From the NCBI RefSeq assembly GCF_000384965.1, contig NZ_CM001844.1, forward strand, positions 1,560,668 to 1,624,667: a stretch of DNA of 64,000 nucleotides, written 5' to 3'. This stretch comes from Bartonella bovis 91-4 (GTDB lineage Bacteria; Pseudomonadota; Alphaproteobacteria; Rhizobiales; Rhizobiaceae). Positions 1 through 64,000 of the stretch are shown here, one piece after another. Numbering within the stretch: the first letter of the stretch is position 1; each line of letters opens with the position of its first letter. The notes beneath the pieces were generated by a model. That model worked only from the letters and a program-made list of their open reading frames with translations. It ran no database searches and had not been told where the DNA came from. The translations under genes and the position numbers were made by a program.

Positions 1-3000
1 TACTTGTTTACGTACCGCGCGACCAATACAGTAGCAATATTCCTGAAAAAATTGGCACGTATTTTGTCGATATTTATGAAGGTGATTTTTTTGAATCTTA
101 TCCACTCTTCTTAGAAAGCACACTCATCCGCATTCATTATATCATTCACCGCAAAGGAAACAACAGCGTTCCTGCTATTGAACGCACCACACTTGAACAA
201 CACATTCGTTCAATAACAAGAAATTGGGAAGATAATGTTCAAGCTGTGGCGCTTGCCCACAAAGCAACAGAACAACAAACGCTTCTAGCAAGCCAATTCC
301 CAAACAGTTATCGCGACTTATTTTCAGCTGAAGATGCCATTGTAGATGCAGATCATATTTTAAGCCTTAATGATGAAAAGCCACTTTTTGTCACTTTTTA
401 TCACACCCATCATAAAGAAAAACACAATATTGCTCTTAGACTCTTTCATCGCCACGAAGCACTTGCCCTTTCTATACGTGTACCACTTCTTGAAAATATG
501 GGCTTTCGCGTCATTGCTGAACAAACACTTGAATTACCAGATGGGCATGGGAAATATGTGTATCTTCATGATATGCTGCTAGAAAGTGCTTTCCAAACTT
601 GTATTGATCTTAATAAAAATGGTCAAAAACATGCTGAAACCTTTGAAGCCATTTGGGCTAAAGATGCTGATGATGATGCCTTTAATGCCTTAACACAAAC
701 GGCTCAACTTGATTGGCGTGAAATTGTTATTTTGCGCCATTACGGGCGCTATCTCCAGCAAGCTGGAATTCCCTATTCACAAAAACGTGTCGCTCAAACC
801 TTAAATGCTTATCCTGACATTACCAAAGATCTTTACGCTTTATTTCATTTGAAATTTCATCCAAGCCACAAAGAAAAAGAACGGCAAAACAACGAACAAA
901 TCATTCAACAACGTATTGAAGAAAAATTGCAGATGGTTCCCAATTTGGATGATGATCTCATTTTACGTCGTTATCGCAATCTTATTGCCGCAAGTTTACG
1001 GACTAATGCTTTTGTCCCCCTTCCAAATGGCAACCCACGGCGTATTTTGGCAACCAAGCTAGACCCACGCCAAATTGAAGGCTTACCTGAACCACGCCCT
1101 TATCGAGAAATTTTTGTTTACGGACCAGAAGTAGAAGGGGTTCATTTGCGCTTTGGCCCTATTGCCCGTGGCGGCATTCGTTGGTCTGATCGCGCATTAG
1201 ATTACCGCACTGAAGTGTTAGATTTAGTTAAAGCCCAACAGGTTAAAAATGCAGTTATTGTCCCTGTGGGTGCAAAAGGTGGCTTCTATCCCCACCACCT
1301 TCCCAAAACAGACGATCGCGCTGTGGTGGCAGAAGCGGCACGACAAGCTTATATTGACTATATCACAGCGCTGCTTTCCATTACTGATAATCTCATCAAC
1401 AGCAAAATAAGTGCCCCCACAAATGTGATTCGCCATGATGGTGATGATCCTTATTTTGTTGTTGCTGCAGACAAAGGTACAGCAACTTTTTCTGATACGG
1501 CAAACGCAATCAGTCAAGCGGATAATTTTTGGCTTGATGATGCTTTTGCTTCTGGAGGATCAGCAGGTTATGACCATAAAGCCATTGGAATCACAGCTAA
1601 AGGTGCTTGGGAAGCCGTCAAAAGACATTTTCGGGAATTGTTTGATCATAACATTCAAACAACCCCCTTTAGTTGTGTCGGCGTTGGTGATATGTCGGGA
1701 GATGTCTTTGGCAATGGAATGTTACTGTCCAAACAAACAAAGCTTATCGCTGCTTTCGATCACCGCGATATTTTCATTGATCCAGAACCTAATATAGCTG
1801 AAAGCTACGCAGAGCGTATGCGCCTATTTCAGCTCCCCCGCTCAAGTTGGCAAGATTACGACAAAGCAAAATTGTCAAAAGGTGGTGGTATTTTTTCACG
1901 AGCAGCCAAAACCATTACTCTTTCTCCTGAAGCTGCACAAGCCATTGGTTTTGAAAAACAAACAGGAACACCCTTTGAAATCATTACAGCTATTTTAAAA
2001 GCTCCTGTTGATCTTTTATGGTTTGGGGGCATTGGTACTTATATACGTGCAACAACAGAAACCGATGCTCAAGTGGGCGATCGTGCTAATGACGCGCTTC
2101 GCATTACCGGTGAGCAAGTACGTGCTAAAGTTATTGGTGAAGGAGCCAATCTTGGTCTCACCCAACGTGGTCGTATTGAATATGTCTTAAATGGTGGGCG
2201 GTGTAATACTGATGCTATTGACAATTCCGCAGGGGTCAATTGTTCTGATCTTGAAGTTAATATTAAAATCGTTCTTGCATCAGCAATGCGTGCTCAAATG
2301 CTTACGCGTAAAGCACGTGATACGCTTTTAAAACAAATGACACCACAAGTTGAACAATTAGTTCTACGCAACAATTATCTGCAAACTCTTGCCCTCTCTT
2401 TAGCTGAAAATCGTGGCATTATTGACCTGCCTTACCAAGCACGCTTTATACACGATTTAGAACAGAAAAAACTGCTCGATCGCAGGGTTGAAATTCTGCC
2501 TGATGATCAAATTTTGCGCCAAAGAATGGATCAGGGTCAAAGTCTTACACGCCCAGAACTTGCTGTTATTTTGGCTTATGCTAAATTAACACTGCAAGAA
2601 GAAATCACTAGCAATTCCATTGTTGACAATCGCTATTTCGACGCAACCTTGTTAAATTATTTTCCAACCCAGCTTCAAAAAAGTTTTAAGAACGAAATTA
2701 TTGATCACCAATTGCGTCGCGATATTATTGCCACTCTCATCGCCAATGATATTGTTAATCGTGGAGGACCTACTTTCGTCAGTCGTCTGCAAGACAAAAC
2801 AGGGCAAAAAGTTGAAAATATTATTCGTGTTTTCATTGCTATTCGTGATGGGTTTGAAATTCCTCAGCTTTCTGACCAAATTGATAATCTTGACAATAAA
2901 ATACCTGGTCTTGTCCAAAATAAATTTTATGCAGCAATCACCTCAATGCTCTTTGAAACAACCAATTGGGGATTGCTCAATATCGATTTATCTGTGCCAT

Positions 3001-3566
3001 TAGAAGAGCTTGTAACAACAATTCAACAAGCGCGTAAAACCATTGAAAAACAGCTTACGCACTCCAACAACAAAGATATACATGAAAAAATTGCAGAAAA
3101 AATCGCATTATATAGCGAACAAGGGATACCTAACACTTTAGCAAAACAATTAGCTCTCCTTGAAACTGCCCCAATGATTTGTGATATTTCGTTAATCGCA
3201 AAACAAAGCCAAAGTGATCTTACTAAAACTGCAAAAATCTATTTTTCATTGACTCAAATTATTCGCGTAAACCGTATTAATGAAGCCAGTCAAACAATTC
3301 CTGTTCTTGATTATTATGATGGTATGGTCTTAAGCCAAGCTAAAGAAAATATTGCTGAAAATGTGCGGCGAATTGTTATAAAAATCTTAAAAAACTATGG
3401 TGATAAAAATGATCCGCTTGCAGCATGGCTCAAAACAGAAGAAGACAAAATTTGCGATGTAACAAACCGAATTGGTGCACTTATTGAAAACGATCTTAAT
3501 ATTTCTCGCTTCATCTTTGCTGCCAACATGATTGCCCAGCTCAAAAATATTGCTTTCCAAACTTAA
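1..3566 (+). CDS. NAD-specific glutamate dehydrogenase (large, GDH-180 type), 5' end outside window
   Basis: Oxidatively deaminates glutamate to 2-oxoglutarate and ammonia with NAD, feeding the TCA cycle in the cytoplasm. The frame is open from base 3 without a stop, so the gene enters from the left; the GTG at 246 is only an internal codon. About 1,188 residues are visible of a family that is usually about 1,500-1,600 long. The catalytic core is clear: GPIARGGIRWSDR followed by KAQQVKNAVIVPVGAKGG (substrate-binding lysines), then the nucleotide-binding part with GDMSGDVFGNGML. A long C-terminal helical region typical of the large class follows. No partner gene lies downstream. A 471-bp empty spacer follows. 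The family is certain; the missing N-terminus cannot be assessed. Confidence 0.95.
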   Translation, partial: LVYVPRDQYSSNIPEKIGTYFVDIYEGDFFESYPLFLESTLIRIHYIIHRKGNNSVPAIERTTLEQHIRSITRNWEDNVQAVALAHKATEQQTLLASQFPNSYRDLFSAEDAIVDADHILSLNDEKPLFVTFYHTHHKEKHNIALRLFHRHEALALSIRVPLLENMGFRVIAEQTLELPDGHGKYVYLHDMLLESAFQTCIDLNKNGQKHAETFEAIWAKDADDDAFNALTQTAQLDWREIVILRHYGRYLQQAGIPYSQKRVAQTLNAYPDITKDLYALFHLKFHPSHKEKERQNNEQIIQQRIEEKLQMVPNLDDDLILRRYRNLIAASLRTNAFVPLPNGNPRRILATKLDPRQIEGLPEPRPYREIFVYGPEVEGVHLRFGPIARGGIRWSDRALDYRTEVLDLVKAQQVKNAVIVPVGAKGGFYPHHLPKTDDRAVVAEAARQAYIDYITALLSITDNLINSKISAPTNVIRHDGDDPYFVVAADKGTATFSDTANAISQADNFWLDDAFASGGSAGYDHKAIGITAKGAWEAVKRHFRELFDHNIQTTPFSCVGVGDMSGDVFGNGMLLSKQTKLIAAFDHRDIFIDPEPNIAESYAERMRLFQLPRSSWQDYDKAKLSKGGGIFSRAAKTITLSPEAAQAIGFEKQTGTPFEIITAILKAPVDLLWFGGIGTYIRATTETDAQVGDRANDALRITGEQVRAKVIGEGANLGLTQRGRIEYVLNGGRCNTDAIDNSAGVNCSDLEVNIKIVLASAMRAQMLTRKARDTLLKQMTPQVEQLVLRNNYLQTLALSLAENRGIIDLPYQARFIHDLEQKKLLDRRVEILPDDQILRQRMDQGQSLTRPELAVILAYAKLTLQEEITSNSIVDNRYFDATLLNYFPTQLQKSFKNEIIDHQLRRDIIATLIANDIVNRGGPTFVSRLQDKTGQKVENIIRVFIAIRDGFEIPQLSDQIDNLDNKIPGLVQNKFYAAITSMLFETTNWGLLNIDLSVPLEELVTTIQQARKTIEKQLTHSNNKDIHEKIAEKIALYSEQGIPNTLAKQLALLETAPMICDISLIAKQSQSDLTKTAKIYFSLTQIIRVNRINEASQTIPVLDYYDGMVLSQAKENIAENVRRIVIKILKNYGDKNDPLAAWLKTEEDKICDVTNRIGALIENDLNISRFIFAANMIAQLKNIAFQT

Positions 3567-4037
3567 AGTGGCGCAAAGCAGCCAAGTTAAAATACAGTTT
3601 TACTCCTCCCTGTGATAACTTTAAAATGGTGAATAAGCTGGCTGCTCACTGTCTTGAGTCATCAATTTAAAAAAGCTTAAAGATTTACGTGCTGTGTATT
3701 AAGAAAACAAACACTTCCCCGTGAAGAAGAGCCTTGTGTATAAAGAGATAGAAATTTAAATTTTTCTGTCAAATATCCTTAATTGTTAAAAAAAAAGCCA
3801 TTTATGTTAGATATTTCATCTGCATGAAAATCAATTGGCTGTACTTAAAAAACAAAATACCTCTCATGTACAAACGCTGTTTCTAATCACCCCATTATCT
3901 ATGACCCCATCTACTCCAAAAATAAAGCACATCATTGAGATTTCATTTATAAGACTTTATCAACTTTGAGAAAATCAACAAAGCGAAAATTTTTCTTATT
4001 TAAAAGTTATTTTCAAAAATAAATATAATCTTTATAT
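3567..4037. other. Intergenic spacer, no gene seen
   Basis: This spacer separates the convergent ends of the glutamate dehydrogenase and the amidotransferase. It is AT-rich with stops in all frames. The only structure I see is an 8-bp inverted repeat, AGCAGCCA at 3577-3584 and TGGCTGCT at 3639-3646, separated by 54 bases. It has no T-run, so I do not call it a terminator. Confidence 0.6.
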
Positions 4038-4757
4038 TTATTTAACACAAAAAATCTGTTGCAATGCATTTTTAAACCACTGGCGCAAAATCTTGTCATA
4101 CATTAAGTGGCCTTGTAAATGTAAATAGGTAGGCTGAGCGCCTTTTTTAGTCAATTTTTTAGCTGAACGCGCCACTAAACGCTGCATCATAGTCCGTGTT
4201 AATTCGGCATGAAATTGCAAACCCCACGCACTATTTCCATAACGAAAGGCTTGTACAGGGTATGTTTGACTACTTGCTAAAAGAACTGCCTCTTTAGGTA
4301 AATCATAAATACCTTCATCATGAAAATTATAAACCATTTCAGGCCAATCCATAATCGCTTTACCTTGAGGTGTTGCTTCCAATGGATACCAACCGATTTC
4401 AACAATTTTATCACTTCTCGCACAAACACGCCCACCCAAATTTTGCGCTAACATTTGTGCTCCAAGACAGATACCTAAAAAAGGTTTATCCTCTTTTATA
4501 GACAAAGAAATCCAATTAATCTCCTCACGAATATATTCTTCCCTGTCATTGACACTCATCGGGCCACCTAAAATGACAACACCTGCGTAATGTTCCAATG
4601 TATTGGGAAGTTTTTGTCCTACAATAGGACAGTAAAGATCAAGCATAAAACCGTTTTGTTTCAGAAATTGTCCCAAACGACCAGTGTATGAAGATTGACA
4701 ATGTAAAACCACTGCAATTCTTGGTTTTTTACTTTTTTGTTTTTTACCAAGACACAT
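4038..4757 (-). CDS. Class I glutamine amidotransferase (GMP-synthase-like, stand-alone)
   Basis: A 239-residue protein that is a single glutaminase domain, expected to release ammonia from glutamine or hydrolyse a gamma-glutamyl amide. The nucleophile elbow is FLGICLGAQ (Cys97) and the other catalytic residues are in LQFHAEL (His183, Glu185). GGPMSVND near residue 64 is the usual oxyanion/loop motif. There is no ATP-pyrophosphatase domain, so this is not GuaA itself; it resembles the COG0518-type proteins of Rhizobiales whose substrate is generally unknown. The start is ATG with no strong alternative. It stands alone between two spacers. The family is sure; the substrate is unknown. Confidence 0.85.
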   Translation of the reverse strand: MCLGKKQKSKKPRIAVVLHCQSSYTGRLGQFLKQNGFMLDLYCPIVGQKLPNTLEHYAGVVILGGPMSVNDREEYIREEINWISLSIKEDKPFLGICLGAQMLAQNLGGRVCARSDKIVEIGWYPLEATPQGKAIMDWPEMVYNFHDEGIYDLPKEAVLLASSQTYPVQAFRYGNSAWGLQFHAELTRTMMQRLVARSAKKLTKKGAQPTYLHLQGHLMYDKILRQWFKNALQQIFCVK

Positions 4758-4872
4758 TTTTGCTAAAAAATTCTTTTTTAATTATTATTATAGCAAATAC
4801 AGATTTAGTTACACACTTTTAAAACATAAAAAAGTGATTTTTGTCAACAAGGCTTATTCTAAATTTTTTTCT

Positions 4873-6417
4873 TTAAAATAATTGAAATTTCTTTTTTGAT
4901 TTAGAAGCCTTTTTTTCTGTTGTTTTAATATTTAAGTCATCAACATCTAAATGAATCTGATTGAATATCTCTTCATTTTGCTTCTTTGTATAAACCTCAA
5001 AGGAGCTATTATTTTTTTCAGGAAGACATTCATCTAATAGATTATCCTTAAAAGCTATTTCGGGAACACTTTGTTTGTCTTCCTTTTTCAACATAATGTC
5101 ATCAGCTTCTAATGTTAAAGGAAACCGGCGGGGAGGTGCTTTCCATTCAAAACAGCCCAATCGTCCACTTATTGGGGAGACTGCTGACCAAGAAGAAAAA
5201 AGAGTATTATCACAAATCCATGTTGGATCACGTTCTGCATTGCGTGCTAAAAAAAGCCACCGATGTACTAACCCCTGATCATTTCCTTGAACCTTTTCAA
5301 TATCTGCTAGTAATAAATATACACTTTCTCGTGGATGATAATTTAATGCTTTTTGTGCCTTTTCTCTTGCTAATGTCAATTCACCTGCCTCTAGAGCAGC
5401 TTTAGCAATAAGAAAAGCTGATTCAAAAGTGTTTTTATTATAAGAAGCCAGTTTTTTAGCTCTTTTCAAACGTCCAACAGCTCTTTCTTCTCTTCCAAGA
5501 TAAAGTGCTCCAAAATCAGGATGAGGATCTTTTTTCCAAGCTTCAATGATTATCTTATCAGCCTTGCGGGTTTCGTTTAATTTATAAAGAATACCTGCCG
5601 TTATAACTCTTATTGGCCCAAAATCAGGTACTAACTTATGCGCTTTTAAAATGGCGGTACGTGCTTTTACAGGGTGGGTTTTAAAGACATGAAGTGCCTT
5701 TCCACTTAGTAACAGAGCATGTGTAAGATTGCGCTCTGCAGTTAAACGAGCAGGGCGCGGTAAAGCTTTTTGCGCTTTTTCAAAAACATCAAGTGCTTCG
5801 TCCCACTGCCCTTCAGCACTCAATCGATCGAGCACAGCTTGATGAGCCCACACCAGTGATGGCGATAAAGTAAATGCCTCTTGTGCATAGTGTTGCGCTG
5901 CTTCATAAGCTTTCGTATCCATAGCCTCACGAAACAAACCATAAAGCCCAGCAAGTTTTGTCAATTTTTTTTGTCTCATCTCCTCGTAGAGATGAATAGC
6001 TCCAATAGAATCTTTCTGCAAAACTAAAGTTTGAGCTTGTAAAAGTTTTATCAACGGTTCATGATTTTCTTCAAGATATTTTAACGTTTGTATTTCCATT
6101 TTTCGCGCTGTTAGATGATCACCAACAAAAGCTGCAAGAAGGCCCTGTGAAAGAGCTTCACGACCGCGTCTTTGACGACGTGTATAAAAATAATTGTAGA
6201 GAGCTCCAGGTGCAAAACAAATAAGATACAAAAGCCACCATAAAATCCCCAAAAATATAATAAACGTACTAAAAAAAGCTAACAATGAAATAGATAATCG
6301 CATTTGCATAAATGTTATGGTCACCACACTATTATGGCCAATAACCCATCCAAAAGCTCCACCAAGAATACAAACAACAAAAATATAAATAAAAACACGT
6401 ATCATTCTTGGCCCCAT
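4873..6417 (-). CDS. HemY-domain / TPR inner-membrane protein
   Basis: A 514-residue protein of the alphaproteobacterial HemY N-terminal-domain family. Two hydrophobic segments lie near residues 6-25 and 40-65, followed by a positively charged stretch (YTRRQRRGREAL) and then helical repeats of TPR type to about residue 400. The tail is acidic and lysine-rich. The family is named from its place in heme operons, but no enzymatic role is established; a scaffold in the inner membrane is plausible. Its ATG follows the stop of the mitofilin-like gene directly (TAAATG), so the two are co-transcribed. An ATG four codons in is a possible alternative start. The expected hemC and hemD neighbours are absent. 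Confidence 0.8.
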   Translation of the reverse strand: MGPRMIRVFIYIFVVCILGGAFGWVIGHNSVVTITFMQMRLSISLLAFFSTFIIFLGILWWLLYLICFAPGALYNYFYTRRQRRGREALSQGLLAAFVGDHLTARKMEIQTLKYLEENHEPLIKLLQAQTLVLQKDSIGAIHLYEEMRQKKLTKLAGLYGLFREAMDTKAYEAAQHYAQEAFTLSPSLVWAHQAVLDRLSAEGQWDEALDVFEKAQKALPRPARLTAERNLTHALLLSGKALHVFKTHPVKARTAILKAHKLVPDFGPIRVITAGILYKLNETRKADKIIIEAWKKDPHPDFGALYLGREERAVGRLKRAKKLASYNKNTFESAFLIAKAALEAGELTLAREKAQKALNYHPRESVYLLLADIEKVQGNDQGLVHRWLFLARNAERDPTWICDNTLFSSWSAVSPISGRLGCFEWKAPPRRFPLTLEADDIMLKKEDKQSVPEIAFKDNLLDECLPEKNNSSFEVYTKKQNEEIFNQIHLDVDDLNIKTTEKKASKSKKKFQLF

Positions 6418-7605
6418 TTACATTTTCACAGCCTTAGAAGATCCTTGCTGCACAAAAATCAGTAATTGCTGAACAACACGTTGCACCATTAAATGCCGTT
6501 TTAACTGGCGCATAAAATCTACTGAAATATCCTGAGCATTTTGGGGTAATGTTTGCCACTCTGCTAAAGCATTTTGGTAATCTCCAACTTGAATGGCCAT
6601 TTCCATCCGCGCCACAATCGCACCTACCGTTGTACCTTCAACATTCCCAACTGGCCGTAAAATAAATAAACTTTTTATCCAAGCCCAAATCCGTGCAAAA
6701 AAACCAGCATCTGATGCAACAGTATTTTGTTGCCCAACAATCGTATCTGCAATACTAGAAAAATCAGCCGCAAGTTTAGCAGGGCTTGGAAGACCTGTAT
6801 CTGCTGTTTCTTGCAAAATATCAAACCCAGAAATTGAAGACGAAAAACGCTGCATTACTTCCAATTCATTGACATAAGGCTTACCATGATCGATAGCGTT
6901 TTTTAAAGCATTAATCGCCATTAAAAGTGTAGAATCTATTCCCTCTTTTGCATTATTTCTTGCAGCAATTTCTTCCCGTAGAGTGTCTATTTGTTGCTTT
7001 AATGCAGCAAAATCATTTGTATTGTCTTGCCCAGCTAATAAAGCTTTATGAACATCGTGCGACATTGCAACCAAATTTTGTATATTCTCTTCAAGAGCAT
7101 TGACCTTATTCTCTAAAGCCGAAAAAACTTTTCTACTTTCCTCTTGCGATGCCTCATCCCTTTGAAAAGAATTATCATGTTGTGATGAAAAAGTAGAAAA
7201 AGCTGTCTTTAATGCATTAAGTTCTTGGATAATATGGTGTAATTGTCCCGCTGTTTCTTTAGCTTGGCTTTTTGCAATTTCAGCAATCTGTAAAGCTTGC
7301 TCTCCCTTAACACGCTCGTCCCCTAAAAAAGGAGAAAGAAAACCCACCCATTGAATTCCTACCCAAAAACTTAAAGTGATAAAACTACCAATAATTACTA
7401 AAATCAACGAATGAAACCAAGCAATACTAGATGCATTTCTCCCTTTTGGTTTTTGTTTGTTTTGTTTTTCTTTTGTCATTGATTCTGCTGAGTTTTGTAT
7501 TTCTTGCTCTAAATCACAATTTATCACATCACCTTCAATCACAGATGCCTTATGGTTAATACTGGTGTAATGGGGGGGTGTTTTAGGTTTTGAAAATTTT
7601 ACCAT
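6418..7605 (-). CDS. Mitofilin-like (COG4223) inner-membrane protein
   Basis: A 395-residue protein with an N-terminal cytoplasmic tail, one membrane span at about residues 62-85, a long coiled coil at about 100-230 and a compact helical C-terminal region. This is the architecture of alphaproteobacterial mitofilin/Mic60 relatives, which shape inner-membrane contacts. An open frame continues upstream to a GTG at 7629, but the ATG at 7605 has a strong purine-rich ribosome site (GGGAGAAGAGAG) and is the better start. It abuts the HemY-domain gene with no spacer. In Rhizobiales this pair is expected behind hemC-hemD; here the upstream 695 bases hold no gene. The Mic60 relation is family knowledge, not visible at catalytic-residue level. 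Confidence 0.75.
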   Translation of the reverse strand: MVKFSKPKTPPHYTSINHKASVIEGDVINCDLEQEIQNSAESMTKEKQNKQKPKGRNASSIAWFHSLILVIIGSFITLSFWVGIQWVGFLSPFLGDERVKGEQALQIAEIAKSQAKETAGQLHHIIQELNALKTAFSTFSSQHDNSFQRDEASQEESRKVFSALENKVNALEENIQNLVAMSHDVHKALLAGQDNTNDFAALKQQIDTLREEIAARNNAKEGIDSTLLMAINALKNAIDHGKPYVNELEVMQRFSSSISGFDILQETADTGLPSPAKLAADFSSIADTIVGQQNTVASDAGFFARIWAWIKSLFILRPVGNVEGTTVGAIVARMEMAIQVGDYQNALAEWQTLPQNAQDISVDFMRQLKRHLMVQRVVQQLLIFVQQGSSKAVKM

Positions 7606-8300
7606 AAATGTCTCTCTTCTCCCGCTCACTTTTATTATAAAATAACAAAATGAAAGAAACTTTAAAAAAAGCTAAGCATTGATTGAATATCTCGCTTTTT
7701 AGGTATTTTTATTCAATTCCTCTCAAGTAAGCTAAATATTGCAACTAAACTAAACATTGCAATAGCCTATCTCCCTTGAAGGCACTTAACTATTTTAGAG
7801 AAAATAGTCTTGGAAATACATCAAAATCGATGCTAAAAAATCCTTAAAACTTGCTGATTATAAACATAAAATACAACAATTCCAACGATATCACCATTGA
7901 TTTCCAAAAAAGTAAAACGCATATCAATTTTAGAATAAACGCACCAATTCTAAAAAAATCCAATTGTACCAAAAATTTTTTTTAGGTTTAAACGCCATCA
8001 ACTTCTTACAGTTGTATATCACATGTACATCACATCGTTTGATCACAAAAATTTCCAAAACCCAATCATCAAACATAATTAGTATACAAAAAAAACACAT
8101 CTCGCGTCAGTCATTTGGCCTTTTCTCATTAAAAATTCTCAAATGGAGCAATAATCCATCGTTGACTAAAGCGCCCTACAGATCGTATCCAAATGTATTG
8201 TCTTTTATATAACTGAAATTTCAAGAGGACTCTTTGCATCCTTCTTGATCCGTGATACCCACTACATGCAAAAATCTTTCAACAATAAGGTTATCCTGCA
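7606..8300. other. Empty divergent spacer where hemC/hemD would be expected
   Basis: These 695 bases between the mitofilin-like gene and tsaD are AT-rich. They contain only a short, composition-driven frame on the plus strand. From related Rhizobiales I would expect porphobilinogen deaminase and uroporphyrinogen-III synthase here. I looked for a hemC start motif on the minus strand near 8160-8210 and found nothing I can defend as a remnant. Confidence 0.5.
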
Positions 8301-9395
8301 ATGCGTCTGCTGGGAATAGAAACAAGCTGTGATGAAACTGCTGCTGCTATTATTGAACACAACAATAATGGAAAAAGCCGTATTCTTTCTAATATCGTTT
8401 GGAGCCAAATTGAACATCATGCACCGTATGGTGGTGTTGTTCCTGAAATTGCTGCACGCGCTCATGTCGAAATCCTTGATAGCTTAATTCTTAAAGCGCT
8501 TACAGAGGCTAATATAAAATTGAAAGACATCGATGCTATTGCAGCCACAAGTGGCCCTGGTTTGGTTGGGGGGCTTTTAGTAGGGCTTATGAGTGCAAAA
8601 ACATTAGCCTTTGCTACGGGAAAGCCTTTTATTGCCGTCAATCACCTAGAAGGACACGCTTTAACAGCGCTCATGACTCATGATGTAAATTTCCCCTATT
8701 TATTGCTCTTAGTCTCAGGTGGTCATACACAAATCATTCTTGTCCACGGTATAGGAAATTACCAACGCCTAGGAACAACCATTGATGATGCCTTGGGAGA
8801 AGCCTTTGATAAAACTGCAAATCTTTTGGGTCTTCCTTACCCCGGTGGCCCAGCTCTTGAAAAGGCCGCTTTATCAGGGGATAAAAATCGTATCTCTCTC
8901 CCACGCCCTCTAAAGGGTGAAAAACGGTTGGATTTTTCTTTTTCCGGCCTTAAAACCGCTGTTCGGAAAGCCGCAACAACGATGGCTCCTTTAACACAAC
9001 GCGATATCGCTGACATCGCTGCAAGTTTTCAAGCAGCAGTCATCGATACATTGCAAGACCGTATTAGTTTAGCTTTGCAATATTTTGCCCGCCATTATCC
9101 CCTTGCTCATCAGAAAGAATGTCGCCCCCCTGCTTTGGTTGTTGCAGGCGGGGTATCGGCCAATCAAGCCATTCGTTTAAGTTTGCAAGAGCTTGCTTAC
9201 CAATATGGTTTTGAATTTATTGCTCCCCCTCCTTCTTTATGTACAGACAATGCTGCAATGATCGCTTTCGCCGGCGCAAAACGCATAGAACAAGGGCAGA
9301 CGAGCTCTCTTGATATTGCTCCTCGCTCACGCTGGCCACTGGATGAAAAAACACCCCCCTTAATCGGTACAGGGCGGCGAGGAGCAAAAGTATGA
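8301..9395 (+). CDS. tsaD: tRNA N6-threonylcarbamoyladenosine transferase TsaD
   Basis: Transfers the threonylcarbamoyl group from TC-AMP to A37 of ANN-decoding tRNAs, with TsaB and TsaE, in the cytoplasm. It has 364 residues, slightly longer than the usual ~340. The N-terminal ASKHA fold begins with [10 protein letters not shown]. The metal-binding histidines are H115 and H119 in [30 protein letters not shown] and [10 protein letters not shown] follow, and the C-terminal part carries [12 protein letters not shown] and CTDNAAMIA. It is divergent from the mitofilin/HemY pair and followed by an EVE-domain gene, a Rhizobiales-like order from which gpsA and hemC/D have apparently dropped out. Confidence 0.97.
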
Positions 9396-9490
9396 AAACA
9401 ATAAACCCCTATAGCTAAAACCCTTCCAACATTTATTTTCTATAAAATTACACGCAAAAACAAAATATAGTGCATACAAAAGGAGACTAA

Positions 9491-9925
9491 ATGGCTTATT
9501 GGCTTTTTAAATCTGAACCCCAAAAATGGTCGTGGACCATGCAAAAGCAAAAAGGCACACATGGCGAACAATGGGATGGTGTACGTAACTATCAAGCTCG
9601 TAATAATATGCGTGCCATGAAATATGGTGATAAAGGATTCTTTTATCATTCCAATAAGGGGTTAGAAATAGTAGGCATTGTGGAAGTATGTGCGCAAGCG
9701 CATCCCGATTCTACAACTTCTGATCCACGCTGGGAATGTGTAGATATTCGTGCCCTTTGTGATATGCCAACCCCTGTTTCATTAAAACAAATCAAAGCTA
9801 ATCCAAAATTGAAAAATATGGCACTGGTCAAAACCATACGCTTATCAGTACAACCTGTCACAGAAGATGAATGGAAAGAAATTTGCTCTATGGGTAGGCT
9901 CAAACCAGAAATGTTTTTAACCTAA
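9491..9925 (+). CDS. EVE-domain protein
   Basis: A 144-residue single-domain protein starting MAYWLFKSEP, the family's hallmark N-terminus, with WDGVRNYQARN and GDKGFFYHSN next. EVE domains are PUA-like folds thought to bind modified bases in nucleic acid; the ligand of this clade is unknown. An AAGGAGA ribosome site sits just ahead of the ATG. The end overlaps the convergent L,D-transpeptidase gene by 9 bp. It commonly sits downstream of tsaD in relatives, so the linkage to tRNA-modification genes is suggestive only. Confidence 0.9.
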   Translation: MAYWLFKSEPQKWSWTMQKQKGTHGEQWDGVRNYQARNNMRAMKYGDKGFFYHSNKGLEIVGIVEVCAQAHPDSTTSDPRWECVDIRALCDMPTPVSLKQIKANPKLKNMALVKTIRLSVQPVTEDEWKEICSMGRLKPEMFLT

Positions 9926-10480
9926 AACAACAATTTTTGTCCGCCAATTAATATAAGGTAAAAGACGCTCCATATCACGGCGGGAAAGTGCAATACATCC
10001 TTCTGTTGGGGTATAATTATCTCGCGCTAAATGCATAAAAATAGCGCTTCCTCTTGCCATTTTGCGCTGTGTAATATTCCAATCTAGAATAAGACCAATC
10101 GCGTAAAGACCATCTTCACGGTGCATTTTTTCAGCCCTTTTAGGGTAAGGAAGGCGCACCAAACGATTATAATTGGCATCACCACTAGCATCACACCAAC
10201 CATCTTGTGCACGAATATGGTGAAAAGGCAAAACTGAGCGCACGAAAGGACGATAAAAATTATCGCGAAATCCCCCTAAACAACGCATATTTGCCAAAGG
10301 TGTAGCACCATCACCCTCGCGCTTACAAGGGGAAATACCACCTCGCCCTAAAGCGCAAAAAAAACGATGCTGACCAACACAAAGAATACCCCGTGTACGC
10401 ACACCTGCTTGTCGGCGAATGACCATAAAAGCAACAAAAGTTTGTTTTTTATAGGACTTCCTTTTTAATTCTACTTGCAT
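9917..10480 (-). CDS. L,D-transpeptidase catalytic-domain protein (YkuD type)
   Basis: A 187-residue protein with a YkuD-like catalytic domain: AIFMHLARDN supplies the histidine and PTEGCIALS the cysteine nucleophile. Family members make 3-3 peptidoglycan cross-links or attach proteins to peptidoglycan in the periplasm. An early REGDGATPLANMR segment is characteristic of the compact rhizobial version. No convincing signal peptide is seen; the first ~18 residues are basic with a short hydrophobic patch (QTFVAFMVI). The start is therefore uncertain and an internal ATG in that patch is possible. It is convergent with the EVE gene and overlaps it by 9 bp. Confidence 0.85.
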   Translation of the reverse strand: MQVELKRKSYKKQTFVAFMVIRRQAGVRTRGILCVGQHRFFCALGRGGISPCKREGDGATPLANMRCLGGFRDNFYRPFVRSVLPFHHIRAQDGWCDASGDANYNRLVRLPYPKRAEKMHREDGLYAIGLILDWNITQRKMARGSAIFMHLARDNYTPTEGCIALSRRDMERLLPYINWRTKIVVLG

Positions 10481-10547
10481 AAAATCTTTATTTCATGAAA
10501 CTATTTTCCACAAAGTATAGCGCAAATAAGCTTTATAAGGAAAAAAA

Positions 10548-11231
10548 ATGAACAGCTACACCCTTTTAATTGTTGAGGAAGAGGATGATTTGCGCTCCAT
10601 TCTGGTAGAACAATTGCAAATCCACAAAGAATTTGAAGTGCTCCAAGCAAAAACAGCTAAAGAAGGAATTGCAATAACTCATAAAGAAAAAATCGATCTT
10701 GCCGTTTTTGATATTAAACTGCCCGATCTGGATGGTCGCGAAGCTGTTAAAAAATTACGTGATCAAAAATTTCGTGCTCCCATTATTATGATAACTGATC
10801 ATGATACAGACTGTGATACTTTTTTAAGTCTTCAAGCAGGTGCCAATGATTATGTAACAAAACCCTTTCGTTTTGCGATATTATTAGCGCGTATTCGAAC
10901 CCAATTACATCAATACGAACACCAGGAAGATGCAACTTTTCATATTGGTCGTTACACTTTTAAACCCGGACAAAAACTTCTGATTGATTGCTATGGTAAT
11001 AAAATCCGCCTTACCGAAAAAGAAGCAGCGATTCTTAAATATCTCTATGACGCTCGTAATAAAATAGTAAGCCGCGAAACATTACTGGAACACATTTGGG
11101 GCTATAATAAAAACATTGTCACCCACACATTAGAAACCCATATTTATCGTTTACGCAAAAAAATTGAAAAAGACCCCTCTAATGCCCAGATTCTCATTAC
11201 AGATCACAATGGCTATCGCCTTAATCTTTAA
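10548..11231 (+). CDS. cenR: OmpR-family response regulator, CenR-like
   Basis: A two-component regulator of 227 residues. The receiver domain has an acidic pocket at E10-D14, phospho-acceptor D55 in VFDIKLPDLDG, T83 and K105 (VTKPF). A winged-helix DNA-binding domain follows, with RLTEKEAAILKYL and ETHIYRLRKKIEKDPSNA. The pattern FRFAILLARIRTQL and the C-terminal domain match CenR of Caulobacter, an essential cell-envelope regulator (called OtpR in Brucella, as I recall). The acidic pocket is EEEDD rather than the common DDDDD. No histidine kinase is adjacent, as is usual for CenR. A ribosome site AAGGAA precedes the ATG. The OmpR family is certain; the CenR assignment comes from remembered sequence similarity. 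Confidence 0.85.
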   Translation: MNSYTLLIVEEEDDLRSILVEQLQIHKEFEVLQAKTAKEGIAITHKEKIDLAVFDIKLPDLDGREAVKKLRDQKFRAPIIMITDHDTDCDTFLSLQAGANDYVTKPFRFAILLARIRTQLHQYEHQEDATFHIGRYTFKPGQKLLIDCYGNKIRLTEKEAAILKYLYDARNKIVSRETLLEHIWGYNKNIVTHTLETHIYRLRKKIEKDPSNAQILITDHNGYRLNL

Positions 11232-11252
11232 ACTTTATGAGAACGATTAGTT

Positions 11253-12035
11253 TTAAAATAGCTCTGACATCATCAATTTTTTATCTAAAACAAAATCAGA
11301 TTCAGATAAGATATACCTCTCGCGAGCCTGTGGTGATAAAGCAGGAATGAACACACGTCGTGATTGGCGGCGTTGTATACTTATACCTTGATAAATACGT
11401 TTGTATGCCTGACACATTAAAAGTCCACCAAAATAAGGGAAAAGATGGCGTACAAATGGTCTATAGAAAAACGAAAACAACTGCGCTGTATAATTTAAGG
11501 AAGGTGTATAATATACAATTTCTTGCACAGGTCCGGATATAAAATTTGTTTCTTCAAATAACCGAACAATTTGTCGCCGACTATAAGGTTCGCCATAGCC
11601 AAAAGGTGTACGATCATTACGTGCCCAAAAACCGCTACGATTGGGAACAATGACAATCAAATGTCCATTAGGTGCTAAAACACGCCATATTTCTTTAAGA
11701 GTTTCGCATGAATTTTCTGTATACTCAAGCGCATGTACCAATAAAATACAATCAATCGAAGCATCAGGAAGAGGTAAATCTTCTTCAAAAACAAGTGCTG
11801 TAGCAACCCTATCGGCACAAGGCCAAGGTAAAGCACCTTGACTAGCAGGCATAAAAGCAAAACAGTGTTGTGTACGTGTACACAACGCAGAAAGGTAAGG
11901 AACTGCATAACCAAAACCCATCACTCGCTTATCAGCAAGATTTGGCCAATAGAAATTCAATTGGTCACAAATCGCCGTTTGCACCCGAAGACCAAGTGCA
12001 GAAGCATAAAAATCTTTGAGTGTAACTATATCCAA
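11253..12035 (-). CDS. Class I SAM-dependent methyltransferase
   Basis: A 260-residue protein with a degenerate motif I (KRVMGFGYAVPYLSAL), a clear post-I acidic region and motif IV/V (DASIDCILLVHALEYTE). VLAPNGHLIVIVPNRSGFWAR then follows, as in Methyltransf_11 proteins. A basic C-terminal part follows (RRQSRRVFIPALS). The substrate is unknown; the family occurs widely in Rhizobiales, often as a single gene beside gloB, which is not seen here. It is convergent with the response-regulator gene, 21 bp away. Confidence 0.8.
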   Translation of the reverse strand: MDIVTLKDFYASALGLRVQTAICDQLNFYWPNLADKRVMGFGYAVPYLSALCTRTQHCFAFMPASQGALPWPCADRVATALVFEEDLPLPDASIDCILLVHALEYTENSCETLKEIWRVLAPNGHLIVIVPNRSGFWARNDRTPFGYGEPYSRRQIVRLFEETNFISGPVQEIVYYTPSLNYTAQLFSFFYRPFVRHLFPYFGGLLMCQAYKRIYQGISIQRRQSRRVFIPALSPQARERYILSESDFVLDKKLMMSELF

Positions 12036-12308
12036 TTTATACTACCATGAAAAAACAAAGATCAAACATTCCAGCCCTCTATAGCCAACTTATATGGGTT
12101 TGTGTCTCTTCCCCTCAAGAGCAAAAATCTCCACCTCCCGCTCTTTTAACTAAAAATATTCAAAAATAAAGTAACATAAGTAAGGCACACAAGCGTTATT
12201 ATCACTGCATCAAAAGAACGGTTTACTTTGTTGTGTTCTTTATTTTGAGTGCATCTTATTTCATAAAAATTTTTGAATGTGCTTTTTTCAATATTGATTT
12301 AAAGCTGA

Positions 12309-14744
12309 CTAACGAAAATGAAGTAATCTTTCAAGATAGCTTTTTTCTGCCTCAGGAATACGATCCTTATTAAGGCGTTTGCGAATTTCTTCCAAAATCT
12401 GTCGTGCACGCATTTGATCATTTTTCTGTGCCCCCCCTATTCCTTCTTGACCTTGACCTGTCTGTGAGGAAAGCGGACGCCCTAATGGATCTTGAGGACT
12501 ATGGACATCATTGTGATTATCTCCTTCCTTTTTCAGTAGTTTGCGCATTTCTTTTAAAACACTTTGCGCACCTTGCCGCAAGGACTCTAAAGCCTCTGAC
12601 TGATTTTGCATTGACATTTCATAGTCTCCATTATCAAGAGAGGTCTTTGCTAAATTCATTTTCTTTTCTGCTTCTTTCAACGCGTCATTTTGTTTAAGAC
12701 CTTGTGCTGAAAGTTCCTTTTCTAATTCTGATAATTCAGACTGCAATTCAATCAGACGGTCTTCCAAAGCTTTGTTCTGCTTTTCCTCATTACTTGGAAC
12801 ATTTTCTCCACTATGGCGTTGTTTCTTTTCTAAATAGTGCGTATCATTAAGAATTTCCTGCTGTCGACGCATCAAATCACCAAGTTGATCTAACTTTTTT
12901 TTCATTTGCGTTTCTTGATGGTCATTTTGCTCTTTAGCTTGATTACTTTTTCGACTCTGCAAATGATCAAGTGTCTGTTCAATTTCAGCTAAAAGCTGTT
13001 CAGCTGCAGAAGAAGAACCCAATTTGGCCATTTCTTCAATTGAATCCAACTTTTGGGATAATGAATCTTTAGAAAGGGTAGTCTTACGCGCATTGCCATC
13101 TTTTGATTCTTTTTCAGGCAAAGCAGTAATATAATCATTCACAGCTTGGCGTAAATTTGCCATCAGTCGTTCAATTTCCTCACTTGAAGTGCCATTGCGC
13201 AACGCATCACGCAAAGCAGCTTGTGCTTGTTTTAACCTTTGCTGAGCAGATTCGAACTGATCACCTTCAATACCTAAAGCAATTTGCCATAAATAATGAA
13301 CCACACCACGCAATTGGTCATCTGTTTTCGCCGCAGAAAGCCTTATCCATGCACTCTGCAATGCCAGGAAATGTGTTACATTTTGAAGACCATCTTCCGG
13401 GCGCACAAGCAAAGCAGAAAGCATATCGAGCACACGCTCTCGTGCACACGCATCAAGTGCTAATAAACGACGCTGCTCGTCTACTGCACGAGCAACAGGG
13501 TTGGCAAAAATACGTTGTGGTAATATCATGACAAAAGTTTTGCTACGCCCTTGTTGACCAGATCCATCTTCTGCAACCAAAGTGATTTTAACCTCACTAC
13601 CAGCCCACGGATGACCAGATATATCTTGGACTGTCCGCATTTTGCCTTTTCCACCACGTGCTAAAAGAAGTTTTATCTCCGGTGCTTTATAAAGAGGAGA
13701 AGAATTTTTACTATGATCAAGAAGGGGCTCTATTGCAACAAAAGCCTTTGTTACACCATAATCATCATCCATTTCATAGCGTAATTCTAATGAACCGGCT
13801 AAAATCCGCTCTGGTTTTGCAAGCCAACCAATCGTCGGCGCTTGATCCTTAATCATATGCAAGTGCCATTGTTGTTGCCTATGACGCGATGAGACAGACA
13901 AACGTATTGAACGATCTAAGCGCGTTTCAAAACGAGTCATTGCATTATTTAAAGCCGTTTGTTCATTTTTCTCAGAAAGTAAAATTTTGTGCCCATCTTC
14001 TTCAGACACAGCCTTAACCTTAACACCAGCACCATTAACAACACGCACAACAACCTCACTACCTTCAGGAACAGTAAGCTGTGTTGTCTCACTTTGTGTT
14101 AAATAAATAGGCGCAATACCTGTATAAGCAGGTGGCGTGACCCAAGCATCAATACGTATTAATGCTTCATCAACCACAGGGCGCAGATCAAACGCGTCTG
14201 ATAAACGCCCCCCAGACGAGCCAAAAGAAAAACTAAAAGCACATACACACAACAAAATAAATAGTGCCCTAAAAGCTATAGGGTCATAGGCAGCGCTATT
14301 AGGGTAAGCAAATCTGATCTGAACATGACGCAATTGTTCTGCCATGCGGCGTTGATGTTCTCGCCAAATAACCACGCTAGAACCATCATCATCTTCAACA
14401 CACAAACGATCTGTTTGAACACTTAAAGGTTGGTTTTTAAATCCACTTATCTGTTCAATATAACAATCAACATCCCTTATAGTGGGAAAGCGAAAGCCAA
14501 AAAGAAAAAACAAGCTTCCCAAAATAGCAAAAAGTATGAGCCAAAGAAAAAATAAATGCCACCAATAACTTAAGAGATTAAAAACACCAAACCAACTAAG
14601 CGAAAACAAAAGACTTAACGCTAAAAAAAACGGTAACAGTCGCGGCCATATCCACTCAAAAAATAAGAAACACCAAGCCAGAAGGCGCGCAAATAAAAGC
14701 CTTATCTTTAGAAAACTTGTGATGTTTTCATTTTTCATAGGCAA
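12309..14744 (-). CDS. TIGR02302 (DUF4175) family membrane protein
   Basis: An 811-residue alphaproteobacterial protein of unknown function. Hydrophobic segments near residues 15-85 and again near 165-180 place it in the inner membrane. The middle is beta-rich (VTPPAYTGIAPIYLTQSE, then YEMDDDYGV), typical of the family. The last ~300 residues are a Gln/Glu/Lys-rich coiled coil. It lies downstream of lysA in the same orientation (110-bp gap), the conserved Rhizobiales order argH-lptM-lysA-TIGR02302. The start could be the first or third codon, both ATG. Function cannot be inferred; the periplasmic-facing coiled coil suggests a structural role. Confidence 0.85.
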   Translation of the reverse strand: MPMKNENITSFLKIRLLFARLLAWCFLFFEWIWPRLLPFFLALSLLFSLSWFGVFNLLSYWWHLFFLWLILFAILGSLFFLFGFRFPTIRDVDCYIEQISGFKNQPLSVQTDRLCVEDDDGSSVVIWREHQRRMAEQLRHVQIRFAYPNSAAYDPIAFRALFILLCVCAFSFSFGSSGGRLSDAFDLRPVVDEALIRIDAWVTPPAYTGIAPIYLTQSETTQLTVPEGSEVVVRVVNGAGVKVKAVSEEDGHKILLSEKNEQTALNNAMTRFETRLDRSIRLSVSSRHRQQQWHLHMIKDQAPTIGWLAKPERILAGSLELRYEMDDDYGVTKAFVAIEPLLDHSKNSSPLYKAPEIKLLLARGGKGKMRTVQDISGHPWAGSEVKITLVAEDGSGQQGRSKTFVMILPQRIFANPVARAVDEQRRLLALDACARERVLDMLSALLVRPEDGLQNVTHFLALQSAWIRLSAAKTDDQLRGVVHYLWQIALGIEGDQFESAQQRLKQAQAALRDALRNGTSSEEIERLMANLRQAVNDYITALPEKESKDGNARKTTLSKDSLSQKLDSIEEMAKLGSSSAAEQLLAEIEQTLDHLQSRKSNQAKEQNDHQETQMKKKLDQLGDLMRRQQEILNDTHYLEKKQRHSGENVPSNEEKQNKALEDRLIELQSELSELEKELSAQGLKQNDALKEAEKKMNLAKTSLDNGDYEMSMQNQSEALESLRQGAQSVLKEMRKLLKKEGDNHNDVHSPQDPLGRPLSSQTGQGQEGIGGAQKNDQMRARQILEEIRKRLNKDRIPEAEKSYLERLLHFR

Positions 14745-14854
14745 TCATTTGTCCTTTTTAATATAATGAGTTAAGAATCATAAGACCTATACAAAATAAT
14801 TTGTATCATATAAATTGTTCCATAAAAGTTTATTGGAAATAAAGTCAAAAACAT

Positions 14855-16129
14855 TTAAAAATTCTCAATCCAATCTGGAATATGATCAAAACCAATCAAT
14901 TGTGTATAATCAAGACGGGGACGAACAATAGCATAACGTGTATCTTGAACTAAAACTTCCGGCACCAAAAGCCGGCTATTATAAGTATTTGCCATCACCG
15001 CACCATAAGCGCCCGCTCCAGTAATTGCCAAAAGATCACCCGCCTCTAACATTGGTAGACAACGATCCAATGCTAAATAATCACCAGTTTCACAAACAGG
15101 GCCAACAATATCTGCATTGATCATCACAGCATTTAATGGTGTTTTTTTCACTGGCACCACATTGTGCCAAGCCTCATAAAGTGTTGGACGCATAAAATCA
15201 TTCATCGCTGCATCAACAACAACAAAATTGCGCCCCTTTCCTTTTTTGAAATACACAACAGATGTTACCAAAACACCAGCATTGCCTACAATACTGCGCC
15301 CAGGCTCTAAAATTACAGTAATCCCTAAAGGTGCAATATGCTTCTTTACCAGTGCCGCATAATCAAAAAGAGAAGGCACTAAACATGACTTTCGCCCATA
15401 AGAAATCCCCAACCCACCTCCAATATCTACATGGGTTATAGCATAACCATCATTGCGTAAGTGGCGCACAAAATCTGCGGCAATCACAAACGCTTCTTCA
15501 AATGGTTTTAAATCACAAATCTGACTGCCAATATGCATAGCCACACCACATACCTGAAGGCCAGGCAATTGCGCTGCTTTTTTATAGGCATCATACGCTA
15601 ACACTAATGGAATACCAAATTTATTTTCAGACTTACCAGTTGTAATTTTCTGATGAGTTTTTGCATCTACATCTGGAGTAAGACGCAATGAAATACGTGC
15701 ATTTTTTGAAAGTGCGACAGCGCGTGCTGATAATTGTTCAAGTTCTTGCTCTGATTCAACATTAAAACAACAAATATCATGTGCAAGAGCAAAATCTATC
15801 TCTCTAACTGTTTTACCAACACCAGCATAAACAATACGATGGGCAGGAATACCAACAGCTAAAGTGCGCCGTAATTCACCTTCTGACACCACATCAGCTC
15901 CCGCCCCATTGCGTGCCAAAAGCCGTAAAATAGCTTGATTGGAATTTGCTTTAACCGCATAGGCAACAATACTAGGTATATCATGAAATGCATTTTGATA
16001 GTCTTGAAAATAAGCAACAAGTGCATTAGCTGAATAACAATAAAAAGGTGTTCCCACCTCATCTGCAAGTGTAGAAAATGAAAGACCTTCAGCATAAAGC
16101 ATGTCTTTATGATAAGGAAAAAAACGCAT
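14855..16129 (-). CDS. lysA: Diaminopimelate decarboxylase
   Basis: Decarboxylates meso-diaminopimelate to lysine, the last step of lysine synthesis, using PLP. It has 424 residues, the normal length. The PLP lysine is K60 in AYAVKANSNQ. HIGSQI and the glycine-rich phosphate loop HVDIGGGLGI follow, and the C-terminal domain has VGPVCETGD and GAYGAVMANTYNSR, which carry the active-site Cys and substrate contacts. It lies 8 bp downstream of the small lipoprotein gene and is probably co-transcribed with it and with the dead argH. Together with dapF at 51.3 kb it shows that the DAP/lysine route is retained. Confidence 0.97.
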   Translation of the reverse strand: MRFFPYHKDMLYAEGLSFSTLADEVGTPFYCYSANALVAYFQDYQNAFHDIPSIVAYAVKANSNQAILRLLARNGAGADVVSEGELRRTLAVGIPAHRIVYAGVGKTVREIDFALAHDICCFNVESEQELEQLSARAVALSKNARISLRLTPDVDAKTHQKITTGKSENKFGIPLVLAYDAYKKAAQLPGLQVCGVAMHIGSQICDLKPFEEAFVIAADFVRHLRNDGYAITHVDIGGGLGISYGRKSCLVPSLFDYAALVKKHIAPLGITVILEPGRSIVGNAGVLVTSVVYFKKGKGRNFVVVDAAMNDFMRPTLYEAWHNVVPVKKTPLNAVMINADIVGPVCETGDYLALDRCLPMLEAGDLLAITGAGAYGAVMANTYNSRLLVPEVLVQDTRYAIVRPRLDYTQLIGFDHIPDWIENF

Positions 16130-16137
16130 AAAAACCT

Positions 16138-16317
16138 CTATCGTATCAATCGATCAAGAACAAAAGGTTTATCCGTTTTTCTTTCAGAAACAAAAGCTTC
16201 TTGCGAAGGCTCCACCGTTATTGAAGAAGGTAATTCTAATGCTCCTTTACGCCCACATCCAACTATAACAACATTAAAAAAAAGGACAATTATTAAATTC
16301 TTTAAAATAGTTCTCAT
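16138..16317 (-). CDS. Small LptM-like lipoprotein
   Basis: A 59-residue predicted lipoprotein. Starting at the internal ATG at 16317 it reads MRTILKNLIIVLFF, then the lipobox VIVGCGRKGALELP, with the acylated Cys followed by the GRKGxLxLP signature of LptM/YifL proteins. The open frame extends upstream to 16362, but that adds a basic tail that would spoil the signal peptide. LptM assists maturation of the LPS transporter LptD in enterobacteria. Position between argH and lysA is the conserved site for this gene in Proteobacteria. The call is strong on motif and context despite the small size. Confidence 0.8.
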   Translation of the reverse strand: MRTILKNLIIVLFFNVVIVGCGRKGALELPSSITVEPSQEAFVSERKTDKPFVLDRLIR

Positions 16318-16414
16318 ACGCCTTTTCTTCTTATATCGATATTTTGCTGCACTTGTTTGCATTTACAATAAAATCTATTCACGCACTCACAAGACGTTTT
16401 TCCCAATAAGCAAT

Positions 16415-17764
16415 TTAGTAGAGCACTTCTAAAGGCGCCGTTCTATCAAAATTTTTACGACTTTCAACTGATTTTTCAACTGTTAAAACATCAAAAACAG
16501 CTACATTGATATCAGGATAGATCATCTGAAGCTCAACCAATAAATTATTAAGATGGCTTTTCTTTTTTCTGCTAATGCCACAATACGTCCGGTAATATGA
16601 TGAGCCTCACGAAAGAAAAGTCTCAATTTATGCACAAGCCAATCGGCTAAATCTGTTGCTATTGCAAACCAGAATCTGTTGCTTGTTTCATCATTTCTTT
16701 ATTTACTTCCAAATCACCAATGACCCTTGTCATTGCTGCAAGCCGATAATTCCAAGTTCAAAGCCCCATCAAATACATAAACTTTTATCTTCCTGCATAT
16801 CCTTCGAATAAGCAAGGAGTAAATCTTTCATCACTGTAAAAACCCAATAAACGCGCCATTCACAACTGCCCCGATTTAGCTCGTATAAGCTCAGCAGCAT
16901 CAGGATTTTTTTGTGGCATAATAGATGACCCCGTTAAAAAAGCATCTGATAAATAAACTGAAATTGTGCACTCGACCACAGGATAATTTCTTCTGCTAAA
17001 AACGTGAAAGATGCATTGCACAAAGCGCACCAGCGCTTAAAAATTTCAACGCAAAACCACGATCTGAAACACTATCTATTGAATTGCGCGTCGGTTTACA
17101 AAACTCTAGTGCTTATGCTTTCATAAAACGATCGATTAGAAAGCCTGTTCCTGCCAATACACAAACCTCTAAAGGCGAATCATTCACTCAAACGCATCAC
17201 GCATATGTGATAATCTCAACCAAACATTTCAACATAAGCCATCATATAATGACCAAATTTACGGATTGGGTAGTTTGTAAATGTATAAAACCTGGTATAA
17301 AGGTATCAACATTTTGTTCTGCTCGAATGAGTAATCTCTCTATGAGCTTTTTTAATGCGTGCGCTATTTTTTGCGTTTCTTCACATACCCACAAACGAAA
17401 ATCAACTGCAACCTGATCATTACGTGAACGCGCTGTGTGTAAACGGCCCGCTACAGGACCAATCAATTGGCTCAATCGCGCCTCAATATTCATATGAATA
17501 TCTTCAAGTTCTCGTGAAAAAGTAAACGTGCTTTCTTCAATTTCTTGACTAATAAGCTTTAAACCATGCACAATTTTTTCATAATCAGAGTGTGAAATAA
17601 TTTCGTTTGTGCTAACTTGCCACATAAGAAAGTGAACCTTCAATATCTTGTCGATAAAGTTTTTGATCACAATCAACGGAAGCATTAATATCTTTCATAA
17701 CTACAGCAGGCCCTTGTGCAAAACGGCCACCCTACATTTTATTGCTCAATTTATTATTTGTCAT
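16415..17764 (-). pseudogene. argH: argH (argininosuccinate lyase), disrupted
   Basis: The last enzyme of arginine synthesis, broken here. From an ATG at 17764 the frame runs ten codons and hits TAG at 17732-17734, exactly where the family's MWGGRF motif needs Trp (TGG to TAG). A frameshift near 17,610-17,630 leads to a recognisable stretch, [11 protein letters not shown] then [18 protein letters not shown] further shift near 17,260 splits HLQT from the conserved [11 protein letters not shown]. The catalytic signature near 16,895-16,935 reads [15 protein letters not shown] and has lost one Lys codon from MPQKKNPD. The C-terminal end stops at 16415. Length (1,350 bp) is close to a full argH, so decay is by point changes rather than deletion. 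Neighbours tlpA and the lptM-like gene keep the ancestral order. Confidence 0.93.
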
Positions 17765-17796
17765 ACCCTAAAAAGCCCATTTAAAGGATAAAAATT

Positions 17797-18486
17797 ATGA
17801 TTCCTCAAATTTTCATCAACTGGAAAAATAAAAAAACACAATGCTTGTTCACATCCTTTATCATTGCTTTAAGTCTATACACAACAATAAACCATGATCA
17901 TAAAACACCTCTCTTTTCTCACTTTATTTCAGTTGCAAAAGCACAAGAAACAAACACCAACAAAATAAAAGCGGAAAAGATAATAGCAATCAAAAAAGAA
18001 ACCAAAGGCTTTTTTAAGCACATCCGATTTGCCGATACTTCCTATAATATAGGCCAGTTTTCTTTTAAAGATATTCAAGGAAAAGACCATAAATTCTCTG
18101 AATTTACCGGAAAACCATTGCTTATTAATCTGTGGGCCATTTGGTGTGCACCTTGCCGTGTGGAAATGCCAGAATTGGCACAACTAAAACGCGACATGAA
18201 GGAAGAGAATTTCGATGTCATTGCCATTAATATCGATAAAGCAGCTTCTCCTGAAAAAATTCAACAATTTTTACGTGAAGTACATGCTGATAATTTGACC
18301 TATTACCGCGACGAAAAAATGAATATTTTTACCAATATCCGCAAACAAGGATTAGCTTTAGGGCTACCCATTACACTCCTGGTTGATCAAGACGGTGACC
18401 TCATTGCTTCATTTAATGGTATAGCTCCATGGGCCAACGACGATGCTAAAGCATTCATAAAAACTATCATTAAAAAAACAAAATAA
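17797..18486 (+). CDS. tlpA: TlpA-family thiol:disulfide oxidoreductase
   Basis: A 229-residue membrane-anchored periplasmic thioredoxin-like protein. A single hydrophobic segment near residues 15-31 anchors it. The active site is WCAPC (Cys117 and Cys120) followed by RVEMPEL, and the cis-proline is in LGLPITLLVDQDG. TlpA reduces disulfides in the periplasm, in relatives for cytochrome oxidase and cytochrome c assembly. It is divergent from the argH pseudogene with only 32 bp between the ATGs; this tlpA/argH head-to-head arrangement is common in Rhizobiales, so the pseudogene's promoter region may survive because tlpA needs it. An AAAGGA ribosome site precedes the ATG. Confidence 0.93.
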   Translation: MIPQIFINWKNKKTQCLFTSFIIALSLYTTINHDHKTPLFSHFISVAKAQETNTNKIKAEKIIAIKKETKGFFKHIRFADTSYNIGQFSFKDIQGKDHKFSEFTGKPLLINLWAIWCAPCRVEMPELAQLKRDMKEENFDVIAINIDKAASPEKIQQFLREVHADNLTYYRDEKMNIFTNIRKQGLALGLPITLLVDQDGDLIASFNGIAPWANDDAKAFIKTIIKKTK

Positions 18487-18986
18487 TGTTTTAAATAATA
18501 ATGCCTTTTAAAGCGTTGTACAATTCAATACAAAACCACTCAAAGACAAAAAAAATTATTGATAAGAAAAAAAAGGGTAAAGTCCATATTGCTCTACCCC
18601 CGCAAACCTCTTGTTGTTATAAAAGTTTGGCTAATTGAACTTGCTTAAAAAAATGCACTACTGCCCTAAGGTAAGCTTCACTTTGCTGTTCCTACCCGCA
18701 TTATCCACCCTGAAGATTTTAACCTATCTTCATGATACAAACCATTATGCTTATAATTTACATTCCAATCCTTGCACCGTAAAACTCTTCTTAAAAAACA
18801 AATTTTCTTTTAAATAAGCGTTTTACTAAGAATTAAGAAAAGACAAAATATAATATTTGAAGCTGATAATGACACATAATACGACCACTTTTGCTTTAGG
18901 CACAAATATCTTTATCAATAACTAAAAAGCAACAGTAAAATGTACACTTTTTTATTCCTTAATTCTCTAATAAATAAAGAGTTCTT
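18487..18986. other. Intergenic spacer, no gene seen
   Basis: These 500 bases lie between the convergent ends of tlpA and yihY. A 60-codon frame at 18635-18817 has no family resemblance and no ribosome site. A weak inverted repeat TTGTA/TACAA near 18,516-18,533 is too short to call a terminator. Confidence 0.5.
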
Positions 18987-19841
18987 TTATGGATCTAAAC
19001 GTTGTAAACGAGTGCGATAAAACATAATTGCTGCGTTGATTTCACCTCCCAAAATAAAAATCGCACTCAACATATAAAGAAAAATAATAGCAATCATGAT
19101 AGATGCTAACCCAGCGTAAGTGGAAACATAATTAAACATTGTTAAATAATGTGCAAAAGTAATCGACGCCGCAAACCACAAAAAAAGTGTCACCACAATC
19201 CCTGGTAAAATATCTATCAATTTTCTCCGCTTTGCTGGCAACCATTTATGAACAATCAAAAGACTAATAAATAAAATAACCACCGCAATTGTATAACGCC
19301 ATAAACGAATAACACCAATATATTCAGCAATAAAGGGAAAATGATTTTGCGTAATTTTTATCAATAAAGGCGCTAAAACTAATAAAAAGCTGATAACAGT
19401 AATACCGATTGCTCCAACGATCACAAAAAATAAGCTTTGAAAACGACAAAAAAACAAACTTCGATGATCAACAACGCGATAAGCCTTATTCAAGGCTGTA
19501 CGTAAAGCTTCTACCCCATTTGAAGCAAAATACGCTACCCCAACAAAAGAAAGCGTTAATAAGCCTCTTCGTTGCGTTGTCAAAACATTGATGATTTCTT
19601 TAGAAAAAGGCTCTGCAATTGCATCAGGTAACAAATACATAAGCGCTTCAATCTTTTGCGGTGTATACGCAAAATCCCAAAAAAAACTGGCCAGAGACGC
19701 TCCAAAAATACAAAAAGGAAAAAATGCTAAAAGCCCTGAGAGTACGATATGACTTGCAAAAGCACTACCGTCATCACGCACATAATGACTTACTGCATTA
19801 ATGAGAATACGATAGCTATACCACAACACATTTTTTATCAA
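18987..19841 (-). CDS. YihY/BrkB (UPF0761) family inner-membrane protein
   Basis: A 284-residue polytopic protein with about six membrane spans. The family signature DDGSAFASHIVLSGLLAFFPF lies near residue 25, and YFASNGVEALRTALNKAYR follows near residue 105. The central region and tail keep the pattern GxxxxxxLWxxxxxxFxxYL (LFLWFAASITFAHYL) and LGGEINAAI. It was once annotated RNase BN, which is wrong for the family. Its role is unproven; transport or envelope functions have been suggested. It is flanked on both sides by ~500-bp empty spacers. Confidence 0.85.
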   Translation of the reverse strand: MIKNVLWYSYRILINAVSHYVRDDGSAFASHIVLSGLLAFFPFCIFGASLASFFWDFAYTPQKIEALMYLLPDAIAEPFSKEIINVLTTQRRGLLTLSFVGVAYFASNGVEALRTALNKAYRVVDHRSLFFCRFQSLFFVIVGAIGITVISFLLVLAPLLIKITQNHFPFIAEYIGVIRLWRYTIAVVILFISLLIVHKWLPAKRRKLIDILPGIVVTLFLWFAASITFAHYLTMFNYVSTYAGLASIMIAIIFLYMLSAIFILGGEINAAIMFYRTRLQRLDP

Positions 19842-20355
19842 ATTTTCACACTCTTTGGTGACTTTTTCTTTTAAGTCTCTTTAAGCTTTAAAAAATGATC
19901 TAAACTTTATAAATAAAAGTTGTTCTCGCATAAAGCAGATACATTCTTAAGAATAACAATTATGATAGCCAAACTTAGAAAAAACTATACTAAAACCAGC
20001 AATTATAAATCAACAAATTTCATTGATATTTCAAATTGTTAAAATTACTGCGTAATTCCCATATTATCATTGATAAATGAGTACTCCCTATTATACCGCA
20101 ATCCAAAATATTAAGTGACCTTGTATTTTTTACTCAAATCATGTTATACAATAGCCTTTTTAATCTTGGTGGCAAATTTAGTAATTACTAAAATAAACAA
20201 TACTGACTAATTTCACGCTAATACCACAATCTTATAACAAAAATCCCTTATGAGTTATCGCTCTTTGTCTTTTGATAAAAAAACACCACAAAAGAAAAAT
20301 ACACTTCATAAAATTACCAAGTCACAAAAACTCTTCAATGCCGAGGTAGCCAATT
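19842..20355. other. Intergenic spacer, no gene seen
   Basis: These 514 AT-rich bases lie between yihY and holA. A plus-strand frame of 44 codons at 20250-20384 runs into the 3' end of holA and looks like chance. No tRNA, hairpin terminator or repeat was recognised. Confidence 0.5.
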
Positions 20356-21399
20356 TTAAGAAGAAATGCGTCTTCGTGCATTAACTGCTAATCCTAATAA
20401 AACTTGATGAACAATAATTTCACCTAAAAACGGATTTTTACGGCTATCTAAAACAGCACGTTGAATTTTTTCCATAGCATAAGCAATTTGCTCCAGTCCC
20501 CAATATTTTAGGGCTTTTTCAACTGTTTTTTCTCTACGAAAAAAAATCGGTGGCCGTGCTTGAGATATGACTGCAAAAGGAGTTTTTCCTTCAACTTCCA
20601 CTTGATAGCGCAACAGCTGTAATTGTTGAAAATGCCTTTGTGCTGTACTCAAAACAAAGAAAAGCGTATTTTGCATAGCCGTATATCGACTAAAATGCAT
20701 CTCAAAGCCCGTCACATCCCCCAGTAAAATAGCATCAATGACTTCATCTTGAGAAAGAGCGCTAGCTTCACTTACCACAGTCTTCACATCCTCAAGAGTA
20801 ATTTGTTCTTTCTTTAGAGCATAAAGACAAAGCTTTTCCAACTCACCACGCGAAATAAGACGGTCTGCCCCCAAACTTTCGTATAACCACTTGCGCGCTT
20901 CCAAAGAAAGAGTCATTTTAAAACCACTCAAAACCTCATCTATCACTTTATCAAGAGAACGGGTATCATCCGCATAACAGGGCAAAGCCATTGCTGTTGA
21001 TGCTGTTTCAACAATATTGCGTAACCCCACCCCTTTTTTCAGATCCCCTGCTTCAATTAAAATAAAACATGCTTTTGGTGGTTCTTTAATTAAAAGTTTA
21101 AGAGCCGCAAGAAAACCTTTTTGATTCGCACCATTAGATATCCATATCAAACGATCACCGCCAAAAAGTGATATAGTATGTGCTTCATCTTGTAATCGCA
21201 CAGGATCTTTATCAATCTCAATTGCATTGAGACGAATCGTAGAAAAAGGGTCCTCTATTGCTACTTGCGTCAATTTAGCAAAACGCTGCGCACGCTCACA
21301 AACAAGACCACGATCAGGACCATAAATTAAAACAATAGGAAAAGAACGCGAAAAATGCGTTAGAAAATGATCAACTTCATGTGCTTTCTTTACAGCCAA
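20356..21399 (-). CDS. holA: DNA polymerase III delta subunit
   Basis: The clamp-loader wrench that opens the beta sliding clamp. It has 347 residues, the normal length. An N-terminal AAA+-like fold carries VLIYGPDRGLVCERA in place of a working Walker A, as expected for delta. ISLFGGDRLIWISNG and FILIEAGDLKKG follow, and a helical C-terminal collar is present. In Rhizobiales it usually sits in parB-holA-lptE-leuS; here it is 35 kb away from parB and flanked by empty DNA, indicating rearrangement and loss around it. Confidence 0.93.
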   Translation of the reverse strand: MAVKKAHEVDHFLTHFSRSFPIVLIYGPDRGLVCERAQRFAKLTQVAIEDPFSTIRLNAIEIDKDPVRLQDEAHTISLFGGDRLIWISNGANQKGFLAALKLLIKEPPKACFILIEAGDLKKGVGLRNIVETASTAMALPCYADDTRSLDKVIDEVLSGFKMTLSLEARKWLYESLGADRLISRGELEKLCLYALKKEQITLEDVKTVVSEASALSQDEVIDAILLGDVTGFEMHFSRYTAMQNTLFFVLSTAQRHFQQLQLLRYQVEVEGKTPFAVISQARPPIFFRREKTVEKALKYWGLEQIAYAMEKIQRAVLDSRKNPFLGEIIVHQVLLGLAVNARRRISS

Positions 21400-22226
21400 A
21401 ATATCAATCCATTATTGTAGATCATTTCAAAAACTTCACTGGGAACCTTTTAAACCATGCCAATAAAGTCACCAAAAAAACCACCAACACTTAACTTATA
21501 CTTTTTTTAGTGCATGTCCAAGATCATTCTTCCTCCACGCACTATCTTTGTGCACATCTGTACACTGATCCCTTATATTCAAAAACCTGATAGATAAAAT
21601 ACATCATCATAATCGTAATTAACCCATTCTTTTTTTAACAATCTTTTCAGTTAAATATATTAAAAATCAATCACTTAACATATCTAATACTGAAACTGTA
21701 TTTATTTAACTCCAAAACATCCTCTTGCATTAAAGTAGCAACCATACATGAGATAGATCTCATCTATACTGTTTACTCAATAAACTAACCTACACGATTA
21801 TGAAAAACTTTAGCAAACTTAAAACTTCATTGAGTAATTCTATTTGGAAAAAACTGTCACTTCTCATGACTTAAAATTTGAATAAAATTTTCAATGTCTC
21901 CCGAAGTATCACAAACATCAATTTTTAAATTGTCAAAAAACCATCGTAACTGGATAATCAACTTGAAAAACACAAATAACGCTGCCAAACTTCCTATTTA
22001 TTGATAAACAAAAGAGTATATTGCTTAAACTTGCAACCACTTACCCTCCCGCGGGAAAAATATTCTCGCTAAAACATAAAGTAAAATCAATTATTCAAAA
22101 CTATTAGAAGCAATAATTGTCATAAATACTTTTTTAACATTGAAAAATAAATTTTACTGAAACGTTATTTTTTTGTTGCAATTCAAATAATGCTACGTCA
22201 TACAAAAAGCGTTTAAGAATGTGTGA
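21400..22226. other. Long empty spacer upstream of tRNA-Gly
   Basis: These 827 bases hold no supported gene. The last ~50 bases probably hold the tRNA promoter: TTGCAA at 22176-22181, then 17 bases, then CATACA at 22199-22204, about 22 bases ahead of the tRNA. This is a weak match and low confidence. The spacer may be a graveyard of lptE/leuS-type neighbours of holA, but I could not read any remnant. Confidence 0.45.
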
Positions 22227-22301
22227 GCGGGTGTAGCTCAGGGGTAGAGCACAACCTTGCCAAGGTTGGGGTCGTGGGTTCGAATCCCATCGCCCGCTCC
22301 A
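22227..22301 (+). tRNA. tRNA-Gly (GCC), CCA encoded
   Basis: Cloverleaf read by eye. Acceptor GCGGGTG pairs with CGCCCGC, and a D-arm with GGGGTAGAGC follows. The anticodon stem is CAACC/GGTTG with loop TTGCCAA and anticodon GCC at 22259-22261. The T-arm holds GGTTCGAATCC, the discriminator is T, and the encoded CCA is at 22299-22301. It is 75 nt including CCA and stands alone between long spacers. Confidence 0.97.
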
Positions 22302-22837
22302 ATAAAATATATTTTACTTCCATTAAATTTACTTTGTAATGCAAAACACTTTTTCAAGTGATTCTTCACTTTTTTGAGAAGCGTTTCTCGATTTAAGTAT
22401 TTACAAAAACAATGAAGTAAATTTGCTAATTAAGTGAAATGTTCTGTAATGACTTATATTATCTGAGAATCTTCGGCCATACATACTTACTTGAATTGCA
22501 TCAAGTTGAATTGAATTTGATCAGCTATAAATATACCCTTTTCATGAAAACATAAGATCACCTTTACGCATTTAATGCGGCCACAACTAAATTATTACAT
22601 TTACATTTTAGGTTTTTATTTCTGATAAAACTTTAAATTTGTTCAGATTCCAATCTGATAAAGATCAAAACCAACTAATAGATAATAAAATCTGTTGAGA
22701 AAATTTGCTCTTATCAGCCTGTGACATTCTTAATCTCTTGCTTTATATTTTAAAAAATTAAGTATACCATAATGAAGATATTTTCCATACATATGGTGTT
22801 ATAATTAAAATCTCATTTGCAAATATTAAATAATAAT
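22302..22837. other. Intergenic spacer, no gene seen
   Basis: About 536 AT-rich bases between tRNA-Gly and the acyltransferase. It contains no recognisable gene, repeat or clear terminator. Confidence 0.5.
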
Positions 22838-23644
22838 ATGGTACTTATCCTTCGTTCTCTTCTTTTTACATTCGTTTTTTATATAGCCACCTTTGTGCAA
22901 ATGATTCTTTATGCCCCCTTTTATTTTTTAATGCCTCGTAAAAAAGCGTGGATTGTCCCTAAAACATGGGCACATGTTACATTGTTTTTACAAAAATACA
23001 TTGCTGGAACACATTATGAAATTGAAGGCTTAGAAAACCTACCAAAAGGTGCATATATTATTGCTATAAAACATCAATCCGCGTGGGAAACTTTTAGCCT
23101 TGTGCCCTATTTTGATGATCCTGCCCTTATTCTAAAACGCGAATTGATGTGGATTCCTTTTTTTGGCTGGTATATGGCCAAAACACAAGTTATCCCGATT
23201 AACCGAGCAACCCCTATTCAAACCCTCAAAATCATCATACAAAAAGCAAAACAAAAAGCAAAACAAGGGCGCCAAATTTTGATCTTCCCCGAAGGAACAC
23301 GCCGACAACCCGGTCAAGAACCAGATTATAAACCAGGCATTACTGCCCTTTACAATGAATTGAAACTTCAAGTTGTACCCATTGCCCACAACGCTGGTTT
23401 ATATTGGCCACGTAATAATTTTCGCCGTTATCCGGGAACAATTCGTGTGCGTATTCTTCCTCCTATCGAAATTGGCTTAAATAAACGTGATTTTTTAGAT
23501 AAACTAATTGAAAAAACAGAAAAAGCTTGTGATGAATTACTCTTATTAGCCGCTCAAGACTCCACTCCCCCACCTATGCCACCTTCTGCTGTTAAGAGGC
23601 TCCAAACGCTCGGTCATCCCTGGAAAGGACCTATACGTAATTAA
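22838..23644 (+). CDS. plsC: 1-acyl-sn-glycerol-3-phosphate acyltransferase family protein
   Basis: Predicted to acylate lysophosphatidic acid to phosphatidic acid at the inner membrane. It has 268 residues from the ATG at 22838; the frame opens earlier at a TTG (22817) that adds seven residues, but the ATG gives a cleaner hydrophobic N-terminus (MVLILRSLLFTFVF). Motif I is KHQSAWET, so the usual H-x4-D reads H-x4-E here. Motif III is FPEGTRRQPG and motif IV is VVPIAHNAG. A Lys/Gln-rich repeat (QKAKQKAKQG) precedes motif III. No operon partner is seen; dacA follows after ~100 bp. Confidence 0.88.
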   Translation: MVLILRSLLFTFVFYIATFVQMILYAPFYFLMPRKKAWIVPKTWAHVTLFLQKYIAGTHYEIEGLENLPKGAYIIAIKHQSAWETFSLVPYFDDPALILKRELMWIPFFGWYMAKTQVIPINRATPIQTLKIIIQKAKQKAKQGRQILIFPEGTRRQPGQEPDYKPGITALYNELKLQVVPIAHNAGLYWPRNNFRRYPGTIRVRILPPIEIGLNKRDFLDKLIEKTEKACDELLLLAAQDSTPPPMPPSAVKRLQTLGHPWKGPIRN

Positions 23645-23740
23645 ACGTTCTTTTTTTACTTTATACGTTCAAATCTATTGTATTTTAAGCTAAAATAGTT
23701 CTAAATCGCTTAAACTAAATAATAATTGGACTTAAATTGT

Positions 23741-24820
23741 ATGCGTCAATTTTTATACAGGCTCTGTTTGTCTTTCATTCTAAGTATGACAAGCACTTTG
23801 GCGCAAGCCTATCCTTTTATTTCTGTTGACGCTGCAACTGGACGAATATTAGAACATAATCAAGCTTTTGAACGATGGTATCCTGCCTCTTTAACAAAAT
23901 TAATGACCACTTATGTCATTTTTCGCGCCATGAGCACAGGAAAAATTTCACCACAAACACACATCACTATAAGCCAAAACGCATCACAAGCTTCTCCCTC
24001 TCACTCAGGTTATGAAACTGGTACCATCCTTACACTCGAGACAGCTTTAAGCGTCACTTTAGTTAAATCTGCTAATGATTTGGCCATTGCTTTAAGCGAA
24101 GCCGTTTCTGGTTCACAAAAAGCTTTTGTGCAACAAATGAATGCTCAAGCCCAACGTTTAGGTATGTTTGGAACTCATTTTGCCAATGCAAGTGGTCTGC
24201 CACATCCAGACAATTACACCACAGCACGTGATATTGCTCTTCTCGCTGTTCAAATCCGTCGGGAATTTCCCCAATATGCTCATTATTTTTCTATTCCGGC
24301 TATTGATTTTGGTGATGGGCGAAAAATTAAATTCAACTCAAACAATCTCATTAACCGTTTTAACGGAATAGATGGTATGAAAACTGGCTTTACTTGTGCC
24401 TCTGGTTTTAATCTTGTTGCTTCAGCAACTCGTAACAAACGCACGATTATCGCTGTTGTTTTAGGCTCAGATAACATTAACACAAGAGAAGGAAAAGCAG
24501 CACAATTGCTTGAAAAAGGCTTTTCTCTTCAAGGCTCTCCACAATCAACATTAGCCACTCTAAAACCTTATGGCACTAAAATGACGCAAATCACCGATAT
24601 GGATGAACAAATTTGCGATCCTGAGGTTGTAAAAAAACGCCTAGAAGACACCTTCGATAAAGAAGGGAATATTATTTTTACTTCTCCTTTAATAAACGTT
24701 TCGCCTTCTTCCGTTCTTCCTTTAACAGTACAACTCATTGCTACACCACAGGCACATAAAACTAATACAAGAATACCGCGCAAAATCCCCATTCCACATA
24801 AACGACCTTCCTATATATAA
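23741..24820 (+). CDS. D-alanyl-D-alanine carboxypeptidase (DacA/PBP5-type, S11)
   Basis: Removes the terminal D-Ala of peptidoglycan pentapeptides in the periplasm. It has 359 residues from the ATG at 23741; the frame extends to a TTG at 23726, but the ATG starts a proper signal peptide ending LAQA before YPFISVDA. The active-site triad is complete: SLTK (Ser50, Lys53), SAN in VKSANDLAIAL, and KTG in GMKTGFTCASG. The region after the catalytic domain is short and basic with no clear C-terminal amphipathic anchor. Together with the two L,D-transpeptidases in this window it can shape tetrapeptide supply for 3-3 cross-links (inference). Confidence 0.93.
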   Translation: MRQFLYRLCLSFILSMTSTLAQAYPFISVDAATGRILEHNQAFERWYPASLTKLMTTYVIFRAMSTGKISPQTHITISQNASQASPSHSGYETGTILTLETALSVTLVKSANDLAIALSEAVSGSQKAFVQQMNAQAQRLGMFGTHFANASGLPHPDNYTTARDIALLAVQIRREFPQYAHYFSIPAIDFGDGRKIKFNSNNLINRFNGIDGMKTGFTCASGFNLVASATRNKRTIIAVVLGSDNINTREGKAAQLLEKGFSLQGSPQSTLATLKPYGTKMTQITDMDEQICDPEVVKKRLEDTFDKEGNIIFTSPLINVSPSSVLPLTVQLIATPQAHKTNTRIPRKIPIPHKRPSYI

Positions 24821-24843
24821 TGAAAATAATAAATTATTATTGA

Positions 24844-24859
24844 TGATTCACGTGGAACA
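24844..24859. promoter_or_regulatory. Possible distal parS-like palindrome
   Basis: TGATTCACGTGGAACA differs at two positions from the parS consensus TGTTTCACGTGAAACA. It lies in the spacer after dacA, about 32 kb from parB. It could be an isolated ParB site or a chance match. Confidence 0.3.
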
Positions 24860-25029
24860 TAGGAAAGAAAGTAGATTATATTTCTATTACCTTCATGATC
24901 AGCTTTTCATGTTTTTCCAGTAGTTTTACTCAAATTTCTCACTAAAACATGATAACATTATCGTCGTAAATAAATTTAGCAAAATGAATATTGATCCTTT
25001 TTTGATTTTAAAAAATTATAAAATGTACG

Positions 25030-25060
25030 ATATTTTTTACAATAATATTTTTTACAATAA
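25030..25060. repeat. Two-copy 15-bp tandem repeat
   Basis: The 16-mer ATATTTTTTACAATAA occurs at 25030-25045 and again at 25045-25060, sharing one base, so the period is 15. It lies just past the stop of the YafK-type transpeptidase gene in AT-rich spacer and probably arose by slippage. Confidence 0.8.
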
Positions 25061-25069
25061 ATGTCATAT

Positions 25070-25819
25070 TTATGGTTTTATCGCACTTAAATTTTTCTCG
25101 TTAAAATGATCGAAAACATAACGTTTTTCGTGAACATCAATTTTTGAAAGCACACGCTTTTTCTCAAAGCGATCATAACCTTCTTTGAGCATCACCCAAA
25201 ATTGATAATGAGGATTGTCACGATAGCGCTTCATATTAGCATCGGTCATGCGAAAGGGGAAGGTATGTAACTGAAACTCTTTCTGCCCACCTTTAAAAGC
25301 ATCCCGTGCAAAAGCATAAATTTGCCCCATATTGCTATCAGTCATTGCATAACAGCCTACAGAAGTACAACCCCCATGAACCATAAGATAACTACCTGTA
25401 CGTCCATGTGCTTGATCATAAAGATTGGGAAAACCGATGTTAAAAGAAAGATAACGACTCGAATAAGGATTCATTTGGCTTGCGTTAACGGTATAAAAGC
25501 CTTCTGGTGTTTGATAATCCCCTTCCTTATATTTAGGCCCAAGTTCACCTGACCATTTGCAAATGTCATAACTTGCCATAAGTACAAAGCGTCCACTACG
25601 ATCTTGTTTCCAAATTTCAGCAGTATTTTCTTCCTTAAAAAAACGCATCATAATCGGTGCATATGGATCAACATTATACTCAACCATTTTACGTTGAATT
25701 TCTTTTGGCAATGGCTGCTTAACTTTAGCCCGAATAGAGGGGGGCAACCGCTCCTGACACGCTGACAATATCCCAGTTGCTAACAAAAAAAATAATAAAA
25801 AACATCGATTTAATTTCAT
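25070..25819 (-). CDS. YafK-type L,D-transpeptidase lipoprotein
   Basis: A 249-residue lipoprotein from the ATG at 25819: MKLNRCFLLFFLLATGILSAC has a lipobox LSAC. The longer frame to 25903 would overlap accA and place the signal peptide inside, so I reject it. The catalytic domain has YLMVHGGCTSVGCYAM with the family His and Cys (HGxC...SxGC). This is the COG3034 branch, which in E. coli (YafK/DpaA) cleaves the link between Braun lipoprotein and peptidoglycan and in others makes cross-links; which activity applies here is open. It is unrelated in detail to the short enzyme at 9.9 kb. It lies 44 bp after accA. Confidence 0.87.
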   Translation of the reverse strand: MKLNRCFLLFFLLATGILSACQERLPPSIRAKVKQPLPKEIQRKMVEYNVDPYAPIMMRFFKEENTAEIWKQDRSGRFVLMASYDICKWSGELGPKYKEGDYQTPEGFYTVNASQMNPYSSRYLSFNIGFPNLYDQAHGRTGSYLMVHGGCTSVGCYAMTDSNMGQIYAFARDAFKGGQKEFQLHTFPFRMTDANMKRYRDNPHYQFWVMLKEGYDRFEKKRVLSKIDVHEKRYVFDHFNEKNLSAIKP

Positions 25820-25863
25820 TAAAATAAAACCTAATCTATAAAATCTCACACAAACTGCTTCAA

Positions 25864-26820
25864 TTAAGCCAAAGAACGCCCAATTTGAAGATATTTTTCC
25901 CAACGCTCCTGCTTTATAGTTTCACCATCCTTACCCGCCATAGACTGTAAAGCAATAGAAATAATATTGCCTGTCGTTTCCATAACATTTTCCTTCCCTC
26001 GATGTGCTCCCCCCAAAGGCTCAGGAATAATGCCATCAATAACCTTTAGCTTATAAAGATCTTGAGCAGTAATATGCATATTGGTTGCCGCATCTTTCGC
26101 ACGAGTTGAATCACGCCATAAAATAGAAGCTGCCCCTTCTGGTGAAATAACTGAATAAATCGAATGCTCCAACATATACACCTTATTAGCTGCAGCGATC
26201 GCTATCGCCCCTCCAGAACCACCTTCTCCAATAATGACCGAAACAACTGGAACGCGCAGACGTAAAGTTGCCGCTGTTGACTGTGCAATTGCCTCTGCTT
26301 GTCCACGTTCTTCAGCACTCACACCCGGATAAGCACCCGCTGTATCGACAAAAGTTAACAATGGCAAGTCAAAACGGTCAGCCATTTCCATGATGCGCAC
26401 AGCTTTGCGATAACCCTCCGGGCGAGCAGAACCAAAATTATGGCGCAAACGCGTTTGTGTATCATGGCCTTTTTCTTGACCTATATAAGCGACTGCCTCA
26501 CCTTTAAAGCGCGCAAAACCAGCCTGAATAGCCTCATCTTCAGCAAATTTACGATCGCCGGCCAAAGGTGTAACATCACTCAACAAATATGACGAATAAT
26601 CCATAAAATGAGGTCGATTAGGATGGCGTGCCACTTGTGTTTTTTGCCACGGTGATAATTTTTTATAAAGATCGCGCAAAGCTATTTGAGAACGCATCTC
26701 AAGACGCGCAATCTCATCTTTCATATCAAGACTACCCTTTTCTTGAGCAATCTTTTTCAATTCAAGAATTTGCACATCTAAATCAGCAACAGGTTTTTCA
26801 AAATCAAGATAATTATACAT
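25864..26820 (-). CDS. accA: Acetyl-CoA carboxylase carboxyltransferase subunit alpha
   Basis: Forms malonyl-CoA with AccD in the A2B2 carboxyltransferase. It has 318 residues, full length. An N-terminal helical region starts YLDFEKPVADLD. The crotonase-like fold has TFVDTAGAYPG, IGEGGSGGAIA (oxyanion glycine loop) and YSVISPEGAASILWRD. It follows xerD in the same direction (77-bp gap), a common Rhizobiales pair, and precedes the YafK-type gene. Confidence 0.97.
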   Translation of the reverse strand: MYNYLDFEKPVADLDVQILELKKIAQEKGSLDMKDEIARLEMRSQIALRDLYKKLSPWQKTQVARHPNRPHFMDYSSYLLSDVTPLAGDRKFAEDEAIQAGFARFKGEAVAYIGQEKGHDTQTRLRHNFGSARPEGYRKAVRIMEMADRFDLPLLTFVDTAGAYPGVSAEERGQAEAIAQSTAATLRLRVPVVSVIIGEGGSGGAIAIAAANKVYMLEHSIYSVISPEGAASILWRDSTRAKDAATNMHITAQDLYKLKVIDGIIPEPLGGAHRGKENVMETTGNIISIALQSMAGKDGETIKQERWEKYLQIGRSLA

Positions 26821-26897
26821 TGTCTCTAACTTACTTATATATAAGTTATATATCTATAATTTATTTTTAAAATATTCTTCAAAATATTACTCCCTGT

Positions 26898-27836
26898 TTA
26901 CCCGGCCTTATGCTGATCGGCAAGTGGGTGATTCTCATTAACCAAACAATACAGCCTTTCTTCCAATACATGTGTATAAATCTGAGTAGTAGAAATATCA
27001 CAATGCCCTAATAAATTCTGAACCACACGTAAATCAGCACCATTTTGCAAAAGATGACTAGCAAAAGCATGGCGCAACACATGGGGAGAAAAGCTGCTGC
27101 TTTTCACCCCTGCTCTTGTAGCGAGATCTTTTAATCCTCGTGCAACAAACTGGCGGGCAATATATCCTGTTGATGAGCGAGCAGGAAAAAGATAAAAGTT
27201 TGCCGCATCTTTACCTTGATCACGCAACACCAACCACTGAGAAATAACTTGGCACGCCTTAGCTGATAAGAGGACCATACGTTCTTTTTCTCCCTTACCA
27301 CGAACAACAATAAATTGCTCCTTTCCCCGTACTGCTTGAACCGGAAGACTCACCAACTCACTAATACGTAATCCTGTTGCATAAAGCATTTCAACCAATA
27401 CTTGAAGACGCAACGCGCGCAGATGATCTTTCGATCCATGATCTGCTTGATCTACTTCTAGTTGCGCACGATCAAGTAACTTTGTCACCATATTTTCACT
27501 TATAGTTTTTGGCAAAAGACGTCTTTGACGAGGCGTATCAATATCATGAGAAGGATCATCTGTCCTTAATCCTTCAGCATAAAGAAATTGATAAAACTGA
27601 CGCAAAGTCGATAAACGACGTGCTTGTGAAGTAGCTGCAAAACCAGCAGTATGCATAAATGACAAAAGACTAATTAAATCTTCTCTTTGTGCCGAAAAAA
27701 GTGAAACAGAGCGTGAACACAATTGCTCATGTGCCCATTGTAAATCATGCTGATAAGCTGCAAGTGTATGGAAACAAGCCCCTCGTTCAGCACTCATCAT
27801 TTCAAGAAAACGATCTATCACAACACTACTTTTCAT
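26898..27836 (-). CDS. xerD: Tyrosine recombinase XerD
   Basis: Resolves chromosome dimers at dif with XerC. It has 312 residues. The N-terminal SAM-like core-binding domain (FLEMMSAERGACFHTLAAYQ) is followed by the catalytic domain with Arg in YATGLRISEL, Lys in VRGKGEKER, HVLRHAFASHLL (His-x-x-Arg) and GHCDISTTQIYTHV with the nucleophilic Tyr. The accA linkage and divergent aroK-aroB favour XerD over XerC. No attachment or integrase context is seen, so it is the housekeeping enzyme and not a mobile-element integrase. Confidence 0.92.
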   Translation of the reverse strand: MKSSVVIDRFLEMMSAERGACFHTLAAYQHDLQWAHEQLCSRSVSLFSAQREDLISLLSFMHTAGFAATSQARRLSTLRQFYQFLYAEGLRTDDPSHDIDTPRQRRLLPKTISENMVTKLLDRAQLEVDQADHGSKDHLRALRLQVLVEMLYATGLRISELVSLPVQAVRGKEQFIVVRGKGEKERMVLLSAKACQVISQWLVLRDQGKDAANFYLFPARSSTGYIARQFVARGLKDLATRAGVKSSSFSPHVLRHAFASHLLQNGADLRVVQNLLGHCDISTTQIYTHVLEERLYCLVNENHPLADQHKAG

Positions 27837-28069
27837 GGATCTGCTTTCAAAAACACATTACATAAATTAAAAAACATTGCTATGCATATTTTTTGTTATG
27901 AATTCAATCCAAAACAAACACTACCATAAGATTGAAAAAAGCCGATTACAATGGAAGAAACTTATCAAAAACCGGGTTAATATTGGCATAAATAAATTAT
28001 CCTAAAAACATTACCTAATGTTTATCATGCCTGACAAAGATTAACAGAAATTGATTTTAAAGCAGATAA

Positions 28070-28672
28070 ATGCCGAAAAAAATCATGGAAAATAAACAGC
28101 CTCAAAATATTCCAATAACACAAATAAAAAACCAGCTACTATCACATCTTAACCAAAAAGCACTTGTATTTGTTGGTCTCATGGGTTCAGGAAAATCCGT
28201 TATTGGAAAACATGTCGCCACTATGCTCAATTTACCATTTTATGATTCCGATCAAGAAGTCGAAAAAGCTGCGCAAATGACAATTACCCAATTATTTGAA
28301 ATGTATGGTGAATCAAAATTTCGCGCTCTTGAACAGCAAGTTATTCTAAATATCATCAAAAAAGGTCCTCTTATTTTGGCGACAGGTGGGGGTGCTTATA
28401 TGAACGAAGACATCCGAAAAGCTATTCATCAAAATGGTATATCCATATGGCTTAAAGCAGATCTTCACGTTCTCATAAAGCGCATTTTATGGGGGGGTGC
28501 GAGACCATTGCTTCAAACAGCAAATCCTAAAGAAACGATGCAAAAACTCATGGAACAGCGCTACCCTATTTATGCACAAGCAAACTTAACAATTAATAAC
28601 CATGCAGAATATTGTCATATAGTAGCACACAATGTGATACGGTCTGTACAACGCTATTTGTCCACGAAATAA
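28070..28672 (+). CDS. aroK: Shikimate kinase
   Basis: Phosphorylates shikimate at the 3-hydroxyl with ATP. It has 200 residues. Walker A is GLMGSGKS (residues ~36-43), followed by YDSDQEVE (Mg/shikimate Asp), FRALEQQV with the shikimate-binding Arg, and ATGGGAYM. A ~30-residue N-terminal extension precedes the fold; the ATG at codon 6 is an alternative start. It lies 17 bp ahead of aroB and is divergent from xerD, the normal Rhizobiales arrangement. Confidence 0.95.
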
Positions 28673-28689
28673 CGATAAAGATAAAAAGC

Positions 28690-29823
28690 ATGCAAACCAA
28701 AATCGTTACTGTTAAACTGAACAAACACTGTTATGATGTTGTTATTGGCTCAGGTTTGATTGCACAAGCAGCTTTAAAGATTAAGCATTATTTGCATCAA
28801 AAGAGTTCTTATCAAACACGTTTAGCTATCGTTACAGATAAAAATGTCGCTGCTTTTCATTTAGACACATTGCAGGCAAAATTAGCAGAAAATAAAATCT
28901 GTATTATCCCTATTATCGTAGAAGCAGGAGAACAATCAAAATCGTTCTCAATTTTGCAAAATGTGATCGATAAAATTCTTGCTGCTCGTTTAGAAAGAGG
29001 CGATAGCATTATTGCTTTTGGAGGTGGTGTCATTGGTGATCTTGCAGGATTTGCTGCAAGCATTATACGCCGAGGTATGCATTTTATTCAAATGCCTACA
29101 ACACTTCTAGCACAAATTGATTCATCTGTTGGTGGAAAAACTGGAATCAATAGTCTTTATGGCAAGAATCTCATTGGTACCTTTTATCAACCCCAATGCG
29201 TTATTGCTGACACTGATGTCCTTAATACATTACCTTCACGTGAATTTCGCGCAGGTTATGCAGAAATGGCTAAATATGGCCTCATTAATCAACCTCATTT
29301 TTTTGAATGGCTTGAAAAAAACTGGCAAAAAGTCTTTTCTACGGGTCCAATACAAATAGAAGCCATTGCCCGCTCATGTCAATTTAAGGCTGATATTATA
29401 GTTCACGATGAATATGAAACGGGCCAACGTGCATTACTAAACCTTGGTCATACATTTGGACATATGCTTGAAACAGCAACCGCTTATGATTCAAACCGTT
29501 TAATCCATGGTGAAGCTGTAGCTATTGGAATAATTTTAGCCCACCAATTTTCTGAACAATTAAATTTAATCAGCCCCACAGTGACGCAACGTATTGAAAC
29601 ACATTTTAAAACCGTTGGTTTACCAACACAATTACAAGATATCCCTGGCAAACTTCCAAATGCTGAAACACTTATGACCTTTATTACCCAAGATAAAAAA
29701 GTTTCGCAAAATAATTTAACCTTTATCCTAACACGCGCACTAGGCCAATCATTTATCGCTAAAAATGTTTCACCAAATGCAGTCTTGACCTTTCTGGAAC
29801 AAAAATTAGTGAAAACTGATTAA
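28690..29823 (+). CDS. aroB: 3-dehydroquinate synthase
   Basis: Converts DAHP to 3-dehydroquinate with NAD and a metal. It has 377 residues from the ATG at 28690; an open frame back to 28612 overlaps aroK and is not needed. The NAD site is [29 protein letters not shown] follows, with [12 protein letters not shown] and HGEAVAIGI supplying metal-ligand His residues. It probably forms an operon with aroK. The tRNA-Arg gene starts 60 bp downstream. Confidence 0.96.
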
Positions 29824-29882
29824 CTTCTATTTATTAATTGATTAATTTTTATACTTTAGTTAAAAGAATATAGGTGATTTGA

Positions 29883-30194
29883 GTCTGCGTAGCTCAGTAG
29901 GATAGAGCACAGGATTCCTAAATGAATTGGGCGCTTTGAGGAGAAATCCTTGAAGTGGATCTGCTCAAATTCGGGGAAAGCTTCACAGGAGACTGTATGC
30001 CAATCCCGAGCCAAGCCTGTTTTAAAGGAAACAAGGAAGGTGTAGAGACTGAACGGGTAGCACCTAAAAAGTGTATCCTTCAAGGTGAAGAGACAGTCCA
30101 GACCACAAACAGCTTACAATAACGAAGACTGGCGATGAAAATCGAAGTGGTATGAATCCTGGGGTCGTGGGTTCGAATCCCGCCGTAGACACCA
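29883..30194 (+). tRNA. tRNA-Arg (CCU) interrupted by a group I intron
   Basis: The two exons, 29883-29919 and 30155-30194, make a 77-nt tRNA. Acceptor GTCTGCG pairs with CGTAGAC. The anticodon stem CAGGA/TCCTG closes the loop TTCCTAA once the insert is removed. The anticodon CCT is at 29917-29919, the T-arm has GGTTCGAATCC, the discriminator is A and the encoded CCA is at 30192-30194. The split lies directly after anticodon base 36. TATACT at 29850-29855 is a plausible -10 box. Ordinary tRNA scans may miss it because of the 235-nt insert. Confidence 0.95.
29920..30154 (+). ncRNA. Self-splicing group I intron, subgroup IC3 (Azoarcus-like), no ORF
   Basis: A 235-nt insert that follows U36 of the tRNA and ends in G (omega-G), as group I rules require. 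The guide GGG at 29929-29931 can pair with anticodon CCU, giving the short P1 with a G-U at the splice site, like the 3-bp P1 of the Azoarcus tRNA-Ile intron. Conserved core elements match that intron: CAAATTCGG at 29966-29974, CCGAGCCAAGC at 30006-30016, the P7/R element GGTGTAGAGACTGAACGG at 30039-30056 and the S element GGTGAAG...AGTCC at 30084-30099 (GACT pairs with AGTC). It encodes no homing endonuclease; minus-strand frames across it are chance. Confidence 0.93.
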
Positions 30195-30237
30195 TTTCAT
30201 TAATTAAAGTTATTACATAAATAAGAAGGAAAGCGTC

Positions 30238-30642
30238 ATGAAAAAAACTCTATTTATTTTAGGACTTTTTGCTTTAGGAGCTTTTGTTATTTTTTGTTTC
30301 TTGTTCAGTAAAACCAACATCTTTTCTAGCTCTTTGGTCATTGAAGTACCAAGCAATTCAAACCCCACTAAAGAGACAATTGCCTATCAATGTGGCACAC
30401 AAACCAATAAAGAGCGCATTGAAGTTACTTATCTTAATGCTGGTAATATTTCATTAGTCGATTTCACATGGAAAGATGAACGCATTGTTGGAGCAAATGT
30501 AATCTCAGCTTCAGGTTCAAAATATGCGGGAGCCCAATATATTTGGTGGACAACTAAAAATGAAGCCACACTTTATGACCTTATTAATGACCCTAATGAG
30601 GAAAAACCTATTATGTGTGAAGAAGAAAGAAACACAAAATAA
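30238..30642 (+). CDS. MliC-like membrane-anchored lysozyme inhibitor family protein
   Basis: A 134-residue protein with an N-terminal hydrophobic anchor (residues ~4-25) and a small beta-rich domain. The pattern YQCG, VTYLNAG, the SASGSKY motif, then QYIWWTTKNEATLYDL and a late Cys (IMCEE) fits the MliC/PliC domain that blocks C-type lysozyme; the two Cys would form its disulfide. The hydrophobic segment contains a Cys but not a proper lipobox, so I predict a membrane-anchored or secreted form rather than a lipoprotein. It starts 44 bp after the tRNA-Arg, with AGAAGGAAAG ahead of the ATG. Function is inferred from the fold motif only. Confidence 0.75.
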   Translation: MKKTLFILGLFALGAFVIFCFLFSKTNIFSSSLVIEVPSNSNPTKETIAYQCGTQTNKERIEVTYLNAGNISLVDFTWKDERIVGANVISASGSKYAGAQYIWWTTKNEATLYDLINDPNEEKPIMCEEERNTK

Positions 30643-30671
30643 AATAGGTTTTAGATTAAAAGTCACATGGT

Positions 30672-31064
30672 TTAATGCGATGTTTGATCTTCTAATGTAG
30701 GCAGCTTTTCTTCTGTCTGATTTAATAAAAAGGTTGGCGGCTTTTGCAGCCAATCTTGTGAGTGGTCTCGGTGAGCTGCGGCCTGTGAGAGAAGCATAGT
30801 AGTAACAGGTATTGTTACAAGAGTAAAAATTACCAGCAAAGCGTCATGCACAACAAAATAACCATCCACAAATATTGCATAAAGGATTGCAGCAATAACA
30901 ATGCTTCCAGTTCCCAAACTTGCACCCAATGAAGGCATATGAAGACGTTCATAAAAGCAAGAAAAACGCATAAGTCCTATTGCTCCAATAAGTGTAAGCC
31001 CCGATCCCAGCACTAAAAAAATAGTAATAATAATGGCAATCCAAAGTGAAACATCATCTTTCAT
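30672..31064 (-). CDS. mrpG: Mrp/Pha antiporter subunit G
   Basis: The last gene of the six-gene cation/proton antiporter operon. It has 130 residues and three membrane spans. The family core is GLTLIGAIGLMRFSCFYERLHMPS followed by a GTGSIVIA segment. The tail after the third span (RDHSQDWLQKPP) is cytoplasmic and charged. Its start overlaps the end of mrpF by 4 bp. It is convergent with the MliC-like gene. Confidence 0.92.
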   Translation of the reverse strand: MKDDVSLWIAIIITIFLVLGSGLTLIGAIGLMRFSCFYERLHMPSLGASLGTGSIVIAAILYAIFVDGYFVVHDALLVIFTLVTIPVTTMLLSQAAAHRDHSQDWLQKPPTFLLNQTEEKLPTLEDQTSH

Positions 31065-31342
31065 TCAATAATTTCTCCACGCATCAAAAATTTTGCTAAA
31101 GCAACACTTGAGATAGGACCTAAAAAACCAATCATAAGAGCAACATCAAAATAAATATTTGTCCCTGAACGAATATCAAATATAAGAAATAATAGAACAG
31201 TCGTCATATAAAGAGTATCTAATCCCACAACCCGATCTTGCGCCCTTGGACCATAAATTAATCGAAAAAACGCTAAAATCATTGCTAAACTTAAGAAAAT
31301 CTGTGAGAGGAAAATTCCCCAATAAAGGATTACCATACTCAT
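31061..31342 (-). CDS. mrpF: Mrp/Pha antiporter subunit F
   Basis: A 93-residue protein with three membrane spans and the family motif RLIYGPRAQDRVVGLDTLY, where the conserved Asp sits between spans 1 and 2. GFLGPISSVALAKFL closes the protein. The ATG overlaps the last base of mrpE, showing translational coupling within the operon. It is required for assembly of the Mrp complex in other bacteria. Confidence 0.92.
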   Translation of the reverse strand: MSMVILYWGIFLSQIFLSLAMILAFFRLIYGPRAQDRVVGLDTLYMTTVLLFLIFDIRSGTNIYFDVALMIGFLGPISSVALAKFLMRGEIIE

Positions 31343-31824
31343 TAGAAAATCTCCAAAAGTAATTGCTCATATCGTTGTTTGATCAACTTTTGGTAATCAT
31401 TTCCATCCGTTAAATTAAGCACATGAACTAAAAGTTCACTATTTTTGCTGTTATACGCAATCCAAACAGTACCCGGAATTGCCGAAAAAATACATGCCAA
31501 AACAGCTAAAGCCGTACGGCTCTTAAGTGCAAGAGGCACAATAATAAAACCTGAGTGTTGTTCTTTGCGTTTTTTTGTTAAAATAAACCAAGCCATCATA
31601 ATATTTGCACAAATAGAATCTATAAATACTCGAAAAGCTAACCGGAAAACCGCATTCCAATTTTTAATTGTGATTTTTTCCGGCTCAAGCAGCTGAATCA
31701 TCCAACCACCAAACAAAGAGATTATACTTCCTAAAAGGAGCTGGCCTAAAGTAAAACCGTTTAAAATAAGCCACATAAAAACAATCGCACTATTTAGGAA
31801 AGGATGAGGAAAAAAGCGTTTCAT
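31342..31824 (-). CDS. mrpE: Mrp/Pha antiporter subunit E
   Basis: A 160-residue protein. Two N-terminal spans (FLNSAIVFMWLILNGF and the QLLLGSIISLFGGWM region) precede a cytoplasmic domain with RVFIDSICANIMMAW and ALAVLACIFSAIPGTVWI, as in MnhE/PhaE. It overlaps mrpD by 4 bp and mrpF by 1 bp. Confidence 0.9.
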   Translation of the reverse strand: MKRFFPHPFLNSAIVFMWLILNGFTLGQLLLGSIISLFGGWMIQLLEPEKITIKNWNAVFRLAFRVFIDSICANIMMAWFILTKKRKEQHSGFIIVPLALKSRTALAVLACIFSAIPGTVWIAYNSKNSELLVHVLNLTDGNDYQKLIKQRYEQLLLEIF

Positions 31825-33446
31825 TGATTCCTCTCGGTTTTTTTGAGAGAAAAATTAAATAAAACACTCTCAATATAATTTTTAGGATCATGCAAAGTTT
31901 TAGCAGTTTCAGACATATAATGACTCACAGGGCTAGCTATAATCGTCATAATAAAACATAAAGAAAAAAGAACAGCGATAGGTGCAAATTCGATCACTTG
32001 TATAGGTGGGACTTTGCCTTCGAAAGAAACCCAAAAAGTTCGAATGCCCATGCGTATCATTGCGACCAAAGTTGCAAAACTAGATAGAATAACAAAAACT
32101 ATAAAAAACCAATCACGTAAAACTGGTACGTAAGTAGAAAAATTTCCCTCGTTTGCATTTAAAATGGCTGTAAGCATCATAAATTTTGCAACAAAACCAG
32201 AAAAAGGAGGCAATCCAATAATCAAAATTGCACAGATACTAAAACAAGCTCCAAGAACAGCTAAGGTTACTGGCAAATAAGTACCAATTTCATCTTCTTG
32301 CTCTTCTTCATCCTCACCATACATTTCCAGCGTAACAGCTAAAACATTGGTAGCCATATCTCGACTGCGCTCAATCAATTCAACCAAAAGAAAAAAAACC
32401 CCAAGCGCCAAAGTCGAAGAAACAATATAAAAAAGTATCCCCGTAGTTAGTGCCACATTACCTGTGCCAATCGCCGTTAACACTGTACCAGAAGATACAA
32501 GAATACTATAAGATGCTAAACGTCCTAAAACTTGACTACCTAATACGCCAATAACACCAAAAGTCAGCGTGGCAAGCCCACCATAAAATAAAACCGTATG
32601 ACCAAAATGAGTTAAATATTCGCTTTCAGCTCTAAACCACAACAGCGTTAACCGTAAAATAACATAAATACCCACTTTGCTTAAAATCACAAAAGAAGCA
32701 CCAACAGGCGCCGCTACTATACTATAAGCTGGCACCAACCAAAAATTAAGTGGCCACATACCAGCTTTGAGCAAAAATGCAATACCTAAAAAGGTTGCAC
32801 CTACTTTAAATAAAACAATATCCTCATCAGTTATATGTTTTATCTTGATAGCTAAATCAGCCATATTCAGTGTACCAACAATCCCATAAATGAGCGCTGC
32901 ACCAATTAAGAAAAACAATGAAGCAACAAGGTTAATGACCACATAATGCATACCTGCACGCACCCGTGATTGACCCAAACCGTGCAACGCAAGCCCATAA
33001 GAGGCAGTTAACATAACTTCAAAAAATACAAATAAATTGAATAAATCACCCGTTAAAAAAGCGCCATTTATCCCCACCATCAAAAATTGCATCAACGACT
33101 GAAAATGGGAACCTGCTTTATACCAATAAGCTTGCGAAAAAATCAAACCGCCAGAAATCAACACGCTTGAAAGTAAAAGCATCATAGCACTTAAGCGATC
33201 AAGAACCAAAATAATACCGAAAGGAGAAGGCCAATTACCAAGCCGATACACACCTGAAACTGGAGTCATTTCAAGAGTACGTATAAGCAAAATAATAGAA
33301 ACAACAACCAATAAACCTGCAGAAAAAAGGCTAATGTGTGACTTAAGTTTTGAACGACGTTCATCATAAAATAGAAGAATTGCCCCAACAGTTAATGGCA
33401 CAAGAATAGGTAAAATAAGTAAATGATTTAGCCAAATTTCTGTCAT
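31821..33446 (-). CDS. mrpD: Mrp/Pha antiporter subunit D
   Basis: A 541-residue polytopic proton-pumping-like subunit related to NuoM/NuoN, with about 14 spans. FEVMLTASYGLALHG carries the conserved Glu, and FLLKAGMWPLNFWLVPAYS carries the channel Lys and the proline-rich turn. An acidic loop DEEEQEDEIG lies near residue 378. It overlaps mrpC and mrpE by 4 bp each. The operon lets the cell expel Na+ or K+ in exchange for protons and adapt to alkaline or saline conditions; which ion applies cannot be told from sequence. Confidence 0.95.
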   Translation of the reverse strand: MTEIWLNHLLILPILVPLTVGAILLFYDERRSKLKSHISLFSAGLLVVVSIILLIRTLEMTPVSGVYRLGNWPSPFGIILVLDRLSAMMLLLSSVLISGGLIFSQAYWYKAGSHFQSLMQFLMVGINGAFLTGDLFNLFVFFEVMLTASYGLALHGLGQSRVRAGMHYVVINLVASLFFLIGAALIYGIVGTLNMADLAIKIKHITDEDIVLFKVGATFLGIAFLLKAGMWPLNFWLVPAYSIVAAPVGASFVILSKVGIYVILRLTLLWFRAESEYLTHFGHTVLFYGGLATLTFGVIGVLGSQVLGRLASYSILVSSGTVLTAIGTGNVALTTGILFYIVSSTLALGVFFLLVELIERSRDMATNVLAVTLEMYGEDEEEQEDEIGTYLPVTLAVLGACFSICAILIIGLPPFSGFVAKFMMLTAILNANEGNFSTYVPVLRDWFFIVFVILSSFATLVAMIRMGIRTFWVSFEGKVPPIQVIEFAPIAVLFSLCFIMTIIASPVSHYMSETAKTLHDPKNYIESVLFNFSLKKTERNQ

Positions 33447-33784
33447 CTTACCTCACGCCCATCAACATGGTCTGAATTTGTTAAACCGCGTGAAACCAAA
33501 AGAATGACTAAAAATAAAGCCGTCGTTGCAAAACCAATTACAATTGCCGTCAAAACTAAAGCCTGAGGCAGAGGATCAACATAATTTGCTGGATTAATCA
33601 CAACAGAAGGGTCAACAATAGGTGCGGCATTGTTGCGTGGCCTGCTCATTGAAAATATAAAAAGATTAACCCCATAAGAAAGCAACGACAAACCAAGAAT
33701 AACTTGAAAAGTTCGTGGACGTAAAAGAAGCCAAATGCCAGATCCAATAAAAATACCAATACCTAAAGAAAGAACAACTTCCAT
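33443..33784 (-). CDS. mrpC: Mrp/Pha antiporter subunit C
   Basis: A 113-residue NuoK-like protein with three spans: LGIGIFIGSGIWLLL, VILGLSLLSYGVNLFIF and ALVLTAIVIGFATTALFL. The motif DPLPQALVLTAIVIGFA is diagnostic of MnhC/MrpC. It overlaps mrpAB by 1 bp and mrpD by 4 bp. Confidence 0.95.
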   Translation of the reverse strand: MEVVLSLGIGIFIGSGIWLLLRPRTFQVILGLSLLSYGVNLFIFSMSRPRNNAAPIVDPSVVINPANYVDPLPQALVLTAIVIGFATTALFLVILLVSRGLTNSDHVDGREVR

Positions 33785-36705
33785 TAACTTTCCTTTTTCT
33801 TTGCAATAGATTTCTTGCTAATTCGGTAAAAGCGAATTGATTGATGTGCAAGCGCAATTAAAATAAGAACACTCGCTCCCAAAACTACAGAAAATACCCC
33901 AAAATCAAACAACAAAGCAGATGCCACTGGAATGTTTCCAATTAAAGGTAGCTTAGTATATTGAAAAAAGGATGTTAAAAAAGGATATTCGAAAAACCAG
34001 GAACTTGCCCCCGTTGCCACTGACAATAATAAACCAAAACCAATCCAACGTACAGGTAAAACACGTAAATGGCTTTCTACCCAGCGAATATTAGTAGCAA
34101 GATACTGTAGAATAAATCCCACTGCTAAAGTAATACCACCAGCAAACCCACCTCCTGGAAAATCATGTCCACGCATTAATAAATAAACCGCAATAGCGAT
34201 AATAACAGGAAAAAGCCAACACATAATAACAGAAGGAATAGTTAAATAATCCGATAAAGTATCTCCAACTTCACGATCAGGTTGCGCTGCATCAAAAGCT
34301 GTTTGAATGCGTTGTTGAAAAGGCGCATCAATACTTTCAGGAGCAGGGCGAAAACGCCGCAAAAGAGCAAAAACCGTGAGCGAAACGATACCCAAAACGA
34401 CAATTTCCCCCATTGTATCAAAGCCACGCAAATCAACCAATAACACATTCACAACATTGCGACCACCAGCATCAGAATAAGCGTGAGTAAGAAAAAAATC
34501 AGAAATTGTTACCCCTTGAGGACGCGTCATCATCGCAAATGATAACCACGCCATACCTGCTCCTCCCACAAACGCTATAATAAAATCACTTATACGACGC
34601 AAGCGCACAACGAAGCCAACAGGTAGTGGAGCAGGATCATATAAACGCTTAGGCAACCACCGCAAACCAAGAAGTAAAAGAATTGCCGTCACAACTTCAA
34701 CAACCAATTGTGTCAGTGCCAAATCAGGCGCAGAAAGCCATAAAAAAGACGCACAAGTCATCAAACCAGCGCCCCCCAAAAACATTAATGAAGCAAAACG
34801 ATGAAACTTTGCATACAAAGCAACCAAAAATGCACAAACCCCACCAATTAACCAAATTGCTATGAAGGGTAAATCAAGTGGAAAAAGTGACAATGGACCA
34901 GCTGAAATCAAACCATCATGCCACAGTAAAAAGCCAATGAACACAAAACAAACCAAAAGCACCCAATGCAATTGAATTTGTAAACGACGTGTTGACAAAA
35001 ACGCTTCTGCCGCGCGCGCCCATTTCCAAGAAATCATTATAAGAATTCGTTTAAAAATGCGCTGCTTCTTTAAATAACGAAAAAAAGGAGGGCCTTCACC
35101 ACAAGATAGAAAATAATGACGCCCTAAAATATAAAGCAGAACCCCTCCCGATAAAGCGACAAAACTCATCATTAAAGGGGTATTAAAACCATGCCAAACA
35201 GCTAAACTATAAGAAACTGTCGCAGGCCCTAAAACAGCTATAACAGCATTATCCAAGATAAATCCCATTGTTAAGCTGGGAAAAATACCAACTGCCAAAC
35301 AAATAAAAACCAAAAATTCTATTGGAAAACGCATAAAACGTGGTGGTTCATGTGGTATTTTAGGTAGATTGATAGGTTTTGGCCCCAAAAAAACACCATG
35401 AATAAAACGCACAGAATAGGTCACACTAAACAAGCTAGCAAGTGTTGCTACGTAAGGTGCAATCCAATCCAACCACGACTCCATATGCGTTTCAACCGCT
35501 TCAGCAAAAAACATCTCTTTTGATAAAAAACCATTCAATAAAGGAACACCTGCCATCGCCGCACTCGCAACCAAAGCAAGAGTTCCCGTAATAGGCATAT
35601 AACGAAAAAGACCTGTTAATTTACGCATATCACGCGTTCCTGTTTCATGGTCAACAATACCGGCTGCCATAAATAAAGACGCTTTAAAGGTAGCATGATT
35701 AACAATATGAAAAATTGCCGCAACACATGCAAGTGGACTACCAAGACTTAAAAGTGTTGTAATTAAACCAAGATGACTAATGGTTGAATAAGCAAGAAGA
35801 CCTTTTAAATCCTTCTGAAACATTGAAAAATAAGCCCCAAGAAGCAATGTCGTTAATCCTGAAAAGCCTATCAGAAAAAACCAAGATTCTGTTCCCGATA
35901 AAACTGGCCATAAACGAATAAGCAAAAATAACCCAGCTTTTACCATTGTTGCCGAATGCAAATAAGACGATACAGGCGTTGGAGCAGCCATGGCATTTGG
36001 TAGCCAAAAATGAAAAGGAAACTGTGCACTCTTTGTTAATGTCCCCAATAAAATACAAATAAGCACGGGTATATAAAGAGAATTTGACCGAATGAGATCC
36101 CCAGATCGCAACACCTCATCTAAATCAAAACTGCCAACAATATGACCAATGAGCAAAACTCCCAAAAGTAGCGCAAAACCTCCAAAACCCGTGACTATTA
36201 AAGCCATACGTGCTCCATCACGCGCGCTAGCATTATGATACCAATAACCAATCAATAAAAAAGAAAAAATACTGGTTAATTCCCAGAAAATGACTAAAAA
36301 GACGAGATTTCCTGATAAAATTACTCCTGTCATAGATCCCATAAAAGCTAGAAAAAAAGAAAAAAACCGTGGAACAGGATCTGTCGGGTTCATATAGTAA
36401 CGTGCATAAACAACAACAAGAAGACCTATCCCTGTAATTAAAAGGCAAAAAAGCCACGATAAACCATCCATGCGCAGAGTTAAATTAACACCCCACTCAG
36501 GCAACCAAAAAATATCTAAGCGGACCAAACGATTTCCATAAACCGTTGGATAAAGTATCAATGTGAAAAGAAGACTAAAAAATGCTATTACCCCAGCAAA
36601 CCATGCTTCGTTATTTTTGGCAGTTGAGCCCAAAAAACTAATGATAACGCTACCACAAAGGGGAAGCAAAACTAGCAATATCAACATTGCTTCCCGTATT
36701 GTCAT
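33784..36705 (-). CDS. mrpAB: Fused Mrp/Pha antiporter subunits A and B
   Basis: A 973-residue fusion. Residues 1 to ~770 are MrpA, a NuoL-like channel: WELTSIFSFLLIGYW has the conserved Glu, and SAQFPFHFWLPNAMAAPTPVS and HIVNHATFKASLFM the channel Lys/His residues, followed by the MrpA C-terminal part (SAPDLALTQLVVE). Residues ~820-960 are MrpB (MRGHDFPGGGFAGGI). A and B are separate genes in Bacillus but fused in the rhizobial Pha system, so this is the expected Rhizobiales form. It heads the overlapping operon A/B-C-D-E-F-G, preceded by a 766-bp spacer. Confidence 0.95.
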   Translation of the reverse strand: MTIREAMLILLVLLPLCGSVIISFLGSTAKNNEAWFAGVIAFFSLLFTLILYPTVYGNRLVRLDIFWLPEWGVNLTLRMDGLSWLFCLLITGIGLLVVVYARYYMNPTDPVPRFFSFFLAFMGSMTGVILSGNLVFLVIFWELTSIFSFLLIGYWYHNASARDGARMALIVTGFGGFALLLGVLLIGHIVGSFDLDEVLRSGDLIRSNSLYIPVLICILLGTLTKSAQFPFHFWLPNAMAAPTPVSSYLHSATMVKAGLFLLIRLWPVLSGTESWFFLIGFSGLTTLLLGAYFSMFQKDLKGLLAYSTISHLGLITTLLSLGSPLACVAAIFHIVNHATFKASLFMAAGIVDHETGTRDMRKLTGLFRYMPITGTLALVASAAMAGVPLLNGFLSKEMFFAEAVETHMESWLDWIAPYVATLASLFSVTYSVRFIHGVFLGPKPINLPKIPHEPPRFMRFPIEFLVFICLAVGIFPSLTMGFILDNAVIAVLGPATVSYSLAVWHGFNTPLMMSFVALSGGVLLYILGRHYFLSCGEGPPFFRYLKKQRIFKRILIMISWKWARAAEAFLSTRRLQIQLHWVLLVCFVFIGFLLWHDGLISAGPLSLFPLDLPFIAIWLIGGVCAFLVALYAKFHRFASLMFLGGAGLMTCASFLWLSAPDLALTQLVVEVVTAILLLLGLRWLPKRLYDPAPLPVGFVVRLRRISDFIIAFVGGAGMAWLSFAMMTRPQGVTISDFFLTHAYSDAGGRNVVNVLLVDLRGFDTMGEIVVLGIVSLTVFALLRRFRPAPESIDAPFQQRIQTAFDAAQPDREVGDTLSDYLTIPSVIMCWLFPVIIAIAVYLLMRGHDFPGGGFAGGITLAVGFILQYLATNIRWVESHLRVLPVRWIGFGLLLSVATGASSWFFEYPFLTSFFQYTKLPLIGNIPVASALLFDFGVFSVVLGASVLILIALAHQSIRFYRISKKSIAKKKES

Positions 36706-37471
36706 TATCCAAGTTCCACCCTATTCTTAAGCGCTCTGCTATCGGCAAAATAAAAATTTCTTTATTTCACAATTATGATAATAAAATTTAAACAAAATTA
36801 AAAAAATGTCGCAAATTCTTTAGAAAATAATTACTTTTGAAAGAAAACTGCACACAACGCACCGTCTTAGCATTTTGTGATTTTAAAAAAACATTTGTTT
36901 ACAAAGCTGACAACACAATAAATAATTATAATTGTTGGGATCATAAAAACAATCAAAATACAAATCAATATATTAAAAGACTATAATTTTCTTCTCTGAA
37001 AGCGTCTTTAATAGCACTTATTTGATATGGGGATGTGCAAACACAACAAATACCATTCCAAGATACTACCACTTATCACCACATTTACAATAACAACATT
37101 GATTATGACGATAATCCTAAAATTCTTAAAGCTTCCTGATATCTTTGTAACTATTGAAATTTCTCAAGCAAAATATCTAATAAAACATCCCCATCTCAAT
37201 GCTATTTTCTACGCTTAATCAGTGGCATTTCGTTATCATAAATACTTCTCACAAAATATATAAGCTTAAAAATAGTACAAATTCTTAAATTACGCACATG
37301 AGCACAAATCTTAAAATAATTTAAAACAAAATGAGATGACAGATCGTCTTTTTATAACTAGATACAACAGATTTTCTTTTATGATATTTTTTCCCTTGAG
37401 ACATCCTATTTCTATAGGTACTTAAACATCGACACGAATAATAAAATTCTTCAAAAGAGAATGGATAAGCA
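36706..37471. other. Long divergent spacer between the mrp operon and nspC
   Basis: These 766 bases are strongly AT-rich and should hold the promoters of both divergent operons. A 63-codon frame at 37027-37218 has a hydrophobic middle but no ribosome site or family resemblance, so I do not call it. No riboswitch or speF-like leader was recognised by eye. Confidence 0.5.
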
Positions 37472-38569
37472 ATGATTAAAACCCCTTATTATCTTATAGA
37501 TAAATCCAAACTCATAAAGAATATGGAAATTATTGCTCGTTTACGAGAAATGTCGGGAATAAAAACCTTGCTAGCTTTGAAATGTTTTGCAACATGGAGC
37601 GTGTTTGATTTTATGTCTGAATATATGGATGGAAGTACCTCATCATCTCTTTATGAATTACGCTTAGGAAGAGAAAAATTTGGGAAAGAAACTCACGCCT
37701 ATTCGGTTGCTTGGGCAGATGATGAAATTGATGAAGTATGCATCTATGCAGATAAAATTATCTTTAATTCAATTCAACAACTTCAACGTTTTGCAGATGC
37801 TACCAAAACTATTCAACGAGGATTAAGGCTAAATCCAGGTATCAGTGCATCAAATTTTGATCTTGCAAATCCCTCTCGTCCTTTTAGCCGTTTGGGTGAA
37901 ACCAACCAAAGTGCAATCGAGGAAGTCTTACCCCTTATAAACGGTTTAATGATTCACAATAATTGTGAAAATGCTGATTTTAATCTCTTCAATCAAATGC
38001 TTAACTACATTGAAGAAAAATTTAAAAAACTCTTCATCGCTATTGACTGGATTAGCCTTGGTGGTGGAATTCATTTTACTGGTGATAATTATCCTTTAGA
38101 AGCTCTTGCAGAGCGTTTAAAACATCTTTCTCAAACTTATAATGTAACTGTTTTTCTGGAACCAGGAGAAGCTGCTGTCACAAAAAGTACTACATTAGAA
38201 GTTAGTGTTCTTGACACACTATATAATGAAAAAAGCCTCGCTATTGTTGACAGTTCAATCGAAGCACATATGCTTGATCTTCTTATTTATCGTGAAAATG
38301 CCAAGTTAGAACCAAATCAAGGACCACATGAAATCATGGTTTGTGGAAAATCCTGTCTTGCTGGCGATATCTTTGGAACATTCCAGTTTCCTGAACGGCT
38401 TAAAATAGGTGACAGACTGTCTTTTCAAGATGCCGCAGGCTATACAATGGTTAAGAAAAACTGGTTTAATGGCATTGTAATGCCTGCCATTGTTATCAAA
38501 GAATGCAATGGAAATCTAACTATTCAACGTCAATTTAACTATAATGACTATAAAAACAGTCTTTCATAA
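37472..38569 (+). CDS. nspC: Carboxynorspermidine / carboxyspermidine decarboxylase
   Basis: A PLP-dependent fold-III decarboxylase of 365 residues that converts carboxyspermidine (or carboxynorspermidine) to the polyamine. The PLP Lys is K37 in LLALKCFATW. ISLGGGIHFTG is the phosphate-binding glycine loop, FLEPGEAAV the substrate-side Glu, and VCGKSCLAGDIFG the active-site Cys. It is shorter than LysA and lacks its C-terminal features, which separates the two. It is followed 58 bp later by the partner dehydrogenase, the usual two-gene alternative spermidine pathway. Confidence 0.93.
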   Translation: MIKTPYYLIDKSKLIKNMEIIARLREMSGIKTLLALKCFATWSVFDFMSEYMDGSTSSSLYELRLGREKFGKETHAYSVAWADDEIDEVCIYADKIIFNSIQQLQRFADATKTIQRGLRLNPGISASNFDLANPSRPFSRLGETNQSAIEEVLPLINGLMIHNNCENADFNLFNQMLNYIEEKFKKLFIAIDWISLGGGIHFTGDNYPLEALAERLKHLSQTYNVTVFLEPGEAAVTKSTTLEVSVLDTLYNEKSLAIVDSSIEAHMLDLLIYRENAKLEPNQGPHEIMVCGKSCLAGDIFGTFQFPERLKIGDRLSFQDAAGYTMVKKNWFNGIVMPAIVIKECNGNLTIQRQFNYNDYKNSLS

Positions 38570-38627
38570 TCAAAACAACATTACAAAAAACTATTATGCA
38601 GCGATATTAAAAAGGAGACAAACTACA

Positions 38628-39866
38628 ATGAAAAAAAATGTTCTCATTATTGGTGCCGGCGGTGTTGCACAAGTTGTCGCGCATAAATGCGCCCAAAACA
38701 ATGATATACTTGGAGAAATTCATATCGCTTCACGAACACTCAAAAAATGTGAAGCTATAATTACTTCCATTAAAGATAAAAAAGCAATGAAAGTAACAGA
38801 TGTTCTTAAAAGCCACACGCTTAATGCAATGAACATTGAAGAAACTGTAAAACTTATCCAACAAACTAAATGTGAAATTGTTATCAATGTTGGTTCTCCT
38901 TTTTTGAATATGTCTGTTCTTTCAGCCTGTATTAAAACAAAATGCGCTTATATTGATACCGCAATTCATGAAGATCCTTTAAAAATTTGTGAAACACCAC
39001 CTTGGTACAACAATTACGAATGGCCCAGACGTAAAGAATGTGAACAAGCTGGTATAACAGCTATTTTAGGTGCAGGTTTTGATCCTGGTGTTGTTAATGC
39101 TTATGCAGCGTTAGCGCGTGATACTTATTTTGATACAATTTCTGACATTGATATTATTGATATTAACGCCGGAAAACATGGGCGTTGGTTTGCAACCAAT
39201 TTTGATCCAGAAATCAATTTTCGAGAATTTACAGGACAAGTATGGTCATGGCAAAATAAAAAGTGGGTTTCCAATAAAATGTTTGAAATTAACCATGAAT
39301 GGGATCTACCAGTTGTTGGAAAACAAAAAGCTTATATGACAGGGCATGATGAAATTCACTCATTATCTAAAAATCTCGATGTTCAAAATATCCGCTTTTG
39401 GATGGGTTTTAGTGAACTCTATATTACTGTTTTTACCGTTTTAAAAAATCTTGGGCTTTTATCAGAACAGGTTATTAAAACAGCAGAAGGTCAAGAAGTT
39501 GTTCCTTTGAAAGTCGTAAAAGCTGTCTTACCTGATCCAGCTTCTTTAGCGCCAAACTATACAGGAAAAACCTGTATTGGAAATTTCATTAAAGGTATAA
39601 AAAATGGAACTCTAAGAGAAGTTTTTATTTATAATATAGCTGATCATAAACAAGCTTTTAATGAAACAGGCGCGCAAGGAATTTCCTATACAGCCGGTGT
39701 ACCCGCAGCAGCTGCTGCCATTCTTATCGCCACTGGAACGTGGGATGTAAAGACCATGGTTAATGTAGAAGAATTACCACCACTCCCCTTTCTTAAACAA
39801 CTTGATCATATGGGGCTTCCAACCTGTATAAGAGAAAAACAAGAAGATAAGAAATTACAATTTTAA
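38628..39866 (+). CDS. Carboxynorspermidine/carboxyspermidine synthase (saccharopine-dehydrogenase family)
   Basis: Reductively condenses aspartate semialdehyde with a diamine (putrescine or diaminopropane) using NADPH. It has 412 residues from the ATG at 38628, which follows the ribosome site AAAGGAGA; a longer frame from 38544 overlaps nspC and is not needed. The Rossmann motif is IIGAGGVAQVVAHKCA. GAGFDPGVVNAYA and DINAGKHGRWFATNFDPE follow, and the C-terminal substrate domain has ISYTAGVPAAAAAILIATG. It is paired with nspC and ended by a hairpin terminator. Family and pairing are sure; the exact polyamine made is not visible. Confidence 0.93.
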   Translation: MKKNVLIIGAGGVAQVVAHKCAQNNDILGEIHIASRTLKKCEAIITSIKDKKAMKVTDVLKSHTLNAMNIEETVKLIQQTKCEIVINVGSPFLNMSVLSACIKTKCAYIDTAIHEDPLKICETPPWYNNYEWPRRKECEQAGITAILGAGFDPGVVNAYAALARDTYFDTISDIDIIDINAGKHGRWFATNFDPEINFREFTGQVWSWQNKKWVSNKMFEINHEWDLPVVGKQKAYMTGHDEIHSLSKNLDVQNIRFWMGFSELYITVFTVLKNLGLLSEQVIKTAEGQEVVPLKVVKAVLPDPASLAPNYTGKTCIGNFIKGIKNGTLREVFIYNIADHKQAFNETGAQGISYTAGVPAAAAAILIATGTWDVKTMVNVEELPPLPFLKQLDHMGLPTCIREKQEDKKLQF

Positions 39867-39888
39867 CCCGTCAATATACCAAAAACAA

Positions 39889-39914
39889 AAAACCGCCCTC
39901 TTAAAGGCGGTTTT
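39889..39914. terminator. Bidirectional rho-independent terminator
   Basis: Perfect stem AAAACCGCC (39889-39897) and GGCGGTTTT (39906-39914) with an 8-base loop. A T-run follows on the plus strand and an A-run on its left gives a T-run on the minus strand. It sits between the convergent polyamine and TCA-cycle operons and can serve both. Confidence 0.9.
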
Positions 39915-39998
39915 AATAAAACCATAGATACAGATTAATTTGTAAAACAGGCCGCTCTCTGTCAAGCAGCATCACAAAAATTCTTTTTAAAATTTTTC

Positions 39999-41405
39999 TT
40001 AAGTGTGAAGTGGCTTAGAAAATGTTGCTAAAGCTGCTTCTCGTACCGCTTCTGATAAAGTGGGATGTGCATGACAACAACGGCTCAAATCTTCTGATGA
40101 ACCGCCAAATTCCATCAATACCGCAACTTCATGAATCATTTCACCCGCACCAAATCCGAGAATGTGCCCACCCAATATTCGGTCTGTCTTCTTATCAGCA
40201 AGAATCTTAACAAAACCATCACTTTTTTGCATCGCACGTGCACGTCCATTAGCCATAAAAGGAAATTTCCCAACATTATAATCAATTCCAGCAGCCTCAA
40301 GCTCTTCTTCTGTCTTACCTACACTTGCAATCTCTGGTTGTGTATAAACAACACTGGGAATAACATCAAAATTCACATGACCTTTTTGACCAGCCAAAAT
40401 TTCAGCCACAGCAATGCCTTCCTCTTCAGCCTTATGCGCTAACATCGGACCTTTAATGACATCACCAATTGCATAAATTCCTGGAATATTGGTCTGCCAA
40501 TGCTGATCTGTTACAACACAACCACGCTCATCTAACTGAACACCTACCTCTGCTAAACCAAGACCCTCAACATACGGATGACGACCCGTTGCAACCAAAA
40601 CAACATCTGCCTCTAGAACTTCTTCTGTACCACCTTTAACTGGTTCAAAAATCACCTTAGTAGTCGACTTAGATTTAGTAACAGCCTTAACTTTCGCACC
40701 AAGTTTATATTCAATTCCTTGTTTTTCCATCAACTTTTGGAACTGACGCGAAACTTCACCATCCATTGATCCTAAAACTTTATCAAGAAATTCAACAACG
40801 GTAACCCTTGCACCCAAACGGCTCCACACTGAACCAAGCTCTGAACCAATAACACCTGCACCCACAACAACCATATGTGCTGGAACTTTCTCAAGCGCAA
40901 GTGCTCCTGTGGAAGATACAATAACCTTTTCATCAATTTCAACATTGACACCTGGAATACTCGAGCTATCTGAACCTGTAGCAATAACAATATTCTTGGT
41001 TGCAATTGTTTGTTGGCTACCATCTTTAGCAGTAATCTCAATTTGACCCGCATTAAAAATCTTTGCTGTACCAAAAAAAGTATCAATTTTATTTTTCTTC
41101 ATCAAAAAAGAAATACCACTTGTATTAGCCGTTATAACAGTTTCTTTATGCTCCATCATCTTTTTAAGATTAAGCTTAGGTTTGGAGACAGAAACACCAA
41201 GTGTTTCAAAACCATGCTGCGTTTCAGCAAATACCTCCGAAGCATGCAACAATGCCTTAGAAGGGATACAACCAACATTGAGACAGGTGCCACCCAATGT
41301 CGCACGTTTTTCAACAATCGCAACTTTAAGACCTAATTGTGCCGCTTTAATCGCTGCAACATAACCACCTGGGCCTGCTCCAATCACAACAACATCATAA
41401 GACAT
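39999..41405 (-). CDS. lpdA: Dihydrolipoamide dehydrogenase (E3)
   Basis: Reoxidises dihydrolipoyl groups of the 2-oxoglutarate dehydrogenase complex, passing electrons via FAD to NAD. It has 468 residues. The FAD site is VVIGAGPGGYVAAIKAAQLG, the redox disulfide GGTCLNVGCIPSKAL, the NAD site VVGAGVIGSELG, a second FAD motif is GIYAIGDV, and the dimer-interface His-Glu pair is HAHPTLSE. It is last in mdh-sucC-sucD-sucA-sucB-lpdA, so it is the E3 dedicated to the 2-oxoglutarate complex. Confidence 0.97.
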   Translation of the reverse strand: MSYDVVVIGAGPGGYVAAIKAAQLGLKVAIVEKRATLGGTCLNVGCIPSKALLHASEVFAETQHGFETLGVSVSKPKLNLKKMMEHKETVITANTSGISFLMKKNKIDTFFGTAKIFNAGQIEITAKDGSQQTIATKNIVIATGSDSSSIPGVNVEIDEKVIVSSTGALALEKVPAHMVVVGAGVIGSELGSVWSRLGARVTVVEFLDKVLGSMDGEVSRQFQKLMEKQGIEYKLGAKVKAVTKSKSTTKVIFEPVKGGTEEVLEADVVLVATGRHPYVEGLGLAEVGVQLDERGCVVTDQHWQTNIPGIYAIGDVIKGPMLAHKAEEEGIAVAEILAGQKGHVNFDVIPSVVYTQPEIASVGKTEEELEAAGIDYNVGKFPFMANGRARAMQKSDGFVKILADKKTDRILGGHILGFGAGEMIHEVAVLMEFGGSSEDLSRCCHAHPTLSEAVREAALATFSKPLHT

Positions 41406-41438
41406 CTGCTTTTCCTTTCATCCCCAAAAACTGTACTT

Positions 41439-42644
41439 TTACAAATCAAGAACAAGACGTTCTGGATCTTCTAAACTTTCCTTGACACGTACGAGGAAAG
41501 TTACAGCCTCTTGCCCATCGACAATACGGTGATCATAAGAAAGCGCTAAATACATCATTGGACAGATTACAATTTGACCTCCAACAACCATTGCACGTTC
41601 TTTAATCGCATGCATTCCTAAAATACCAGATTGTGGTGCATTCAAAATTGGCGTCGACATTAATGACCCATAAACACCACCATTGGTAATAGTAAATGTT
41701 CCGCCCTGCATATCAGAAACCGCCAATTTTCCCTCACGAGCAAGACGTCCCAAACGGCCAATTTCTTTTTCAATCTCTGAAATTGACATTTGATCTGCAT
41801 CACGAATCACCGGAACGACAAGCCCTTTATCTGTTCCAACCGCAATTCCAGCATTGACATAATTTTTATAAATAATATCCGTCCCATCAATCTCAGCATT
41901 AATTGCAGGAAGCTCTTTTAATGCATGGCAAACAGCTTTGGTAAAAAAACCCATAAAGCCAAGCTTAACACTGTGTTTCTTTTCAAAAATGTCTTTATAA
42001 CGCTTACGCAAATTCATTACTGCAGACATATCAACTTCATTAAATGTCGTTAACATAGCCGCTGTATTTTGTGCATCCTTAAGACGTCGAGCAATTGTTT
42101 GACGTAATTTTGTCATACGAACACGCTCTTCACGCATTTCATTAAACGATGAAGATGAAGAAACTGACACAGAAGCATTTACTCCTATTTTTTGCGTTAA
42201 TGCATCAAGAACATCCCCTTTAAGAATTTGCCCGCGCTTGCCAGAGCCTAAAATCTTATCTTTTTCAATGTTATTTTCAGCCATCAATTTTGCTGCTGAA
42301 GGAGCAGGAGGCATTGCACTGCTCAAAGAAGGTGAAGCTGGCTCAGATGCTGTAACCGGACTTGGTGCACTAGGAGAAGATACAGATAATGAAGAAGCAC
42401 CAACAGCTCCTGCTTCAATCAACCCTAAAAGAGCATTCACTTCAACTGTATCGCCTTCTTTTGCAAGAATTTCTGATAATTTTCCCGCAACAGGCGCAGG
42501 AATTTCAACCGTTACTTTATCAGTCTCTAATTCAACCAAAGGCTCATCTACAGCGACAGTTTCACCACACTGCTTAAACCATTTGCCGATTGTTGCTTCA
42601 GTAACCGATTCGCCCAAAGTAGGAACACGGATTTCACTAGCCAT
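41439..42644 (-). CDS. sucB: 2-oxoglutarate dehydrogenase E2, dihydrolipoyl succinyltransferase
   Basis: Core of the 2-oxoglutarate dehydrogenase complex. It has 401 residues in three parts: a lipoyl domain with [14 protein letters not shown] (lipoylated Lys ~43), a Ser/Pro/Ala-rich linker, a peripheral subunit-binding domain ([11 protein letters not shown] to LKGDVLDAL), and the catalytic domain ending [14 protein letters not shown] with the active His and Asp. It has a single lipoyl domain, typical of SucB. The gaps to lpdA and sucA are ~33 bp each. Confidence 0.97.
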
Positions 42645-42677
42645 AATATTTTTCCATACGTCAGAGTAATAATTAAG

Positions 42678-45671
42678 TTAAGAACCCAACGCGTCTTCAA
42701 GAAACGCGGCAAGTTGTTCAAGATGTTTTGACATTAATCCAGCAGCTGGTGACGCACTCGCAGAACGTCCAGTATAACGCGCACGTGAATATTTTGCATT
42801 AATATGGGTTAAAACCCATTCTAAATAAGGCTCAATAAACGACCACGCTCCCATATTCTTGGGCTCTTCTTGGCACCAAACAATCTCAGCTTGTGAAAAA
42901 CGTGATAGCACATCCACTAAAGCTTTCGCTGGAAAAGGATAAAGCTGTTCAACGCGAAGCAAATAAATATTATCAATTCCCCTTTTTTCACGCTCCTCAT
43001 AAAGATCATAATAAACTTTACCTGTACAAAGAACAACACGGCGGATTTTATCATCTTTTTGTAATTTAATCGTAGAATCTTTAAGACATTGTGCATCATC
43101 AAGCAATAAATGGTGGAAATTTGTTTTTGGCCCTATCTCACTCAAAGAAGAAACCGCTCGTTTATGACGTAAAAGTGACTTAGGTGTCATCAAAATCAAT
43201 GGTTTCCGGAAATTGCGTTTAACCTGCCTACGCAAAATATGAAAATAATTTGCAGGAGTTGTACAATTAGCAACCTGCATATTATCTTCCGCACAAAGTT
43301 GAAGATAACGTTCCAAACGTGCCGAAGAGTGTTCTGGTCCTTGACCTTCAAAACCATGAGGCAACAGACAAACAAGACCAGACATACGAAGCCATTTATG
43401 TTCCGCAGATGAAATAAATTGATCAAAAATAACCTGTGCGCCATTAGCAAAATCACCAAATTGCGCTTCCCAAAGTGTTAAACCACGCGGTTCAGCAAGT
43501 GAATATCCATATTCAAAACCAAGAACAGCTTCTTCAGAAAGCATGGAATTTACAACTTCATAAATAGCCTGCCCTTTTTGTAAATTGTTCAAAGGAATAT
43601 AACGTGTTTCATTTTCTTGGTCATAAAGAACTGAATGACGTTGCGAAAAGGTCCCACGTTCAACATCTTCACCAGAAAGACGAATTGGTGCTCCCTCTAA
43701 ACAAAGTGAACCAAAAGCTAAAGCCTCAGCTGTTGCCCAATCAATTCCTTCACCAGTCTCAAACATTTTTGCACGATTGTTTAAAAAACGTTGAATAGTT
43801 TTATGAACACGAAAATCTAATGGAATCTCGACAAGCTTTTGTCCAATTTCCTTTAAAGTTTTTAACTCAACGCCTGTTGCACCACAACACTGTTTTTCAT
43901 CAGCATCACTGGCTGCTTTCAAACCTGCCCAACTTCCATCAAGCCAATCAGCTTTATCAGGCTTATAAGAAGCACCTGCTTCAAATTCAACCTCAAGTTT
44001 ATCGCGCCATTCTTTCTTTTGTTGCTCAATTTCTTCTAAACTAATAACCCCTTGTGCTATCAATTGCTCACTATAAAGCTGAACTATCGTTTTGTGATTA
44101 CGAATTGCTTTATACATAAGAGGCTGCGTAAAAGAAGGCTCATCGCCTTCATTATGTCCATAACGGCGATAACAAAACATATCAATCACCACCGGTTTAT
44201 GAAAAATTTGACGGAACTGTGTTGCTATTTTTGCTGCAAAAACAACAGCTTCAGGATCATCACCATTCACATGAAAAATCGGTGCACCAATCATCTTTGC
44301 AATATCCGATGCATAAGATGAAGAGCGTGAAAAGCGCGGATTAGTGGTAAATCCAATTTGATTATTGACAATTACATGGATAGAGCCCGCAACACTATAA
44401 CCTTTTAAACCTGAAAGACCAAAAGTTTCCTGAAGGACCCCTTGCCCTGCAAAAGCTGCATCACCATGAATCAACACAGGCATCACTTTTGAACGCTCAC
44501 TTAATGGAATAACATCAGTGCGTGTAGGACCAATAAGTTGATCTTGTTTAGCGCGCGCTTTCCCAATAACAACCGGATCAATAATTTCAAGATGAGACGG
44601 GTTAGGCAAAAGCGATAAATGAACTTTTTGACCATTAATTTCACGATTAGCTGAAGCTCCTAGGTGATATTTTACATCACCCGACCCTGCCACATCATCA
44701 GGCTTATAAGAACCACCTTTAAATTCATGAAAAATAGCCCGGTGCGGTTTTGCCAGAACTTGTGAAAGAACATTTAAACGACCACGGTGAGCCATTCCAA
44801 TAAGAATCTCCTGAACACCTAAAGCATTTCCACACTTAATAACCTGTTCAAGAGCAGGAATAAGCGCCTCACCACCATCAAGACCGAAACGCTTTGCCCC
44901 TTTATATTTTGTATCCAAAAACTGTTCAAAACCTTCTGCTTCTATAAGCTCGTTAAGAATAGCTTTTTTGTCTTCTTTTGTGAAAGCACTCTGTTTATCT
45001 TTCCCCTCAATACGCTCTTGAATCCATGCTCTCTGAGCAGGATCAGAAATATGCATATATTCCACGCCAATTGTTGAACAATAAACACGACCAAGAATTT
45101 CAAGTATTTGCGCAATTGTTGCGTATTCTAACCCTAACACATTATCAATAAAAATCGGGCGCTCATAATCTGCAGAACTAAAACCATAAGTCTCTGGAGA
45201 CAGCTCTTTATAATCCTCAGGTTTTTCTGCTAATTGGAGTGGATCAAGCTGCGCACGAAGATGCCCATATGTCCGATAAGCACGAATCATCATAAGCGCT
45301 TGAATAGAATCTCGCGTCGCTTGAGCAATATCTTGTTTGCTAGAAACGGTTCCCTTTTGTGCAGCGGCTTTTTCTTTTAATTTGTCACCTACATGCTTTT
45401 CAAGAGCAGACCAATCACCATCTAAAGCACAAACTAACTCCCCACTTGCTTTTAACGGCCAATGGTCACGTTGCCATGTTGCCCCTTCAGCATTCTTAAA
45501 AACATCTTCTTTATTATCCTGAAAACTCTCAAAAAAAGCACGCCATTGCTCATCCACATTAGTGGGATTTTTTTCGTATTCGGCATAAAGCTGATCTATA
45601 TAATCTGCATTTCCACCATACAGAAACGACGTTTGCGCAAAAAGACTATTTATCTCATCCTGCCTTGCCAT
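42678..45671 (-). CDS. sucA: 2-oxoglutarate dehydrogenase E1
   Basis: Decarboxylates 2-oxoglutarate with thiamine diphosphate and succinylates E2. It has 997 residues, full length. The N-terminal E2-binding segment has SFLYGGNADYIDQLY. The ThDP fold has GMAHRGRLNVL, HLGASANREI, GDAAFAGQGVLQETFGLS and VNNQIGFTTNP. The C-terminal transketolase domain includes FDQFISSAEHKW and LPHGFEGQGPEHSSAR. It precedes sucB and follows sucD in the operon with a 138-bp gap. Confidence 0.98.
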   Translation of the reverse strand: MARQDEINSLFAQTSFLYGGNADYIDQLYAEYEKNPTNVDEQWRAFFESFQDNKEDVFKNAEGATWQRDHWPLKASGELVCALDGDWSALEKHVGDKLKEKAAAQKGTVSSKQDIAQATRDSIQALMMIRAYRTYGHLRAQLDPLQLAEKPEDYKELSPETYGFSSADYERPIFIDNVLGLEYATIAQILEILGRVYCSTIGVEYMHISDPAQRAWIQERIEGKDKQSAFTKEDKKAILNELIEAEGFEQFLDTKYKGAKRFGLDGGEALIPALEQVIKCGNALGVQEILIGMAHRGRLNVLSQVLAKPHRAIFHEFKGGSYKPDDVAGSGDVKYHLGASANREINGQKVHLSLLPNPSHLEIIDPVVIGKARAKQDQLIGPTRTDVIPLSERSKVMPVLIHGDAAFAGQGVLQETFGLSGLKGYSVAGSIHVIVNNQIGFTTNPRFSRSSSYASDIAKMIGAPIFHVNGDDPEAVVFAAKIATQFRQIFHKPVVIDMFCYRRYGHNEGDEPSFTQPLMYKAIRNHKTIVQLYSEQLIAQGVISLEEIEQQKKEWRDKLEVEFEAGASYKPDKADWLDGSWAGLKAASDADEKQCCGATGVELKTLKEIGQKLVEIPLDFRVHKTIQRFLNNRAKMFETGEGIDWATAEALAFGSLCLEGAPIRLSGEDVERGTFSQRHSVLYDQENETRYIPLNNLQKGQAIYEVVNSMLSEEAVLGFEYGYSLAEPRGLTLWEAQFGDFANGAQVIFDQFISSAEHKWLRMSGLVCLLPHGFEGQGPEHSSARLERYLQLCAEDNMQVANCTTPANYFHILRRQVKRNFRKPLILMTPKSLLRHKRAVSSLSEIGPKTNFHHLLLDDAQCLKDSTIKLQKDDKIRRVVLCTGKVYYDLYEEREKRGIDNIYLLRVEQLYPFPAKALVDVLSRFSQAEIVWCQEEPKNMGAWSFIEPYLEWVLTHINAKYSRARYTGRSASASPAAGLMSKHLEQLAAFLEDALGS

Positions 45672-45809
45672 ATATTTTCCCGGAATATTTGTTCCATCTC
45701 CTTAATATACCCACCTTACTTTTAACTAAGAGTCGGGACATTGTAAAAAAGTTTTTACTCTTTGTTTTATCTGAATGGATACAAAAACTCACCCAGATAA
45801 AACCTTCTT

Positions 45810-46712
45810 TTATTCCTTTAAAACTGAAACCAAAGTTTTACCAATTTGTGATGGTGAAGGAGAAACACGAATTCCAGCAGATTCCATTGCAGAAATCTTA
45901 TCTTCTGCACCACCTTTACCACCAGAAATTACCGCACCAGCATGACCCATTGTACGACCAGGAGGAGCTGTACGACCAGCAATAAAACCAACCATTGGTT
46001 TTTTACGGCCTTTTTTGGCTTCATCTTTGATAAATTGTGCTGCTTCTTCTTCAGCGGAACCACCAATTTCCCCAATCATAACAATAGATTCGGTTTCATC
46101 ATCAGCCAAAAACATTCCCAATACATCAATAAATTCAGTTCCCTTAACAGGGTCACCTCCAATACCAATAGCAGTTGTTTGCCCAAGACCTTCACGACTT
46201 GTTTGAAACACTGCTTCATAGGTTAAAGTTCCCGACCGCGAAACAATACCAACAGACCCCTTCTTAAAAATAGAACCAGGCATAATACCGATCTTACATT
46301 CATTAGGTGTGAGGATACCTGGGCAATTAGGACCAATTAAGCGAGATTGTGATTGCTCTAATCTAGCCTTAACCTCAACCATATCCATAACCGGTATACC
46401 TTCTGTAATACAGACAATTAAACTAATCTCAGCCTCAATAGCTTCTATAATAGCTGCCGCAGCCCCTGCAGGGGGCACATAAATAACAGAAGCATCAGCT
46501 CCTGTTTTTTCTTTACCTTCTGCAACACTAGCAAAAATAGGGAGAGTTTCCCCTTTTGATCCTTCCCACGTTTCACCACCTTTTTTAGGGTTGATACCAC
46601 CAACCATTTGCGTACCATAATAAGCAAGTGCTTGTTCTGTATGAAACGTTCCCGTTTTTCCTGTAAGCCCTTGAACTAAAACTTTTGTATTTTTATTGAC
46701 AAGAATTGACAT
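45810..46712 (-). CDS. sucD: Succinyl-CoA synthetase subunit alpha
   Basis: With SucC converts succinyl-CoA to succinate while making ATP or GTP. It has 300 residues. The CoA-binding Rossmann domain has [29 protein letters not shown] appears mid-protein as [13 protein letters not shown], and the phospho-histidine is in [10 protein letters not shown]. It starts 3 bp after sucC. The two genes are translationally linked and lie between mdh and sucA. Confidence 0.98.
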
Positions 46713-46715
46713 AAT

Positions 46716-47912
46716 TTAAGCTTCCTTCACGGCTGTAACAATCTTGTGAGCAGCATCATCTAAATCATCAGCAGAAATAACATTCAATCCACTATTATTG
46801 ATAATCTCTTTACCGCGCTCAACATTGGTGCCTTCAAGACGAACAACTAAAGGAACTTTTAAACCAACATCCTTAACAGCAGCAACGACACCTTCAGCAA
46901 TAACATCACAACGCATAATTCCACCAAAAATATTGACCAAAATACCTTTAACATTCGGATCAGCGGTAATAATTTTAAAAGCAGAAGTAACCTTTTCTTT
47001 TGAAGCACCACCACCAACATCAAGGAAATTGGCTGGCTCAGCTCCGTAAAGTTTGATGATATCCATTGTTGCCATAGCAAGACCCGCACCATTTACCATG
47101 CAGCCAATCGTACCATCAAGAGCAATATAAGCAAGATCATGTTTTGATGCTTCAATCTCTTTTGGATCTTCTTCTGAAAGATCACGTAATTCTAAAATAT
47201 CTGGATGACGAAACAAAGCATTATTGTCAAAAGAAACTTTCGCATCAAGAACACGCAAATGACCGTCTTTCATGACAATAAGAGGATTAATTTCAAGAAG
47301 ACTCATATCCTTTTCACAAAAAGCTTTATAAAGAATTGGAAAGAGTTTTTCGCCATCTTCACGCGCACTATCACGCAAATTTAATGCATCGCAAAGCTTT
47401 GCACAATCTACAGAAGTCACACCCTTTACAGAATCAATAGGAAGAGTGAGTATCTTTTCCGGCGTTTCTTCAGCAACCGTTTCAATATCCATACCCCCTT
47501 CCGTTGACACAACAAAAACAACCCGACCAACTGTACGGTCAACTAAAAGTGAAAGGTAAAGTTCTCGTTCAATGTCAGCACCATCTTCAATATAAAGACG
47601 GTTAACTTGCTTGCCTTCTGCACCTGTTTGTTTGGTTACCAAAGTTTTACCAAGCATTTCTTTTACATTAGCGACAACTTCTTCAACCGATCGAGCAAGT
47701 CGAACACCACCTTTTGCATCAGAGTCAAGTTCTTTGAACTTCCCCTTACCACGACCTCCAGCGTGAATCTGACTTTTTACCACATAGAGTGGTCCCGGTA
47801 ATTTTTTCGCCCACTTTTCAGCTTGCTCTACAGAATAAACAGCCACACCATTTGCAATTGGTGCACCATATTCGTGAAGTATACGTTTGGCTTGATACTC
47901 ATGAATATTCAT
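46716..47912 (-). CDS. sucC: Succinyl-CoA synthetase subunit beta
   Basis: The nucleotide-binding partner of SucD. It has 398 residues. The N-terminal ATP-grasp domain begins [16 protein letters not shown] and has [13 protein letters not shown] and LEINPLIV. The C-terminal ligase domain has [24 protein letters not shown] and [10 protein letters not shown]. It lies 81 bp after mdh and 3 bp ahead of sucD in the TCA-cycle operon. Confidence 0.98.
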
Positions 47913-47993
47913 TCGTTTTCCCTTTTCTTTTATGGACCACTAAACCAACCTTCAAACACTTAAAGCATCTTATTTTAAGCGTAGAATTGAGTT

Positions 47994-49013
<1,020 letters not shown>

Positions 49014-49245
49014 TTAATAATGAATAATATTGAAATATTTCCCCTAAATTTATCAAAAATGGGAAAGTATGAAATTAATCACATTTCTCTCTTCATTGAC
49101 ATAAAATCCCTCTATAAATCAAAAATTAGAAATTTACTGTGTTCTACCGATAAGATGAATTTTAAAAAAATACAATAGATTATTACAATACTTTTAAATT
49201 CAAAGAATTATTATTTTTATAGTTTACGTAAAGACAAAGTAATAA

Positions 49246-50424
49246 TCATTCTTTTTTATCCAAAAACTGTTTTTTCCAAATATCTAGATAGTCTTGGCTT
49301 TGCATCTCAAAAAGACGTGATTGTATTCTCTGAAACTCAAATGTTTCTGTTGTCTGCCAGCACCCTTGATATAAATTTTCAAGTTCTGTTGCCATCGACA
49401 TAAATAGTCTTATGTGGCGTTCATAAAGGGTATCAATAAGTAAAATAAACCGTTTTGTTTCATTGCGATGTGTATCATCCATCACTGGAACATTATCAAT
49501 AAAAACTGTATGATAGCGTTCTCCTAACGCTAAATATTCAGCCGCTGCCAAAGGTTTTGCACATAAGTCTTGATAATCAAAGCGCACACACCCTGCACCA
49601 GAACGTGTAATATGAATGAAGTGCCCTCTTACAGATAGAGTATCAGGTACTTCTTTTTGACCTTGCAGCACTAATGCCCATGTTTGATCCATGCTTGCAT
49701 CTGCCGCAGGCCCTAGTGGTGTTACATATACATGGTGTAAATTTGACTTTTCAAGACGATAATCTGTTCTTGCATCAAGATTAACAACGTTAACATGGGT
49801 CTTTAAAACTTGAATAAAAGGCAAAAAAAGCTCTCGATTTAAACCATTACAATAAAGGTCATCAGGAGCAACATTTGAAGTGGCAACGAAAATAACCCCA
49901 TAATCAAATAAAGCCGTAATAAGGCGATAAAGCACCATAGCATCTGCAATATCTGTTACACAAAATTCATCAAAACAAAGTATGCGCGCTTCTTGAGCGA
50001 GATCTTTTGCAACAGCTAAAATAGGATTATCTTGTTTGGTTTTTGTACGTTTAAGCATCTGACGATGTATTTTAATGCGTTCATGTACATCAGTCATAAA
50101 ATCATTAAAATGGGCGCGTTTTTTACTACCTTGCGGTAAACAAGAGAAAAACAAATCCATTAACATGGTTTTGCCACGCCCTACTTCACCATAAATATAT
50201 AAACCCTGAATGCCACCATGATTACCACCTTGTTTTGAAACACGCAAACAGAATTGTTTTTTTCTTTTAAAGCGACGCCAGAATGCCCAAGACTGAAAAC
50301 TATTTTGTGCTGAAATTTCTTGCAGTAAACAATCAAAATATTTTATCAAAGCTAATTGAGCTGGATCCGAACTAATTTCTCCTTTGGAAACTAAACTTTC
50401 ATAGCGCGTTGAAACTAAAACCAT
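49246..50424 (-). CDS. zapE: ZapE / AFG1-family ATPase
   Basis: A 392-residue P-loop ATPase. Walker A is GEVGRGKTMLMDLFF, Walker B CFDEFCVTDIADAM, and sensor regions VIFVATSNVAP and FVTDIA-like segments fit the AFG1 family. Bacterial members (ZapE) act at the division ring; mitochondrial relatives handle proteins in the inner membrane. The N-terminal start at ATG gives a normal family length. It sits between mdh and omp19, in the same direction as both but with spacers on each side. Confidence 0.92.
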   Translation of the reverse strand: MVLVSTRYESLVSKGEISSDPAQLALIKYFDCLLQEISAQNSFQSWAFWRRFKRKKQFCLRVSKQGGNHGGIQGLYIYGEVGRGKTMLMDLFFSCLPQGSKKRAHFNDFMTDVHERIKIHRQMLKRTKTKQDNPILAVAKDLAQEARILCFDEFCVTDIADAMVLYRLITALFDYGVIFVATSNVAPDDLYCNGLNRELFLPFIQVLKTHVNVVNLDARTDYRLEKSNLHHVYVTPLGPAADASMDQTWALVLQGQKEVPDTLSVRGHFIHITRSGAGCVRFDYQDLCAKPLAAAEYLALGERYHTVFIDNVPVMDDTHRNETKRFILLIDTLYERHIRLFMSMATELENLYQGCWQTTETFEFQRIQSRLFEMQSQDYLDIWKKQFLDKKE

Positions 50425-50498
50425 CCAAGCATCCTCTTTGCAAATCGTTCTTAGTAAAAGAAAAATTTACACACAACATTTATGAATAATATTTTTTA

Positions 50499-51032
50499 TC
50501 AACGACTTAAAAAAACTGGCTGATTATCAAATGTACGCCCTTCAAAATAATCTCCACTGGTGGAATAAAAAGTAGCTATAGCAGCCCCTGAATCATCATA
50601 AAAATACAATTTTTTTCCCTTAACAGCCCATGATTTGACTCCAGAAAATGTTTTCGGACAAAGTAAAGGACCAGCTCGATATCCTTGACCAAATTTCGTT
50701 TGTGGAGTTGCAATTCGGCAAACTTTACCGTTTACAGACAAGTTCCACACACCGGCAATACTGGCAGGAAACAAATCAACGGTATTGCTTGGCAATTCAA
50801 TGCTTTCTTGTTGTATTCCACTACTAGAATACTCGCTTTCATCAATTGAAGAGACAGATGTTTCAGGTTCCGGGAGATCAGATGCTGTTACAAATTCTGA
50901 CATCTGCTGAACAGGATAAACAACTTCTCGTACATTGCTACTATCACTATTCCCAAATCGTGATGTTGAACAACCACTTAAGATAATTATAGCTGATAAT
51001 GCAATGAAAGTTGAAATTCTTGAAAAGATCAT
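50499..51032 (-). CDS. omp19: Omp19-type outer-membrane lipoprotein (protease-inhibitor fold)
   Basis: A 177-residue lipoprotein. The signal ends in the lipobox LSGC after MIFSRISTFIALSAIIIL. A low-complexity Ser/Glu-rich linker follows (~residues 25-85), then a beta-barrel domain with IAGVWNLSVNGKVCRIATPQ, GQGYRAGPLLCP and SWAVKGKKLYFYDDSG. This is the AprI/Inh-like domain of Brucella Omp19, where it is a surface lipoprotein that inhibits host proteases; the two Cys would form its disulfide. The linker replaces the Pro/Ala-rich one of Brucella. The homology is clear to me; the inhibitory activity in this organism is inference. Confidence 0.88.
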   Translation of the reverse strand: MIFSRISTFIALSAIIILSGCSTSRFGNSDSSNVREVVYPVQQMSEFVTASDLPEPETSVSSIDESEYSSSGIQQESIELPSNTVDLFPASIAGVWNLSVNGKVCRIATPQTKFGQGYRAGPLLCPKTFSGVKSWAVKGKKLYFYDDSGAAIATFYSTSGDYFEGRTFDNQPVFLSR

Positions 51033-51337
51033 ATTTTACTCCTTCCCATAATAATAACCTCCCATAAATAATAATAAAGACGTACACAGAAACATGAAAG
51101 CATCTCTATATGTGCCATTTTTTATATGTACCATTGTATTAAAATAAATTAATAAATAAAAAAAACTCGTGAAATAAAGGCAAAAAATATGAAAGTACAA
51201 TGAAATTTATCAATTTTGAATAATCATGCCTCTTCTTATTCAGTTTTATCTCGAACAAACACTAGTAATCTGAAAGATTTTCGGTCATATATTGCCCTAT
51301 TGTGCTTATCATTTACCATTCAAAATAGAGAAACCTT
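51033..51337. other. Divergent spacer between omp19 and dapF
   Basis: These 305 bases should carry promoters for both genes. I see no repeat, operator or RNA structure that stands out; the region is AT-rich with poly-A/T runs. Confidence 0.5.
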
Positions 51338-52189
51338 ATGAAGATACCTTTCAGTAAAATGAATGGTCTTGGAAATCAAATCATTGTTGCTGATATGCGT
51401 GTAAGCGCACATAACATCACACCACAAGCAATTTTTACCTTGGCTGGAGATCCCCAAACACATTTTGATCAAATTATGGCTATCCATCCGCCAATTCAAA
51501 ATGATACTGACTTTCGCATCGAAATATGGAATGCTGATGGCTCAATGGCAAAAGCTTGCGGTAATGGTACACGTTGTGTTATCGAATGGCTCTCAAATCA
51601 CACTCCTAATAAAAGCTTTCGACTAGAAACACCTGTCGGAATTGTTGAAGGTGAACGCCAAAATAATGGCTTTATTTGCGTTGATATGGGGTGCCCATAT
51701 CTTAATGCAAAAGATATGCCAGTTTCACGTGAAATAACTGATACTAATCATGTAGAAATAACTGCTGGCCCCCTACAGGATGCGTGTCTTGTTTCTGTTG
51801 GGAATCTGCATGCTATTTTTTTCATTGATCATGATATTCAATCTATTCCATTAGAAAAATACGGACCAAAGCTCGAATATGATCCTCTTTTTCCAGAACG
51901 GTGTAATATTTCTATTGCTTTTGTAACATCACAAAAAAGCTTAACCTTACGCACGTGGGAACGAGGAGCTGGATTAACAAAAGCATGTGGGAGTGCTGCT
52001 TGTGCTAGTGCTGTAGCCGCGTACCGACGTGGATTAACTGAGCGCCATATTAATGTAAATCTACCAGGCGGAACACTTGCTATTTATTATCGAGAAGATA
52101 ACCATATTATCATGACGGGCCAAGCAGAATATGAATTCAATGGTTTTTTAAACCCTTTAACAGGGGCTTATGAAAAGGATTATTCCTGA
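51338..52189 (+). CDS. dapF: Diaminopimelate epimerase
   Basis: Converts L,L- to meso-diaminopimelate for lysine and peptidoglycan. It has 283 residues. The two catalytic cysteines are in MAKACGNGTRC and LTKACGSAACAS, and FSKMNGLGNQIIV opens the fold. The last base of its stop is the first base of the mtaB ATG, so the two are coupled. A parS-like palindrome lies inside the gene at 51721-51736. With lysA it completes the end of the DAP branch seen in this window. Confidence 0.97.
   Translation: MKIPFSKMNGLGNQIIVADMRVSAHNITPQAIFTLAGDPQTHFDQIMAIHPPIQNDTDFRIEIWNADGSMAKACGNGTRCVIEWLSNHTPNKSFRLETPVGIVEGERQNNGFICVDMGCPYLNAKDMPVSREITDTNHVEITAGPLQDACLVSVGNLHAIFFIDHDIQSIPLEKYGPKLEYDPLFPERCNISIAFVTSQKSLTLRTWERGAGLTKACGSAACASAVAAYRRGLTERHINVNLPGGTLAIYYREDNHIIMTGQAEYEFNGFLNPLTGAYEKDYS
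51721..51736. promoter_or_regulatory. parS-like site inside dapF
   Basis: AGTTTCACGTGAAATA has two mismatches to the ParB-binding consensus TGTTTCACGTGAAACA and keeps the TTTCACGTGAAA core. It lies ~5 kb from parB and ~12 kb from the candidate origin. Confidence 0.5.
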
Positions 52190-53472
52190 TGGCTATAAAA
52201 ATAGTAACATTTGGTTGTCGACTTAATAGCTATGAATCAGAAATCATTCGTGAAAAAAGCGCTTCTGCTGGTCTTGATAAACTCAAAAATGATGCCATTA
52301 TTTTTAATACTTGTGCTGTCACTGCTGAAGCAGTGCGACAAGCTAAACAAGCTATCCGTAAAGCTAAACGTGAAAACCCTCATGCACATATTGTTGTTAC
52401 AGGGTGCGCTGCTCAAACAGAAGCAGAAAATTTTGCTCTTATGACAGAAGTGGATCTTGTTTTAGGTAACGAAGAAAAACTCCATACCCATTTCTATCGC
52501 CAATTTCCTGATTTTGGCATAAATCACGATGAAAAATTACGTGTTAATGATATTATGGAGGTGCGCAATATTGCCCCCCACATGGTTGGTGCAATAGAAG
52601 GGCGTACGCGTGCTTTTGTGCAAGTGCAAAATGGATGCGATCATCGCTGTACATTTTGCATTATTCCCTATAGCCGTGGACCATCACGTTCAGTTCCCAT
52701 GGGCACTATCATTGAACAAATTAAACAGCTCATAGCAAATGGTGTTCAAGAAATAGTTCTCACAGGCGTTGATCTTACAAGTTACGGTACCAATTTACCA
52801 GGAAAAGCCTCTTTAGGAAAATTAGTTTCAGCCATTTTACATCATGTGCCTGATTTACCACGACTACGCCTTTCATCTATCGATTCTATTGAAATAGATC
52901 AAGAATTAATCGATCTCTTAGCTTATGAAAAAAGAATAATGCCGTATCTGCATTTGTCTTTACAAGCAGGCAGTAATATGATTCTAAAACGAATGAAACG
53001 GCGACATTTGCGTGAAAACGCAATCCAATTTTGCCAAGACTTACGTGCTAAACGTCCTACAATGGTTTATGGCGCTGATCTAATTGCTGGTTTTCCAACC
53101 GAAACAGAAGAAATGTTTCAAAACAGCTTAACTTTGATTGATGAGTGTAATTTAACACATCTTCATGTCTTTCCATTTAGCCCAAGAAAAGGGACACCTG
53201 CCGCTCGTATGCCTCAAGTCAATCGCGAAATAATAAAAATTCGTGCAGAAAAACTCCGTACCGCAGGAAAAAAAGCCTATCAAAAACATCTTGCTCATTT
53301 AACAAATAGCCAACAAACAATCCTTATTGAAAAAGATGAGATTGGACGAACTGAAGATTACACACTTACACACATCAAAGGTACTAAAGCTGGAACAATT
53401 ATTAAAGCTCTCATTATTGGCCATGATGGCAATAAATTAATTGCTGAACACACTAAATGGAATGCAGCTTGA
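52189..53472 (+). CDS. mtaB: tRNA t6A37 methylthiotransferase MtaB
   Basis: Adds a methylthio group to t6A37 of tRNA, making ms2t6A; it acts on the product of TsaD (8.3 kb). It has 427 residues. The N-terminal MTTase domain has cysteines in FGCRLN, NTCAV and TGCAAQ (second [4Fe-4S] cluster). The radical-SAM motif is CDHRCTFC followed by IIPYSRGPSRS. The C-terminal TRAM-like part ends near IAEHTKWN. It overlaps dapF by one base and is followed 14 bp later by ftsY, the standard dapF-mtaB-ftsY order of alphaproteobacteria. Confidence 0.96.
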   Translation: MAIKIVTFGCRLNSYESEIIREKSASAGLDKLKNDAIIFNTCAVTAEAVRQAKQAIRKAKRENPHAHIVVTGCAAQTEAENFALMTEVDLVLGNEEKLHTHFYRQFPDFGINHDEKLRVNDIMEVRNIAPHMVGAIEGRTRAFVQVQNGCDHRCTFCIIPYSRGPSRSVPMGTIIEQIKQLIANGVQEIVLTGVDLTSYGTNLPGKASLGKLVSAILHHVPDLPRLRLSSIDSIEIDQELIDLLAYEKRIMPYLHLSLQAGSNMILKRMKRRHLRENAIQFCQDLRAKRPTMVYGADLIAGFPTETEEMFQNSLTLIDECNLTHLHVFPFSPRKGTPAARMPQVNREIIKIRAEKLRTAGKKAYQKHLAHLTNSQQTILIEKDEIGRTEDYTLTHIKGTKAGTIIKALIIGHDGNKLIAEHTKWNAA

Positions 53473-53486
53473 ATAGGAAAGCTCTT

Positions 53487-54695
53487 ATGACACAGTCTTT
53501 TATCAAAAAAATATTCTCTTTTCGTAAATCTAAAGAGCAAACAATCAAACAAAAACAAGCTGTCACCCCTTATGAAGCTTATACAGCCGAGAAAACCACA
53601 AAAAATAATCACGCCTCTATATCTGAAAATACTAATATTGAAAAAGAAAAACAAACACAAGATAGTGAAAAATCTTCATCTTTTGAACCACTTTCTGAAA
53701 AAGTGATTGTCACTGACACAATTAGAAAAAAGAAAATCGAAGAACATTCACCTTCATTGCTTATTGAACAAAAAGAGGTCACATGGTTTGAGCGTCTTAA
53801 AAAAGGATTATCTCTTTCTTCACAGCAATTAAGTGATTCTCTTGGTACATTTTTTATTAAAAAGAAACTTGATGAAGACACATTACAAGAATTAGAAAAT
53901 ATTCTTATTCAAGCTGATCTTGGTGTGGAGACTGCTATACGTATTACCGAAACTTTAGCATCCAGTCGTTATGGAAAGGATCTATCTCTAGACGATCTTT
54001 ATACTATTATGGCTGATGAAATCAAAAAAGTGCTTGAGCCTGTTGCGCTCCCGCTAAAGCTTGATCTTAGTCATAAACCTCATGTTATTTTGCTGGTAGG
54101 TGTCAATGGAACAGGAAAAACAACAACTATTGGAAAATTAGCTGCTAAATTAGCAGAAGGTGGGTTGAAAATTACGCTAGCTGCTGGCGACACATTTCGC
54201 GCTGCAGCCATTGAGCAATTACATATTTGGGGTGAACGTACCGGCGCTAATGTTATTTCAACCAAACTTGGTGCAGATGCTGCCAGTTTAGCTTTTGATG
54301 CTTATGAAAAAGCCAAAAAAGAAGAAAGTGATGTTTTGATCATTGACACAGCTGGACGCTTACAAAATAAAAGTGAATTAATGGATGAATTAGCAAAAAT
54401 TATTCGTGTTTTAAAGAAACATAATCCTCAAGCACCCCATACAGTCCTTCAAACACTTGATGCAACAACTGGGCAAAATGCACTCAATCAAGTGGATATT
54501 TTCCACAATGTTGCTGGTGTTAATGGTTTAGTTATGACAAAACTTGATGGTACTGCGCGAGGAGGAATTTTAGTCGCTATTGCAAATAAATATAAATTAC
54601 CGGTTTATTTTATCGGTATAGGAGAAAAGATTGAGGATCTTGAGCCTTTTTCTGCCTCTGATTTTGCTAAAGCTATTGTAGGAAAATCATCATGA
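53487..54695 (+). CDS. ftsY: Signal recognition particle receptor FtsY
   Basis: The docking GTPase that delivers ribosome-nascent chains to the translocon. It has 402 residues from the ATG at 53487, preceded by AGGAAAG; a frame start at 53457 lies inside mtaB and is rejected. A charged Lys/Glu/Ser-rich N-terminal region (~1-90) is followed by the N domain and the G domain, with GVNGTGKTTTIGKLA (P-loop), DTAGRLQNKSEL and TKLDGTARGG. It overlaps yciB by 4 bp. Confidence 0.97.
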   Translation: MTQSFIKKIFSFRKSKEQTIKQKQAVTPYEAYTAEKTTKNNHASISENTNIEKEKQTQDSEKSSSFEPLSEKVIVTDTIRKKKIEEHSPSLLIEQKEVTWFERLKKGLSLSSQQLSDSLGTFFIKKKLDEDTLQELENILIQADLGVETAIRITETLASSRYGKDLSLDDLYTIMADEIKKVLEPVALPLKLDLSHKPHVILLVGVNGTGKTTTIGKLAAKLAEGGLKITLAAGDTFRAAAIEQLHIWGERTGANVISTKLGADAASLAFDAYEKAKKEESDVLIIDTAGRLQNKSELMDELAKIIRVLKKHNPQAPHTVLQTLDATTGQNALNQVDIFHNVAGVNGLVMTKLDGTARGGILVAIANKYKLPVYFIGIGEKIEDLEPFSASDFAKAIVGKSS

Positions 54696-55372
54696 AACAC
54701 TCTAAATCCAATTCACCCCATAACTTTGATCTGAAGAATATCAATGATAGCCAAAAATCCTGTTCACCAACACTTAAACTTTTTTTGGAAATGGGACCAT
54801 TGGTTGTTTTTTTCCTTGCTAATTATAAAGGGCAATGGCTGATTAATAATATTGGACTTTTTAAAAGCTTTAACAAACCTATTTTTCCTGCAACTGCTGT
54901 TTTTATGATAGCAATTATTATTGCTTTAAGTTTATCGTGGCTCATTATGCGCAAAGTTCCCATAATGCCTCTTATCTCAGGGATATTTGTCCTGTTCTTT
55001 GGTTTCTTAACTCTTTGGCTTCATAATGATACCTTTATCAAAATGAAACCCACAATCATTAATAGTTTATTTGCACTTATTCTTTTTTGTGGCCTATTAT
55101 TTAAAAAACCACTATTGCGTTATGTTTTTGATTCTACTCTTAAAATGGACGACATAGGATGGCAAAAACTGACCTATCGGTGGGCATTTTTTTTCGTTTT
55201 TCTTGCTGTTTTGAATGAAATCATTTGGCGTAATTTTAGTGATAATTTCTGGGCTAGTTTTAAAGTATTTGGTGTGATGTCTATAACAGTCATATTTATG
55301 CTGTCACAAATAACTATCATTATGAAACATTCAACAAATCCTTTGATAAAAAAGAATCAATCTAATTCTTAA
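54692..55372 (+). CDS. yciB: YciB-type inner-membrane septation protein
   Basis: A 226-residue protein with five to six membrane spans. The family core is LFLEMGPLVVFFLANYKG, then FMIAIIIALSLSWLIMRKVP, and the conserved WQKLTYRWAFFFVFLAVLNEIIWRN. Members affect septation and envelope integrity. It is coupled to ftsY by an ATGA overlap. The ~25-residue N-terminal extension is polar, as in Rhizobiales homologues. Confidence 0.92.
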   Translation: MKHSKSNSPHNFDLKNINDSQKSCSPTLKLFLEMGPLVVFFLANYKGQWLINNIGLFKSFNKPIFPATAVFMIAIIIALSLSWLIMRKVPIMPLISGIFVLFFGFLTLWLHNDTFIKMKPTIINSLFALILFCGLLFKKPLLRYVFDSTLKMDDIGWQKLTYRWAFFFVFLAVLNEIIWRNFSDNFWASFKVFGVMSITVIFMLSQITIIMKHSTNPLIKKNQSNS

Positions 55373-55887
55373 ATAGAATGTATTCCTTATTATAGTTTAT
55401 TTTATAAATTCTTGTTCAGTATATCGATAAAGGAAATTTTTGATTGAACGACTTTTATATCAAAAAATAGTGTTGATATGTCTATTTATAAAAAATATAG
55501 CTCAACTTAATTCTCTAAAGACAAATAAATCACATAAATACAGCTTTTTGGTATCTATTTTTTCAAAAAGGCGTTAGCTTAAATTCTAGAATCTAAAGAA
55601 AAATTTGCCAATTTCTTTGATGAAACAAATACCTTTTAAATCATAAAGATACTAAAATTAACGCTCTTTTTGCATTAATTACCAGATCCAGACCTAAACC
55701 AAAGAGTGGAAGAAATTCCTTTGTTACCAATGCAAAAAATGCTATATTTTATGAGAAACTTTAAAATAAGAAAAATTTAAATTCTTTTCATTACCAGGAT
55801 GATAGTGCTTTGCAGAAAAATTCTGCTAATAAAAAAGCAAACAGAGAGCTTTACTGAAAACTGTAAAAGAAGGGGATATTTTAAATC
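55373..55887. other. Intergenic spacer, possible unidentified gene remnant
   Basis: These 515 bases follow yciB. The stretch around 55,610-55,760 is less AT-biased and looks faintly codon-like, but stops interrupt every frame and I recognise no family. No terminator hairpin was found after yciB. Confidence 0.4.
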
Positions 55888-56364
55888 ATGTTAAAATTCG
55901 TATTGTATGTGCTTTTTATTTTACTCTTTCCTCTTTTAACATATGCTCAAAAAACAATAAAAAATGAAACAGATTATCATTCCATTCTAACACCTATTCC
56001 CTCTTCAAATATCGTTGCAAATTATCCTTTAACAGAAGATTTTCTTGTAAAAATGGAACAAATTAAAACAGAAGTTGTAAATTTACCTCCAGAACCAGAT
56101 GCACCTGGTACTGGAAACGATAACAGTATTGAAGGGCTTATTGCTTCTGTATCTGGTCGACCAAAACTAACTAGCGTTTTAGAAAAAAACAATATTACAC
56201 CAAAAGATTATGTTATTGGTTTTATAGCACTTCAAACAACATTAGCTGCAGTATCAGCACTTGAAGACAACGATAATTTTGAAGAAAAAATTACTCTATC
56301 TCAAAACAATCTGGAATTTGGTCAAAAATATATTAATCGAATTCGTGCCCTTCTGGATGATTGA
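55888..56364 (+). CDS. Hypothetical secreted protein
   Basis: A 158-residue protein I do not recognise by name. It has a clean signal peptide (MLKFVLYVLFILLFPLLTYA, then QKTIKN), a short Ser/Pro linker, and a small helical domain with LPPEPDAPGTGNDNSIEG and KDYVIGFIALQTTLAAV, then FGQKYINRIRALLDD at the end. There are no cysteines, so no disulfide or lipid anchor. I have a general impression of similar uncharacterised rhizobial periplasmic proteins, which I cannot verify. AGAAGGGGATATT ahead of the ATG is a usable ribosome site. Its stop codon directly abuts the parB stop on the opposite strand. Confidence 0.75.
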   Translation: MLKFVLYVLFILLFPLLTYAQKTIKNETDYHSILTPIPSSNIVANYPLTEDFLVKMEQIKTEVVNLPPEPDAPGTGNDNSIEGLIASVSGRPKLTSVLEKNNITPKDYVIGFIALQTTLAAVSALEDNDNFEEKITLSQNNLEFGQKYINRIRALLDD

Positions 56365-57273
56365 TTAACTTTGCAAACGTCGACAAATATCATCTAATTC
56401 CTCTAATGAAGAATAATGTATTTTTAAATCACCGCCTTCTTTACCGTGTCGAATGACTACTTTCATTCCAATCATATCCGTCAATAATTTTTCTAAAGAT
56501 TTTGTTTCCGTATCTTTTTTCACTAAAGTTCGTTTTTTAATTTTAGGATTTGTTTGTTCATGTGTAAGTACTTCTACTTGACGTACAGAAAGTCCCTCAC
56601 GAATAATCTTCTCAGCTAAATCCTGTGGATTGTTGACGGTAATGAGGCAGCGTGCATGACCGGCTGAAAGTTGGCCATTAATTAAAAGTTTTTGTACTTC
56701 TGATGGAAGTTTTAACAAACGAAGAGTATTTGTAACATAACTTCGGCTTTTTCCAATAACTTGTGCTAAATCCGCTTGAGTATAACCATATTCATTGAGC
56801 AACATTTCATATCCTATTGCTTCTTCAATAGGATTGAGATCAGCACGTTGAATATTCTCAATAATAGCTAGTTCTAAAGCTGTTTTATCATCTACATCGC
56901 GAATAATAACGGGCAGTTGATTCAAATTTGCTCGTTGTGCAGCACGCCACCGCCGTTCACCCGCAATTAACTCAAACCGACCAGGGTGATGAGGTGAAGG
57001 CCTTACAAGAATAGGTTGAACAACACCATGTTGGCGAATTGATTGAGCTAAATTTTCAAGTTCTAAATCCGTAAAGTGACGTCGTGGATTATTAGGATTA
57101 CGTGAAATAAGTTCAATAGATACCAACCTTTCAGAAACTATAGAATCCACATTTGATTTCATTGTAAATCTCACAGAATTTAATAGATGTGCACCATTGC
57201 TATCTAAACTGGCATCTCCAATTAATGCTGCTAATCCACGACCTAGTCTTTTTTTTGATTGATCATCATTCAT
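56365..57273 (-). CDS. parB: Chromosome-partitioning protein ParB
   Basis: A CTP-dependent DNA clamp that loads at parS and organises the origin region. It has 302 residues from the ATG at 57273; an open frame reaching 57516 runs through the end of parA and is rejected. The N-terminal ParA-activating segment is KKRLGRGLAALIGD. The CTP-binding motifs are NPNNPRRHF and ELIAGERRWRAA, ENIQRADLNPIEEA follows, and the helix-turn-helix is YTQADLAQVIGKSRSYVTN. The C-terminal dimer domain is short and basic. It lies ~50 bp downstream of parA. Confidence 0.97.
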   Translation of the reverse strand: MNDDQSKKRLGRGLAALIGDASLDSNGAHLLNSVRFTMKSNVDSIVSERLVSIELISRNPNNPRRHFTDLELENLAQSIRQHGVVQPILVRPSPHHPGRFELIAGERRWRAAQRANLNQLPVIIRDVDDKTALELAIIENIQRADLNPIEEAIGYEMLLNEYGYTQADLAQVIGKSRSYVTNTLRLLKLPSEVQKLLINGQLSAGHARCLITVNNPQDLAEKIIREGLSVRQVEVLTHEQTNPKIKKRTLVKKDTETKSLEKLLTDMIGMKVVIRHGKEGGDLKIHYSSLEELDDICRRLQS

Positions 57274-57322
57274 GATTTTACTCTTTGAATTAACTTCACA
57301 ATAAATTACTTTTTTACACTTT

Positions 57323-58120
57323 TTAAGCAGCAGTTTTTGCTTGTTTTTCGCGTTGAATAATTTCTGTTGCCAGTCGTAAATAGGCCTGACTGCCAGCACA
57401 TTTAAGATCATAAAGCAATGCTGGTTTACCAAAAGAAGGAGCTTCAGAGACACGTACATTACGTGGAATAACAGTACGATAAACCTTCTCTCCCATAAAA
57501 GAGCGTACATCTTCAACTACTTGATTTGAAAGATTATTACGCCCATCGTACATCGTTAAAACAATACCTTGAATTTCTAGAGATGGATTTAAAGTATACC
57601 GCACTTGTTTTACCGTTTCAAGCAATTGGCTTAAACCTTCAAGTGCGAGAAATTCACACTGCATTGGCACTAAAACAGAATCTGCTGCCCCCATAGCATT
57701 TAATGTTAAAAGATTAAGTGAGGGGGGACAATCAATTAAAATATAACTGAATTTTTGAGCCACTATTTGATCATCACACAAAGCTTTTCGTAACCGTTGA
57801 ATGCGATCTTGCGATGAAGCAATTTCCATTTCAACACCTAAAAGATCGAGTGTAGAAGGTACAATATGCAAATTAGGCACAACCGTTTTTAAAGCAGCAT
57901 CTACCACAGAGATTCCAGAAATCAAAACATCATAAGAGGATAAAGGACGATTATTACGATCAATTCCCAATCCTGTACTTGCATTACCTTGAGGATCAAT
58001 ATCCATAATAAGAATATTTTCACCTATAGCCGCCAAAGCTGTTGCAAGGTTAATAGCTGTCGTTGTTTTACCCACTCCACCTTTTTGGTTTGCAATAGCG
58101 ATAATTCGTGTCTCGCTCAT
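57323..58120 (-). CDS. parA: Chromosome-partitioning ATPase ParA
   Basis: Its ATP-driven gradient pulls ParB-parS complexes apart. It has 265 residues. The deviant Walker A is KGGVGKTTTAINLA, Walker A' is ILIMDIDPQGNASTGLG, and Walker B is YILIDCPPSLNLLTLNA. The C-terminal half carries basic DNA-binding residues. It is 6 bp from rsmG and just ahead of parB, the conserved origin-proximal order. Confidence 0.97.
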   Translation of the reverse strand: MSETRIIAIANQKGGVGKTTTAINLATALAAIGENILIMDIDPQGNASTGLGIDRNNRPLSSYDVLISGISVVDAALKTVVPNLHIVPSTLDLLGVEMEIASSQDRIQRLRKALCDDQIVAQKFSYILIDCPPSLNLLTLNAMGAADSVLVPMQCEFLALEGLSQLLETVKQVRYTLNPSLEIQGIVLTMYDGRNNLSNQVVEDVRSFMGEKVYRTVIPRNVRVSEAPSFGKPALLYDLKCAGSQAYLRLATEIIQREKQAKTAA

Positions 58121-58126
58121 TTTGCT

Positions 58127-58774
58127 TTACCCTTTACATGATCGAACATGAGAAATCTCTAAAATAACAGAACTTGTATCAATTTTACTTTGATGTTTTA
58201 GCAGATCAAAATGCCAATTGGCAGAGGCATTTTTTATTTCTGTCATATAATCCCGACCTTTTTGTAAAAGAGCAATTGTTTTTTGTGTTAATAAAGGAGA
58301 TAAAAGTTGTAAAAGAACATTCAATGAAGCTAAACCTCTCGCGGTTATAATTTCTGGTTTATCTATTTTCTGATATACATCTTCAATTCTACAATGGTGA
58401 ACTGTTGCTGGAAGATCTAGATGAGCAATAACTGTTCGTAAAAAAGCAGCTTTTTTTCCATTGCTTTCAACTAAATCAATATGTCCTCCTTTTTTGTTTT
58501 TAAGAAAAATAGCAATAACAATTGCGGGAAACCCTCCTCCAGATCCAAGATCACACCAATGCAAACACTGATCATGTAAAGGATAAATTTGCGCAGAATC
58601 TAAAATATGACGAATCCATAAAACAGGTACTGTCGCAGCAGATATCAAATTAATACGTTTATTCCATTGAATTACCAGAGATTCGAATTGCATTAAATTT
58701 TCTACCGTTTCACGTGAAACAGAGGGAACTATGTTTAAAAGATCCTGATATTTTTTTTCTATCAAAAAAGTCAT
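58127..58774 (-). CDS. rsmG: 16S rRNA (guanine-N7) methyltransferase RsmG
   Basis: Methylates G527 of 16S rRNA with SAM. It has 215 residues. The SAM motif is CDLGSGGGFPAIVIA followed by LVESNGKKAAFLRTV. ITARGLASLNVLLQ is the late family motif. The ATG shares one base with the mnmG stop. A near-perfect parS site lies in codons ~20-25 (58706-58721). Confidence 0.96.
   Translation of the reverse strand: MTFLIEKKYQDLLNIVPSVSRETVENLMQFESLVIQWNKRINLISAATVPVLWIRHILDSAQIYPLHDQCLHWCDLGSGGGFPAIVIAIFLKNKKGGHIDLVESNGKKAAFLRTVIAHLDLPATVHHCRIEDVYQKIDKPEIITARGLASLNVLLQLLSPLLTQKTIALLQKGRDYMTEIKNASANWHFDLLKHQSKIDTSSVILEISHVRSCKG
58706..58721. promoter_or_regulatory. parS site inside rsmG
   Basis: CGTTTCACGTGAAACA matches the ParB consensus TGTTTCACGTGAAACA at 15 of 16 positions, with a perfect 14-bp palindrome GTTTCACGTGAAAC. 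Its place next to parAB and ~5 kb from the candidate origin makes this the primary centromere site of the window. Confidence 0.85.
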
Positions 58775-60642
58775 TAAGCTAATTTTGCCTTTTCACGTTT
58801 TTGACGCTGAATAGATGTAATAATTAATGATAATGCCGCTGGTGTCATACCATCAATCTTTTGTGCATCAGCAATTGAGCGTGGTGATACTTGTTGAATT
58901 TTTATTTTCAATTCATTCGAAAGACCAGAAATTGCTTGAATATCTAAAGAAGTAGGAATTTCTAAACGTTCATCTCGTTGAAGAACAGCAATATCTTGTG
59001 CTTGTCTTTCTAAATAAACAGCATATTGTGCTTCAATTTCTAGAGCCTCAACGGTTTTAGTATCGATTGATTGTAATTGTGGCCAAAAAGACGAAAGACG
59101 TGCTATACTCATACCAGGATAAGCCAAAAGATCATAAGCTGATCGCCGGATTCCGTCATGATTTATATGTAATCCATGAGCAGATGCTTCATTGGGAGTT
59201 AAAAAGAGTTTTTGGCAAATTGATCGCGCTTGATCAAGACATCTTTGTTTATGTTGATAGAAACTCCATCGAGTATTACTAATAATACCCCACTGTTGTG
59301 CTAAAGGAGTTAAACGAGTATCAGCATTGTCTGCACGTAGAGATAAACGAAATTCTGCCCGTGATGTAAACATTCGATAAGGTTCACAAACCCCGCGTGA
59401 AACTAAATCATCAATCATAACACCAATATAAGCTATTGAGCGGCTTAAAATAATTTCTTTTAAACCAATTACTTGACGGGCAGCATTAAGTCCCGCTAAA
59501 AGTCCTTGTGCTGCGGCTTCTTCATATCCTGTTGTACCATTAATTTGGCCTGCTAAAAATAATCCTGGTAAAGATTTTAATTCTAAAGTTCTGGTAAGTT
59601 GTTTTGGATTAACAAAATCATATTCAATAGCATAACCCGGCTGTAAAATTGTTACATTTTCTAACCCTTCAATAGTCTTTAAAAAAGAAATTTGTATATC
59701 CTCAGGAAGAGAAGTAGAAATGCCATTTGGATAGATAACATCGCTATCTAATCCTTCTGGTTCCAAGAAAATTTGATGCCCATCTCTTTCACCAAATTTA
59801 ATAATCTTATCTTCAATTGAAGGACAATAACGTGGCCCTAATCCTTCAATGGCTCCAGAATATAAAGCAGACTGATGTATATTTTCACGAATAATTTGAT
59901 GTGTTTGTGTATTTGTGCGGGTTATTGCACATTCAATCTGAGGTTGTTCTATTTTCTCTGTTAAGAAAGAAAAAGGTACCGGACATTTGTCAGCTTGTTG
60001 TTTAGGAAGCATCTCCCAACAAATTGTTTTTTTACTAAGACGAGGGGGAGTTCCTGTTTTTAGTCGTCCAAGATTTATACCATATTCTTTCAAGCGCCCA
60101 GCAAGTTGCACACTTGACTGTTCTCCCATACGACCGGCATGCCATGTTTTATTACCAATATGAATAAGGCCGCGTAGAAATGTGCCTGTTGTTAAAACTA
60201 CAGCTTTAGAAAAGATATTCCCTTGTTTTTTTAAAGAAACACCTGAAATACGTTCATTTTCAACAATCAGATCAATAACTTCATCCTCAATAAGTGTTAA
60301 ATTACTTTGCTTTTGCAGAAATCCTTGAATTGCTTTTTTATATAACTGTCGATCAGCTTGTGTACGTGGCCCTCTGACTGCTGGTCCTTTACGTCGATTA
60401 AGAAGTCGAAATTGTATTCCAGCAGCATCTGCAGCCTGTCCCATTAAACCACCCAAAGCATCTATTTCACGAACCAGATGTCCTTTTCCAAGTCCGCCAA
60501 TAGCAGGATTACATGACATTGTGCCAAGTTCTGATATTTGATAAGTAACAAGTACTGTTCGTGTTCCAACACGCGCTGAAGCTGAAGCAGCTTCACAACC
60601 AGCATGACCTCCTCCAACAACAATAACATCATACAATTGCAT
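58774..60642 (-). CDS. mnmG: tRNA uridine-5-carboxymethylaminomethyl modification enzyme MnmG
   Basis: With MnmE installs cmnm5 on wobble U34, using FAD and methylene-THF. It has 622 residues. The FAD site is [14 protein letters not shown], and [16 protein letters not shown] and [12 protein letters not shown] follow. [21 protein letters not shown] is the C-terminal FAD motif, and the catalytic Cys are in MSCNPA and SIEDKI-flanking regions. It overlaps rsmG by one base and lies 46 bp after mnmE. Confidence 0.97.
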
Positions 60643-60671
60643 CTGTTTTATTCCATATCAAACTATTTTAA

Positions 60672-60687
60672 AGTTTCACGTGAATCA
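60672..60687. promoter_or_regulatory. Degenerate parS-like site between mnmE and mnmG
   Basis: AGTTTCACGTGAATCA has two mismatches to TGTTTCACGTGAAACA. It falls in the 46-bp gap between mnmE and mnmG, 2 kb from the stronger rsmG site. Confidence 0.6.
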
Positions 60688-60688
60688 T

Positions 60689-61996
60689 TTATTTACCAAC
60701 ACAAAATTGTGAAAAAATAACATCAAGTAAATCTTCAACATCAATGTCACCTGTAATTCGTCCAAGTGTATCACTCGCACGACGAAGATGTTCTGCACGT
60801 AAACTTAAATCAAGAGAAACATGATTTATTGCAGTATCAATTTCTTTAACAGTTTCTTTTAATAATTGGAGTTGTCTTTTTTGTGCTGAAACAACATTAC
60901 CAATTTCAGCAATACGACGCAGACAAAATGATTCTATCTCTTTTATAAGATGATCAAAATTTAAACCACTTAACGCTGAAAATTGTATAGACCAACGTTC
61001 TTTATCCCCTTGATAAAGATCAAGTTTATTACCAACACGCCATACTTCAGCCGATGTTTTTGGTAAATGAATTTCTTGAGGATTGTTCATATCATCAACC
61101 AAAATAACTAAATCAGCATCTATAACGTGTTGTTTTGCAGTTTCGATACCTAATTGTTCAATTTTACTTTCTGTTTTTCTAAAACCAGCAGTATCTGTTA
61201 AAAAAACTGGTAAACCGCCAAGTATTAATCTAATTTCCAAAGCATCACGTGTTGTTCCTGCTTCTTGCGTTACAATAGCAACAGGTCTTCCAGCTAGACG
61301 ATTAATAATACTTGATTTTCCAGAATTTGGAGCACCTACAATAACAACTTTTAACCCATCACGTAAAATATTTGCGCGTTCTCCTGCACAAATATGTTCA
61401 CAAAGCGAATAACTAAGCTTTTTTATATTTTTCCAAATTTCATCAGATATACAGTCTGGAATATCATCTTCATCAGAAAAATCAATTTCCGCTTCTATTA
61501 AAGCACGTGCTGTTATAAGTTCATCACGCCAATTACGATATAACTTTGTTAAGTGTCCACTTGCACCTATAACAGCTAAACGTCTTTGACTTTCTGTTTC
61601 TGCTTCTATTAAATCAGCAAGAGCTTCTGCTTGAATTAAATCTATCTTTCCTTCAGCAAACGCTCTACGAGAAAATTCACCCGCCTCAGCAATGCGGCAC
61701 TCGGGAAATGTGGATAATTCATCTAAAAAACGATTAACAACTGCCTTACCCCCATGTAAATGGAATTCCGCACAATCCTCACCTGTAAAACTATGAGGAC
61801 CAGGAAAGAAAACAGTTAAAGCAGAATCTAAAAAGCTACCATCACGTGCAATAAGATTCCCATAATGCATAAATCGTGCTTTAGGTAAACAACCACAAAG
61901 CGTTTTAACAATGTTTACAACATGAGGACCAGAAAGTCGAATAACTGCAACCCCCGAAGGTAACAATCCACTTGAAAGCGCAAAGATTGTATCCAC
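60689..61996 (-). CDS. mnmE: tRNA modification GTPase MnmE
   Basis: The GTPase partner of MnmG. It has 435 residues. The N-terminal folate-binding domain has FALSSGLLPSGVAVIRLSGP and CAEFHLHGGKAVV. The inserted G domain has GAPNSGKSSIINRLA, DTAGFRKTE and NKLD. The C-terminal CxGK motif reads FCVGK and carries the catalytic Cys. It sits 32 bp after rho. Confidence 0.97.
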   Translation of the reverse strand: MDTIFALSSGLLPSGVAVIRLSGPHVVNIVKTLCGCLPKARFMHYGNLIARDGSFLDSALTVFFPGPHSFTGEDCAEFHLHGGKAVVNRFLDELSTFPECRIAEAGEFSRRAFAEGKIDLIQAEALADLIEAETESQRRLAVIGASGHLTKLYRNWRDELITARALIEAEIDFSDEDDIPDCISDEIWKNIKKLSYSLCEHICAGERANILRDGLKVVIVGAPNSGKSSIINRLAGRPVAIVTQEAGTTRDALEIRLILGGLPVFLTDTAGFRKTESKIEQLGIETAKQHVIDADLVILVDDMNNPQEIHLPKTSAEVWRVGNKLDLYQGDKERWSIQFSALSGLNFDHLIKEIESFCLRRIAEIGNVVSAQKRQLQLLKETVKEIDTAINHVSLDLSLRAEHLRRASDTLGRITGDIDVEDLLDVIFSQFCVGK

Positions 61997-62028
61997 AGGA
62001 CTAATCCTAACTTAAAACTATGATGTTT

Positions 62029-63294
62029 CTAAGTATTCATTGAATCAAAAAATTCACTGTTATTTTTTGTCTGTTTTAATTTATCAATTAAAAACTCAAT
62101 TGCATCTGTTACATTCATAGGTGCTAAAATACGACGAAGTACAAAAATCTTATGTAAGTCTTGACGAGCCACTAAAAGATCTTCTTTACGTGTTCCTGAT
62201 TTTAGAACATCCATAGCTGGAAAAATACGTTTATCCGCAACTTTACGATCAAGAACAATTTCTGAATTACCTGTTCCTTTAAATTCTTCAAAAATAACCT
62301 CATCCATACGACTACCTGTATCAATCAAAGCCGTTGCGATAATAGTTAAAGATCCACCTTCTTCAATATTACGTGCTGCACCAAAAAAACGTTTAGGACG
62401 TTGTAAAGCGTTAGCATCGACACCACCTGTTAAAACTTTACCTGATGAAGGAACAACTGTATTATATGCACGTCCAAGACGTGTAATTGAATCAAGAAGG
62501 ATAACAACATCACGTCCATATTCAACTAAACGTTTAGCTTTTTCAATAACCATTTCAGCTACTTGTACATGACGTATTGCTGGTTCATCAAAGGTAGAAG
62601 AGATTACCTCTCCCGTTACAGAACGCTGCATATCAGTTACTTCTTCTGGACGCTCATCAATTAAAAGAACAATGAGATAACATTCAGGATGATTAGTCGT
62701 AATAGAATGAGCAATATTTTGTAATAAAACCGTTTTTCCTGTTCGAGGAGGTGCTACAATTAATCCTCGCTGACCTTTTCCTAGTGGGGATATTAAATCA
62801 ACAACCCGTGATGACATATCCTTATTTGTAGAATCTTGTATTTCCATTTGGAAACGTTCATTTGAATAAAGAGGTGTCAGATTATCAAAGTGAATTTTGT
62901 AGCGAATTTTCTCAGGATCTTCAAAATTAATCGTATTAATCTTTAGAAGAGCAAAATAACGTTCTCCCTCCTTTGGACCACGAATAGGACCTTCAACCGT
63001 ATCTCCTGTTTTTAAAGAGAAAGATTGAATCTGTGCAGGAGAAAGATAAATGTCATCGGGCCCTGGAAGATAATTAGCATCAGCAGATCGCAAGAATCCA
63101 AATCCATCTTGTAAAACTTCAACGACACCTTCCCCAATAATCTCCACATCTTGTAAAGCGAGTTTTTTCAAAATGGCAAACATTAACTCTTGTTTGCGCA
63201 TCAATGAAGCATTTTCAACTTCTAATGTTTCAGCAAAAGTAACAAGTTCAACTGGATTTTTACTTTTGAGTTCCTGTAGTTTCATTTCTTGCAT
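62029..63294 (-). CDS. rho: Transcription termination factor Rho
   Basis: A hexameric RNA helicase that ends transcription. It has 421 residues, a normal length. The N-terminal helical part precedes an OB fold with [19 protein letters not shown] (RNA primary site). The ATPase domain has [17 protein letters not shown] (Walker A), [16 protein letters not shown] (Walker B) and the Q-loop and R-loop stretch near [19 protein letters not shown]. ATGs at codons 1 and 4 are both possible starts. It is the first gene of the cluster and is transcribed away from the candidate origin. Confidence 0.98.
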
Positions 63295-64000
63295 GAAATA
63301 TTCTCTTTAATTAGAATGAGGAATTATCTCTGAATAAAAAATTTAATGAGTTTATGGGAGATTTGGAGAATGAAATATTCTTATTAAGAGACGAGCATTA
63401 TACACTCACCTCTTTCAAACTGCAAGTATTACTCTTTTATCTTTAGTTTAAGTATAATTGAATAATTATAGTAAGTATATTGGTTATAATTAAGTTTATA
63501 AAAATAACTAAACACTATAAAGAATAATTTATATTATTAAATTAAAAATTTTCATTTTCAATGATTATTACAAAAATTATTTTTTCTATCCATATATTTT
63601 TAATAATAATTTTCAAGTTATTATATGTATAAAAATAAAATAAATTATCTCTTATTTAGATTTAATAAAGTGTTCATTATTATAATTAAATTTTTTTTCA
63701 AAAATTTTTCTAAATTAAAAAATATTTTAAAAAGAGAGATTCTTCTTATTAAAATCTGTGTTTAATGTGGATTATTAATTATACTTATTCATTCCTCAGT
63801 TTTGTCCACAAAGAAGATTTTAAAAGAAGTAAGAAGTAGAAGTACCTTAGACATATTATCCCCATTCTTTTTTATAAGGGAAATTTATTCACCACAGCTA
63901 TCTAGTTTGTGCATAATAGTAAAATATTTCTTAAAAATTTCTATTTTATGAACAAATATGAAGTTCTATACACATTTATTAACAAAAAGTTAAAATTTCT
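63295..64000. other. Candidate chromosomal replication origin (partial)
   Basis: These 706 bases have no gene. The part 63,420-63,740 is extremely AT-rich and suits an unwinding element. Downstream lie DnaA-box-like nonamers (TTWTNCACA). One is perfect: TTATGCACA on the minus strand at 63908-63916. Six have one mismatch: 63757-63765 and 63766-63774 (back to back, minus strand), then 63802-63810, 63856-63864, 63885-63893 and 63966-63974. A CtrA full site is at 63979-63993. The adjacent rho-mnmE-mnmG-rsmG-parAB order is the origin-proximal block of alphaproteobacteria. The origin probably continues past the window edge toward hemE. Confidence 0.75.
63979..63993. promoter_or_regulatory. CtrA full binding site
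   Basis: TTAA, seven bases (CAAAAAG), TTAA: an exact match to the CtrA consensus TTAA-N7-TTAA. In Caulobacter CtrA binds such sites in the origin and blocks initiation. In DNA this AT-rich a chance match is possible, but it lies five bases after a DnaA-like box. Confidence 0.55.

Follow-up and report, generated by a model that had tools for sequence, protein, structure and literature searches.

A group I intron interrupts the only tRNA-Arg(CCU) gene found in Bartonella bovis 91-4 and occurs in every Bartonella genome searched

How does a bacterium obtain tRNA-Arg(CCU) when the only gene found for it is interrupted directly after the anticodon? We addressed this question in a window of Bartonella bovis 91-4, meaning the whole stretch of 64,000 nucleotides that was analysed. 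The gene occupies positions 29883-30194 of the + strand and measures 77 nt once joined. It consists of a 37-nt 5' exon ending with U36 of the anticodon (29883-29919), a 235-nt group I intron with a terminal G at 30154 (29920-30154), and a 40-nt 3' exon in which the CCA is encoded (30155-30194). When introns were allowed (0-3000 and 200-260 nt), ARAGORN reported tRNA-Arg(cct) with an intron length of 235 and the junction 'ttcct-Intron-aatcc', the same boundaries as in the original prediction of two tRNA halves joining around an insert after U36, and the exons retained a full cloverleaf. Without introns, ARAGORN missed the split tRNA-Arg(CCU), and the sole tRNA in the 64-kb window was then a glycine tRNA (22227-22301). 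According to its paper, tRNAscan-SE 2.0 was likewise not built for the detection of group I introns (PMC8450103). The find is chiefly an annotation correction, in that ARAGORN without the intron option loses this tRNA.

An RF00005 search of the genome returned 39 tRNAs, a list from which the split gene was absent. The intact tRNA-Arg genes among them were Arg(ACG), Arg(CCG), and Arg(UCU). The anticodons of the 39 tRNAs did not include an intact CCU copy for arginine, which the original prediction had named as part of a possible refutation. In addition, the 5'-half pattern of the CCU gene occurred once genome-wide, at the split gene. Because the only tRNA-Arg(CCU) found in the genome is split, production of the CCU tRNA requires splicing. 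The AGG codon is also decoded by tRNA-Arg(UCU) through wobble and may be readable by this route here; in ten hand-picked window ORFs, AGG accounted for 4 of 171 Arg codons. The earlier claim that the cell needs splicing to read AGG, unless another tRNA covers this codon, was softened by the presence of tRNA-Arg(UCU) and the rarity of AGG.

The identity of the insert was assessed with the curated covariance model for group I introns. RF00028 matched positions 29910-30112 at 58.6 bits, above its gathering score of 50 (E 2.6e-12 in the 64-kb window), and in the whole genome (1,624,667 bases) the intron was the single match at E <= 0.001 (E 1.6e-14). This match is not due to chance. The insert further showed the P3-P7 core and a guide that pairs to form P1, and its last base is G. 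No ORF of at least 80 aa overlapped the 235-nt insert in the window ORF list, and an insert of 235 nt is too short to hold a usual homing endonuclease. The core, the guide, the final G, and the lack of an endonuclease had all been predicted from the letters of the DNA and were borne out here, as was the covariance-model match on which the prediction was to be checked. As in the BbgpI-type family of alphaproteobacterial tRNA-Arg(CCU) introns, insertion is after U36 (ARAGORN), and homology to other introns at the same site, that of G063 included, was seen in an alignment of 77 introns and in the tree. The alignment comprised the window's own intron and its relatives, with 58 Bartonella and 19 non-Bartonella rows; the boundaries of 75 relatives were set by exon patterns and those of G534 by hand.

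The alignment also revealed a conserved fold, in which the helix names are our own assignment by general group I anatomy. The internal guide GGG (29929-29931) pairs with CCU at 29917-29919 as C-G, C-G, and U-G in 77/77 rows. The P2 hairpin (29932-29957; GAAA loop 29943-29946) showed two-sided changes in the alignment. The 5' strand of P7 lies at 30047-30051 (partner 30094-30098) and is invariant in 77/77 rows, and that of P3 lies at 29961-29966 (partner 30055-30060), where all six pairs are standard in 77/77 rows with few changes. The P9 region (30103-30150) contains a hairpin at 30133-30144 with a GAAA loop at 30137-30140. All of these elements are on the + strand. In the RNAalifold consensus of the 77 introns, 70 pairs were formed and 97.3% of cells were paired, with two-sided changes in 33 of the 70 pairs (495 such cells), figures that are biased towards the structure since it was derived from the same alignment used to score it. 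When the partners were slid by 1-2 columns as a control, 50-64% of cells were paired and two-sided changes fell in 13-18 of the 70 pairs. Covariation support came from P2, P5, P6, P8, and P9; P1, P4, P7, and the exon pairs showed no variation across the 77 rows. The nested RNAalifold fold placed a nearly invariant pairing (29960-29964/30042-30046) in place of P3, which crosses P7 and thus cannot show in a nested fold; P3 is accordingly allowed by the alignment rather than demonstrated by covariation.

From these features, we proposed that the insert is almost certainly a group I ribozyme that is functional and separates positions 36 and 37 in the only tRNA-Arg(CCU) found in the genome. In the precursor, CCU would pair with the GGG guide of the intron to form P1; guanosine would then attack after U36 in the first of two chemical steps, and the freed exon would attack after the terminal G, yielding the 77-nt tRNA-Arg(CCU). 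Others have shown splicing in B. bacilliformis, in vivo and in vitro; for the species of this window it is inferred.

The distribution of the intron in the genus was uniform. The 5' half of the split gene was found in 71/71 Bartonella genomes, and each match continued into the intron and not into an intact anticodon stem; the search would also have caught an intact gene, with two mismatches. Complete introns with the 3' exon were obtained from 58 of the 71 genomes and ranged from 220 to 278 nt, the introns of the remaining 13 lying outside the extracted set. Of 37 same-genus genomes tested with RF00028, that of the window among them, 36 had a match at E <= 0.001, with 31 above the cut-off and 5 below it (39.4-48 bits). 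In G032, the 37th, the intron match scored 53.0 bits and the 3' exon had more than three differences from the 3' exon pattern. The gene's surroundings were also largely shared. Upstream lies an ORF (28612-29823, +) that we take, from its sequence, to be aroB (3-dehydroquinate synthase), and downstream a small putative ORF with a signal-like start (30238-30642, +), both from the ORF list. By tblastn, aroB matched near the gene in 62 of 82 rows, namely 54/58 Bartonella, 7/19 other split, and 1/5 intact rows. It was not beside the gene in four Bartonella rows (G003, G016, G030, and G032), two of which (G016 and G032) gave no genome-wide aroB match; the downstream ORF, which matched in 45/82 rows, all Bartonella, was still present in G016, G030, and G032.

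We then compared the intron with the host through an rpoB tree of 55 chosen, non-random genomes (48 split and 7 intact; G547 was omitted for want of an rpoB match, and the rows of G006 and G472 were partial). The 30 Bartonella formed one clade (100/98). The clade beside it (98/97) held the split G583, G489, G469, G568, and G470 together with the intact G531, and the split G550 and G534 fell outside both; presence or absence of the intron took 6 changes on this tree of chosen genomes. Intron and rpoB distances were correlated among the 30 Bartonella (r 0.905), the inner 24 (r 0.644), the 18 others (r 0.829), and all 48 rows (r 0.847), each with 0/2000 permutations, and among the 11 split rows not on the tree's Bartonella side (r 0.706; 2/2000), counts that are no strict probabilities because tree distances are non-independent. 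In the intron tree itself, Bartonella did not form a single group (3 changes; 1 change in 5% of bootstrap trees); the long-branched G550 and G534 were placed among Bartonella with low support (84/77), and the window's pair (G000 and G024) grouped with different Bartonella subgroups in the intron tree (90/78) and in the rpoB tree (80/87). Presence in 71/71 genomes, distances congruent with rpoB, and the adjoining aroB together support vertical retention, in agreement with the long retention originally predicted. On these comparisons, the intron very probably predates the common ancestor of Bartonella and has passed down vertically.

In the near relative G531 (L132), the tRNA-Arg(CCU) gene is intact; it has the same stem and, like the gene of the window, follows an aroB ORF. 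If its placement (92/88) holds, the simplest reading is that G531 is a candidate for precise intron loss; independent gains may explain the pattern instead. An endonuclease-free group I intron in every Bartonella genome searched, with many relatives intact, raises the question of what keeps it. One answer would be that the intron is no neutral passenger, and that either the RNA once excised or splicing itself is useful to Bartonella, for example by setting the supply of a rare-codon tRNA. Its usefulness would then be the cause of its fixation before the genus and of its presence in all 71 species-level genomes searched despite the intact gene at the same place in G531; we regard this proposal as unlikely.

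Outside the genus, the distribution was sporadic. Among 161 family genomes (two of them Bartonella), 144 matched the 5' half at no more than two mismatches and 17 were unmatched; by reading of the match list, 21 of the 144 were split and 123 intact. All 19 non-Bartonella split genes gave a full intron. In the order's other families, none of the 24 genomes searched had an RF00028 match under strict filters. The anticodon stem was CAGGA in 20 of the 21 split genes, the remaining one being UAGGA (G534), and in just 7 of the 123 intact genes (Fisher p 1e-17, without correction for kinship). In genus g150, G473 is split and G570 is intact, and the intact tRNA-Arg(CCU) has a different anticodon stem. 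Among the matches listed, 119 stretches had the same 22-base intron core, of which 85 were from Alphaproteobacteria, 16 from Actinomycetes, 1 from Gammaproteobacteria, and 17 unclassified. ARAGORN labelled 47 of these listed stretches Arg(cct), 19 of the 47 being from named Bartonella, and 14 Leu(taa); it gave no label to 6 and other labels to 52. Labels of the Phe(gaa) type look like boundary slides of tRNA-Leu, as in L223, which was labelled 'Phe' yet shares 95.4% identity with a plasmid tRNA-Leu-like element across 307 nt; we relied on the Arg(cct) count alone, owing to such doubtful labels.

These patterns bear on a history of repeated horizontal transfer of the intron into Bartonella lineages. 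To judge by its title, a 1999 study on the tRNA-Arg(CCU) introns of alpha-purple bacteria proposed horizontal transfer for the wider group. The sporadic occurrence in the family, with g150 holding both states, is in keeping with such a history, as are the Actinomycete and Gammaproteobacterial cores among the matches listed and the association of split genes with the CAGGA stem, which exon-intron co-conversion could explain. Within Bartonella, however, presence is uniform and aroB adjoins the gene in nearly all rows, and intron distances track rpoB even in the 11 split rows off the Bartonella side. We therefore consider repeated entry into Bartonella improbable, and vertical inheritance remains our preferred reading. 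A decayed intron in a tRNA-Arg(CCU) pseudogene, which the cell could bear if tRNA-Arg(UCU) decoded AGG through wobble, is a reading that fits the presence of tRNA-Arg(UCU), the rarity of AGG, and the five same-genus introns under the RF00028 cut-off, but is scarcely credible given the invariant P1, P4, P7, and exon pairs in 77 rows, the covariation of other helices, the full cloverleaf kept by the exons, the lack of any loss in 71 genomes, and the splicing of the B. bacilliformis orthologue (PMC7717549).

A related element (loci L080 and L328) was observed on plasmids. In a distant search, the window intron had matches of 60-80% identity in 1,266 of 72,556 plasmid records, each of them to less than 80% of the query. 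The copy on pCTX-M3 (L080 2940-3250; NC_004464.2 about 61815-62125) fell short of the RF00028 cut-off (36.8 bits compared with 50; E 1e-7 when 701 bases were searched). It adjoins aac(3)-IId and is flanked by two parts readable as a tRNA-Leu(UAA) gene, joined by eye and not by a tool. With this element as a 311-nt query, matches covering at least 80% of it occurred in 1,257 of 72,556 plasmid records and in 624 of 5,426 complete E. coli genomes; when matches of any length were counted, the totals were 1,280 and 635. No annotated feature lay under it in the 6 E. coli genome rows and 5 plasmid rows inspected, the plasmid table being without RNA genes. On one E. coli plasmid, the neighbour was an incomplete 'tunicamycin resistance protein', the stretch shown had no aac(3), and the element had no RNA annotation. 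Among the 119 listed stretches, which had been picked by an intron pattern, the nearest chromosomal matches were alphaproteobacterial (Enterovirga and Devosia, both with 95.4% identity across 307 nt), and they suggest without proving an alphaproteobacterial origin of the plasmid tRNA-Leu-like element. L223, L327, L212, L300, and L211 (Hyphomicrobiales and Sphingomonadales) each shared 92.8-95.4% identity with the plasmid element across about 305 nt; the tRNA-Leu-like element may itself be mobile, as far as alphaproteobacterial copies each compared with the plasmid copy, and not mutually, can indicate. In L300 and L211, the match extended upstream beyond the tRNA part by as much as about 165 nt, and a second copy of 40 nt of the element's 5' part lay about 190 nt away in L223, L211, L300, and L231. 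On a Tritonibacter mobilis plasmid (L081 1400-1725), a tRNA-Thr(UGU)-like gene seems, when read by eye, to be interrupted by a similar insert. Our search of the literature found no report of a group I intron in tRNA-Leu on plasmids with aminoglycoside resistance. An intron relative on resistance plasmids, under which the records inspected have no annotated feature, may interest more widely.

Among known systems, the Azoarcus tRNA-Ile intron is a small intron of subgroup IC3 in the anticodon loop. It presumably resembles the window intron in the GAAA loops of P2 and P9; the host genes differ, being tRNA-Ile in Azoarcus and tRNA-Arg(CCU) here, and the RF00028 match carries no subgroup assignment. 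Azoarcus and IC3 are both named in PMC3984707. The closest known system is BbgpI, a group I intron in an unannotated tRNA-Arg(CCU) gene of B. bacilliformis for which a 2020 paper reports splicing in vivo as well as self-splicing in vitro; the paper traces its family to Agrobacterium tumefaciens (PMC7717549). In G063, the gene coincides to about 2 nt with the published BbgpI locus (c42404-42711), which marks G063 as B. bacilliformis. BbgpI and the window intron share the same tRNA, the CCT at the junction, the genus, and an unannotated host gene, and according to that paper the introns of A. tumefaciens and other alphaproteobacteria cited there belong to the same tRNA and family. BbgpI and the window intron differ in species, in sequence, and in length (230 nt in G063 compared with 235 nt), and splicing was demonstrated for BbgpI and is deduced for the window intron. 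Thus, a split tRNA-Arg(CCU) with a group I intron is already known in Bartonella through the B. bacilliformis orthologue; what is added here is the detail of a genus- and family-wide survey, in which these introns were sporadic in the family sample and uniform in Bartonella.
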